A program made the position numbers and the translations under genes. Under the pieces are notes generated by a model. That model made no database searches. It had not been told where the DNA came from and was given only the letters and a program-made list of their open reading frames with translations. From Brachycybe producta (lineage: Eukaryota > Arthropoda > Diplopoda > Playtdesmida > Andrognathidae), in contig JAUPFP010000024.1 of NCBI GenBank assembly GCA_036925085.1, forward strand, positions 696,001 through 760,000: a stretch of DNA of 64,000 nucleotides, in the 5' to 3' direction. This document shows, piece by piece, positions 1 to 64,000 of the stretch. Position 1 is the stretch's first letter. Each line of letters begins with the position of its first letter.

Positions 1-1823
1 TTCCTCTTTTAATAGGAGATATTTTTTTTAGCAGAGTTGATCTGTAAAAAAACAAAGGAAAAAAAAATTGCATAAGTTTAATTTAAATTATTTACATATA
101 GGGTCTTATAAACGATATATAAATCGAACCGCAAAATCCCATTAAAAATAAGGTTATTCTGCGGATACCCGCAGATTTTTGAACAGGTTAAAATTATTTC
201 TTCATGAATCATTATTTTAATGAAAAACTCGTTCGGCAAAATTTGCCTTTTTTTTTGCTTCTCTACAATGCCACACTATGCAAATGAAGTTTGATTAGAC
301 ATATATTTTTTTGTCTTTCTTCATATTTTTATGAGGTTTTAAATTATTTTGTTCCAATTTTTTTTTAAAGAGTTCGACTTCAAAAGAACTACGAAATCCT
401 GCATGTAATATAATAATATAATAATTTATCAATTGATTAGATAATAATGGCCGCTTGTGTAACAAGTTAACTTTTTATTATTACTATTTTTTCACTATAT
501 TATTACAGGGTGATTCGTGAAAGAAATTTTCAGTGCTGAATTTCGTGTTAAAATGATTTTTGAATTCTTGATTATTTTGACTTCTCATGAGCAAAATTAA
601 GAGAAACTAGAACGTGTTTTAGTAACTGGAACGGGTAGCCCAATCACTTAACGGTATTTTCGTCTTGATATCTTTAAAAATAAACTTTTTATAGAATGAA
701 AGAATTAAAAAAAATATCGTCCTCTTAAAAGATGGGTTATTTCAAACTGACATAAAGAAGCTTGTTTTGAAAGATAGGAAACATGAAATTAGCCTTAAGT
801 GATTGTAGTAGTACCCTTCTAGTTTCTAAACCATTTCAAGTTTCACATCATTTTACGTTTGAAAGACAGAATAATCAATAGTTTGAGATGGATTAACACT
901 TTAAAAACACCTTAAACAATGTAAAATCCTCTAGAAAATTATACAGTATTTTATTATGTTGTTTTTTTGAATTTTAACTAAAATTATTTCAACTTATTTC
1001 TACTGTAAGTTGCTGCTGTCTTTGTGAATCAGTCCATCGCATGAATGGATAAAGGGGCTATTTACCTCTCTTGTGTCTATATATCTAATGGGGGGAAAGG
1101 GACACAATAAGGTCCTGGTAACCCGCACCGGGGGAGGGAGGGGGACCCTCTTGTCACATTTTTTCGATTTGGCCTTAATTTCGTTTTGAGCTGACTGCGG
1201 AAACTGTTTTGTTGTAGTCAGTCCCTAGTCACACACACACACACACCATATACTATTTTTAGCATTTTCATTGCGATTATATAGGACCTCTTCTTCATGA
1301 CTACTACTACAACTACTCCACCTCCATTATGTACTTTTCAACAAAAAGTAAAGAACCAGAGGAACCCATTTTTGTTTTGCCCCCAATCTGATTTGTCCTA
1401 AAATACATAAGTTTTATTACGAATTTTTTCTCTTATTTTTCTACATGTATTTGTTAAAAAAAAGACAGAAAGAGAGAAATGGAATTCAAAAATTGGTTTT
1501 AGAGATCCATTCGTTGTTATTGCTTTTGTAATATCTACAAACAGAAATTTTTTTAACAAAAAAGCTAAAACTGTCTGCGGTATTTTTTGTTTGACATCTC
1601 TACACAAGCAGACAAGGGAGCTTATAGGTAGATTAAAATGTAGCTCAAAATAGAATGCAAAATGGTATCCATATGGTGAATGTTATGTATGAATGCTTTT
1701 TTTTTTCTTCTATCATCTTCATCTCAATCTTAAGTTCTTTGAGTTCTTCTAATTTTTGTTTTAACTTAACTTTCTTTTTTACCTCGTAGTTGTTGGGACC
1801 TAACAATTATTATTAAAGCCAGA
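1..1823. other. Gene-free AT-rich sequence
   Basis: No coding exon with usable splice sites was seen. The stretch is AT-rich with many T and A runs, a short CA repeat near 1231-1246 and a G-rich patch near 1084-1145. It contains one copy of the foldback MITE (about 540-915), listed separately. Confidence 0.6.
540..915 (+). mobile_element. Foldback MITE, family FB1, copy 1
   Basis: The left arm carries the family words 'gagaaactagaac', 'caatcactta' and 'aaataaactttttatag'. The right arm carries their reverse complements, including 'ccttctagtttctaaacca' and 'ttaagtgatt', and ends in 'cactttaaaaacacctta'. The element is a long imperfect palindrome with no coding capacity. This copy is diverged, especially at its left tip. 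Confidence 0.7.
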
Positions 1824-1877
1824 ATAATTGCGATTTTTGCTACCAACAAAGCTGTTTAGAGGCTAGAGTTCTTCTTC

Positions 1878-2189
1878 AACAATTAACACCTGATAATTTA
1901 AATGTATTTAAATAATAAACATGTTCTACAGAGCCCTCTGTGAAGGGCAAACAAACAATATGGCGTCGAATTCAATTTATTCAGTTAATTAATCTGAAAA
2001 TATTGTGTTAATACTTAAATATAATATAGAAACTATTGACATTAAAATATTGATTTAGTATTTCAATTTAAAATATTAATAATAAAGTCAATTTTTATTT
2101 GGGGTTCATGTCCTTAACTGGATTCCGTATAATTAACCTAAACACGTTTAATTTGAATTCATTTAACTGATGTGTGAGTACAAGGTATA
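1878..2189 (+). repeat. Interspersed repeat family A, copy 1
   Basis: About 300 bp closely matching 9693-10007 in the same orientation and 7852-8112 in reverse. Shared words include 'acagagccct', 'gggcaaacaaacaatatg', 'gtccttaactggattccgta' and the right tip 'gtacaaggtataa'. The left terminal inverted repeat seen in copy 3 is not recognisable here. There is no open reading frame, so it is a non-autonomous element. Confidence 0.8.
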
Positions 2190-2261
2190 AGAAGTTTTGT
2201 GTAAAATTTGATGAGTTTAGTACTAACTTGCTCTTAATTGTTATTAATAATTCGACCCTAA
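2190..2261. mobile_element. MITE family D fragment
   Basis: Contains 'gatgagtttagtactaact' and ends in 'aattcgaccctaa', matching one arm of the hairpin element at 41212-41340. Only one half is present, immediately next to family A copy 1. Confidence 0.5.
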
Positions 2262-2480
2262 AATATTTTAATTGGAAAAATTACTCTGCAAGCAAGAAAA
2301 GGCCTGTAACATGGGGACACAAGTCCAATTGTTCCATATGAAATGCCTGCTCAAAACCAAATAATATTCCCATTAACTACTGTTATATTCTAGTGCAGCT
2401 AGCTGAGTTAGAGTTGCTGGTTAACTCTAGCCTCTATTAACCAACCTCTCTTTGATTAGCAAAAAAAAAAAGCATAATTT

Positions 2481-3560
2481 ATTTTGCCTTAATTATCGTT
2501 ATTATTACAATTAATTTTTCTTCTAATCGAATGCCGTTGGCTATTATCAATCAAATATTGGTTTGAAAATTAAAAGTGAAGGACAAATATTTCTTTATAT
2601 TTTTTTTTGAGAATATTGTGTTGTAGTTTGGATTTACTGGTAGTTTTTTGACTTTTCACTTTCTTAAGATAATTATTGTTCACTTTAATAATTAGCATTT
2701 ACGTCGTAAGTGTATAAAAGAAAGCCACTTTTTCCTTTTATATCTATTTAGCATATATTACAAGTCTTTAACTTTGGAAATTTAGGTCAACTTTTCAAAT
2801 TATTTCCTCTGTTGGAACCCAGGTGTTGTATTTTTTTCTCTGTCTAATTAGACCTATGTGTCTCCATTTTAGGCTTTTTGTAAAACTCGGGTCTAAATAC
2901 AGATAATTTTTACTATCTTTAGCAAATACATTATAATTGTATGTCAGATTTATTGCTTAAATTTCCTTTTTTTTATATCAATTATCTTTTTGAAGTTATA
3001 TTCTAAGAAAAATAGGCGGCGTTGGTTTTTATTTTAAATTCTATAATATAATGGATGAACATGGAGGAATTCCCTATTATTTTTCAACAAAAAGAACAAC
3101 ATTTGGATAATACCAAAATATTAATAAGATTATTATTAATTTCGATATACATTTTGGATAACATTATATTAAAATGAGATTATTAAAGAATTTGTTTTCG
3201 GTTCAAAACAGTTTTTGAATTACGTTTGATATATTTTGGTGAAACATTTTTGTTTCAATAAGTTTCAACCCCACTTATTAAAATTGAAAATTTTGTAGAG
3301 ATTTTAGAAGTTTAGGGTTGACATTTTTTTTTTATTATTTAAAAATAATTAACATCAACTTGAATCCTCTAAACAGGGTTCTAAAATTGAGAGAGAGAAC
3401 CCCGTTTACAAGTGTACTTAATAAAGTATTTTTATTTTGAAAGCCCTGTTCTGTGAGGGCATTGAAGTTTTAAGTTCTTCGTGAATTTGGATATAAAACA
3501 GTTCAAAACTTCACAATATATGTCTTTCAAAGTGCAATATCTAATTTATTAACATAATTA
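2481..3560. other. Gene-free AT-rich sequence
   Basis: No exon, RNA gene or recognised repeat seen; AT-rich with short T runs. Confidence 0.55.
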
Positions 3561-3882
3561 AGATTGTTTTAAAGTGTAAACGCCTTTTTAAACTCTTGAT
3601 TATTGTCTTACACGTGGAATATTATGAGGAACTTTGAAAGTGTTTTAGAAACAGGAAAGGTGGCTCATATTCACTAGGAGATGTTTTCATGTTTCTATCG
3701 TTTAAAATAAGCTTTTTATGACAGTTTGAAAATCACCCAACACCCAAGCAGACAATATTTTTCAACTATATTTTTCATAACACGCTGATTTTAAAACATT
3801 TCTTAGATTCTTTCTAGTGTGAAAGACAGAGAATAATCAAAGAGTTCGAAAATCAGCTGTTTATATAAAACCTTCTTAAATA
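3561..3882 (+). mobile_element. Foldback MITE, family FB1, copy 2
   Basis: Begins 'gttttaaagtgtaaacgcc' and has 'cttgattattgtctt' and 'gttttagaaacagga' in the left arm. It ends with 'gaaaatcagctgtttatat' and 'aaaaccttctta'. The middle is diverged, but both ends and the arm order match the other FB1 copies. Confidence 0.7.
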
Positions 3883-6800
3883 AGATATGAGTTTTGTTTA
3901 TATTCATTTCAAGTTTAAAAATAATCGATATTCAATCGTGATTGCAATCACTTAATCATTTGAAACTCTGTTCGATGTGAGAGAGGGATAAAGTTAAAGA
4001 GGGGTTTTTTTTGGGAAACATTTACTGGTGTTTTAGGCTGAATAATCGGGCCTTGCATCAAGGAACTGGACACCGCCAACCATCAACGAATTGTTTTTTG
4101 TTCTTTTACCCCCTCTTTTTACACTCAACTGATCATCATAATGTCCCGTATGGTGGTCGCTACCGTGGTGGAGAGTGGACAGCTGGCTTTAGTGGCCAAT
4201 ACAACAACTATTATAATAGGGAGATAGATGTCCGGATTGGATGGTTGGTTGGATATTTAAAGGAGGACTAGGACAGAGGTTATTATTAGGGATGTGAAAA
4301 ACAGTTACAGTGTTCAACCTAATGGTAGAGATGGATGAAAAAGTGCTCCTTTTTCTTCCTAGTTTCTAAATTCATTGTGGCATAACTTTTCTCATTCATA
4401 ATGTTGCCCCCATTTTACTTTTTTTTTTTGCTCATCAACTGTATTTTTAGTAACTGCATAAGTTTCTCGTCAAATGCGATTTAGAACAACACATACACTT
4501 AGTTTTTAGTTCTAGAAATATCAAATTGACCGAACTTCCAATTCTCAAAACTCTTGCGTTTTCTTCTTTTTTATTATATTAGAGTTTAAAAGGCTGACAT
4601 TTAGAAAAAAAAAAGTATTTATTCTATTCTATTTTGGTTATGAATTTCTGTTGACAATCATCACTGTCAGGCAGTGTTTCCCTAATTTAATTTGGTCAAG
4701 GAATATAATACTAAGGGATATCGATACTAAGCTGGAAAAATACTAGAAAAAAGTAGTTATGAATAAAAAATAATAGGTAAACATGTAGTGAAATTGATTA
4801 TTTTTTGTTAATTTTCTGATAGAATCCTTACAGAACACTATTTGGGAAACGCTGCTTTATGGGGTTTACCACATTAGCTCTTAGGATGTTTTGTCAGCTT
4901 TTACCTTATTGATGCTGAATTGTAGTTTATATTTTAGTTAGACAGTACACTTTTTATTTTCAGTTTCTAGTGGAAAAGAAGGGGGGGGGGAATGGGTGGG
5001 TGGTGGTGGTTACTATTTATCTTAAAATGGCAGCTGAACCAAACGACCTTGTTGTGTATTTCTATTCAGTTAGTTGCAAACATAGCCACTGCCACCATTG
5101 CAACATCTGCAAACGGGACATCCCGTTGTTGAATCCAATTTTCTCCTTACTATAATAATGTTGCTTACTATATAGACTCCCAATCTTCAGTAGTTAAAAG
5201 TATAAAGTTAGTTATACTATTACTAATAGTTAGGTTGCTATAACAAGGAAGATGCCAAGGGAAAGACACATTTTTGATCACTGTACCAAAATAGCAGCAA
5301 TATAACGACGAATCATGGATGATCAAAATGGTTATTTTTTTTTCTTCTTCTAAGATTCTTGGCAAAGGTTATACTCTTGATGAGTTTTTCTATATTTCTA
5401 GTGTGTAAGTTTCATTGGAAATGTTTTTCTTCTTCTTCTACTGTTGTCATATCCTGCATTTAGTTTTAAACAGAATTTCCGGACTTTTTTTTGTTGGTAG
5501 TTCTCTATTAAGAAATTGATTAATTTCTTGGAAGAAGCTGATGGTTTGCTTTCTGAATGACTTTTTTTTCTCAGCCAAAATAAACAGTGTCGTTGTCATG
5601 ATTAACTTCGATACTATCACTAAAATTTATATATTGGATAGGTCACTGGTTCTCAAACGTATTTTTGTTCATGGCACATTTGCCTGAAGAAATTGCGGCA
5701 CACCTAACAAACATCAGTTACCTCACGGCACCCGCTTTTTATAAACCATTAGTTTAGCGCATAGCCCTACGTTTACTAGTAACCTTTTACTTTTTGCAAT
5801 AAAGTTAAAATTTATTTGAAAAAATTAAATTATATTAACATAATATAAGATTCCCAAAAATTGTGCGGCACACTTTGCAAAACTCACGGCACACCGTTTG
5901 GAAATCACTGGGAGAGAGATGTCTTTTTTTCTCTCTCTACCTTTACAAACTTATATTGCAATCTGTTTATAGCTAGTCTCACTCAGTAAGTTATTATTTT
6001 GTCTTATTATACACCATGTATCTCAAGATTATTCAATTAATAAGTTGTCTCTTATAACCACAATAAAATGTAAGCTGTAGACGTTTTAGATTTCCATATA
6101 CATTATTATATACAGTATAGTGTGGTCCTCTTGTCCAGACGATTTTATTGATATCATTTTTATTAAAAACTATATTAAACTCACGCGTCTTATATAAAGA
6201 CACATGCCGTGGATATTAATACGAGAAATGATCAATTTTTTTAAAACAATTGATGACTGTTTTTTTTTGGTTATTGAACGAGGTGTAATTTTGAAGGACA
6301 GCAACTTTTTTTTTTGTATTTGTGATGATGATGATGATGTATTATTTTAATATATGGAAGGTGACACAAGGTATGTTATTATGAAAACTGAAAACAATAA
6401 ATAGGCCCTGTTATACTTAACTACAGGTTTTATTTTAAGAGTGAAAGGGAACATTTTAAATTATAGTTGTTATTTAATTATTAATTAAAGTCAAGGCAAA
6501 ATTTTGCAAAAGAAAAGAAAAATTGTAAAACAATGATCTATTTTGTATTATACACAGAAATTGTTGTGACTTAGGTTAGAAATAAGAAATTTAGAAATTG
6601 TTTAACAATTTACAAAGCCATTCATTCTTTGATGAATTATTTAAAATTTAAAAAGCAGTTTTTTTTAAATAGCTTTTTGACCATTAAAGTTGCAACAAGA
6701 AATACTAATAAATATTCAAGTTTGAAATTACAGACAGTTAGCCTAATTTTGCGATTGGCCCCCATTGAATGGAGGTTTTTTTTTTGGTATTGAAACATAT

Positions 6801-7577
6801 TTGGTCTACCCACCCAATTCTAAGGGATAGGGGAGGGTGAATGATTTCATTTGGCCCAAATGATCTTCATGACTTTTCTTCTCTCCCCCCCCCCCCCCCC
6901 CCCCCCATCTAGGCTCCAGAATATGTTTCTAAATTTAGGACCTACCTGGTTGACAACTGTTAAAAACCAGAAACTTGCTGATAGATTGGCAATTAAGTGC
7001 TTTATTTATTTAGATACCATTTACTTAATTGGAAAAGAGAAGACATTAAGGAAATGATATTAACTGTCATTAGTATTAGTGAATGCAATTAGTAATTTAG
7101 TTGATTGCCCTTAAGCCACAAACAAAAAAAACTTCCATTTATTTTGTAGAAGAAAAAAAAAGGTTAAATATTCGAATTATTCATTGATGTCATTTCATGT
7201 TTCAAAATTTGCTACTACCCATATTTTGTCGTCAGAAATGTTGATTAATTGCTTTTTACAATAAGATACTTGCTCTTAATTAAAATGTCATTGACCGTCA
7301 ACTATGATAGGTTTTCTTCTTCTACGAAGAAGGAACAAAAAAAATATAAGACATTCAATATCTTCTTAACATGGCCTTTTACAAATTGCAATATATATAG
7401 AACTAATTTTACCCTCAAGTACATTTATTTTATTTTCTACTTACATTCACCATTCATCAAACCGCTTCCGCAGTCAAGACTTAAAAAAAAAAGTACAAAG
7501 TATTCTGGGAATTTTATTTATCTGATTTTAATATTCGACACGAGTTGCTCTTTAAACGGAATCAGGGACATTTTTGC

Positions 7578-7582
<5 letters not shown>
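3883..7582. other. Gene-free sequence with simple repeats
   Basis: No supported exon. A comparatively GC-rich patch at about 4130-4262 reads as a Gly/Tyr/Asn/Arg-rich peptide in one frame but has no convincing splice acceptor (see rejected items). The words 'gcggcacac' and 'tcacggcac' recur at 5694-5730 and 5865-5895 in opposite halves and may be the ends of a small degenerate element. Otherwise AT-rich. Confidence 0.5.
6885..6906. repeat. Poly-C tract (22 C)
   Basis: Uninterrupted run of 22 cytosines following 'ttcttctct'. Its exact length is likely to be unreliable in any assembly. Confidence 0.9.

Positions 7583-7623
<41 letters not shown>
7583..7623. repeat. (CT)n microsatellite
   Basis: About 20 tandem CT dinucleotides without interruption. 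The Ser/Leu-rich reading frame across it is a by-product of the repeat. Confidence 0.95.
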
Positions 7624-7624
<1 letters not shown>

Positions 7625-7851
7625 AACTTTGTATATATACATACATGCAATGCATATGCAATTTGTTAAAAATGAGATAAACTCAATTATCACTAGAGTG
7701 TGTGTATTTGAAAATACAGAATTCATCTCCTTAAAATGTAGTTACTTCAGTACAATTTGTACACTGAATACACTAAATAGTTCCTCTGCCGCAGGCCTTT
7801 TGTTCTGCTTGCAGAGAGTAATTATTCAAATTCAAAATACAATGAATAGAG

Positions 7852-8112
7852 TTATACCTTGTACACATACGAGTTAAATGAATTCAAATTAAATGTGTTT
7901 ATAGGTGAATTATACGGAATCCAGTTAAGGACATGAACACCAACTAAAAATTGACTTTTATTATTAATATTTTAAATTGAAATACTAAATCAATATTTTG
8001 TCAATAGTTTCTATATTATATTTAAGTATTAACTCGATATTTTCAGATTATTAACTGAATAAATTGAATTCGACATGTATTGTTTGTTTGCCCTTCACAG
8101 GGCTCTGTAGAA
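7852..8112 (-). repeat. Interspersed repeat family A, copy 2 (reverse, truncated)
   Basis: Reverse-complement match to copies 1 and 3. It starts at the tip 'ttataccttgtacacat' and runs through 'ggaatccagttaaggac' to 'cttcacagggctctgtagaa', where similarity stops. About 40 bp of the far end are missing, so this copy is truncated. Confidence 0.8.
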
Positions 8113-9451
8113 TTTTCTCTTGACACCGATTCGATTTCACGTTTAAAACCGATGTCAGTCGATTAATTGGTAAAATCGAAGAAACTGAAAAAATAACGAA
8201 ATTTGAAAATTTGTAAAACAATATGTAAAAAACAAAATCGAGAAAATAAAAATAAAAATTGAAGAAAGAAAAAAATAAACTTTACTGTAAATTTCTTAAT
8301 TTTGTTGCTGGTTTTACCCAAAAAAGGTTCCACACAATAAAAAACTAGAAAGTAAAATTATTTACGATTTTTGGTTGTTCCGATTAATCGCATACAACAA
8401 ATAATCGATATTTTGCTTCAGTGAAAACGATTTTTTTTTTTCGATTAATCGTAACGTCGCCAGTCTTAGTTCTGAGTCGTTTCCTGAGGCTTTATTTACT
8501 ACTAAAATTTAGAATATACTGTGGAATTCGTTTTTTTTTTCCCTTTCTGACTATGTTGTGTAAAAAACCGTTATGTTGAGTAGGTGGACGGATTTTTTTG
8601 GTCATGTCTGAATTTTTTTGTGCGTGTGTGCAAATGTAGTCACCACTTACGGTATTTTTATACATATAGTGGAAACCCCTGTCTACATTTTGGTTGTCCT
8701 CTTCTTGCAAGCATATAGGTCTTATTTTATATTTGGCACGGTGCCTTTTGTCCTATTGCCAGAATTACAGTCTGCCTGACTGCCTTCCTCAGTCATTCTG
8801 ACCAAATTTGTGTTTTTTTTTCTTCTGCCTGGCTCCACTTACTCACTCACTGATTGAACCAAAAATGAATCTCTTTTAGATAATGAACTCATCGTTAAAA
8901 TACTATAGGCCTCGTGTTTATCACTTGGAAACATTTGCTTAGAAAACTTGTACTTAATCTTTTTTTTTTTTTTTAAACTATAACAAGTATTTATAAATCA
9001 TCATTTTTATAATCAGTTTAGCTTTTCTCTCCAATGTTAAAACACAAATTTCATTCTGATAACCAATAAGTATTAATTAATAAATTATCATGTAAAAAAA
9101 TAAAATGATCCAAGTACAAGTTTTACTTGTAAGTCTGCAAAGTAATATACAACTGAAGATATATACAAAAAATAGTGTTGAAACACAGTGAAAAATTAAT
9201 TACAATTAGAATTAATTTTTTTTAAAGAAATTAATTAAAATTACTCATTTTCTCCAAAGATTTCCCATTTACAAATAAAATGATAAGAGAAAAAGTGTGA
9301 CATCATCAAAAAACGACAATTACAAAAATGAATATAATTGAAAGTGACACCAAAATGCATATCAGTCATGTCTGTTTGACATTAATCACTAATAGTTAAC
9401 GTGACTTCCGAATAGTTTTGAGAACAAAAAATAGTTTGCAAAACCAGAACC
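8113..9451. other. Gene-free AT-rich sequence
   Basis: No exon seen. The 8110-8460 part contains repeated 'cgattaatcg'-like words ('tcgattaattgg', 'ccgattaatcgc', 'tcgattaatcgt'), which suggests a degenerate short element, but I could not define its ends. Confidence 0.45.
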
Positions 9452-9454
9452 TTA

Positions 9455-9692
9455 GACCATTACTCTCCGGGACTGGCAACTGTGAAAATCTAGTGTTACG
9501 ATAGAGTGGTGACCATAGACTTAATATGGTAGTGACAGCAGCGCCACTTTAGTGGGGAAAAGGTTTTACTATAGGTGTCCATAAGGTTGTACAATAGCCA
9601 CCAGAAGACACTGTTGAAGTTTCACCAGGTTATACGAGAAATCCATCGCCATTGAACACATTACGAGTTGCCAGTCCGGGAGAGTAATGGTC
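9455..9692. mobile_element. Intact MITE with TTA target duplication (PIF/Harbinger-like)
   Basis: About 238 bp bounded by near-perfect 27-bp terminal inverted repeats, starting 'gaccattactctccgggac' on the left and ending 'gtccgggagagtaatggtc' on the right. The element is flanked by TTA on both sides (9452-9454 and 9693-9695). A 3-bp TTA/TAA target duplication is the signature of PIF/Harbinger transposition, so the superfamily call rests on that alone. There is no coding capacity. Confidence 0.75.
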
Positions 9693-10007
9693 TTATACCT
9701 AGTACACACACCTGATAATTTAAATGCATTTCAATAATAAACGTGTTCTACAGAGCCCAGTGAAGGGCAAACAAACAATATGTCGAATTCAATTTATTCA
9801 GTTAGTAATTCCAAAATATTGAGTTAATACTTAAATATAAAATTTATAAACTATTGACAAAATATTGATTTTAAGTATTTCAATTTAAAATATTAATAAT
9901 AAAGTCAATTTTTATTTGGTGTTCATGTCCTTAACTGGATTCCGTATAATTCACCTAAACACATTTAATTTGAATTCATTTAACTCATGCGTGTGTACAA
10001 GGTATAA
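9693..10007 (+). repeat. Interspersed repeat family A, copy 3 (most complete)
   Basis: Most complete copy, about 315 bp. It has short terminal inverted repeats 'ttatacctagtacacac' on the left and 'gtgtgtacaaggtataa' on the right, so the family is a MITE-like DNA element. It directly abuts the preceding MITE: the TTA that serves as that element's right target duplication is also the first three bases of this element. Confidence 0.8.
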
Positions 10008-13000
10008 GCCAGAACTAGTTTGAAAAAGTGATTCTAAAATAATTTACATTAGAAAAGGTACTTAATTAATTATAATTACAAATTACAAAGTTTCTGAAGT
10101 AATGTTGCGAATTACTAATTACTTGAAAGAGTAATTTAATTATAGTAATTCAATACATTTTGACGTATTACTTGCTTTACTCATTGAATATAATAAATCC
10201 AAAGTTTTAATTTTTTATTGTCAATTTATGTTTCTTGAGTTTTGTTTTCTTGAATTGAGTGATGACGGGAGGGGGGAAGGGCACACAACAACCAAAAGGG
10301 AGAAAGAGAAGGTCAAGGAGTGAATCAAATTGTGATGAAATTGGCTTGATAGAAATATAAGTGACGTCACTGGTCGAAATGTCAGCCTTTTCTCATGCTG
10401 TGTATTATATTATCTTGATGATAATGATTTTTTTCTTCTTCATCATGTCTTCTTTAACCTTTGAATTGAATTGGTGTATTTAACAGCAGGTTAACGACTT
10501 GTGGGTTTTGTATTTGTACTTTCTCACGCAAGTTAATTTTTTTTTTAAAAAAATGTGGATCAATCCTATTTGAAATTGGGCTATGATGACTTAACTTAGT
10601 GTCTCCCCCTCCCTTCATCACACCCAATTTCTAAATTCACATCACTTTTTTTTTCTACTCAAAGTCGATCACATAAATTGTATAATTAACATCTTTAGTT
10701 TGTAAAGATACGTTAATTGGACAAGTTTTAACTTCAGTTTGTCATTTGGAATCTGGTTGTAATTTTTTTTTCTCTTCTTAAAGTATATAGTAAATAATGT
10801 AATTACATATCAGTCTGTGTGGTATAGATAACATTTTAAGTACATTTTTATGCACTTACATAAAAATTTATGAAGTTTTTTTTATGTAAATTGTCTAAGT
10901 GAATGACGATTTCTTAACTTTTTGTTGGATGATTTTATTTTTATATTGTAATAACTGTATGATGGCAATTTTAGGAGAGAGAGATGGGAGAGAGAGAGAG
11001 AGAGAGATAGGAGAGAGAGATGAGAGAGAGAGAAAGAAAGAAAGAAAGACAGGCACAATGAACTATCTGAATGGATTTTTCATATTGTCATTTTACGAAA
11101 CATATAATATGAGAGAGTGATACTATTATTCTAAATTTTCTAAATGCATTTTCTTTTGAAATTGACTGTTAAAAAATGAAATTGAACGGGGATTGCAAAT
11201 GCATGTAAGTTATTTTTTATGATAGTTTTGTTAACCCTTGCCTTATAAACAAGATCTGCTACAAAAATTAAGTGCATTTCATATAGAGCCACAATGTCTG
11301 TAGAGTTTTTTCTTCTTTTAACCCTTTCTTTTTTTGAAAAAAAAAGATTTATCTGGTGGTTTTTTTTTTTGGAAAGAAGGGGGGGGGGCTATACGAAGAA
11401 TAATGGATTTTTATATAAAGTTTTGACTTATACGAAAATGTAATTGCGAACTTTGAAGTGTTTTGTAGTGTTGCTAATGATAAGGGATGTTCTTTCTAAC
11501 TGGACTATTACTATTATTATTATGTTCTATTTTGAATGTCTTTTTCTTCTGTTTTCTCTTTCTCTCTGAATCCATCGTTCTGGCTGGCGTCTCATAGGTT
11601 GTTGTTTGAATAAAAGATGTTCTTTTTCAAACACTTTTGTTGTTGTTGGTGCCACAACTTTGGTGTGTGTCAAGAGTCATGACATTGGAGAGTTACAGTC
11701 CATCATGTTCACTTTTCTGTTTATTTGTTCTGTTGAGAAGTTGACTTTTAAAGAAAGTTTCTTTTATGCATTTTTGCCTGAGTTTTTCAATGAAGTGTTT
11801 TTTTCTTTTCTGTTGCTTGTTATTTATATACATTGATACTCTGGATTGAATATGGATTTAAAAAAAAAAAAAAAAATTTGACGTCATTCAATTATTATTT
11901 TAGGACTTAAAAAGTTGATACTCGATCTTTTTAAAGTGAGATTTGAATGTCAACGTGAAGTTTATTAGTGAGAAAATTCACATTTTTGGGTTTTGTAATT
12001 ATTAAAAGCCAAACTCTTTTATGTAAATTAAAATTCAACATTTGTGCAATTTATTTTTAGAAATTATGCATTTTTATACAAATAACAATGTATATTATAT
12101 AGCAAAACCACGATTAATTGCGTGAAGCAATTAAATAACTACAATTATCAGAAGTAATAACAGAATAGTTATGCAAAATCAAAACGATTTGGTTTAAAAT
12201 AACCCTTTATAGTATAAGTGAAATGATGCAAATTTCCAACAATTGTGCAATTTGTGCATTTTAACTTTTGGTTAAACTGATTGTTAATTTATTATTGTAT
12301 ATATCTCACATCTCTAGTGTACCCAAAATACTAAAATAGTTGGAACCGTGATTATAATTTGAGCAATATACAAAGGCACGGTAGAATACTTGAAAGTTTA
12401 TGAGGAATTTGTCGTTTTTTTTTTGTTGCTTAGCTGACACAGATGGAAGCAGCTTCAACTTTTGTTACAATTCGATTTAAAAATAATTGAGTAATTAGAT
12501 TTTTTTAAAGGAAAAAGCCAAATAAATTTTGTTGAATGGTGAGCAAATGTTTTTGTGGTATTTTTTAATTTGGTACATCTTCAAGTTCTAAAAATACCAA
12601 GTGTTTCCAATGGCGCGTGTCTCTTTTCTTGTAAAAAAATGCATTTGTAGTGAGTGTGTATAGTAGCATTCATGAGAAAATGATGAAATGGAATGGTATT
12701 TGTGTGTTTTAGAGCAGGTGCTAACAGTTTATTAACAGAATAATGTGTGTATGTGTAAGTGCGGGGGGGGGGGGGGGTGGTTTAAGTTAAGTTAGGTTGG
12801 GGAGATCTATGCTGAACTTCTCTTTTAACTATTTTGCTTATATTTTCTATTACCATTCATGGCATTTGTGTGTGTTTGTATGTTTGTAGATTTGAAACGA
12901 ATAGGCTATTTGTTCTTCTTCAGTGTGTGTTTTTGTTTTAAAAGTCAACAAACCTTTCAATAATTTTTAACTCCTAATAAATTAGTTTACTGTTCAATGC

Positions 13001-16000
13001 CAGTTGTTTCAAGACAATATAAGTGTGATGGTGATGATGATGATGACGTTGATGATACTGACAGTGATGGTACTGATGATGAGAGTCAATGGTAAGATCC
13101 TAGCTATTCTAAGAAAAAAATAAAAAGAGAAATGATCATCGATCAACCATAGAAAAAAACGAAGAAGTAAAAAAAAGGTGTTTATATTTTACTATTTTGT
13201 GCGTCACCAAGTGGCGTCATTCCAACAAAGAGTAAAGTTAGCAAACAGATGGCGTTGATCAATCAAAAGTTAGGCAAAACAAATGGTTTTGTTAATTCTG
13301 TTTTATATGCCATTAAATTGTTGAGCTGCTCATAAAATACTTAATATTATGGAATTTGCAATACATACTTGCAACTGTATTATCTACATTACATGTACGT
13401 GTCATCTTTAGGTGGAGGTTTCTTGGTCCACCATAATAGAAACCATCACCACCACTGAATTCAATGTGGTGTTCCCATCTTTAGACTTAATATTATTATT
13501 ATATACCCTGGCAATTATCATGTTTTATTTTTGTAACTTGTTTTTGATGTCCTTTGAGAATAGAAATGGCAAAAGTGGGGAACATTTGTTTGAAAATAAT
13601 GCTATGACATTGAAGGATTATTGTTCCTTAGTTGCCTCCTTACCTCCTGTTAAAAGTTAAAACTTAAAATCATGGTTTTTTCTTCTTCAAAACAAATTTG
13701 AAGCTATTACTTGTTCTTAATTTGTGTTCACTAATGTAACAATTTGGTGTGTGGTCAAACTGACCATCAACTTCATCCAGTTTGTACTGTTTTATTATTT
13801 TATTAAAGGAGTAAACATCGTTTGAATTTGGATCCAAGTTAACAAAAGAAAAAAAAGTGTAGCATGTGTAAGATAGAGATAATACAATTACTAAGAAAAA
13901 GTTGTTCGGACTTTATTATCTCTATAGAGCCTTTATAATGTTTTATATAAGTGCACTTAACTGTTATTACCAGTGAAAATGATTGTGTTCAGTGTTATGT
14001 AAAAATAATGTTCTCATTTTTTGTTGTTTATTGTGTGTGGGGGTGGGAGGCTGAGATGTGAGGGCATTGAGGGGGAGGGGGAGGGGGCAATGGCCTGGCA
14101 AGTTACGCTTGCCTGATGAAAGTGACCATCAGACACAAATAAAATAATTCATAATTTGATTTAATAAGTCATTGGCACAAATGACGGCAAGTGAATGTTG
14201 TTTTTTGAAACATAATATTATACCATCAATGCATCAACATACAAAGAGTCGCCTTCTTTTGTTTCTCAAGTTGCCACATGACATTGACCCAATTTATAAC
14301 ACGCAACATGGAAAATCCCCCCGTAATATACATACAGTATATATGATAAGTGTGGTTATGGATGAAAACTGATACTGTCCAGTACCAAAATGGACATCTA
14401 ACTCATCTTTAGTTTTAAAAAAATACAGACACAAGGGACATTATAATAATGTGCATGTTTGCATGTCATTTGTCTTTGTTGCCAGTTGAAGAACAAAAAA
14501 ATATGTTGAAACCTGTGCCAATAAAAAAGGGATAATGAACTTGATGGCAGTTTTTGGTTTTGTCTGTATGATTGGAAAAGTATTTCAAAATCTCGTTTGA
14601 ACATGACAAGACAGAGAGAAAGAGAGAGATAGAGATAGTATCGCAAACATGATTAAGTGGGTGCTAGGATTTTCTCATATTACAACAAACTACTTCGGAT
14701 TCCTATTGACACACTGCGGGCACATTCCAATACCCAAACATGCCGCTTTTTTTGTTCTATCATTTTTGCACCTGGCTCTTTTTTTAACATTTCATACTAA
14801 AACCACGACAGAGTAGCAAATTAGGTTAATTTGTGTTCTCTATTTTAACTAAACTGCTTGAATGGTAACATATTTATTTAATAGCAAACTTGCAAACTTT
14901 TTTGTTGAAGTTAGCAAAATCGGGCACGCTTGTAGATTTAATTCTAAACACTTATTGGAAGATGGTGTAGTTGTTAAAGTGTTGAACTTAACTTTTGAGT
15001 GTTGAGAATTAAGAAGTTGTGAACATAAGAGGGAGGAGGTGTTCTGTCCAATGTTATAGATATTGTCTACGTAAATCCTGTTTGGCAATTGTGGGTGTTA
15101 CAGAGAGATAGAGACAGAGTGATTACATTGATGGCTTAACAGAGTTGGGGAATTCTTCGAAGTTTCAATGTGAATTATTAGGTGAAAATGTTATGGACCA
15201 TGTAAAAGTTGTTGCGGCAGTGTGAAGTCAAAGCTAAGAGATGGTTGGTTGTTAGGGGGAGGGGGCGCATAAGATGTGCCAATTGGCGTCGCCGTCTAGA
15301 CCAACGCAGCAGGATTCAAACCTTTGGCTGGCGGCAAGGCATATTGCTTATTTCACACAAGTTTCAGTTTCTGTTTATGTATACATTATATTGTATTAAC
15401 ATTATCCACAATGTAGAATTTATAGATTGGTAATACTGTAATATATGACTATTATATGAGAAATTTCAGCTACAATCTTAAACATTCTAAAGGTGTTTAG
15501 AACTACTGATGTTGTTGTTGTTTATAATGGGGATTGTTCATTTTTTTACTAATATTGGCAATACAAGTTTTAAAGACACATTACTTTATCAAGAAACACA
15601 AGTGGTTCTTCACGTTGAAATTATATATTCCACTAGATAATGGAGTGACTTGACTTTTTTTTTTTAAAAAAAATGTTGTTAAATTGTTAATAAGTGTTTT
15701 GGCTTCAATTGGGGAGGCATATGTAGTTGAGCGTCTGTTTCATACTGTTGTTTTTGCCCGTAGGCTTCTTCCTTTAGGAGCGTGTGTCTTTTGTTTGTTT
15801 GGTTAATAAGTGGTTCTAGGTGTCATCAACCAAACAGTGTATTTTTAAAATATGTACTTAGTGATACTCATTCAGTTAATGGTTTCTTACGAGCTGAAAA
15901 CTTGAACCATATTCAGATATTAAGCATATTATGGATGGAAAAGGGCACCAAAGAAGACAGTGCAGCAAATATGCATGTAATCACTTAATAAAATTTACCT

Positions 16001-17310
16001 GGTTAACACAATTGTGGCTCAGTTTGTACAAGATCATGATTATGTATTTTGTCATTGCGTGTGTGTTATTTTATGAGTGCAAGAGTATAAGATAAGTGAC
16101 AAACAATTCTTAGAACACTTAAAAATACATAAGAGAAAGAGAGTGAAATGTGTTCGAATTGAATTTGATTGGTAAAGGTGATGAACCTGATTCATTTAGT
16201 ATACAGTGTGTGTATGTTTGTATATAGGTAAAGTGAATGGTTGGGGGGGCGGCTGTTTTAGAAACCTACAAAAAGGTGTTGTTGAGATCAAAGGAATGGC
16301 CGAAATGTAATGGAAGAAGAGGGAGATAATAAGATATTGCAAACGAGGTAGAAACTGGCAGTGAGTGTGGCCACTGGCCTCGACAGCTCACTAGTTAGAT
16401 ATTGAGGTGCAAAAACATGTCGACAGGATATTTTTTTTTTTGTATTTTCTTTTCCATCATAACTAAATGTATAGAGGCAATCATGGATAACTGGGTCCAA
16501 ATCACAGGACTGGCCCGAGGAAAGGTGTAGAGGTGGGTCATATAGAATCTAGTTAGGCGGAGGCAGTGGCAGTTGGCGGCGGGCATCTTTTTTTCTGTTT
16601 TTTTTTTTTTTTTGCAGTTCAATAAAGAAAGACTAAACTGTGGAATGTTGTTGGAAAAAACAAGATGAAGATTGCCATTATTGAACTTGAAATTTAGATA
16701 AAATATTAATGAATGACCTTGACACTGGAGGGCGCTAATAATCTGTCATTTTTCAATTGCTTTTCTTTTATTGTGTGGCTGTTATGGGATCAAATAATGG
16801 ATTATGTTATAGTAGTTATCTTTGTGACTGTGTCCACAATTGTGCATTTTTGGTCATGAGGTTTTTTTTCTTCCATCTGCATAATCTCTTCAACACATCT
16901 TTTAAATTCCTTTTTGCGGTTTTCTCTATTTGCGCTGATTCATGTCATAATTATAGGTTTCTTTGTGTGTTGTAGGTTTTTTATGGCACTTAAAAGACTT
17001 ACCCATTGGTAGATTAAGTCCAGACATTTGTTTGTAACTATAATGGCTAATCCTGTTTTTATGTATGGATTGTTGATTGAAAAGAACGGTTTTGCTGTGC
17101 ATCAGACATCGAAATTCAATTACAAACAAAACTTTGGTTATAAATCACCCACATACTTGTACAACAAATATAGGGTATTGTACAATATCCATATTGTACA
17201 TTACTATTTATTAAATTGGTCTTTGCATTTTTAGTGTAGGCCTATATGGTTTATTATATAGACTAAAGCAGCAATCACAATTACAATATTTACAACAAGA
17301 TTCACTTGCT
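10008..17310. other. Gene-free sequence with simple repeats
   Basis: No exon could be supported on either strand. It contains GA-rich tracts (about 10974-11050), a poly-G tract near 12763-12777 and GAT-type repeats near 13027-13080. Scattered open frames of 60-90 codons lack homology that I recognise or paired splice sites. Confidence 0.5.
12763..12777. repeat. Poly-G tract (15 G)
   Basis: Uninterrupted guanine run in a TG-rich context. Confidence 0.9.
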
Positions 17311-17425
17311 AAGGGTTGAATTCGTAATGATTGCTAAATCAAAGATTTTGCTAAACTCATAAACTTTTGATAGGAAGTTTCATGTAAAAGTCGATGAGTT
17401 TAGCAATAGATATGATTTAAAATCC
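17311..17425. mobile_element. MITE family D, copy 2
   Basis: Palindromic element with 'gctaaactcataaactttt' and, in inverted form, 'aaagtcgatgagtttagca' around a short loop. It starts 'aagggttgaatt', comparable with the family tip seen at 2251-2261. No coding capacity. Confidence 0.6.
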
Positions 17426-18179
17426 ATTAAAGAGTCCGATCTGAAGTGTTTTTGATTAAATTGCATTTGTCAAATGTGATGATCTACTTGCAAGACATGC
17501 AGTTGTTTCTTGCATGCTAGACTGCAGAGACTTGCAACATATCGTGCAAGATTTAAAGCCATATTTGACTTCCTTCTTGCTGCACTAAATCGTGCTGGGA
17601 TGGGAAAAAAGTATGATTTCCACTTCCAATACAATATGTGTGTGGATGCAAATTGCTTTAAGAAGCTGATAAGAAGCCGTAAATCCTTCCTTATATTCGT
17701 GTTTGCATGGCAACATTTTATGATTTTAAGTTGCTTGCAATGACAGAATGTGGACTTAAATTACATGAAGACATCAACTTTGAATCGTTTTGTTTAAAAG
17801 GGAGGGAAAGGGAGATAGATAGAGAGAGAGAGAGAGAGAACAGAAATTCCTCAACTGTCTACCTTTATGTTGATTGACCGGAGGCCATCGCATACAGACT
17901 TAGGCCCTGCTCTGCTCTTGTTTTGTACCTCTTCTTCTTGTCGGCATATTTTTTTTAGTGTGTGGCTCTTCCATGTTTTGGACTTTTTAAAATGTGGGGC
18001 GATGGATGATTGTTGTTGTGGGTTTGGCCATCCATCTTAAGCTGGTGGTCTCACTCACTCAAAAAAATATATATATACACGTGTATACGTGCCCTGTTTG
18101 TACACAATGCCGACCAAGCACTTCAGGAAGTGTGCTCCCATGGGGCTAATGATGGACCGGTCAGGAGAAATACCTAATT

Positions 18180-18189
<10 letters not shown>

Positions 18190-18218
<29 letters not shown>
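18190..18218. repeat. Poly-G tract (29 G)
   Basis: Run of 29 guanines directly after a T run. Confidence 0.95.
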
Positions 18219-18219
<1 letters not shown>

Positions 18220-18469
18220 TAGGAAAACCTTTTGCTTTTTTTTGGGCCACCACTCTGCTTATTTTTTCAATACCTCTGTTATTATGTTTATTGTTAGCAT
18301 AGTGGAAATTCAACTAAATTTTACCGTTATATAAAGTATATACGTAACTAAAAATAACTGAATAACCGAACTTAACGTGATTAAGTAATTTAGCAGCTGT
18401 TTTTTCTCTCGTCGTACACAAATTGTACATCAATGATGATAATGTGTTATGGCGCTCATCATCATCATC

Positions 18470-18516
<47 letters not shown>
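18470..18516. repeat. (ATT)n microsatellite
   Basis: About 15 tandem ATT trinucleotides, followed about 25 bp later by a (CT)n tract (18539-18565). Confidence 0.95.
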
Positions 18517-21500
18517 GATGGGGCAGTACTTGTTTTTGCTCTCTCTCTCTCTCTCTCTCTCTCTATTGTGTGTGGCAGTCCGACTGTTAGTTTAGCACCC
18601 CTTTTTATATTATCCAACACAACATTTCAAAGAAATACAACAACAAAGAAGTACCGCAGGCACCTGTGATTATGTGTTTTTACCTGTCAGAGAAAAAAAA
18701 GAGATTGACCACCCAGTCACTATTTGTATAAACTTAACCTATCAACAACAACTATATATATGTAAATTTGTTAGTGTTTTTTTTTTCTTGTATATTTACT
18801 CAAACAATAAAAAAGTGAACAGTAGATTTTTCTGTAAATATGGTGATGTGTGTGTGGAACTGAATTACTGTAATTATATACATGTACATACAAGTGTCAC
18901 TATGTAACACTTCAATTAATAAGTACAAAAAAAAAGTGAAACAGACACAGAAATTATTTCTAAGGAGCTTTTTTCTCCCTCTTATTTATTCTATACTGGT
19001 TTGAATTATAAAGTACTTTTTAAAATGCCAAAATTTTAAACAATACTTACAAAGTGATCTTAGTTTGTGATTTAATTGCATTTGGTTTTACCAATACCAA
19101 AAACAGTCAATTCTCCCAACTCATTAGTGAATTTGTAATACCACCATACTTTAATGTGTCCAGATTGCATTTTGCATTTGAAACAAAAATAAAGGAGGAG
19201 GAGGAGGAGGACCTGAGTTTCCAACTTTTCATTTTACATAATACAACGTCCCCCATTGAGAGATAGAATGCATATACCATTTATTACTATATAATTATGT
19301 AAACTATTTCATAAATAGTTCTGTTCATTTCTTAACTTTATTACAGATCTTTTTTGTTTGGTCGTTTCATTGACTTATTTATATAAGAAAAGTTAAAACG
19401 TTGTTGATGTTTTTAATCCGTTTTATTTTACAAAAAAAAAAATTTATATCAACTTAAGATAAATGATTGAACAACTAAGATAAAAACTAAAATAATGCGC
19501 ATATTCATTCCTATAACTGATGCATTCACTTTCAACTTAACTGTCCCAAACATTTCCTGTAATTTTCTTTGGCAAATTACTACTACTACATGCATGCATT
19601 ATGTAGTTGTTGTACAGTATACTTACTACAGTACTTAGAATTTGGAAATATCAAGGAAGCAAGCATATTACTTATTTTTTATGTTACTTTTCATGTCGTT
19701 TAACTCTTTTTAATGTGTTTTTTTTAAAAAACCCCAAAGAAACAATGGGACCCCCCCCCCCCCCCCCTTTATCTTAAATCCGAAAGTCTTTTATTACAAA
19801 TGCTACGGTTGAAGAAAATAACCCCTAACGTTTTATGGCAGGTGTTTTTTTTTTACTTTTTGGTTATAATATGGTGTGGGAGTGTTTTATTACGAGTTGT
19901 AATATCAATTAATGTCTCCAGATATAGTTTAGAAAAATAACCATCTTCTAACTGGGCTACATTGTTCAAGTGAAGACATTACCATTCATCATAACATTTT
20001 TTATTTGGTCTTCTTTTTAAAATCTATAATTTGTGTCTAGTTTTAACGGCACTTTAATTTCGTCTTTTTTTTTTCTCTCTCTACAAATAGAATATAATCT
20101 TATTAATTATCATATTTAACAGGTTAGTTTATCTATTCAGGTGGTTAGGTTATGTCGTAACTATTGTACCTGTGTGTGTTTGTTAAGACAAGAGTTGTAA
20201 CCACTAACTGGTTTACACAGGCAAGTGCCAATTTATACTGGGGCACCTACATATTCACACTGTGCAATGGTAGCGCTATCAGGGTTATGAGTTTTGAACT
20301 GCACATGTGTGCTGAGTGCTTCTTTCATTGAGAGTAGAATCTACATTGTCTGCGTGTGGTAACAACATGCTTTCAAAATGGTAGACTGGTATTTGCTTAT
20401 GATACTATTTTTTTTTTAAAAAAAAATACATTTAGCACTTTTAGCAAAAGAAAGAGATGGAGTCAGACTTCTACTGTTCTTTCGGAATGTAATGGTAAGA
20501 TTACATGTGCACTTTTTGAATCCAATAAATTGTCAGATGTAAACCTACCATAAGTCTACTTCTATTGCAGTTAAATTATCTGATTCTGGTTCAAACTTTG
20601 CAAAATAAAATGGAAAACTCTTGAAATGTCTTAAGTGACCTCGAGAGACTGGCGTGCCAACATGGCTGAGTAGAGCTGTGTAGACAGCACAAGTAGCAAA
20701 GCAAGCATCTGAAATTTCTGCTTCACTTACCACACTAATTGTTTGCGTGTGGCTCCCGTTAGGCACATATATAGAATTATTTTTCACAAATGCCAATCTT
20801 ATATATATATATTATATATGAAATTACTCTCACTTTTTCATGATATTTTTTGTTAGCAAATTTTTTTTCTTCTTCCCCTTGCTTATTCGTCACTCATTGC
20901 GATGATTAATATCGTTCTTGGTTGACTACGAAAATGCTTTACCATCCATCCATCGTCCTTGCTATTTCAAAGACTCCACAGAGAGAGGAGGAGGAGGAGA
21001 GAGAGAAATAGTGAGATGAAAAAATTTCCTCATAGCGCTGTATCTATATTTAGTATAGTCCATGATGAGATAGGCCTACCAATAAAACATATAGTGACTA
21101 GTGTGACACCTTCAATAGAATAAACACTTACAATGTAAGTTCTAAAATAATATGAATTATGTATACAAATAAGAGTAATTTATTAATATGTATAGTATAG
21201 CTCATGTACAAAGTACCATTTGTTAGAATGTATTGGCCAATATGTTGTCACACTTGATCTAAATTCTGGACCAAAGTCTTCTTTGAATCACCAACTAGTC
21301 TACGCTGCAATTTGGCTTCATTTTTAAATCATCTTTTTGTAGTTATGTCACCATGACCTGGTACACGATATTTGTCATCAACTCGTTAGTTGGAGGCATT
21401 CTATATATTTTGTGTGTGTGTCCTGGATTCGTTTCTAGTTTCTCAGTGATATTTGTCACAAATTGGAATTGGGTTTTTTACTTGCAGCTGCAAAAAAATG

Positions 21501-24104
21501 CATTGTACATAACGCTTTGTAAGGTATCAATTGTAGTGTTGCAGCCAAACAATGTTTCTTTAGCTTTGTTAGCTGGAGAACGCAAAAGACAGTTCTTTAC
21601 TGATGTTTTCTTACAGTTGTGTACAGTGTACTGCGTATGCATAATTTTTTTTTTCTTCCTTTTTGCTTTAAATCCTATTTCTGGATTCTCTGGAGCAAAA
21701 CAAAAGGGTCTGTCTAATTTCAAAATGTGTCAAGGATGTTCGTTAGAAAGAAAAGGGGTGGTTTGGTTATTGGTGGGTATTAAGAGATACTTTTTTTCTA
21801 GGGGCCAAAGCAAGATTTACCTTGCTTCGTCTTCTGTGTAACATGCTTCGGATGGCATTTGCCCAAAATTTAGTTATTTCAATGTAAAATGGTTGACTAC
21901 TAATGCAATAGAAAAGATAAACTGTTTACGTTCAAATTAGTCTAGACAGATGGCTTATTCGGATTCTTTCGCCTTCCATGCATAATTGCAGAGTTTAAAC
22001 CGTTGGCAAACTGCTTTTTGTAACAATTACAATTTTCTAAATGGAGGCATTGTGTGGCCATTTCACGCGATTTTGGTTTCTTTTTGTCATACATTGGTGG
22101 CTACATACAGCCTTCTACATCTATTATAATACTCAAGACTCGTTACCATTTAAAACAAACGTACAATTTGTCTCCAACCCCTAATTTGTGGACTTATATA
22201 GTATGTTTGTTGGTTAATGGTGGGAATGCTTTTCAGTATCGAGCAACCCAATTTTTAAGTGTAAAAGATTTTTGCCTTGCCTGCCTTTATTTTCAATTTG
22301 CTTTACGCAAATGACATTCAGATGCTGATAGTGTGTTTGTTTTTATTACATTTAGAATAACTAATTTGGAAATAAATCAGATATATTGTACATTTACAAT
22401 GGAGGTATACATTTTGTACAAAATTGAGGCCCAACCCAGCCCTGAAAACTTTGTAGTAAGCCTTGCCTATTGTAGCCCATAAGGTCTATGAAGTTCACGG
22501 GCTGGACTTTTGTGAAAGCCTAGTAACCTATACCAGGCCTTCAAAGTCCATGAGCTGAGTTTTTACAAAAGCTCACCAGGTTCATGAGGCCCGCAAACAT
22601 TTTCGAGGCTCGAAAGGTCTACGAAGACCGTGGACTTTAAGAAATTGTTTGCTCTCATGCCCACAGGCCTATGGGCTTTATATAGGTCTCTATGATTATA
22701 GTAACGTGATGACGAGTATAATAATGCATGACGAAATTGCAGCTGTTTTACTGTTCTGGTCCAATTTCGTTTTTTCTCTTCCATTACTAATCTTAGTAAT
22801 CAATTGTTTTGTTAAGCTTATGTCTCTTTTCTTCTTCTGAATGGATCTATTTGTTCTCGTAGTTTTTTGTATTTAAAAATATAAATTTTAATGGTTAAAA
22901 CTAAACACGGTCTTACTAAACTGCGATTCTCTAAATATACTACAAGGTAAACACATTTGATTTTAATTGTTTTGCGTGTTTAGATTCAGGGCCTCATTAG
23001 AAATTATTACTTGAATGCGTGTTTTAAAAATTATAATATTCTGCATGCCATTGTGTTTTTTTATTACCAATTGTACCATGTTTCTTGGTATGTGTGTGAA
23101 TTGTTAAATTTCTATAAGTAAAAGATTTGACTTCCACATAATTATCACTGTAACTGGTGTCATGTTGCATGTCTGAGCAAAGTATAAGAATGTGGAAACA
23201 ATTGAAAAATGCAAACATGCTTTTTAAAATTCCTTAGATAGTTTTGACAACCGCACACGGATAAAAGACCGGTGTCGCTTCTGGGTTTGTCAAAATAAGG
23301 TGTTTGAAAGGAATTTTTTGAAGAAAATTTAGAAGTGTCTTTTTAAGACATCATCATCAGCAAATGGTGAAAAGTTTCCTGTCTTAAAGTCTTATTGGAA
23401 TGACATGTTCTTTTCTAGTTACTAACAAGACAAGATCAGGGTGTGTGCGCGCATGTTGTCAAACATTATTACGTTTTAATTGTGATGCTTATATATATAC
23501 GAACTCTCGAAGTCTTCTAAAACTTCTATCAATAGTTTTTTCAAGGTATTTGAGGCTATTGTACACAATATTTGTGTGCCCCATTAGGTTTTTTTCTTCC
23601 TACAACTATCTTGAGGTAGGTTGTTATCGGTTTTAGTATAGTTATATTATGGAGTGCCATGGGGTTGGACTCTGAAGAAAAAGTTTTAAATTTCCAAAAG
23701 CTTTCATGTCCATCACCTCGCCCTCTGATGGATTTATGTTGCAGACATTTAGGCCTATAGGTGTTTCTGAAGTGGGGACATCAATCAGGTAGTGCCGAAA
23801 GATTTCAAGGCATGTAAATACCTACACCTACCTCTTCAACTGAGATGGGAGAGAGAGAGACGATGTGCCTGAAGCCTGTGGTCAAAAAGTAAACCTTCTA
23901 ATTGTGCCGACCGACTCTTCTTTGCTGCATGCAACAGATTCTCCCAAAAAAAATTACTTGCATGCGCCTAAAGCAAACAATATTATTATTATTTGGTATG
24001 GATTGACTAGGCCATGTACATAGAAAAACGATGCAAAAAATGATCCTACAAAAAAAAAAGCATTGTAGCAAATTTATTAACGGATCGGTTATGAACTTAT
24101 GATT

Positions 24105-24417
24105 AGGGCTCGGATTTTTATGAAATGTCAAGCAAATGTTTCTCAATTTGCACTGTGGCCTAACAGCCAATTGTAAAGTAACATTCCTGTTTAGATAAAC
24201 CAACAATTATTGTTATTTTAATCGAAAACACTGATTAGAGGCTATAAATCTAGTTGACAACTGATTGTAACTAGACATTTAGCCTCTGAAAGATCCATTT
24301 TGATTACAAAGAAAAGTATAATTACAGTTGCTAGAATGTTGATGATTACTTCACAGTTGGCACTTGGACGACAAATTTAGAAATATTTGCTTGATAATGC
24401 ATAAAAATCCGAGCCCT
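24105..24417. mobile_element. MITE family C with TA flanks
   Basis: Bounded by inverted 'agggctcggatttttat' (24105-24121) and 'ataaaaatccgagccct' (24401-24417). Further inward the arms remain complementary ('tcaagcaaatgtttct' against 'agaaatatttgcttga'). If the tips begin at GGGCTC, both flanks read TA, which suggests Tc1/mariner-type targeting. The centre (24236-24293) holds a smaller palindrome, 'gaggctataaatctag'/'ctagacatttagcctc', resembling family B tips. Confidence 0.65.
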
Positions 24418-24804
24418 AGTTATGAAAATTTAATGAATGACTCATTTGACAGTCATTAAAAGAAAATCTTAAGTTTTATATACGTTTTTTTTTGTGTGTG
24501 AAGACTTTAGTGGTTCCTTCTTTGAAGTTTTCTGATCATATTCTAAATGCTTTTTTTATGTCTCTGGTCTTATAATGTACACGAATTGCAAGAGTACCTT
24601 AATTTCGAGGTCTTCTCTCCTGTGGATTTTGTCAGCAGGTCTTCAATAGGGGATTCAATGTAAGCTTTGATAGTTATAACAGATTATGATTGTTAACACC
24701 TTTGATGTTGTACACATTCACTCCGCCAGTCCAATTCAGTACACATAACGGTTAAATCATGGGAAAATATGTAACCCCTGTTGTCATTTTTTCTCTTATG
24801 TCAG

Positions 24805-24839
<35 letters not shown>

Positions 24840-25647
24840 GGGAAATAAATGTTCCTAAGTGTATTAGTAGTAGTAATAAAACGTGCATATGCTTGTATAA
24901 TGTATATAGAAATTGTTCAATAGATACAGCACTATCAATGACAGACGCATTTATCAGGCTAAGCCAGAAGTTTTAGAGCCTGGACTCTTTAAGTATTAAA
25001 TTTAGGGATATTTTTTTTCTCAAAGTGATGATAATAATAATGGATTTTATCTACTTTTTTTTTCTTCAAAATATATGACGAAAAAACAAATTTTAAAGAA
25101 GGTTGTAAGAACATTATGAGTCATATACTCAGTATTTATTATGTCTTTGAAATGGTGAAACATATTGAACCAAAAAAAAGTTAAACAGTTAAATTTTAAA
25201 CTACTTTTTCTTTTTAAATGTGTACTTAGACACACATAATAGAAACTGATGCTGTCACCCTTGAATAATATGTTAAAAGAGTGAGTGAGTGACAAAGGGG
25301 GAATAACCCTTTGATGCTCAAGAAATTAGATTGAGCTAGACCTTGAGCAAGTGCCAAATTTGATTTCATAAACACACATGTATATAGGCACATACAGTAT
25401 ATACTGTGTGTGTACTTGTACATATTGAGGAGGGTCTGTAAAATGCGTATAACGTAAATATAGCAAGATGTAAGTATTAATTTTCTACGAATAGGTTGTT
25501 TATTGTTTTTTCTAAAGAGGGTATTGCACGATTTCGAAATGGCTCTTGCCTTTTTTTTTTCTTTTGATAGTATGGATCATTGAATTGATGAAACCAAGCA
25601 TGATGACGATGATGGCAAAGAACAATTTGGTGTAAAGTCTGTAACAT

Positions 25648-25966
25648 GTAATTTATCAGTAATTGCATTATTAAATTATCGCATCATTTCATAATGCGAA
25701 TTATAGTTGAAATTTACACAAGTTTTCTAGTTTATTCTGCGTGTAATATTAATGATTTTGCTTAGTGAAATGTAGTGCTAAACTTATAAACTTCTGAAAG
25801 TTTGTAATTCACCAGTAAATTACATTATTTAATTATCGCATCATTTCATAATGCAAATTACCAATTACAGTTGAAAACTACACAAGTTATTGAGTTTATT
25901 CTGTGAGTGGTATTATCAATGATTTTTAAAGTCAAAGGTATTGCTAAACTCATGAACTTTAGATAG
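25648..25966. repeat. Tandem duplication of a ~155-bp unit
   Basis: Two successive diverged copies (about 25648-25800 and 25804-25966) share 'ttatcgcatcatttcataat', 'cacaagtt', 'agtttattctg' and 'gctaaact.at.aactt'. The unit ends in family D hairpin words ('gctaaactcatgaacttta' followed by 'atgagtttagcac'), so the duplicated unit includes part of a family D MITE. Confidence 0.65.
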
Positions 25967-26422
25967 TTTTATGAGTTTAGCACTAGCTCAAACTTATCAA
26001 TTAGTAAGAATATGGCTGGTTTGTATAAGTATAAAAATTTGAGGGTGTCTTAACAAAAAAAAGGCAGTAGCTGTATATTATATTTATCCATGCATTTTAC
26101 TATGTAGGCTTTTTCATTCAAAGTAACTAGTCCTATAATTAGAAAGAGGTAAATTTGCTATTTGCATTTTTAAATTGCCGATAACAACACCTGCATTCCT
26201 TTTTTTTTAAACCTACCATCTAGATAAATAAGATAAGGTATATACTGCAATTATTGTCAGTTGCTTTAGAAGAGGAAATTTATATGAAATGAGTTGCAAG
26301 ACAATTTTTTCTTTCTCTCTTTGAAAGCTGGTAGAAAATTTAGTTAGCAATTGTTAATGTGCCTCATCATCACATTTCTCTACATGTATATATCGTCGGA
26401 AGAACAACAACTAAATTGAAAC

Positions 26423-26425
<3 letters not shown>

Positions 26426-26499
<74 letters not shown>
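26426..26499. repeat. (AT)n microsatellite
   Basis: About 37 uninterrupted AT dinucleotides. Confidence 0.95.
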
Positions 26500-26504
<5 letters not shown>

Positions 26505-28580
26505 GTGGTCGGCAAAATGTATTAACATGTTTTAATATCCTTTCGTGATCTATTATGCCCTGAAAGTCTATCTGTTCACTTGTGGAGAAGGAGAGAACAG
26601 AAAAAAGTGTCTTTCACATAAAGATTTTCTATGTAGATTGACTTCTTTGATGATTCCCGCAATTCTTCAACAGGTATTCTAAGTAAAAAAAATAGAAAGA
26701 GAGAGAGAAAGGGAGGTGCCAAGAATGAAAGTATGTGTAATTGACAACACAGCAGGGCGGCCCACCCTGTCAGTTTCTAATATGTTTTGTCCTCTGGTGG
26801 AAGGGATTTGAACTAATCTTTTTGATTATTTTTTCTTCTGCTTTTTAACTTTCTTTATTGGTAGTCTTAAGATCAACACACAAAAAACTCCATTTAAATC
26901 TGCTTAATCTAGTCTATAAACTCTATACAAAAAGATATGATGTTATTAGATACAAATGGAAAATATAAAAGTTTAAATATATACCATCTTTAAGAATGGA
27001 CAGAAAATGTATAATATAATAAGATCACACTTTTTTTTGGCACTTTTTCACTGTTTTTAAAAAGTATGTCATGCACCCATCAAACTGTCTACAGAAAGGA
27101 AAAGTTTTGTGTCTTTGGACACCTATTTTGGCCAATGAACTGCATTTCATGGTAGTGATGGCATCAAAATGTTTCTATTAGCTTTGCCAACTTTTATTAT
27201 GCATGATGGCTGAGAACTGCCATAATTGTAAATGTCAGCCAAGTTCTCTGACCTAGACTATATGCAATTACAAAGTTTATCACAGTATGTGTGTAATCTG
27301 TGTATATATAAAGCAGGCATTGATGATGTCTTGTAATTGAACCTTGTTTAATATAAAATACTGCGCTATATACATAGGTATTACCAAAGTCTTTGATTTG
27401 ATGTGTCACACCAACCAATATATAAAGATATATATCTTTTATTTAGCATTTTTACTTCTTTACAAAGTCTGCAAACAAACTTGTTTATTGGATTTTGTGT
27501 ATGACCATCATGTGTATGCATCAATACTCAAGAAGAACCTGTGTACTGTGTAATTACATCCTGTATGTTTGCAAAGACTTGATAATGTTAAATTAGGTTT
27601 GAGAGGAGATCTTTTTGGCAACATGCATGTTCTTTTTTTTCTAGCCATTGAAACATTTTGTAGAAAATTCTACATGAACGTTGAATTAAGGATTATTTTT
27701 AATATACAGGTACTACATGTATATACAAACGTAGCCACTTAGATTACAAACAATAAAGTGAAGGGTTTTTCACTGTTATTTATGGCAATGTGTACCCTGA
27801 GGTAAAATTTTGTGAAAAATTCTTAAGTTGACCAAAGAAGTGAGGCAGCCATTGTTTTCGAATATGTTCGTGTGTGGTTGTTTTGTTGAAAAAGTGTGTG
27901 GAATGGCTCTTCTGTAAGTTTGTATAAGATGGACCTTGTAAAGCAGCAAGTACTGACTAATAAAATTGGTAAGGATTGGTAATCAGTAGGTCCTTTCAAA
28001 ATATCTAGGTAATACGTTCAGGATACTGGTGAGCCAGTAGTAGTATTGTATGTGTTGCCTTCAGGAGGAGAGGATGAAAATGAGATGGGTTTTGCTTTAA
28101 AACATGGTTTAGCTTGAAGGTAAAAATAACTAAAGAAAGAGAGAGAAAGATATTTGGACCCAATGTTGGTGGCATGTATATAAGAGGCGGAAAAAAGGTA
28201 GATAAATGGTAGTGGGGTGTCGACGTGTGCGGGTGATTTGCCAAAAAAGAAATGTAAGGAATTTTCTCACAAATCAAACAGCAACAAGAGTCCTAAGGTA
28301 GACAATAGAAGAAGAAAAAATAGTAAGGTCGGTGTTTTAAACAGGGAGTTTTTACAAGTACCACTGTTAGCTATAATGCATATACAGTATGTCGCATTGT
28401 ACTAGAAACTACAATTTATGTATTGGTTGAAACTCCGAGGAACTTTTCTTTCAATTCGAAATAGGACCTGCAAGTCATTCCATTTTATTCAAAAGGTTCA
28501 AATGTTGTTAATGACTTGTATGCTTGGAAATTTGTGTTCACAATTTATTAAATGCTTGGACACTATGTGCATATGTTTGT

Positions 28581-28583
<3 letters not shown>

Positions 28584-28664
<81 letters not shown>
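28584..28664. repeat. (TA)n microsatellite
   Basis: About 40 uninterrupted TA dinucleotides. The long Ile-Tyr reading frames over it on both strands are by-products of the repeat. Confidence 0.95.
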
Positions 28665-28669
<5 letters not shown>

Positions 28670-28800
28670 TGTATATATATGTGTGCTACAAAAAGGCTCG
28701 TCCACACAGTCTGCAACAAGTAGAGACATTTGTTACCGTGTGTCTCTAGATATTTCCATAAATGTGAAACATTCAGTAACATGTAGAGATAGTGTCCACA

Positions 28801-28983
28801 CTAGTGTCCATCTCACATGAGCTGGAGTGTGCCTGTGGTGGAGGTGGTAGTGAAACATTAGATCATATCCTGTATGACTGTGGAATGGCAAATAGGGTTA
28901 TGGCAAGACATGCACTGGCCAGGTTCATCACGAGTAACGGATATCACTGGCCATTGGAAAAAGAAGATGTCTACATGAACAGC
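28801..28983 (+). mobile_element. Non-LTR retrotransposon remnant (C-terminal zinc-knuckle-like region)
   Basis: One frame reads a peptide with Cys-x-Cys, nine residues, His-x4-Cys ('CACGGGGSETLDHILYDC'), then 'HALARFITSNGYHWPL'. This resembles the C-x-C..H-x4-C segment that follows the reverse transcriptase or RNase H in Jockey/CR1-like LINE ORF2 proteins. Only this short piece is visible, with no RT motifs nearby, so it is a decayed fragment. It begins about 140 bp after the long TA array. Confidence 0.6.
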
Positions 28984-31900
28984 ACCTCAAAGAAGCCCTT
29001 GGGCGTTTTGCAGCAGTGGCGGTTTTCGGAAACAACCCATTTGTTGCTCGGACCTAGTAACAGACAACAGCTTCACAGTGTGCATGCAATGCCTGGTCAT
29101 CTACTTGAAACGTATTGCATTATGTCTCCAGTTGTTTACATATCCATGAAACATATAGCAAGAAGAGGAACCATTCGGAGACTTGCAAGAGCAACATCTA
29201 GAGACAACTGGAGGCAGTAGAAGACTTTTGTTGCCGAAACCTGTTGAAGTTCAACATGCCCCCACTAGCTGCAGTCTGCATGTGCGGACGATCCTTAATA
29301 TTACAATAAATTTTCTGAAGTTGTCTTTCATTTGTGATGACCAACCAATAGTTTCATGTTCTTGTTATACATATAAAAAGTTTCTTTTAACTTTTTTCGA
29401 ACTTGTAGAATTTCTTCTGTCTTCTTTCTAATGTGGTATAAATCACCTTTTGGCAAAGTTTTTATGTCTTTTCATGCACATAAGAAAATAAGAAAACAGA
29501 ATGAAAACTGCCAAAGGGAAAAAAGATCTTAATCCTCTGAATGATCTTATAATTCTGAATGGACATTGCTATGTGGGGGGAAATAGATTTTGGACAGTGG
29601 TCATTCTTGAGAGAATAGAACACACGAAAAGCGAGAAATTTGTGGCAGTCAATAGATGTCAACCGATGAAGTTTTTGACAAAAAAAGAATAATAAACCCC
29701 GGGTTTTCTTTTTGGATAGAATGGAGGGAGTTTTATTTGGACGTGTGCCGCCAAAAGAAAGATGCATCACTTTGGTTCAAATGGGGTCCTCCTTGGGCTC
29801 TCATTTCTCTCTGCGATGAACAAGACTTGTCTTGGACTTATGTTTGAAGTTCCTCTTTTAGAAACTCTTCCAGGATTAATGAGTCTTTCGATAGTTGTTT
29901 TTTTTACCTCTAACCCCTCTTTCTTATAATGTGGAAAAAGAAATAACCCCTCTTTTTTGTTGTTGTTACACTGTGTTAAATCTGAACAACCGTGTCCCAT
30001 CGTTTGGCAAACAAATCACACCCTCTATAATTTTTGGTACCCGGTTCTGTTGAACAAAATTGCATGAAAAAAAAAGGAAAATTGAGGAATGAAGAAAAAG
30101 AAAGGGGGGGGGGGGGGGGGAAGACTTTGTTAGGACCACTTGTCATATTATGAAAACAACTTTTCTAATTTAAACAAGGGTTTCACAGAATTTTTCAATC
30201 AGGAAATTTGAGAACAACTTACAAAATGGACTTCAATTTGATATCTAATTTTTAAAACATGGTTATTTTTTTTAAAAAAAGTGAGGTTAGGTTTCGTTTT
30301 TGAGGCAATTTTGATAAAAAAAGATTTCTAAGAAGAAGGAAAAATAATTATTAATTTAATATACAAAAATGGTAATAAAAAATCTTCTGAAATGATAAAA
30401 ACTAAAAATCCTGTTCATGATGATACTTAAACTTCACATTAAAATGAAATCAATAAATTTATATTCATATATATGTATAAGTAGGATGGTCAGTTGCGAA
30501 TGTGTGTGTGGTCAGTAATTGTTCATTCGGTCGGTTAGTTTCCTCTCTCTCTCTCTCTCTCTCAGGCAATGTTCTATAGGAATGAGTATGTGTGTGGTAG
30601 GCCACTGGCCACACCAATATACTAGTCTCAACATTCAAGAAATGACCACAAAGCAAACTCTAGTGTTGAAATTTAAAGCTTTCTAGTGTCTTGAAATTTT
30701 CTGTGGCTCTCTTCCTGTCATAGCCACTGGGCTAATTTTGAAACAGAGGGGGGATTTTCTTTCTTTCTTATTATTCTTCATCTCAGCTTTTTTGTTTAAC
30801 CTGTTATAAGAGGTGACCATTTTGTTCTCAAAAGACTTGAATGGGACATCTCTGGAATGTTGTATAGAGATTGAGATAGAAAGATCAGTGGATCACACAT
30901 GTCCCATTCCCTGGTTGACATTTCTCATCCTCCAACTATAACCCCCCCCCTTCCCCATTACTCCTTGTTAAATTAATGCATTTGCTTTTGTTCCCCATTG
31001 CATTTTGAAACCTATTTGACCAACGTCCGATCGGGTCGTTTCTTTTGAGTTGATATACTTTTCAATAGTCGTTAATCTTCTTTTTGCTCTGAACAACAAC
31101 ACAAAAAATGGAGAACAGACAAGAAAGATTTACTATAAAGATTTCAAGTTTTTTTGTTGAAAAGGATGACGAAGGAATTGAGTAAATATTTCTATAGACG
31201 TTGTCTATATACTTGTTTAACAAAAAAACGTCAAGGAATGTGGTGGCTATTATAGTTAAATTTGTGTTTTCAAGACATTCTTTGTTTTTCCAAGACAAAT
31301 TTTCACAGAATTGACCATATATAATACTAATATTTATATTTGTATTCTGTAATCTAATCTTATAATCTCGGTAAATCTAATCGGATTATCTTTGAAATTT
31401 TATAACAAAGTAAAATGTTGTGATGAAAAGTTGATAACAGGAATGTGACAAGTTGCCATATTTAAATAAACATTTCACTTGAGAAATGTGTTTAGTTTTT
31501 GAATGGGGTGGCAAGCAACACTTGCGTTTTTCTTCGTTGTTTTTCAGTGGGTTTTCTTATGTTAAATACCTTTGGTAGGTGTAGTAGTAGGTTGTAATTA
31601 CAAGTCTTATTTTATTTCCATCATATAGGAAAACTAGGTATTGTACTGGTATTGGTTTATTTTTTGGTCTTTGTTGCTCTGTAGAACAACAAAGAATCCA
31701 TACGTGACATTGAAAAAAAAGAGGTTTGGATTGATGGGTGTCAAGTTTGTGAGTCGAATAACTCAAGAATCGATAGCAATTTAGAGATGAGACTTTGTTT
31801 TTTTGGTTGAAACATTGAGTTAATATGATGTTCCTAACAAACAAAAATTTTAAAAAAAACATCTACCCAGTAGTTATTTTTTATGGATTTGTTGTTGTTG

Positions 31901-33768
31901 GTCGAACAACTGAAAAACGGGATTACTTTGTGACAACTGTGAAATTGAGTATATCCATCCTGACAATTAAATCTATACCTGGCTTAATTTTGAGTAAATG
32001 TATGGAAAATTAAAAATGTAAATTTTTATTGTTGGAAACATGTGAATGCAGTAAAGATCTATAGGGTTTCTTAAATTTCCTTTTATGTTAATAGGGAGTC
32101 CTGTCCGTTTTCTTATGTTTTTTTCTCTTCTCTTTTTGGGTTTGTAGTAGACATCTTCATTATGTTCACGCTACAATGATTAATACGACTGTATGCATGT
32201 TGTATTGGACGGATGGTTGGCTTGTTTGATGGTTATGATGTTTTGGCGGCCTCCTACCTTTTTTTTTTAATATTCCTTTAACAGAAGTTTACAAAAGCCT
32301 AAAATCCCATTTTTTTTTTTTTTTCTAATTTGAAGATTTTTTTCTTCTCTCACTTCTCTGATTATTGTCCACTGTATAAATTTTATATATGCTTTGCTTT
32401 CTCACCTTTTTTATTATTCTTGTTGCTATTTTTTTTTGTATACTGTCACGTCTTTAAAACTTACCGAAAAACCGTGAAATTGTAGGGCTGGCGTTAGGTG
32501 ATTGCAGGGTACCTACCCTAAAGGCTATAGACTGCAAGACTTAGAAAAGGTGGCAATGTTAGAAGAAAATGAGAGAAAGAGAAAAAAGAAATTGAGTTTA
32601 GAATTATTATAAGTGATGATGCCGACTTTTATATGTACTAATATGTGTGTTTGAATGCGAACTTTACCTTTGAAAGATACATCTAGTGGCAATGGGTTTT
32701 TCTTGCTTTTTGCTTGTTGGGTGGTTGTTTTGGGGTTCAACAATAAGTTTGCTGTCATGCATGAAATGGTATAAGTTGCTTTTTTTTCCCCAGTGCGCAC
32801 CTGTCAGGAGGTTCTTCTGTAGCATCTCTATTAGGGTGGTCCAGGTTGTTCTTGCTTGCTAGCTGCTGGTACTCGTAATGTTGATGGTGGCCGCGGAGAC
32901 GGCCATGAAGGCAGGAAGGTCGATCATTGTTGTATTGCCTCAATCTGCCAATTTATAGTACATCTAATGTATTATATGTAGTTAGAGAACAACTTCTACT
33001 TATTATGGTACAAATCCTACAATTTTCGAGAAGATTGATTTTTTTTTTAATTTTATAGGGAGATTAGTGCATTTGATAAATGCGAATTAAAGCAGCAAGC
33101 AATTGCATTTACAATGACACTTAAATGCTAGATGTGAAAAAATATTAAACATAATAATATTATTCTTTATGTTATTATTCTTTTTATTAGAAAATTTCAC
33201 AGAATATGACATATTATGTGACGTTGTCGTATAAAATTGTCATTATGTCAAAATCGAAATAAGGTCATTTTTGATGTGTATTTGTCATAATTATTGTCAT
33301 ATAAATATTTCGAAATGTCCTCTTTGTCTGTAAGTTGACAAGTCTAACGATTCGGTACCAAATTTGGTATGGCGGCATTTTTTCTTCTTTTTATATTTAT
33401 TATTAAATAATTTTGCCATTATATTATATTTATACAAAATGAAATATTTTTCTACAACGGATTTTTGTGGATATTAATGGACATTCTTCTATGTTGTGTG
33501 TCCTATAGCTTGAAGCTAACGAGAAAACACATTTTTATATTATTTTCAGCTAATAAAAACAATGGCAACTTTTTTTTATTGCAATTTCTGATAAATTTCT
33601 ATTATAAAATACCTTTTATTTTTGTTTTTTTGTGTGTCTACAATAATTACAATATTGTTTTGTATTGCATTGACGACACATGCTGTCACAGTAGCACTAT
33701 TCTGTGTTTTAACAACCATAAGATTGTTGTTAAATTTTTAAGTTGTAAATACCATTATATGATATTAT

Positions 33769-33784
33769 CCCCCCCCCCCCCCCC
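33769..33784. repeat. Poly-C tract (16 C)
   Basis: Uninterrupted cytosine run. Confidence 0.9.
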
Positions 33785-36700
33785 AATGTAAAACTAATAT
33801 GAAAGTTCGCCTTTGACCTGTCCTGCTTTTTCGATTATTTCAACATAAAACATAAAATTGTTTTTGTCAAGACTTGTTTCAAATATTATTATTATACATA
33901 TGATCAAAAGACATTTTATTGTCTTTAAAGTGAACTATTAAAAATATATCACTTCTGATAATAAGTATCTATAATAAAATATGACAATGCTTTAAAAATA
34001 CAACATTGTTATTTTTTTTAAAAAAAGTTGTTTATATTTTTTGTAATGCTCATCATCAACCTTTTTGAAGAAGAAGAAGAAGAAGAAGAAAAAGTTTACA
34101 ACCAAGTTATTAACCTTTTGTTTTATCGTCATAATTGATATTCTTAAAACGTTTATTTCAGATTTAATTGCGTATTTCGTTTTGACATAGGCCAGCATTT
34201 TTAGAATATGCAAATTAGTCTTGTGAAAAGTTAGCCAACAGCGCCATCTTTGGTGTTTGGGGGGTTTATTTTTTTTTTGACCATCATTTGTTCCGCTTGC
34301 TTGACTTTTTGATGACTTAAGAAATGTGTTTTATTATAATAGAAAACATAATTGATGGGTGGGTCGCCATATTATAACTCAAGTGCCGACAATGACCATG
34401 ATGATGACTACATATTATAGGCACACAACAAAAAATGGAATATTACTTGCGTGTTTATTTATAATTAAGTGGTGACCATGTTGGTTGTACATGGTGAGCC
34501 AAATAAAGAGAGAGAGAGACATCTTCCAATGTCAAATGTCACCTGGCCATTTTTAGTCAGGTTTAGTCATTTGTTTTAAGGGTTATTTGACAATGAAATT
34601 CACTGAAATTCTTAGATTTTTTCGACAATCCAACTTATCACCTGATGTCAGTTGCATAAGGGCATTGTGTTGCATTTTTATTTTCTGATTTTGACAATGC
34701 AATCTTGCATAATATGCTGCATTTTTACTGCTGTCTCACTGCCACAGGCCTCTATGGTTGCATGCAGAGTAATGTAACAATTTGGGAAGAACTATGAAAT
34801 AGGCAGAGCCAAAAAAGCCTATGGGCCAACATGAAGACTACAGTTTCAGCTTTCAAAGGAAAAACATTTTTTTTGTTCAATTTTGGTGAATGACAAGAAG
34901 TTGTAAATTTGTGACAAATGTTTTTTTGCTTGTGACGTTATCGTTCTTTACTGATCTCAGCGCCTCTGTCTTTTGTCAACTGAATCAATTTCGTTTGTTA
35001 TTTGTTGGGGGGTTGCTTAAGCAAGGTCGAACATGGTCACTTTTCAATTGTTATTTTTTTAGGGTTACATTTTTATGGGGTCATCTGTTGGCTAAAAATG
35101 GGGAAATAAGCCTTTGGGGGAGGTGTCTCTCGAACATTTCTGGTTGTAAACTGCCATTGCTTTAGGAAGTCTCTTCTTTCTACATAACTACAACATGGGT
35201 GTTCAAAAACATAAAATAAACGAAGGGCGGAGGAGGCTATAAATGTAAATTGGGTGTGAACTGTGAAGCGATTGAAGATGTATTATAAACGCCAAAAGCC
35301 TATTATTTTTCAACTGTAGTCTAGTCTAGTCTTCAATAGCTATATTTTTTTTTCTCAGAGTTTGTTTTTGTTTTCTCCTTTAGGGCTCAATGTCCGCAAT
35401 ATTGAAAAGTGTTAAAAGATTTCAATTTGGTGGCTTAATTTATATATTTTGTTTTCAAACTTTTGTGTTTTCAAACAAGCGAAAATAATAATAATAAAAG
35501 TTACCACCACCACTTTTATTTAACTTAATGTTGAAATTCTTATTTACAGTTCTTTCCAAATTAAACTAACAGCTTAGTTTATTTTAAGTGTGTTTGTTTT
35601 GTTCAGATTAGTGACTTGGTCATCAAAACATTGGATTCAATTAACATATACAAACAGTTAATCAACACTATAGCACTTAACAAACAAACAATTTCATAAG
35701 TCTGTCTCTATCTATCTCTACAGAGAAAAAAACTTTGATAATTAACACATGTTTTGTGTAGAAATAGCAAATGAAACCAAGCTTATTATTATTACTTGGG
35801 TCACCCTCAAAATTATTGTGCAGCACCAATCATGTCTTTATTAGAATTAAATTGGAAATGGGCTTAAAATTCATAATGGCAAATTTGATACTAAGCTTTT
35901 TTGAACCCTCTGAACTAGTGTTCTTACTTCTAACATAGTAAAAAAAAACCTTGTTTTATTGATTAGTTTTAAAAATGGGGATTTTTTCTATGTTGGAGTT
36001 CCTGTTCCAGAGGGTTGAAGTTAAAAGTTCAAGTGGCAAGTTTTTTCTTCTTGAATTTGAACCTAAGTTAATTTGTACGTGCGTTTATTCAGATATATTT
36101 TCACTTATCTATTTAAAGAAAATTAAAAAAGAGGCGGTTTGGTTTATTTAATAATAAAAATGTCCATCGTTTATCTGAAGACATGTTTATGTCATAACCG
36201 TTTTTGAATCTGGGCTAGAGTAATACAATTTCTTTTTTTAAAAAAAGTGGCGCCATAAATTAGCTTTTTTGACCTTTTCAATTTTTATTTTCGATATTTT
36301 ACCAGTTGTTTTCACTGTATCCGGGTGTGGTTTATAAAAAAAACTGCACTACAGTAACCTACTCATAATTTTTTACAAGTGATTTTTGTGTGCATAATTA
36401 ATTTTTAATGATTTAAACAGAGATTGAGTTCAATTCTTGGCAAAAAAAAAGTCATTAAAATGACATTAAAAATTAATTCTTGTATTGATTGAAGGCATGT
36501 TCAGAATAGGAAGTTTTTTTTTGTTTGAATATTCAAAACATGTGTTAGAAATTCTGTAATTCATTATTTTTCCAGTTTATGCAAGTCCCAATTTTTTCAT
36601 CAATTGTGACACTCATACGGTCATACCTTATGATGTCACTGCTTGTGATTCTACCCTTTTATCATAATACTATTATGCTGTACATCAGTCGAAAGCAGTT

Positions 36701-37317
36701 AAAAATATGATACACATTTGTGACTGTTACAAGTCTACAAGCTAGATATGACAGTCTTATTTTCTTTCTGTAATGATGACCCCCAGTTCAATGTAAAATT
36801 GTATTATATTGTCTAATAACAATAACTTTAATATATTTTGGTATAAGTCAGGAACATAAAGATATGATGGCATCTTAGAAAATTGTGAATGATCTTGTTT
36901 TAAATAACTTTTTTTCTCCTAGTTATGATTTTGGCACAGGAAAACAGCTTATAGTTTTTTTTGTAGTTTCTTGTCAAATGGCCTGTATTCATTATAGGCC
37001 TCCCACCATATATTGCCAACATTAGTTTGTAGCCCAGATAGAAAAAATAGCAACATCCGTTTTAGAATCATATATTAGGACAATTTATGAAGAAAAGAGA
37101 CTCAAGGAACCGAGACTAGAAAAAAGGGGAGGAGGCTGGAGATGAAAAAAGGGCAAATCTTACGAAGTTCACATACTGTGACCTCAGGTATAATATTCCA
37201 CGTCACCAGACAATGCCATTATTAAATAATCCCGTTTACTGTAGATCAACCTCAATAATTATGTTTCTTTAAATTAAAAAAAATTTTAAAGGCTAGAACT
37301 GTACTTGACAAGACTTT

Positions 37318-37452
37318 ATGATTAGAATGAACATAATGCAGTTGTTGTAATGATGATGATGATGATGATGATGAGATTACTTCACAATTGACAATTGGGC
37401 CTCAAACTAAGAAACATTTGCTTTGATATGGCATAAAATTCTGAACCCTTAG
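37318..37452. mobile_element. MITE family C, partial copy
   Basis: The right half matches the right arm of 24105-24417: 'gattacttcacaattg', 'aacatttgctttgat', 'gcataaaattctgaaccctt'. It is preceded by a (GAT)n expansion at 37351-37372. The left arm is missing or unrecognisable. Confidence 0.55.
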
Positions 37453-39431
37453 TAATAATTCTAATTGTCAAATGTTAAATATTTCCGACTAAATATAATT
37501 ATAAAAATAAATTAAATTTTTGTTCCGGGCATCAGGTACAACAAAGGACAAAATAATGATGACATGTACATATATACCTTTATTTAGCATAAATTAGCAT
37601 AAATGTACGAATGAATATAAATGTATTTTAATTGAAATGAACGATGTCATTATAAAGAAGTTAACTTAGAATATACTGGAGAAGAGGGTAGTGTAAATTG
37701 TAATTTGGCCTCGTCCACCATCACTGCTATCACTACCATATGTTATGATGCTGTAGTCCTGGGGGAGGAGAAATAGTCGTCCTGGAAGCGAGCCCACACT
37801 TCCTGGTTCATATTTTTTTTTGGTTATTTGCATCATCATCATCATCATCATCGGAAGAAGAAGAAGATGATGATGATGGTGATGATGCCATTTTCAAGAC
37901 TCTTGAACATATACTTCCTTCTCTTAAGTTTTGTAGTCTGTGATGACTAAAAAGACTTTTTTTGGCCTTTTTTATCCATATTTTTTCCATCACCCATGAT
38001 GATGATGTACAAGAATGTATTTCAATCACTATTGGAGTCCATAATTCAAACCGTAAAGGTGGTATTGAATATTTGCACTTGAAGTATAAAAACTTTGTAT
38101 GAGTTGTGTGTCATTGCCTAACTGGTGCCCACTTTCATTGAAAATGGGTGACTTCAGGAGAAAAGTGTTTTTTCTTTCTTTCTGGCGTCAGTCAAATATG
38201 TTACCAGTTTGTTTGCCAATTTGAGAAAAAGAAGAAAGAGAGGGAGGGAGGTTAACCTCATAAAATAAAATTTCTAACCTGAATTATGGAACTTATTTGA
38301 GCGGCAACTTCTTTATATTTCGTTTCATCGCAAGAAATTAATTTAATTTATGAAAAAGTCTTTTTAATTTTCAAATAAGAAATTGCATCCTTGACCAAAG
38401 ATGTAATTTCTGTCAAAAGGATTTTCAAGAATTTATGTCATGTTTTAAAATTTTAATAAGAAGTAAGATTTTCGAATGACTTTTATTAATACACAAAAAA
38501 AAAGTCATTAAAATAAATCTTTTATTTTTGTGTCAAATGTGAAGGACTTTTAGAATTAATAAAGATTTAACAACATTTATTAATGTGTGTGTTCCTGTTT
38601 GTAAATTACAAAAACAAACAACCATTAGAAATCATTAGAGCGCGGCACATTATAAAACCAACAGCTGGTTTTCAAGTGACCTTGCTCTGAGGCTATTATT
38701 ATTTGTTTCTTCCTTTTGAAAAAAAAATAGTGTTGAGAAATAATTCTTGTATAATTTTAAATCATAAGTTACTACTATTATGTGAGCAAAATGTCAACAT
38801 AAATACAATTTGTTAAAAAATATATAATAATATTAAGCTGGAGAGAGAGAGAGAGTGTGCGTACAGTGAAGTTATTTTAAGGGGCCCATTCTATTCTCCA
38901 TGAGCATCATTCTGGCGTCACTTAACTTTCAGTAAAAATTCTTTTGCTAATTTTTTATTGTCGCCATTGGTTTTTTTAAAGTTATATTTGAGACTTGATG
39001 TTCTTAGATATTTACAGTGTTACAGTACGTTTAGGCCTCTTTTTTTAAAGTGACTTACTGCCTTTACTTGACATACTTTTTTTGGGGTAAAACTTGCACA
39101 TATTTAGCAGACGACTTCGACCATCCCCCACTTTGAAAACTCCTCAAAAACCATCATTTTTTTCTTTCAAACTTCTAATTTTTTTTCGTGTCTCTCGTTG
39201 AAGAACTTTTTCTTTTTTTGAAGGTGTTTTTACCATATTTGGAACCTTTGAAAAACGTCTTTTTTTTTTGTCATATAAAATGTCACTTAAAATTTTTCCT
39301 GCAAAAAAATGAACAAGTTCTTGTTTTGAGTTGGAATTTTTCGCTCATCATTTATAAAAAAACAGCATGTTATTTAGATTATTATAAATGAATGTTAAAT
39401 AAATTTAATAATTGTTTTTTCTTGTTTTCAG

Positions 39432-42400
39432 TGAGGCCACCGACGGTGACAGGCCTCAAGAACACCACCGTCAAATTAAATAAACGTCTGAAACTTGTGT
39501 GTAGGGCCAAAGGAAGACCAATGGCAAAAATCACTTGGTTTAAAGATGGACACCCATTGGTTGAAAACTCAAAAGTTATCGTCAATGTTACCAGGTATAA
39601 ATATAAATTTTGTTTTTGTAGGTAAATTGGAAAGACAAAAGGTGATCTTTTAATTAAAGCATTTTAAGGTGGTTTTAAAGTGTAAATGACACTTTTTTTA
39701 ACACTCTTGATTATATTCTGTTATTCAGAAGAACAAAATGAAGAGAATCATCTTCAATATGTTTTAGAAACTAGAAGATTAGCTCAACCAGATACGGTGA
39801 TTTTTCATGTTGATATTTTTCAAAATAAACTTTTTATAGACAAAATTTTTTTTAAAAAAAAATGTCTGCTTAAAGTTGGATCATTTTCAAACTAACATAA
39901 AAGACCACTACATGAAAATATCCTTAAGTGATATTGAGTTACCCTTCTAGTTTCTAGTCCAAGTTTTTCTTGATTTTTTTATCTTCTGAAAGACTGAATT
40001 AATTAACAGTTTGATAAATTAGCTGTTTATAAAATTATCTTAATGGAAGTTAATTCGATCGGTTTTGCTCAAAATCTGGAATAGTTCCTTTTTTTTTAAA
40101 AAAAAAAAACCCTAAAATAGTTAAAAGATTTTTTGTATATATTATTATATAGTGAAATGACACTGTTTCATTTTTATTATCATCATTCTTCGAAAAAAGA
40201 AACGTTTACGTAGCATAAATATATTGTATTTAGGTTGTTGTTGTTTTTGTTGTCAGATTGTTCAAGTGGCACAAAACATAAAATAAGGTTTTTTTTTGCC
40301 GCTTTTACTACTAAAAAAAAAACAAATGAATTTATTTTTCAAACAAGATTCCTACGTATTTATTTGTATATATAAGACAATGAAATGACTGATATTTTGT
40401 TTTTCCAAATACAAATCTTTTTATTGTGACATTAAGATTTTCTTGTCATCTATTAAGAAGAATGTGTCCTCCTCCTCCTCCTCTCCTAATGTTTGTCTGT
40501 GACAAAAGTAGCATCCAACAAAAACATACAGAAAAAGAATCACAAATCTATTCTTCTTTCTACTTTTCAAATAGATATTACTTTTATCATAAAAGTAATA
40601 ATACTCTCCAATAGAAGAATAGATTTTGCTTCTGAATTTAAAACAAATTTTATACTTTATGAAATTGGTTCTCTTGAAACATAGTGAATAATGACATAAT
40701 CTGATAAACGTTTTATTGGATTACGAGCGTATGTCATTATTCACTATGTTTCAAGAGAACCAATTTCATAAAGTATAAAATTTGCTGCACATTTGAAACT
40801 TAAGGTGATTTTTTTTAGATTCAAGAGAAACTTTGAATGTGTTTTAAAACTATAATGGGTGATAGCACAAGGATGTATTGGCATTTTTATGTTGGTATCT
40901 TTCAAAATAAACGTTTTATATAGAGAAATTAAATAATGTCATCAGCCTGAAGTTAGGTCATTGTTAACCTAACATAAATAGCTTATTTTAAAAGATATCA
41001 ATATGAAAATACTCTTAAGTGATTGAGTTACCTTTCTAGTTTCTAAAACACATTGAAGTTTTTCTTCATTTTGCACCTGAATGGCAGAATAATCAGAGTT
41101 TGATAATATAAAACCACCTTAACAACAACAAATCAAAATGTTAGTTGTTTAAAAAATGAATTAAATTTCTAGGAAAAATTTTGAATATCATCAGAAAACA
41201 ATTACACAATTTAGGGTCTTATTTTAAATGATTGCTAAGTTAAAGCTAATGCGAAACTCATTAACTTTTACATGCACCTTCTATCAAAAGTTCATGAGTT
41301 TAGCATTAGCATTGACTTAGCAATAATTCAAAATTCGACTGTTAAATTTGAGCAACTTTTTAAATTCTTTTTAAAATTGTTTCCAATGCATTTTGTCAAT
41401 CAACTGAAGTTATTTAGTTTCAGAGATAATCTATTTTAAACGATTTTAACTGTGTAACTCTTTATGGTTGTGTTAATGTGTACAAAAAGGATTTGAAAAA
41501 GGGATTTTGCACTAATTTGCAACTTCTGCTCTTTTTTTTTTGTTCTTCTTCTTCTGAAGTTATTTTTCTTCCATCCTAACGCTCTGTCATTTGCTAACTT
41601 TTTTTTTTTGTCTGGGCTACATTTTTATTCTGAAAAGACTCAACCTGAAAACTAAATTTGAAACAACAAATGTAAAAAAGAAAAAAAATACTTGTTGTTT
41701 TGAAGTTTCATATTACCGTCGAAGTCGTCGTCGAGTTCTAACTCTTTGGAGTTTTTCAAATCCACGTTGTGACCTACATAAAAATAAATCCTCCTCCTCC
41801 TTCTCTCCACCAACTTTTTCTTAAGTCTTATTATTTTTTTCTTTCTGAGCATAATTTGTAAAAACATGTAAATATTTACCATAAATTTGTACTTCACAAC
41901 CGTGTAAAAGCTTTTCAAAATGTTTGCATCTAACAAAATATACTGTATGCATAATTTCTTGTTGTCTTTCTAAAAAAAAATTAATGAAAGAAACGTATTT
42001 ATTTTTAAAAGTTCAGAATTATTTATAACAAGTTTATTAATAAAACACAACCAAAATTGATTGGATTAAAAAAAGTTGAGGTCCAACCATATTTGTGGTC
42101 AATTATTAAGGTGATCTTAAAAGTTTAACACCGCCCCCCCTCTCTTGACCTTTGAATGAAGAGAAACTTGAAAGCGTTTTAGAAACTAGAAGAGTAGCAA
42201 GGATTTTCATTTTGATATATTTTAAAATAAGCTTTTTATGTCAGTTTAAAAATGATCAAACTTTTGAGCAGACCGATTGTTATTAATTTTATCCATAAAG
42301 ACAATAAATATGAAAATACTATTAAGTATAATATAATTAGATTTTGCGGTGGTTAATAAAATCTCTTAAAAAATGTGGTTTGTATTTTAATAAGAAACTT

Positions 42401-45400
42401 GTTTTATTAATTATTAAAGTGACGACTAATATTATTGATATTAATTTTAACAATTGTTATTTCACAGGGCAGTTTCTCAAGTAACCATATTAAATACAAG
42501 TGAAGGAGATGGTGGATTGTACGAATGTCGAGCCACCATCAGTGAGACCGGACTCTCGTCGTCTTTAACTGCGACGGTGACGGTGAAGAGACGGGGAAAG
42601 TCTCGTAACAAGTCCAGGACTCATGTCCCGGGTCAAGGTGCTGTGTCACATGAATGACTATAATTATACATAATTTATAATAACCTTAATGTCTAATGTT
42701 TGAGATATATTTTATTTTGCCAGTCACCAGAAGGGCGTCATATAAGACCTTATACTTTTAGTCATAAATTATTGGTGAAGTTTTATATAGATTTTTTTTT
42801 CAGGGTGCAAAAAATGCCCAAATGTGTGAAAGAAAAACATTTTTTGTCAGGGCTCATTAGCGTCTTTAGTTTTCTGCAGATCCGTTTACATTGAGCCGGG
42901 TTTTTTTTTATCCAAATGGCCATATATACAAAAAAAATTGTTTTCATTAGTCTCGTTTCTTTACTTTCAGAAAGTTTATTTTGAACATTTTTAAGTAGTA
43001 ATTATTGTTGACTTTTATAAAAACAAATCAACCAAAAAAATGCTTTCCTTTACGTGTCATTTATTTTTATGTTTTTACGTTAGTTACAAGTAATTTCTAT
43101 TGGTTAGTTTCATTGATGGATGATTCCCACAAAAATTGCACTAAATTTACTCCGAACTAAGATATATAAACATGGAGGTAGCTTAACTAAGAACTCAGCA
43201 TAAAATGGAGCATTCTGTGCCAACAGTGGTGGCGCCACATCTATTTAGAGCTAAATTACTCCTTATTGATCAGCACAATTCAATGATAATGCAAATTAGT
43301 TAATGGCCATGTAAAAGAAATTAAACATTTTATTTACAAAGAAGACCCTTGACGAGAGGCTACACAATTAAAGCTCATTGATTCTCTCTTAACATGGAGT
43401 TGAGCTACCTCCAGACAAGTCTTGAGAGTGATTTTATAGTTTCAACTTGCAAAGAAGATGGAGTTAAGAGTGACACTGATACTTTTTTGTTGTTGCTATA
43501 CTGTATAGTAGTTCTGCAAAATGTTACTACTAGAATCTATTCTTAATCTCACCCCCAGAGTGATTACTGGAATTTTAAGGGTATTTATCTAGTTTTGGCT
43601 TGAGTTGTGACAAGTGGTAATGTTGCATACATGGGGAGGAGGAGGAGGAGGGGATCCGGAACATTGTAAAACTATTTACTACCGTATAAAAAAAGAATAG
43701 ACACCTAGGTAACATTATTTTGGAGATTTTGAGAATCTCAATTGTGTGTTTTGTGACAGTGTTGCCACCAGTTGCACTGTTTCAGTGACAGTTCCAACCA
43801 CATTCCTCAGCATAGTTTAGGCTATCTTTCATTTCTTTAACTGAAATATCCAAATCTTATGAGTGTAGTATGTTACATTTATATAGTATTTTTACTAAAA
43901 AGTATTATTTGTTGTGTCAAACTTCAAAAAAAAATTGTTAAGGCAGCTCAAGGGATGTTTCATTTCTTGTATTTCTTTTTCTTGTTGTTAGTCACTTAGT
44001 CGCCTATTCTTTGGGAAAGAAAAACCCTCCTTCCTCAACCTGGTTTTAAAAATAGGTTCCACACTTGGGTTTTTCTCTCTTTCTCTTTGCTATTAAAAGA
44101 TTTATGGCAGAATGTTTCTCAATTAGCAGTTCTTGTTTTTATGTCCTATAATAAATACCTTTTTTTCTTCTAAAATGATGGAAATTAATTAATCACAATG
44201 CTTTTTTTTTGTTTATGTATATATAGGACAAAACATCGAGAGTCCGTATACAGGGAAACCATGTCCTGTTGATAACTTCTGTCAGAACAACGGAACTTGT
44301 CTATTTTATGAAAGTATTGGGGAGCCAGTATGTAAGTAAGTACCATCTGACAACAAATATGTTAATTGTAGAAAAAAAACGTTGAGTAATTACTTCAATA
44401 TTGCAAAAAACAAACAGAATTATGCATTTTGCAAACAAAGGAGCTGGTTAGAGGCTAGAGTTTTTCTAGAATTGAAATATAGCTGAATTAGAGTTATAGG
44501 TTAGCTCCTAGCCTCTTTGATTGCAAAAAGCATAATTTTATTTTTGCTTTAATAATCATCATTTTTAGATTAATTTCTTGCTGTGTGTTTTGAGTCTCTT
44601 TAATTAATGGTTGCATGGCCTCTCTACTGTAGTGCTGGGATTTATTAATTATTATTGCACATTTGCATGCAGCCTTTTTTATATTTATTAATTTCTTATT
44701 CCCATGATTCATACGAATATTAAATTTTCTTGAGTTTCAATTTTGATTATTACAATGGACTGCATGTTATAATATCAACATTGGATTTATTATAGACTAA
44801 CTCCTTATTGTAATATGTTACATCGTTACTCTTATTATCCAAATGGAAATGATTTAAAAGTTTCTTTTGTTATCTTTTGACGTTTATTTGCTTATTATCT
44901 TTTATTTGTTGCACTCTATTCATATTTTTTTTATGAAAGAAATGGCTTTTTTTATCATTCTAGTTTTTTGTGTGTTGCATGATGAATGTGTTATGACTGT
45001 GAAAGTTTTATTTTTGGAATTAAGATGTTTTAGGAACAGCTACGTTTTAAACCAGCAACAAACACTAAAGAGAAAATTGAAAGTGTATTAGAAAGTAAAA
45101 GGATGATTGAATCACTTTATATAGTGATATGTTTCAAAATAAACTTTTTATAGACAAAAATTAAAAACATATTATCTGCTTGGATCATTTTCAAACTGGG
45201 CATAAAAAGCTTATTTAAAACCATGAAAATATTCGAGAAATATAAATTGATGGTAATTCTAGTGATTGAGCTACCTTTCTAGTTTCTAAAACACAGTCGA
45301 GTTTCTTTTCATTTTACACTTCTGAAAGAATAATCAAGAGTTAAAACCATCTTAAGATTTGATTTTGATTAGAGATGACAGTTTTAAGATTTTCGTGATG

Positions 45401-48400
45401 AAATATTGGTAAAAAAAACTGTAACTACATTAATTATGAACTTAATTGTTAAAATGATTCTGTTAATATTAATTAATCAAATAGAATAATAATTATTCTG
45501 AAATAGATTAAATTTGTAATCTTGTTGTTGAGTTTAGAAATTTCGTTTTATCTACAGTAGTTAAAAAATTGTTTTCCAGCCATTAATAAGATTTGACATT
45601 TACTTTGGATGACACTTTGAGTCAATATTCATTTTCTTCTTAATTTTATTGTTGTTAATCTGTACATAAGTCGTTGAACTCTCTTTACTTTCCATCTTCA
45701 TTGTTATAAGGGGGTTACAATATGACTTATGATGAAAAACATCCTCAGACACACACACAGAAACATCTATATATATTAATAGTAGTCTTTGTCAGCAATA
45801 TTTTTTGTCTTATTTGTTACTTTCTTTGGTGATGGGAAGTGGTTGTAGTCGGTGTCTTTTTTGTCTCTCCATATAATAATATTAATGGGAAAAATGTTTT
45901 ATCACGAAAGACAGAATAAAAAAAAACGTCTTATCTCCCATTGAAATCAAATTGTCTGCTGTAATCTTATATATATTACTGATGTGTCTTGGATTGAGAA
46001 GATTTTTGATTAAGAAAAAGGGGGGCATTGTCACCAAACATGCTGGTGGTGTTAGTGGTGCTTCCACGGTCGCCACAAAACACTAAACTCATTTCTTAAA
46101 AGTTTCTTATTTTTCCCCTTTTTAAAACCCTTCTAGTAAAATGTTTTATGTCACTTCTATTTTATATATGCTTTATGATATCTTTGCATCTTTAATTAAC
46201 TTTGTTTAGTATTAGTTTTATTCTGTTTAGATGTGTCTAAGTAATTGAATTAGAACTAACTAGTTCTGGTGGACACAATTACTAATTAAGCTTTCTGGTT
46301 TGTTGTGGCTTTTGTGAATGGAAAGAAGATATGGTTATGTCATATTTGTTATCGTCATGTCTTTTTTTTTAACTACATTATAATTAATTTATGGTCAATT
46401 ATCTACTAAAACTAAAAGTAGAAGAAGAAAGAAAATATAATTGTTGATTTCGCTTTGTGTAATTGTTGTTGTTTTTTCCGCATTTTTCTTCTTTTCCGCT
46501 TTCTTTATTAATTACTCTTTTTGTGTTTTTGTTGTTTTAGATGTCCTGTAGGTTACGATGGATATCGGTGTAATATAAAAAAACCAGTTGTATCCAACGT
46601 CAGTACGTAAAATTTCACATTCAAATTTTGATACATAAGTATATTTTAATGTCCAACAATATATTTTTTATAAAAATATGATGATGCAACTAATAACATA
46701 TGTTGCTGGTATCTTTTTAATATATATATATTTATTGTTGTTATAATATGCAGTCCATTGAGTCCATCAGTGCAGTTTCCAGAAATATGTATTTTAAGCT
46801 GCGTAACTTTCATAGAATTTAGTTTTTCTTTTCAAATTGTTATATGAACATTTTTTTTAAGTATTTCTAAATATTGGATTTTAAATAATGGATAATCAAT
46901 TGTTGTCTTAGATTGTCCATTATTCAGCAATCAGCATGTGAGATACATTTTAAATTCTGAAGTAATTACAGTGGAAGAAACACTTTTAACACGAAATGGT
47001 AGTGATCGAAATATATTTTTTTGTGTTAAACGAAAGAATTTTGTATTCCCATTATACATTATACTATAAGGGTACCGAACCGAAAATATATTTCGTGTTA
47101 TATATCCTATTTTTTGTTTTATCCGATATCGTGTTAAATGATTTTCATTTTAATTCTATAATTTATTTACATAAAATAAAAGTTCGATTTCACTCAACAC
47201 ATAATTGAGGCAAATTATACATGTAAAAATCCCTTAACCTCAAAACAGCTATAGTTAGGTGTGTTTTTTTTTAATATTTAATATTTGATTTTTTTTGTTT
47301 TGTTTTATGAACTTTTTTATTTTGTACGTTCACTTCAGATGTATGGAAGGATTCATTGGAGGAAGATGTGAGCACAAAAACATTCTCTTTGTATTGGGGG
47401 AAGTAAAACGTACGTATTTATGTATTGCAGCTGAGAGATGTTTTGTAACGTGTGTGTCTCTGTGTGTGTGTAAATTAACTAGTTACTGTTTGTTATAACT
47501 TATAAGTTATAACTTTACTTCGAAGAAAAACCTATCTCTCGTCTAGGAGAATTTCAATAAATTGATTTGTAATCTTAAAATAATAATCTGGAAGTAACCA
47601 CAAGAACGACTATGAACCAGTAACAGAAATTTATAAACAATCTTATTTATGTTTTAAATAAGAACAAAACACATTTTTTTTGTATTTTTGATTTCCTAGT
47701 ACAGAGGTGCCTTTCATGTATTTAAATAAACTATAACTCGTTCAAAAGGTCTTGTCCAGCGGAGCATACATTATGCAAATTCTATTCGGCGGAAACATAA
47801 AACAAGCTAAAGATAATGTGTGCGAAAGTTAGAATTTATATGGATGTCTATGGCATTTTTAACATACGAGCCTTAAGTGGGGCCTAAACTGGTAATTTTT
47901 AAATAATCCTCTGATAGAATGAGGGGCTGTGCCGATCCCAGGCCTCTTGCAACAAGCCCTAACCTAAACTAGCTTAACCTAGTTCACCATCACCCAAAAG
48001 CCATGTAAATTCCAACTTCTGCACGTGATTTTTTACGCTTTATAGTTTTATTTAAATTGGCGAGAGCCCGACTGGCACCGATAACTAGGATTATGTATTT
48101 CTTTTTTATTTTCTCCAAACCATTTTCTTTTGCTTTTTTGCAGAAGTGGATTGGACGTATCAAAAAAGTATTCACACTGTTGTGGTCATTCTTGGGGTCT
48201 TATTATGTTTGACTATTTTGAGTAATGTGGTCTACTTCATCTTCAGGTAGGCATCAATTGGAATTTCATAAGATTGTCTAATTCTAATTGATTGTGAATG
48301 CAAACACTTTCATTTATGTGTGTGTTTTATATACGAGTTATTTTAAATAATAATTTTAACAAACATAAATTAAGAGATTTTTTGTTGTGATTGTGTAACG

Positions 48401-49172
48401 AATTGTACTTTTTACATGTGAGGTGTTTCTACTGTTATGTTCAGAGCCAAAAGGAAAGTGCAGAGGGAAAAGACAAGAAGATTGTCTGGTTTTATTAGGA
48501 AAAACCTCGGCTCCGACGGAGGGACGGGAATCGAGAATGCCGTAGAAATGCAGCATGTCACTTCTAATCGTAGAGTACGATACACATACATATTATATCA
48601 AAATCGATTCGAACTTCATTTCTGGTGTCTTGTATATTATGTGTTTGTTCATGTATAATTTACTAACTAGTGTGTTTAACAATTAAACGTGTTCAGTGTT
48701 TGAGTTTTTCCTTTTCGTTTGTTTTCGATTGCATATTTCGCTGCATGGACTCATTGGACTAGAATATTTTGGTTCTCATTTTTTCGTCTTTTCAAACTCT
48801 TAATCTAAGGTATTTGTCTTTTTTTTTTAATTTTTGTATTTTCAGGCTAAAATTGGTCGCAGAAATAAAGGAGAGGATGCCAACACCGATTTTGATGAAC
48901 GAGGGCAGAATTCGGAACTGTTGGCTACCATTCGTTGTTCCTCTTTTAACGGGATCGGAGAAACTAGTCGTTGTCGTAAAGCTTGTCAGTTTTGCAACAA
49001 TTCAGCGAGTGACTGCGACGAAAAGTTGTCCGATCCCGTATCGAGCGAGCGTTTTTTAAAAAGGGTTCGGCGGCTAGATGGCGTTTCAAGTACTGGTGAT
49101 CTCAACCTGAACTCTTTTGAAGAACAGCTGTTTGGCTTTGTTGCTTCCGGTTTTTCAGTTTCCGTCGGATAA
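39432..49172 (+). CDS. Neuregulin/vein-like EGF-family ligand (Ig + EGF + transmembrane), 5' incomplete
   Basis: Likely an ErbB/EGFR ligand precursor made at the cell surface. Exons: 39432-39594, 42468-42637, 44227-44335, then either 46541-46602 or 47339-47409, then 48144-48246, 48445-48574 and 48846-49172. Every junction is GT..AG and keeps frame, giving 353 or 356 residues from the first visible exon. Residues 1-100 form an I-set/C2 Ig domain (Cys in 'LVCRAKG', Trp in 'ITWFKDG', Cys in 'GGLYECRA'). A basic linker follows ('KRRGKSRNKSR'), then a six-Cys EGF domain (about 122-158, 'FCQNNGTC'). After a short juxtamembrane stretch comes a hydrophobic helix (about 180-202, 'VVVILGVLLCLTILSNVVYF'), a basic stop-transfer ('RAKRKVQREKTRR') and a tail of about 150 residues. 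Ig followed by EGF is the layout of neuregulins and Drosophila vein; the transmembrane helix favours the neuregulin type. A polyadenylation signal AATAAA lies at 49303-49308. Signal peptide and upstream exons were not found. The domain call is firm; orthology is inferred. Confidence 0.85.
39663..40045 (+). mobile_element. Foldback MITE, family FB1, copy 3 (intronic)
   Basis: Starts 'taaggtggttttaaagtgt' and contains 'gttttagaaactagaagatt', 'aaataaactttttatagac', and then the inverted words 'ttaagtgat' and 'cccttctagtttcta'. It lies in the intron that splits the Ig domain of the neuregulin-like gene. The short open frame across it is not a gene. Confidence 0.8.
40645..40783. repeat. Perfect 54-bp inverted repeat with 31-bp spacer
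   Basis: The arm at 40645-40698 (starting 'aaattttatactttatgaaa') is the exact reverse complement of 40730-40783. No mismatch was found over 54 bp, while the other palindromes in this window are clearly diverged. It sits in the intron splitting the Ig domain, just upstream of an FB1 copy, and shares no words with FB1. Confidence 0.9.
40799..41122 (+). mobile_element. Foldback MITE, family FB1, copy 4 (intronic)
   Basis: Begins 'cttaaggtgattttttttag', has 'ggtatctttcaaaataaac' then inverted 'cttattttaaaagatatca', 'cttaagtgattgagttacc' and 'ttctagtttctaaaacaca', and ends 'ataaaaccaccttaa'. Both tips are present, so it is one of the more complete copies. Confidence 0.8.
41212..41340. mobile_element. 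MITE family D, near-complete palindrome (intronic)
   Basis: The whole element folds on itself: 'gattgctaagttaaagctaa' pairs with 'ttagcattgacttagcaat', and 'gcgaaactcattaactttta' with 'aaaagttcatgagtttagc'. The tips are 'tagggtcttatttta' and 'caaaattcgact'. Intronic, non-coding. Confidence 0.7.
42107..42330 (+). mobile_element. Foldback MITE, family FB1, copy 5 (intronic, truncated)
   Basis: The left arm is well preserved ('taaggtgatcttaaaagttt', 'gttttagaaactagaagag', 'aaataagctttttatgtcag'). The right arm stops after 'atatgaaaatactattaagt'. It lies about 140 bp upstream of the second Ig exon. Confidence 0.75.
44418..44537. mobile_element. MITE family B, uninterrupted copy (intronic)
   Basis: Inverted tips 'aattatgcattttgcaaa' and 'ttgcaaaaagcataatt', with inner inverted words 'gaggctagag' and 'ctcctagcctc'. 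About 120 bp, just downstream of the first EGF exon. It is the reference for the interrupted copy at 1824-2480. Confidence 0.7.
45040..45355 (+). mobile_element. Foldback MITE, family FB1, copy 6 (intronic)
   Basis: Has 'gtgtattagaaagtaaaagg', 'caaaataaactttttatag', 'cataaaaagcttatt', 'gtgattgagctacctttct' and 'agtttctaaaacaca', and ends 'gttaaaaccatcttaag'. It lies between the shared EGF exon and the first alternative EGF exon. Confidence 0.75.
46541..46602 (+). other. Alternative EGF exon 1 of the neuregulin-like gene
   Basis: 62-nt exon bounded by 'gttgttttag' and the donor 'gtacgtaa'. Joined to the shared exon ending at 44335 it gives 'KCPVGYDGYRC', which supplies the fifth and sixth EGF cysteines with the usual eight-residue spacing, followed by 'NIKKPVVSNV' before the transmembrane exon. 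It starts in phase 2 and ends in phase 1. It is in frame only when the exon at 47339 is left out. Confidence 0.85.
47339..47409 (+). other. Alternative EGF exon 2 of the neuregulin-like gene
   Basis: 71-nt exon bounded by 'gttcacttcag' and the donor 'gtacgtat'. Joined to the shared exon it gives 'KCMEGFIGGRC', again eight residues between the fifth and sixth cysteines, then 'EHKNILFVLGEVK' and a more hydrophobic juxtamembrane stretch. Its phases and donor hexamer are the same as those of the exon at 46541, as expected of a duplicated, mutually exclusive exon. It is 736 nt downstream of that exon. Confidence 0.85.
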
Positions 49173-49302
49173 GGAGGACACTTCGTTCGTAAAATCGACT
49201 CTTTCCGTTGATACAGTGACCGCAGCTTTTTTAAGTCACAAGATGACTGATTTTTAGCTTTTCTATGACGTCGCATTCATTCGAGAGGAATGCAATTTTT
49301 TG

Positions 49303-49308
49303 AATAAA
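49303..49308 (+). terminator. Candidate polyadenylation signal AATAAA
   Basis: Canonical hexamer about 130 nt after the neuregulin-like stop codon; the first one downstream. Confidence 0.6.
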
Positions 49309-50455
49309 GTTGTTGACTGAAACACTTTTCTAACTTTTTTTAAAGAAAAATTAGAAGATGGGAAGTGACGTAGACCATAGACGATGGATTCTTTTTTTAA
49401 GGAAAAGTCTGACCATGACAGTGTTTGACGTCCGAACACTACACTATGTTTGTTGCATTTACTATGATTTTTGGGGGGTTTTGTGTGGTGAAGATGAATC
49501 AGTGCCAATGAGTGTGTGAAACAAAAATAGGAATTTTTATATATTCCAATTATTTAAAATATAAAATTTGGACAAATATTAATATTCCCACAGCTATTGT
49601 ACATTTATTTAATTATATTTGGTGAGGCAGTCGTTTCTTATAACCTGTCAATAATGTTGTGTTTTCTTTGTAAAAAAAATGAATGATTTGAACTCAGTGA
49701 CTGAAAAATGTTCGACGTAATTTGTACTTTTTATTTTAATTATTATTTGTGGCCCATTTCTCCTCCTTTTCTTTTTGTGTTTATTATTATTATTATTTCA
49801 AACTGTAGTCACCTTATAGAAAAAAAAGTCCCTGTTTGTTTGTTTTTTTGATTGAATTTGTGAAAATTGTGGATATAGTGAAACCAATTTTACCTCAAGG
49901 AAAAAGCCTCTTTAGAAGTGATTTAATTTTTTTTGGGTTCCATTTTTTTGTTGGAATTTATTTTTTATTTTGTAATATGTTGAATTTTTTTTTCTTCAAA
50001 TTTTTTTTTTGGTTTATAGTTGAATGGATTTTACGTTTTACGAGACGTATTATTAAGAGAAACTCATGAAAATGTTAAAGTTTGGTAGGTGTGAAAAAAA
50101 AAACTTTGGAAATTTTTAGTTAAAAAGACACTCGGAAAAAAACATCATAATTAAATAATAATAGATTTATTATTCACTCACTTTGTAGATCGTAATTAAT
50201 GTTTTTTTTTTTTAAAAGAGCACGTCTCTTTCTGCCTATTTTTTTTCTATATTGGGCATTTAAATCCGGGTGTCACTTAACTACTTTTGCTTTGTGTCAC
50301 AAAAAATATTTGAATTTTCAATCAAAAAAAGTAAAAGTAAATATTATTGAAAAACAATTTGTGTGCTTCAAGTAGAATTTAGCTTTAACAATTAAAAGTC
50401 CACTTTGCATCGATTAGAATTTTTAATTTCGATTTTTTGTTTACACAAAAAAAAC

Positions 50456-50792
50456 CTTAAGCTATTTTATGAACGGTTGATTTTTCGAACTCTGGTTATT
50501 GGCCAGCTTCAGAAAAAATTAAGTGTTAAAAACTAGAACGGTAGGCTGAATCATTTATTTTCATGTTGATAATATCTTTTAAAATAAACTTTTTATAGAC
50601 ATAAATTTAAAAATATGTTCCGCTTAAAGTTGAGTTATTTAAGAAAAATGACATAAATACCCTTTAAGCGATTGGAGCTACACTTCTATTTTCTAAACCA
50701 CTTTCTAGCTTTTCTTAATTTTTGCTCTTGAAACATTAGAAATAATCAGAGTTCGAAGAGCGCGTTTACACTTTAAAACCACCTTAAGTTTT
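50456..50792 (+). mobile_element. Foldback MITE, family FB1, copy 7
   Basis: Starts 'cttaagctattttatgaacg' and has 'aaaataaactttttatagac', 'gcgattggagctacacttct' and 'cgaagagcgcgtttacactt', and ends 'taaaaccaccttaag'. Between the neuregulin-like gene and TRMT10A. Confidence 0.8.
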
Positions 50793-52680
50793 AGTTTTCA
50801 TCTTTTGTTTTAAAGGTGTAGATATTTTTCATTATAACTTTGAATTTCTTTTTTTTGCCCATCTGGTGTACATTTTTTCTTCACATTTTTCCAAGAATAA
50901 TGGATAACAATGATGTTTACTATTTTTGAGTTAATTTTATAATATATATATAAATATATAAAAAAAAATTACTATTGCTTGATTGGAAACTTTAATTATA
51001 TTGTTTCCATCTTCTATTTTTTCATTTTCATCTTTTGTTTTTTAAATTTCTTCTAATTTCTTTTTTCCACTTTGCCATTAATACAGGGTGCTTTTAGACA
51101 GAAAAAAAAGTATTCTACTCTTAGCTTATACATTTTTAAAGTAACCTTGTAGACGGTGTAATTAATAATACAATAGATGTTGTAATTGTTGTTCAATATG
51201 GTGTGAATTAATTCTTATCAAAAAAATAACTCTTGCTTCTGTGTTCTAAATACTTTTAAAAATGGCATAATTAATTAAATATACAACAAAAAATTAGCCT
51301 TTACTAGATGCAATTTTAATGAAAACTTCATTTATTAATAAACTTCTGTTTAATACCAAAAAATAATCAAAATTATAACCGTGTAATTTTAACTTCTAAT
51401 TCATCATTTGTCATTTTTCTAAGTCTTTATTTCCCTTTTTAAAACAAAAAGTATCTTTCACAATTGTCAAGTTAATGAAGTTATTTTTCTCAAAGATATT
51501 TTATGAGAATTATTACATAATTAACTTTTTACTAATTAACATTTTCTAAAAAACAAAACAAATGTTAGACTTGAAAAAGAAAACTTATTCGCAGTTTTGT
51601 TTGTTTTCTAACTTTTTTTTAAATGTCGATTTATTTATTTATTTATTACAATTTGATGTTGTTAAAGAAAACAATTATTTGCAAAACTTATTTTACTAAT
51701 CTTCTCGTCTTTTTTTTTCTAATTTGCATAATGTTAAGGTTTTTTTATATGGCAATTTGATTTTTCAATATTTTAGGTCTGAGGCACTAAGAAACAGCAC
51801 AAATAACTGAATTTGTGAGATTTTTTTCTCCGATAATTAAGTCTAATTGTGTTAATTCTAATGATAAAAATTTTGTATTATAAATTCAGTTTGGTGAACA
51901 ATATGCATTGATTATTGTTAATACGCACACAGTTCTCCTGTAATCATGCCAAAGAATTAATGTTGTTTTTACGAAATAATTGAATATAGAAGAAATTCAT
52001 ATTGTTTTTCATTTTTCTTTTCTTTTCTCTTTTATTTTAGTTACTCTTCATAATAAAAAAATTAAAAGGTGAGTAATTAAATTTGATTTCATAATCAATT
52101 GATCAACAAAAGAGAAAGAAACATAGAAAATGTTCGAAGTGTAACACCCTGGATATTTTTAAGTAACTTAATTAATATTGTTTACATCCAATCTTAAATT
52201 TTTATATTAATATATGTTGTGATGCAACAATTAAACGTCTATAAAATTAATTGAATGATTTGTTTTATCATGTATTAATTAGAAATTAAAACAAACGTTA
52301 AAATGATACTAATTAGTAATGAGAAGAAGACATAAATGTGAATAATTAAAAGAGGATTTATTTTAATAATTTTAGTCTTTTATGTCCTGTTTCCCCATTA
52401 GATTAAAATATGAGGTAAAAATGAATTTTGATCGGGTCAATTTTTTAAAGAATGTCATAATAAAATTTACTCGACTTCTATTTTGATCTAATGGAAACAG
52501 GACATTTTTAGGGCGAAAAAAAAAAGGAATTTTCTCCGAGATTAAAAAATAACAGATCGATCAAAATCGATCTTTTTCCTAAGGCTATCTTATCGATCGT
52601 ATACAATATCGATCCTATATCGGCTTGTGTAATGGAAGGAGATCGTCAAGTTCAACAGATGCGCGAGCACGTGGAGGACG

Positions 52681-54474
52681 ATGTTGTGGAAAGCGGTGAA
52701 ATTGACGACGATAACAGCGGAAAAAACGGTGAAATCTGACGGTACAGCGCCACATTCAAACGGAGAAGACACGAACCCGACGGAAAATGTGTCGAAAAGA
52801 CAGAAAAAACGACTCGCAAAGAGAGAGAAATGGTTGGCAAATAAACCCATCAGAAGGTATATAGTTTATTTAAAGGTTATTTAACGTAGCCCGTAAGTCG
52901 TTAGCCGTAAGCCACGTATACTTGACCAGATAATTAAAATAATTAAAAAAGATAATTAAAAAAAATTGAATAAGGCGAAGAAATGTGTGCTGTTTGCAAT
53001 ATGACTTGTTTAGAGGCTAGAATTAATCATCATCCCTTATCGAAGTTAACCCAGATTTATACTATACTTTAGCCTCTAAAAAGGCCTTTTTTGATTGCTT
53101 AATTTTGCTCGCTATAAAATTATTAAAAGGGGAACATTCATTCATCTCTTTATTTTTTATTTCGTAGAGCGAAGGAGAAAGAGAGGAGAAAACTGAACGA
53201 AGCGAAACGGAAGTTAGAATTAGCAGAAGAAATTGCGAAAAGAAGAAAATTAGAAGATGCTGAAGAAGAAGAAGAGAAAGTCAAGAAAAGGCCAAGGATG
53301 ATGAAGAAAATGTCAGAGTCTTCTTGTCGTACGAGAGTAGCCGTCGACATCGCTTACGACCATCTTATGGACGAATCCGTACACGAAACAAAACGTTCTT
53401 TCGTACGATACGAGTGTATATTTTACATTGTTTTCTTTTCAGGAGATTTCAAAGACGTGCAAACAGATACAACGGTGTTACGCAGCCAATCGAAGGATCG
53501 AGAATCCACTTCAGGTTTTCTCTTTTGTGTTGGCTAAAAATTATGATGACGATTTAAAAAAAAAGTCTGAAAATGAATGAAAACTTATTTAAAATTGAAT
53601 GTATTTATTTATGGAAAATTGCAGACATTCTTGTAGTCAAATTAATGAGAGATTTTAGAAGCTGCAGAAGAATTTCTGTAGTTTCTGGTATTTTTTTTTT
53701 ATTGATTTTGCTCATTTTAAACGATTTTCTGCAATTTCTGCGTTTTATCGAGACCCAATATTAATGTTTTTCTCCTTTTCCAGTTCTACATAACGAACTT
53801 TGCACATGCGTCGATGGAAAAGTTAGTGAAATTGGGCTGTTTGAAGTGGGACGTAAGCTAAGAATATCGGTTCGTAATCTTAAATGGAATCATACGTTTA
53901 TTCCTCTGTTTGTATTTTTCTGTATTGTTCACTTAGGTTCATAGAGAACCTCGTAGTCATTTGGAATGTTTCGACAAAACGGAAATCGTTTATCTGACGA
54001 GTGATTCGCCTAACGTACTTATGAACTTAGAAGAGTCTAAAGTGTACGTTATCGGTGGACTGGTGGACCACAACAAACACAAGGTTTGATGGTCGTAACT
54101 CGATCGGTTTTGTTCATCGAATTGAATCGCGTCTTATCGCATCAGAGACTCTGTTTATCGTTGGCCGAAAAGAATGGCGTCGGACACGCTAGATTGCCCA
54201 TCGACGAGTTCGTTTCCATGAAATCTACGAAGGTTCTTACCGTTTTCCATGGTATAAAAGTTTTGAAAAGTTCTTGAAAAATGAATTTTAACTTAGAAAT
54301 TCAATCATCTACAACGTTTTTTTTTAAGTATATGAAATCCTCGTGAATGTGACGCGAGGGATGTCCTGGAGTTCTGCTCTCGTGGAAACTCTTCCTAAAA
54401 GGAAACTTGCCGAAGGAAACGAAGATGTAGAAGATGAGGAACCGAAAGATTCGAATGAGATCGAATTACATTGA
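52681..54474 (+). CDS. TRMT10A: tRNA (guanine-9-N1)-methyltransferase, TRMT10A family
   Basis: SPOUT-fold enzyme that methylates N1 of G9 in tRNAs using S-adenosylmethionine. Seven exons: 52681-52856, 53168-53378, 53443-53514, 53784-53852, 53937-54083, 54146-54251, 54329-54474. All are GT..AG and in phase, giving 308 residues (human about 339). A Lys/Arg-rich N-terminal region ('[13 protein letters not shown]') is followed by a charged helix. The SPOUT core starts at '[13 protein letters not shown]' (about 113) and includes '[11 protein letters not shown]', 'YLTSDSPN' and '[14 protein letters not shown]', and ends near 'LTVFHVYEIL'. Asp199 in 'LTSDS' matches the catalytic Asp of yeast Trm10, and the Gly-Gly loop belongs to the SAM knot. 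The tail is acidic. I used the ATG at 52681 because that frame is open into exon 2. An upstream ATG at 52632 in another frame may be the true start (see findings). Possible poly(A) signals lie at 54685-54690 and 54704-54709. Confidence 0.93.
52981..53108. mobile_element. MITE family B copy (TRMT10A intron 1)
   Basis: Carries 'gtttgcaatatgacttgttt', 'agaggctagaatt' and the inverted 'ctttagcctctaaa' and 'gattgcttaattttgc'. About 128 bp, filling much of the 311-bp first intron. Confidence 0.6.
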
Positions 54475-54780
54475 CGATGAGCCATCATTTGTGCAGTAAA
54501 ATTCATTTTTATTAGACATATAAAATGAATACAAGCAAAAAAAGGGTTATAAGTACGAGCGAGGGAAATTTTTTTTTATTGAGAATCGGTGAGAGAGAGA
54601 GTTATTCTTTTAGAAAAACGAAAAGTGTTCGTTTAGGTGTTTCATTTTGATAATTCAAGTACCAGCCTCGTGTCAATTTCTAGAAATAAAACGAAAACAA
54701 GTAAATAAATATTGCCAATAACCACTTCAGCTGAAGATAATAAGTGAAAATTGCAGTCGCTGCACTTGTAACTCCTAGCT

Positions 54781-54955
54781 TGTGACGTCAGAGGAGGGGG
54801 GTTGACCAAAATGTTTGACTTGTATTATTTTATATGATAGAAGAAGGATTTATAAGACAAGTATTGAAGAAACGTTTTGTTGGGAATTTTTGCTATTAAA
54901 CTTTTTTTCTATCAGATAGGAAAACATTTTGGTCAAGCCCTCTGACGTCACAAGC
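54781..54955. mobile_element. Short inverted-repeat element
   Basis: The left tip 'tgtgacgtcagaggaggggg' followed by 'ttgaccaaaatgtttgac' is inverted on the right as 'aaacattttggtcaagccc' and 'tctgacgtcaca'. About 175 bp and non-coding. Only this one copy was noticed. Confidence 0.55.
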
Positions 54956-55039
54956 TTTAAGTTAAGGTGAGACGATTATATAATCACAATAGAGCAACCA
55001 CAAAATGACAGGTTAGAGGCTAGAGTTTTATAGCTGGTT

Positions 55040-55195
55040 TTAAACGCTTCTTGAACTCAGACTGATTATTCTGCCTTTCAGGATCAAAATTAATAGAAAC
55101 TTTAATGTGTTTTAGAAACTAGACTCTGGCACTTATGAGTATTTTCATGTTGATTATCTTTTAAAATAAGCTTTTTATTGTCGTGTTTATAAAAA
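55040..55195 (+). mobile_element. Foldback MITE, family FB1, copy 8 (left half)
   Basis: Has 'ggttttaaacgcttcttgaa', 'gttttagaaactagac', 'tattttcatgttgatt' and 'aaaataagctttttattg'. The inverted right arm is missing. Confidence 0.7.
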
Positions 55196-55661
55196 AAATC
55201 ATAATTGTGGTTTCTCTGTGAAATTGTAGCTGTTGTTAATTTACCTTAAGCTGTCCGAGGTTTCGTTCGTTAAGTTTGGATGTTCTGGTAGAGAAAAAAC
55301 AAGAAGAAAACTTGAAATATGAGATAAATAAACGCAGAAAAAGCAAAAAATAGTATGGGGTGACGCAAGGAAAAGGGTTAGGGGGAACAAGTTGTGTCCA
55401 CATAACGTGGCCATTATTGCGATTAACACAAAAAATGAGCTTCGTGATTGCAGTGTCTATAAGTGAGTTTCTCATAAGATGATCGAATGTAATTGACTCG
55501 GCTTTCTTTTTACACGTATCACATCCAATGATAGCAGATGAATTTCTGAAGTGATTTTATGTAATACGTGTGAAATGAAAGCTCAACCTTACATCAGTAA
55601 CGATGACGATGAAGATGATGATGATAAAGTTACGAATGAAAGGGTGGGTCAGAGATTGTGT

Positions 55662-58600
55662 TTATTCATATGCAAACTCAACATGTTGGGTTCCCGGAGG
55701 GGCTCGATAGGTTGGGGGCAATCGAGTTGAGTTTGGTATGAATATATCGTTAAATCGTCGCAGTCTACGACCAGGTCCCGATCCCAATTGGGGAGCATCT
55801 TCTTCGGCCTGTCCAGAATATGGTTCCCAAGCTTGAGCGGCTAATCTTGCCGGAGCACGAGGCGAGACGTACACGCGGGAAGTACGAGACGTATGCGACG
55901 GTGCCTCTTTGTACACGGTATGTACGTGGCCGTTCGAGTATTCTTCGTCAACCTCCACGTAATCTTTCGGTGGTGGCCAGATGAACTTCTTTGATGCTGT
56001 ACGAGTTAAAATGTATCGAGTTACAATGAAAACCTTCTTTCAATGGCGTTTTATTATACGTACGTGTTCCACCTCGCCACTTGACAGACTGTGATGACGT
56101 ACTCAGTGCCTATAAACGGAATAAATGTAATTAAAGAGTGAATCGAGAGTGATTATGGTTCGCTATTACATCTTGTGATTTCTGAGGTGGCCACACCGGC
56201 TTTCGACCCATCGATGGTGACCAAGTTACGGTGGGCTGAACGCTGCCACCACCTTGTGTCGGATAATTCTCGGTCGGTATGATCGACGTGAACGTTGAAC
56301 CAGTTCTCGGTGCACTCACGTTGTTGTAGTCTACAGAGGAGGGAGCTTTTGCTTGCTGTTGGTGTTGCTGTGTTTGTGGACGGGCCACCGGTTGCTGCTG
56401 ACGTTGCTGTGGCTGCTGCTGTGGTACCGGACGCTGTTGCTGTTGCGTTGGCTGACGTTGTTGCGGTTGTTGTTGTTGGGGTGGCTGACGTTGTTGTTGC
56501 GGTTGCTGCTGTGGTACCGGACGCTGTTGCTGTTGTGGTGGCTGACGTTGCTGCTGCGGCTGCTGTTGTGGTGGTGGCTGACGTTGTTGCTGTGGCTGCT
56601 GTTGTGGTACCGGACGCTGTTGCTGTTGTGGTGGCTGACGTTGCTGCTGCTGTGGCTGTTGTTGCGGTACCTGCCGTTGTTGCTGCTGCTGTTGGGGTGG
56701 TGGTTGACGTTGTTGCTGCTGTTGTTGCAATAGCACCTGCTGTTGTGGTGATTGACGTGGCGGTTGTTGTTGTTGGACCACTTGTTGCTGCCTTATTTGT
56801 TGCTGCTGCTGTTGATAGTAGTACTGCTGCTGCTGTTGCTTCTGATACTGATCATATTGAGGGGATTGAACTTCATTTCTTGCAGGCACCGGCTTTGGTG
56901 GTGGCTGAGGTGCTGCAACTTGCCTTCTGTGCAACAAGATCAAGGAGTTCGATACATTAATAGCAGCAACTAAACGTATTTTTAAGAATTTATTTACTTC
57001 ATGTAAGTTGGTGAAGCACTCGGAGAAGAAGCGGCCGAAGATGATGTTTCTGTAAGAAATTTATTTTAAACTAAGTGAATGATGGATTTTGTGTAATTTA
57101 TTACAGTTGTCTAAAGTCATAATATGGAGAAAAAGATTTAAATGCATATTCTAATACAGTATAACTAAACATGTTTCATGCTTGTTTAAACTATACTGAT
57201 ACGAGCCTCGTATAATATTATACTTGTTCATGCGAATATCATCGTGTGATATTTCACTATGGAAGTAACTATAGGTGCTAAATACAAACGAGAGAGTATA
57301 TAGAGACTTGTTTTTATCTCTTTGGACACATTTTTATCCATGCTTCTCATCCAGTATTTTTTTTGTATTCTATGAGTACCTGATTCCTCGAGGGAACGTT
57401 GTAGCCTGAGGAACGATTGGGATTGAAGGATTGGGGATTTGACGACATTTCGGGAAAGGAGATTTTGACTTTGATGACCAGTAATTACACCCCACTTGCC
57501 TTCTTCCTCTTCCTCCTCCTCCTCTTCCTCTTCGTCTTCTTCCTCGGTGTGAACCGTTCTGTACACCTCGGTTCTCTTTACAGTAGTAGTTGGAGCACTC
57601 ATTGTACGCTGATTCACACTATGATTAACGTTAAAAAATATTTCTAGTTAACTTCAATGGTTTTATTTAAATCCTGAAAAAGAGATAGCGAGAGAGAGAG
57701 AGAGAGAGAGACTAGGTTTATTTCAAGTTGTGTCAGTTGTTTATTCTTTCTATATTCACGTAAGATTGTCTCATATGTTATGTTTAGACAGTTTTGGCAA
57801 CTGGCTCTGGTTTACAGAGGTTTCTTCCTTCTTTCTTACCTTTACTGATTTTGGGTGCTTTTTTTCTGTTTTCTGCCAAAGGATTATTTTAGACATACAT
57901 TCAGTAAAGTTTTCTAAAGTGTTTTAGAGGAATTTTTGGTTGGCCTTCAAAGTGAAACCACTCCATTTTTTTCTCCAGTTTTCTCTTTTAACACTTTCCA
58001 TTATATTTTTGCACATTTTCTTTCGAGAATTTTTTTTTAAATAAAAATTTCAAAGTGTTAAAGGACGTGTTCAAAAGACATTAATTTTTTAAACATTAGT
58101 TCATTTTAAAACTAACATATTATATGTTTATTTATCTTTAAACAATTTTATTTTGAGGAATGGGAATTTTTTTGGCATCGTTCAAAGAATCGATTCAGCT
58201 CATTTCAGAATGTTTTTTTTTTGTTTAGAAAAAAAAAAGAAAGTATTTTACGACCTAATTGTATATATTTTAAAATATGTTATTTATTTAAAAATGTGCT
58301 TAATGTTAAACTAACAAAATAGTTAGCAAAATGGGAAAATCTGTTGGTTTTTACGAGTTCGTTCTCACAAATCAGACTCATATTTATAAATTTTAATGAA
58401 AATCTTCTTTAAACTTGACTGACTAACATTTTAACATTTTATAGAAATCAGAATATATTTTAGTCAAAGGCAGAGCTAAACTACTAAATTTTTAAATGAA
58501 ACTTTGTATCTAAAGTTTTTGAGTTTAGCACAATCTTTAACATAGATTTAAGTATTCACACTTTTATTGCAGCATAGAAATTTTCAAATTAATTCTCAAC

Positions 58601-60794
58601 AATAGTAAAGGATGGTTAATTTAAATGAAAATCAGAACTTAATATATCTTGAGTTAAACACTGACCTGAATGTCCCGTTAGTTAACGCCTTCGTTTGAGT
58701 GGCAAGTGTGTCCGCAATATTCTGAGTGGAGTAAAGTGGCAAAGGGGAATTGTAATGTTGCTTATGGATCACGGTTCTGATCTTTTCTTGCTGTTTTTCC
58801 TGCTAAAATTGTTGTGTGTGCCAAACAGTGAGAAAAAAAGAGAAATTTTTTTGAAAAAAAGATTGAAACCTTGAACAAACAAACCTGAAAAAAATGAGAT
58901 ATTTGCCAAAAAGGGAAAGTTTTGATGCCAACTGAGAAAACTTTTTAAAGTATCACTAAAACTAAGTTTAGTTAAAATTCTTGAAGGTATTTATTATTAG
59001 GTAACACTTAACAAAAATATTACCCAAATATGGTCTGTTTTTACAATATAATGAAAATTTTATGGTTTTAGATTGAAAATTACAATAATACTGCGTACAA
59101 ATTGTAGAAAATTTGAGTGTTACAAATTATAGATAATAATATAATAATTTACCTGTATGATTCTTTTATCAGTTTGTGGAATAGGTCTGAAATATGGTTA
59201 AAAATTGTTACTATTAGTAAAAAAGAAATAGCTCAAGTGTTCTCATGCAATTCAAGAAAGTGAATGTGTGGTTCCTTATTGAAGGAACATATAGAGGGGG
59301 ATATTTAGGAGGAACAACTGGGTGTAAACTTAACTTGAAATTCACCACAGTATAGAAATAGATTTTGGTCTCTTTTTTTAAACACTGATGTCTATGTGAT
59401 GGGTTATTCACCAACCACAAACAGTAGTTATTATTATATACTCTTTTATGTTTTTCAGAAAGAATTATTTTTCTGTTAAAATTTAGGTTGCTTTTTTTAC
59501 TCATTTTAACAAATATTTTTTGGTGTGAACATATTTGTATGAAAGAGCGGGGGGGGGGGGGAGGGGGGAGGGGAGTGAACGTAATAATGTTGAATATTAA
59601 GACAAATACATTTATTTATTATATATATACCGAAGTACTATTAAATCCAATCTATTTCCAGATCTTATAATGGCATCTTGAGCATTTTGGTGACTCATGT
59701 CAACTGTTCTTTCCCTTCCAATCTGTAGAATTGTGTCACCCAATCTTAGTCCACGTTGTTCGGCAATGCTTCTTGGATTGATCTATTCAGATAAGATAAT
59801 GGAGGTAGAAGAAAAAGAAGAAGTCATAATATCTGGTTGCCATTTACTTTTGCAATCTAATCTGGGTTACTTTTTGGGGCTCTGCCATAAAAGGACACAT
59901 CCCTCCCCAACATACAAACACACTCAAAACTTCAGAATCTCAGCCAACATCTTTCTTGCATTTCTTTCTGAAGACTTTTCTTGTAACATCATATCTTGTC
60001 TCATTTTCACTCACCAAAATGCTATTGAAATTCTGTCTGTACCAGGGTCTAGAAAGATCTTTAAGCAATTAACACTTTTTTTTTTAAAAAAAAGTTCAAA
60101 TTCATTAATGCATTTTTTGCATTCTTGGATGCGATTCTCGCTTTTCGTCTAATTTATAATTTTGAGAGATTTTAAAAACAAGTTATTACTTTTTTAAATA
60201 TTCAGAAATTTGTCTGAAGAGATTTTTTAAAATTGTATTTATATAATATATTTCTGAATAATTTTATTCTTTTAAAAAACCGCAATGTTTGCTTTGTATT
60301 GCTGTGGAACTCTTTGTAAGGGGTTGCTTTCACCTATCTTGTCATGCTGGAAAAGCAAAATTAGTTTATGAAGGAGGCCTACACCATAATGAGTGATCCG
60401 AAAACATTCTGCTTTTTTCAATCATAAAGACTGTTTAAAGGCTAATGTTTTTTTCAGAAGTAACTGTCATTTAACAAAAAGTTCTGAATTCTAGCCTCTA
60501 AACAGTTTTCTGATTGAAAAAAGGTTATTTTTTTGCTTTAATGATAAGCTCTCATTTACTCATAAACTGAATTATTTTCTTGTTAATCTATTTGTTAATT
60601 TTTTCAAAATATATGATTGTTGAGGGATCGTTTATGTTCTTTTTTAGCTGTCATTTGTTTCAAAATATTATATAAACAATATTTGACTTTTAAGATAGAG
60701 AGTGAGAGAGAGAGAGTTATACCTTCTGGATTGTAAGAGATCTTCCATAATCTCTTCCTCCTTGTAGACTAAAGCCCCATGGATGTTTGGCATC
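55662..60794 (-). CDS. Zasp/LDB3-like PDZ + ZM-motif protein without LIM domains, first exon missing
   Basis: Probable Z-disc scaffold. In this family the PDZ domain binds alpha-actinin and the ZM motif helps anchoring and self-association. Nine exons in transcript order: 60723-60794, 59631-59782, 59153-59186, 58666-58802, 57380-57618, 56998-57049, 56170-56926, 56064-56109, 55662-55996. All junctions are in phase, giving 607 residues. Residues 1-75 are most of a PDZ domain ('HPWGFSLQGGRDYG' carboxylate-binding loop, 'GLRLGDTILQIG', 'MSHQNAQDAIIRSGN'). The ZM motif is 'YNSPLPLYSTQNIADTL' (about 100-116). An acidic Glu run follows near 157-172. A Gln/Pro region covers most of 229-420. The C-terminal part carries two 'WPP' motifs ('KPVWPPQK', 'KFIWPPPK'). 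No LIM domain is present before the stop, as in Drosophila Zasp66/67. The opening PDZ residues need one more upstream exon, not identified. The PDZ/ZM call is strong; the exact paralog is uncertain. Confidence 0.88.
56380..56870 (-). repeat. Gln/Pro-coding repeat inside the Zasp-like gene
   Basis: Imperfect coding minisatellite built from 'QQQRPVPQQQPQQQRQPP'-type units made of mixed CAG and CAA codons. The mixed codons show selection or age rather than a fresh pure CAG expansion. The long hydrophobic frames on the opposite strand here are only the antisense of this tract. Confidence 0.9.
57619..58665. other. Intron of the Zasp-like gene
   Basis: AT-rich intron with a (GA)n tract at about 57685-57710 and a family D hairpin near 58445-58560. 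No alternative exon was recognised. Confidence 0.6.
58445..58560. mobile_element. MITE family D copy (Zasp-like intron)
   Basis: Contains 'gagctaaactactaaattt' and inverted 'aaagtttttgagtttagcac'. Diverged, with unclear tips. Confidence 0.5.
60406..60535. mobile_element. MITE family B copy (Zasp-like intron)
   Basis: Left 'gcttttttcaatcataaag' and 'ctgtttaaaggctaatg'; right, inverted, 'ctagcctctaaacag' and 'ctgattgaaaaaagg'. It lies in the intron inside the PDZ domain. Confidence 0.6.
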
Positions 60795-61443
60795 CTGCCG
60801 AATAAGAGTACACACACAATTTTCCATTTTTTATAATTTCTTTCTTTATATAGCAACAATTGAATTTCTTTTTTTTTTTTGCACTAATATAAATAATATA
60901 TATTAAATAAAAAATTATGCAAATGAGTTAAGGGAAAGGTCCGAATAACAAAAACAAGACAGACACACAACAGAGCAAAAAGGCTCCCTTCTCTTTCTCT
61001 TAACTTAAGATAACTATTATGAGGGCCTGATGTTGAATGCCAAACCTTTAAATCTATTATCAAGGTGAAAACATTTTTTTTTCTCCTTCTTCTTCTTCAT
61101 TTTCTTGTCAACTACTAACTTAATTTACTATCATCTCATTGGCTCAAAAAAGACCACATGATGAAAGAAATGAATATTCAACAACATCACTATTGTGTGT
61201 GTTTCACTGGTAATTTGTGATGTTTTTAAGCTTCCAAAATTGTATACAAATTTTATTATAAAATTACATTCTCTTTTGTAGTTATGAACACCCACAAAGA
61301 AAGAACCAATTACAGAAATTCCTTTTTAGTTTCTTCGTTTGGTGCAAACCACAGCTGTAAGAAACTGTTATTTGTGCAGTTTTTTTCTGGCAAAAAAACT
61401 ATTATTTATAAATGTACGACCTCGTAAAATACCAAACAGTTGT

Positions 61444-61703
61444 AAGCTGGTTTTAAATAATAAACGTCCCTCTTGAACTCTGGTTATTCTGTCATTCTAA
61501 AGCAAAATTAAGAGAAACTTGAAAGTAGAAGGGTAGTTCAATCACTGAGATGTTGATATCTTTCAAAATAAGCTTTTGAAGTTTCTCAAGTGATTGAACT
61601 ACCTTTGTAGTTTCTGAAACATGTTCAGATTTGTTTGAATTTTGCTCATCTGAAAGATAGAATAATGAAGTTTGAAAATCAACTGTTCTTAAAACAACTT
61701 AAC
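61444..61703 (+). mobile_element. Foldback MITE, family FB1, copy 9 (short)
   Basis: Left arm 'cttgaaagtagaagggtag', 'gatatctttcaaaataagct'; right arm 'caagtgattgaactacctt', 'tgtagtttctgaaacat', ending 'cttaaaacaacttaac'. The central loop is shorter than in other copies. Confidence 0.75.
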
Positions 61704-61734
61704 TATCAATTTAATTTGAATCAGCATCATTATT

Positions 61735-61990
61735 TCCTGCATCTTTTCCTGCAATATGCAGCATCGGCCTTACAGGTTCCTATCTCTCCAATCCTTTCAA
61801 TTTTGTACCAAACTCTCAAATAATCCACATGCCCGTTTTACCACCATGTTCCATGCTTGTTTGGACCTTCCTCTACTCCTTTAACCCCGTTATCCAAACT
61901 CATCACCTGTTTCAGCAGCTCATCTTCCCCACTCCTAGTTACATGCCCAAAACACCTCAGGCTATTTTCTACTATGCTTTTCTACCTCTT
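61735..61990 (-). mobile_element. Non-LTR retrotransposon remnant (ORF2 C-terminus)
   Basis: Reverse-strand translation gives 'SLRCFGHVTRSGEDELLKQV' and then, after a frameshift, 'SRGRSKQAWNMVVKRACG'. This is the 'LRWFGHV..R....L..Q...G...RGRPK.TW..VV' signature found at the C-terminus of many LINE (RTE/CR1-like) ORF2 proteins. Frameshifts and stops show it is dead. It is more GC-rich than its surroundings. Confidence 0.65.
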
Positions 61991-62103
61991 ACACTCCCTC
62001 TAATAAAAATCATTTCAAATCATCAATTTAATGAGAATGAATAAATAATAAACATTAAGACACGAAGTTATTTTTCTTTCTTTCTCAATTTAAAAGTTAT
62101 CCT

Positions 62104-62109
62104 TTTATT
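62104..62109 (-). terminator. Candidate polyadenylation signal for CHCHD1
   Basis: AATAAA on the minus strand about 70 nt after the CHCHD1 stop codon. Confidence 0.6.
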
Positions 62110-62176
62110 TCTTTTAATTAATTAAGTCTCATTAAAAAAATACATTGTTCAATTGTGTACACATATTAATTAAATT

Positions 62177-63108
62177 TCATTTCGGCTGCGGAAACTTCCT
62201 TAGATATACATTTAGTTGTTTTGACGTAATCGTTTTCACTCCAGGTGCTATACTCTCTTTATCTTTCTGGATTTGTTTCTGATACTTTACACCCTAAAGA
62301 AGAAGAAAAAAAAAAACGTCTGTTTAATCCCGTTCGAGAAAACATCCGAAATTTATCAAGTGATACCTGGAACTCGTTGTAACATTTCTGAAATGTAGAC
62401 ACTTCTGACGAACATTTCGTCTGATCAAAATCGTTTTGCTTGAGACACGTGAACATGGCTTGCATCTGTTGCATGCATGCAACCTCTGAAACAACAAACA
62501 AATATTTTTTTAAAAAAAAAATGGTTTTATGAACAGCTGATTTTCAAACTCTTGAATATTAGTCTTATCTGACTTTGAAAAGCGCGAAATTAAAAGAGTG
62601 TTTTAGAAACTAGAAGGATACCCTAATTCACTTCATGGTATTTTCATGTTTTCATATCTTTTAAACTAAACTTTTTTTATAAACAAATTATTGTCTGTTT
62701 CAAGTTATTTCATTTTAAAACATAAAAAGCTTTATTTTGAAAAAAAATTTCCACATGATGAACTCATTAAGTGATTGAGCAATCCTTCTAGTTTCTAAAA
62801 CAAATTCAAGTTTATCTTCATTTTGCTCCCGTTTACACTTTAAAACCACCATATTTACAATAGAATGCAATAATAAAGTTTGGGTAGTATAGACGTGGCT
62901 CTTTCGATTGAGTTACATGGACGCATGGCACCGTTGAGATACATGTAAGAACCACGTTTGCTCTACCTTTACTTTTTTTTAACGCCTTACCACTCGTTCT
63001 TCCGCCTTTTCCAGAAACCTTATCTCGTAATTTTAAAGGTAGAAGTTCTCTAAATGGAATTTTGGCTAAACACTGAGCTTTTCTTCCATTATGAACCATG
63101 ATAAGCAT
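62177..63108 (-). CDS. CHCHD1: Mitochondrial small ribosomal subunit protein mS37 (CHCHD1)
   Basis: Small subunit protein of the mitochondrial ribosome, a twin-CX9C protein of the kind oxidised and imported by the MIA40 pathway. Three exons in transcript order: 62991-63108, 62367-62485, 62177-62293. Introns are phase 1 and phase 0, giving 117 residues (human 118). The N-terminus is basic with 'GRKAQCLAKIPFRELLPLKL'. The CHCH fold has Cys43-x9-Cys53 ('CMQQMQAMFTC') and Cys64-x9-Cys74 ('CSSEVSTFQKC'), both exact. The protein ends 'LRKFPQPK', like the 'LQRFPNKPYLS' end of the human protein. The first ATG of the exon was used; a second Met at codon 4 is also possible. Intron 1 holds FB1 copy 10. 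It is head-to-head with METTL14. Confidence 0.93.
62519..62851 (+). mobile_element. Foldback MITE, family FB1, copy 10 (CHCHD1 intron 1)
   Basis: Starts 'aaatggttttatgaacagct' and has 'gttttagaaactagaaggat', 'acataaaaagctttatttt', 'aagtgattgagcaatcctt' and 'ctagtttctaaaacaaatt', and ends 'cactttaaaaccaccat'. It makes up about two thirds of the 505-bp intron. Confidence 0.8.
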
Positions 63109-63333
63109 TAAATTTATACTAAATTATGTAAAATAACCATTAATTTTCGCTAAACTTAACAAAAAAAAAATCACAAGAAGTTCATTTATTGACTACCAGA
63201 TGGCGATACGGTATTAGACCAACTGCTGCCATCTAGTGCTAGAAAGGTAAAACTTTTGTATATTGTTTTATAATTTTGAGTTTTCTTCGATTTCACTCTT
63301 TTTTTTCCTCTGTGTTTTTACTTAGTTTTTACG
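63109..63333. promoter_or_regulatory. Bidirectional promoter region, CHCHD1 / METTL14
   Basis: 225 bp separate the two start codons, so the 5' UTRs and promoters of both genes must lie here. Two copies of AGATGGC occur in opposite orientation: 63198-63204 and, as GCCATCT, 63228-63234. The word resembles the YY1/Pho-type core (AAGATGGCGGC), which is common in promoters of housekeeping genes; binding is inferred. No TATA box in a convincing position. Confidence 0.6.
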
Positions 63334-64000
63334 ATGAGTGAACGTTTGAAGGCACGTTTGAAGGAACGTTCTATTAGACGACGAAAGCTTCTGGCTCAAC
63401 AAGTAAGTTATAAAACGTATTTTAAACGAGTTTTGATGTAGATACGGCTAATGTGGCTCTCACGTTGGTTTCTATGGAAGTGGTGTTGCATTCGTATTTA
63501 TGAATGGGGCCACATTTACTCTACTTTGAATTTCTCATTGTTATTTATATAGTTAGGTGTATCGAGTGTGGACAAACTAAGCTCAATATTGGGAAATTAC
63601 GATTATTCTGAACATCCAGCTGCTCAGAAACATGATCTAAATAGCAAAATACGGTAAAAAAAAACCTCCAAATAAAAATCATTTCTGTTTCATTCAACTT
63701 AGAAATCTCGTTTTTTTTTTTAAAGTTTTAACTCAAAACGGAATCTAAACGAAATTGAAGAAGCTTTAAGTGTTAAAAGAAAGAAGATAGTCGTCGAAAC
63801 GGATCGAGATGAGGAACTCGGAGACGTAAAAGATTACAAGATTTTATGATTTTAGATTTGTTAAACGACGACAGGGTTTTCTTTTTTTTCTTCCCGTTAT
63901 TTAAAGGAATATTATGGAACTTTGGACGTTCCGGACGAAGATATTTACAAAGATTCGAGTACGTTTCTTAAAGGAACTCAAAGTGCGAATCCACATAATG
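63334..64000 (+). CDS. METTL14: METTL14, m6A methyltransferase complex subunit, N-terminal exons
   Basis: Non-catalytic partner of METTL3 that binds RNA in the nuclear complex installing N6-methyladenosine in mRNA. Four exons are visible: 63334-63402, 63553-63653, 63726-63825 and 63907 to the window end, in phase, giving 121 residues. The start '[20 protein letters not shown]' followed by '[12 protein letters not shown]' matches the family N-terminal coiled region ('RRKLLLAQTLGLSSVDDL' in Drosophila). The last exon has '[20 protein letters not shown]', almost identical to the human and fly sequence just before the methyltransferase-like domain, which lies outside the window. The linker between them is short and charged. 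The exon boundaries are canonical (gtaagt, gtaaaa, gtaaaa donors). Confidence 0.95.

Follow-up and report, generated by a model that had tools for sequence, protein, structure and literature searches.

A probable alpha/beta-like pair of alternative EGF exons in a neuregulin-type ligand gene

A neuregulin-type gene of an invertebrate carries two neighbouring exons, A and B, each of which encodes the second half of its single EGF domain. The pair is alpha/beta-like, it is laid out like that of human NRG1, and it is real in the sequence. The best explanation, with a probability of about 80%, is that the second half of the EGF domain would be supplied by exon A or exon B, one per membrane-anchored ligand mRNA: the reading frame, and probably nonsense-mediated decay, would filter the anchored-ligand mRNAs to one exon each, the choice would probably be regulated near exon A, and its likely effect would be on the strength, duration or shedding of the signal. 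A gene of this kind suggests two versions of a signal from one gene.

The window (the whole stretch of DNA analysed, 64,000 nucleotides long, C24:696001-760000) is part of a 295-Mb eukaryote genome. Judged from reading frames, splice sites and domain matches, it carries a neuregulin-type ErbB ligand gene consisting of an Ig domain, one EGF domain, a transmembrane helix and a short cytoplasmic tail (Table 1). The I-set match lies above the Pfam cut-off in the joined protein of both isoforms, and the EGF match passes its cut-off of 21.5 bits with either exon (30.2 bits for isoform A, 23.3 bits for isoform B). The joined-frame computation ended the first cytoplasmic exon at 48571, a position without GT; the frame is identical to that obtained with the end at 48574.

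Table 1. Exons of the ligand gene and candidate control elements (positions within the window)
Feature	Position	Strand	Length and basis
Exon, first part of Ig (I-set) domain	39432..39594	+	163 nt; frame, splice sites; Pfam I-set, 53 bits on joined protein
Exon, remainder of Ig domain and basic spacer	42468..42637	+	170 nt; frame, splice sites; Pfam I-set
Common EGF exon, cysteines 1-4	44227..44335	+	109 nt, ends in phase 2; Pfam EGF
Alternative exon A, cysteines 5-6	46541..46602	+	62 nt, phase 2 to 1; frame, Pfam, motif scan
Alternative exon B, cysteines 5-6	47339..47409	+	71 nt, phase 2 to 1; frame, Pfam, PDB, motif scan
Juxtamembrane and transmembrane exon	48144..48246	+	103 nt, phase 1 to 2; hydrophobic stretch, frame
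First cytoplasmic exon	48445..48574	+	130 nt, phase 2 to 0; donor AGA/GTACGA, frame
Last coding exon	48846..49172	+	stop codon 49170-49172; frame
Four UGCAUG hexamers, RBFOX-type	44612, 44664, 44761, 44976 (44612..44981)	+	intron upstream of exon A
Candidate stem, 5' arm	44753..44778	+	23 of 26 complementary to 46735-46760; contains one UGCAUG
Candidate stem, 3' arm	46735..46760	+	132 nt past exon A

Several published marks place the gene among the ErbB ligands. According to the available text of PMC1618406, an intron between cysteines 4 and 5 near the transmembrane segment marks these ligands and is common to nearly all of them, and all verified ErbB ligands except the tomoregulins have an arginine directly before cysteine 6. 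Here, a single six-cysteine EGF module lies near the hydrophobic stretch encoded by 48144-48246, an intron splits the module between cysteines 4 and 5, and the arginine is present in both exons (YRC in A, GRC in B). The combination of an I-set Ig domain, an EGF domain and a transmembrane region, the last represented by the hydrophobic exon, is the plan named NRG-type and regarded as an innovation of the Bilateria in the available text of PMC4914847. The cytoplasmic part differs from that of vertebrate neuregulins, in that the neuregulin intracellular family is absent from the Pfam matches of either isoform up to an E-value of 1. The frame of the first cytoplasmic exon is open beyond its donor (48422-48658), and retention of the following intron would yield a different short tail. 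At the 5' end, a signal-peptide exon was not found: nine candidates are listed, some of them overlapping, and none is convincing.

No second neuregulin-type locus was found among 18 genome matches, of which four belong to this gene and the other 14 lie at an E-value of at least 0.0026. Thirteen of the 14 (all but L022) were translated, and seven minus-strand loci, L021 (also minus) excepted, were re-read in the correct orientation. On reading, these loci seem to belong to repeated-EGF proteins or, for L017, to an EGF-transmembrane protein, or they lack an EGF domain.

The borders of the two exons are ttgttttag/A...GTCA/gtacgt for exon A and cacttcag/A...AAAC/gtacgt for exon B; the donor upstream of the pair follows position 44335, and the acceptor downstream of it precedes 48144. 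Exon A encodes CPVGYDGYRCNIKKPVVSNV and exon B encodes CMEGFIGGRCEHKNILFVLGEVK, both in frame with the transmembrane exon. At its start, each exon completes the codon of the lysine that precedes cysteine 5; its final base opens a codon that is finished by the transmembrane exon. With A alone or B alone, the frame stays open through to the stop at 49170. With A and B together, translation would run through a whole EGF domain and a short novel tail into a stop codon starting at 47404, close to the end of B; with neither, a stop codon begins at 48223, inside the transmembrane exon. Either exon singly is therefore in frame and both or none are out of frame, as in mutually exclusive exons. A preliminary description of this DNA had given the coordinates, lengths, phases and shared donor of both exons, all of which are exact on re-reading of the sequence, and the frame enforcement that it proposed is borne out by the same three outcomes. 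The hexamer of the two donors, GTACGT, occurs a third time at 47324, in the acceptor region of exon B, and ten times in all on the plus strand of the window.

Chance does not readily produce such exons. On both strands of the window, the strict motif AG/N followed by C-x2-G-[FYW]-x-G-x2-C occurs in exactly two places, which are A and B, and the same motif followed by a phase-1 GT is absent from 2.56 Mb of simulated sequence (order-1 Markov, one strand). By the strict or the middle motif, there is no third alternative exon in the window. The loosest of the three motifs yields one simulated place and an extra match at 5105 on the minus strand, which was rejected as a third exon because it matches this motif only and is without a donor.

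Up to cysteine 6, exons A and B are identical at 18 of 31 nucleotides, so that the duplication behind them, judged by this divergence, is not recent. When copies were allowed to decay neutrally to the present distance between A and B, only 0.19% of 200,000 simulated copies kept both cysteines, an open frame and the splice dinucleotides; because so few unconstrained copies stay intact, both exons have very probably been maintained. We infer from this sequence evidence that both are used in transcripts. The two predicted products have cysteines 1-4 in common. Their differences begin after cysteine 5 and extend to the residues that immediately follow cysteine 6, where B has an EGF/TGF-alpha-like ending; the fifth residue after cysteine 6 is a proline in A and an isoleucine in B.

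Two other readings concern the use of the exons. In one, which is quite improbable, one exon, more likely A, is a relic or negligibly used, and the gene works with a single exon. The splice sites of A do score below those of B (donor 3.0 and acceptor 0.8, against 5.2 and 3.2, by approximate matrices), but both exons keep their cysteines, their frame, the arginine typical of the ligands and their splice sites despite long divergence, and isoform A outscores isoform B with the Pfam EGF model. By the same approximate matrices, the donor of exon A falls in the top 13.6% of all GT and its acceptor in the top 11.9% of all AG; equally weak sites occur in the same gene, at the acceptor of the common EGF exon (18.2%) and the donor of the first cytoplasmic exon (13.5%). 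In the other reading, the pair would chiefly switch between an anchored and a soluble ligand, through double inclusion with its stop at 47404 or through read-through of a donor. This is unlikely, although double inclusion leaves a full EGF domain with a short new tail; such an mRNA, if it escaped decay, would code for a soluble ligand. Translation past the donor of A ends after two codons, and past that of B at 47496. Copies of AATAAA lie at 47175, 47556 and 47725, but this hexamer is frequent in such AT-rich DNA. The stop at 47404 sits 106 nt before the junction of the transmembrane and cytoplasmic exons, which would predict decay, and both exons singly fit the transmembrane exon, a property needless for soluble-only use. 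A 2024 study (PMC11360300, as far as its text was available) describes human NRG1 mRNAs that carry both the alpha and the beta exon, with the frame shifting in the beta exon, as it does on double inclusion here; for one such form, a product lacking a membrane anchor is predicted, and for another, decay of the mRNA. The preliminary description had held that exactly one of the two exons must be used: the frame does break with both or none, but the claim is too strong, given these NRG1 transcripts and the complete EGF domain that double inclusion preserves in the present gene. The preferred reading limits the rule of one exon per mRNA to the anchored ligand.

The choice between A and B would probably be regulated, since there is no simple block of a steric or spliceosomal type. 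Exclusion by a too-short intron or by mixed spliceosomes, judged by the criteria in the available text of PMC5740500, is unsupported because 736 nt separate A from B and the sites of both are GT-AG. The most likely point of control is the surroundings of exon A, the weaker of the two, where a cluster of UGCAUG hexamers and a long-range intronic stem might act. Four UGCAUG copies fall within 370 nt, forming the tightest group of four in the window, and of 180 composition-matched hexamers, UGCAUG alone reaches four copies in the intron; the hexamer was noticed first and then examined, and it is frequent, with 28 copies on the plus strand of the window. The protein RBFOX binds UGCAUG.

The two arms of the candidate stem form 23 of 26 Watson-Crick pairs, with a duplex energy of -32.9 kcal/mol, and, by reading, two of the three mismatched positions would allow a G-U pair. 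None of 150 shuffles reaches 23 of 26 (mean 19.7, maximum 22), but 10 of 132 pairs of window stretches do, so complementarity alone is not decisive. The arms are not a dispersed repeat, because 19 bases of the 3' arm, searched against the genome, match only the two arms within one mismatch; seven more places match at two mismatches, and a reversed control pattern matches one. After filtering, the window holds 15 inverted pairs of at least 22 of 26 with arms within 3 kb, seven of them with starts more than 500 nt apart, and the exon-A stem is the only one of those seven whose arms are without another copy in the window at six mismatches. A competing partner for exon B was not found: the intron after B reaches 19 and 20 of 26 against the other two introns, which is the level of the shuffles. 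Known RNA families give no match at the gathering score in 39000-50000. The inverted pair, overlapping the UGCAUG cluster, is a good candidate for a control element around exon A, though the controls speak for it only in part, and is new here; the stem could loop exon A out, or carry UGCAUG sites close to A. In the available text of PMC5224494, base-pairing is linked to mutually exclusive splicing in insects, and inverted repeats that loop out one duplicated exon are tentatively proposed for U2AF1. With one candidate stem, four UGCAUG sites and two exons, the gene offers a compact case for how such pairs are chosen.

The swapping of neuregulin alpha and beta forms is usually framed around several ErbB receptors. 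When the present genome was searched for receptor domain IV and the receptor L domain, one gene, which is EGFR-like and lies on C36, matched both, where vertebrates have four ErbB receptor genes. The other L-domain gene lies on C4, lacks a match to domain IV and presumably encodes an insulin-type receptor. On C76, a match to domain IV, considered as an ErbB receptor, was rejected, its sequence reading as that of a furin-like protein. The count rests on these two families, by which a strongly diverged second ErbB could be missed. Vertebrate-style receptor choice is unlikely as the purpose of the exon pair, because one ErbB-type receptor gene was found. The earlier proposal of two isoforms with different receptor-binding surfaces is weakened by this count as far as it means different ErbB affinity in the vertebrate manner. 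It is likely instead that the isoforms would differ in affinity or strength, duration or shedding of the signal. With an alpha/beta-like pair in an animal where one ErbB-type receptor gene was found, it becomes testable whether the switch arose, ahead of the multiplication of receptors, to tune how strongly a single signal acts or how it is released.

The place of the pair is shared with human NRG1, in which the alpha exon measures 68 nt, the beta exon 59 nt and the transmembrane exon 103 nt; NRG2 likewise has alternative alpha and beta EGF exons. The lengths in the present gene are 62 nt for A, 71 nt for B and 103 nt for the transmembrane exon, the last equal to the human figure. The human heregulin chains in the PDB (1hre for alpha, 8u4i and 3u7u for beta) are the same as far as the K-C of cysteine 5 and diverge immediately after it, and A and B likewise part right after the lysine before cysteine 5, so the NRG1-like exon pair at the same place, as originally described, holds. 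The shared features also include the plan of Ig domain, EGF domain and transmembrane segment. An ungapped comparison of the juxtamembrane and transmembrane stretch with the human sequence gives 14 identical residues of 52, with YQK in register. The fifth residue after cysteine 6 is again a proline in human alpha, as in A, and a methionine in human beta. The second half encoded by exon B differs from both NRG1 forms in scoring nearer to TGF-alpha and EGF than to either.

As to ancestry, the likeness to vertebrates may be convergence on preset exon borders after an independent tandem duplication of the second-half exon in the animal's own lineage, which is compatible with the two-exon mechanism; the alternative is inheritance from a bilaterian ancestor. 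Independent duplication is somewhat the more probable, with a slight edge over deep inheritance of alpha and beta, because tandem exon duplications are often parallel in the same families: in the available text of PMC9741552, 7 of 42 events in human-fly families with tandem-exon events in both were of common ancestry, and the others looked parallel. The position of the swap is not independent evidence of inheritance, as the intron between cysteines 4 and 5 is so widespread among ErbB ligands (PMC1618406). Sequence comparison does not favour the pairing of A with alpha and B with beta either. Over 18 residues, BLOSUM sums with NRG1 are 55 for A-alpha and B-beta, 52 for the swapped pairing and 55 for A-B and alpha-beta; with NRG2, they are 65, 74 and 60. 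Against independent duplication stand the same phases, the 103-nt transmembrane exon, the divergence of A and B, and the order of the pair: the upstream exon is the one with the proline both here and in human NRG1. Both the order of the human exons, alpha first and beta downstream, and the frame enforcement of that pair are deduced from the double-inclusion transcripts in the available text of PMC11360300. A bolder account, which is doubtful, makes the alpha/beta switch a bilaterian inheritance that predates the vertebrates and the multiplication of ErbB receptors and first graded the signal through a single receptor; here, the choice would fall to an RNA stem around exon A, with one of the clustered RBFOX-type sites lying within it, and with protein binding and base-pairing competing or cooperating.

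The best PDB match of isoform B is an EGF/TGF-alpha chimera (8.7e-9), followed by EGF chains (about 1e-7) and heregulin alpha (1.3e-4). In a point against the preferred reading, isoform A best matches a Notch EGF domain (2.1e-9), ahead of EGF (6.9e-7) and heregulin alpha (4.2e-4). Exon B is nearest to TGF-alpha, with 9 of 18 residues identical; it reads RCEHKNIL where TGF-alpha has RCEHADLL. The present gene differs from EGF and TGF-alpha in its Ig domain, which those ligands are not known to have, and no alternative second half is known in either of them. Closer in plan are Drosophila Vein and C. elegans SISS-1, which also have an Ig and an EGF domain within one ligand (PMC12477552, PMC1618406, in the text available). 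The intron between cysteines 4 and 5 is present in vein also, but Vein is described as secreted, in contrast with the transmembrane exon of the present gene (PMC1618406). If the animal is an arthropod, or at least an ecdysozoan, this gene would correspond to Vein, with a membrane anchor in addition. The available parts of PMC12477552 and PMC1618406 make no mention of alternative EGF exons in Vein or SISS-1, and no report of such exons in an invertebrate neuregulin or Vein was found in the open-access literature, as far as its text was available. The main text of four papers on tandem exons (PMC9741552, PMC4465641, PMC5740500, PMC7954323) does not name neuregulins. Like known mutually exclusive tandem exons, A and B are two neighbouring exons of homologous type with lengths not divisible by three, a property of 60% of human mutually exclusive clusters (PMC5740500, available text). 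Such exons are recognised by junction reads of each that span the other (PMC5740500), whereas the present pair is predicted from sequence; a further difference is that the stem brackets exon A only.

Other features of the window and genome were recorded alongside the gene. In both orientations, a repeat that contains GTTTTAGAAACTAGAAG-like and CAAAATAAACTTTTTATAGAC-like stretches is dispersed over introns of this gene and elsewhere (39750-39900, 41034-41060, 42166-42290, 61521-61546 and 62594-62807). A perfect 26-nt inverted pair, at 7902 and 9932 (7902-9957), is 2 kb apart and has three copies in the window at six mismatches; these are perhaps the ends of a mobile element. On the minus strand, a glutamine-rich open frame of 309 amino acids (56131-57060) contains 'APRTGST' and adjoins a frame of 125 amino acids (55662-56039), and another open frame (62259-62543) has spaced cysteine pairs and resembles mitochondrial proteins of the CHCHD type.

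The mitochondrial contig C442 (15,359 bases, code 5; L029, L030), with gene names assigned by reading, has the order cox1-cox2-atp6-cox3-nad3-nad6-cob-nad2, the rRNA genes and nad4L-nad4-nad5 on one strand, with nad1 opposite; the nad4L-nad4-nad5 block is thus on the cox1 strand. Tentatively, this arrangement resembles that of arthropods, or at least of ecdysozoans. Scans of this contig for tRNAs and Rfam families gave no matches. Further cox1 copies, at C1:12697416-12698753 (with one TAA inside) and in pieces at C17:4027703-4029047 (L026-L028), are perhaps nuclear copies.
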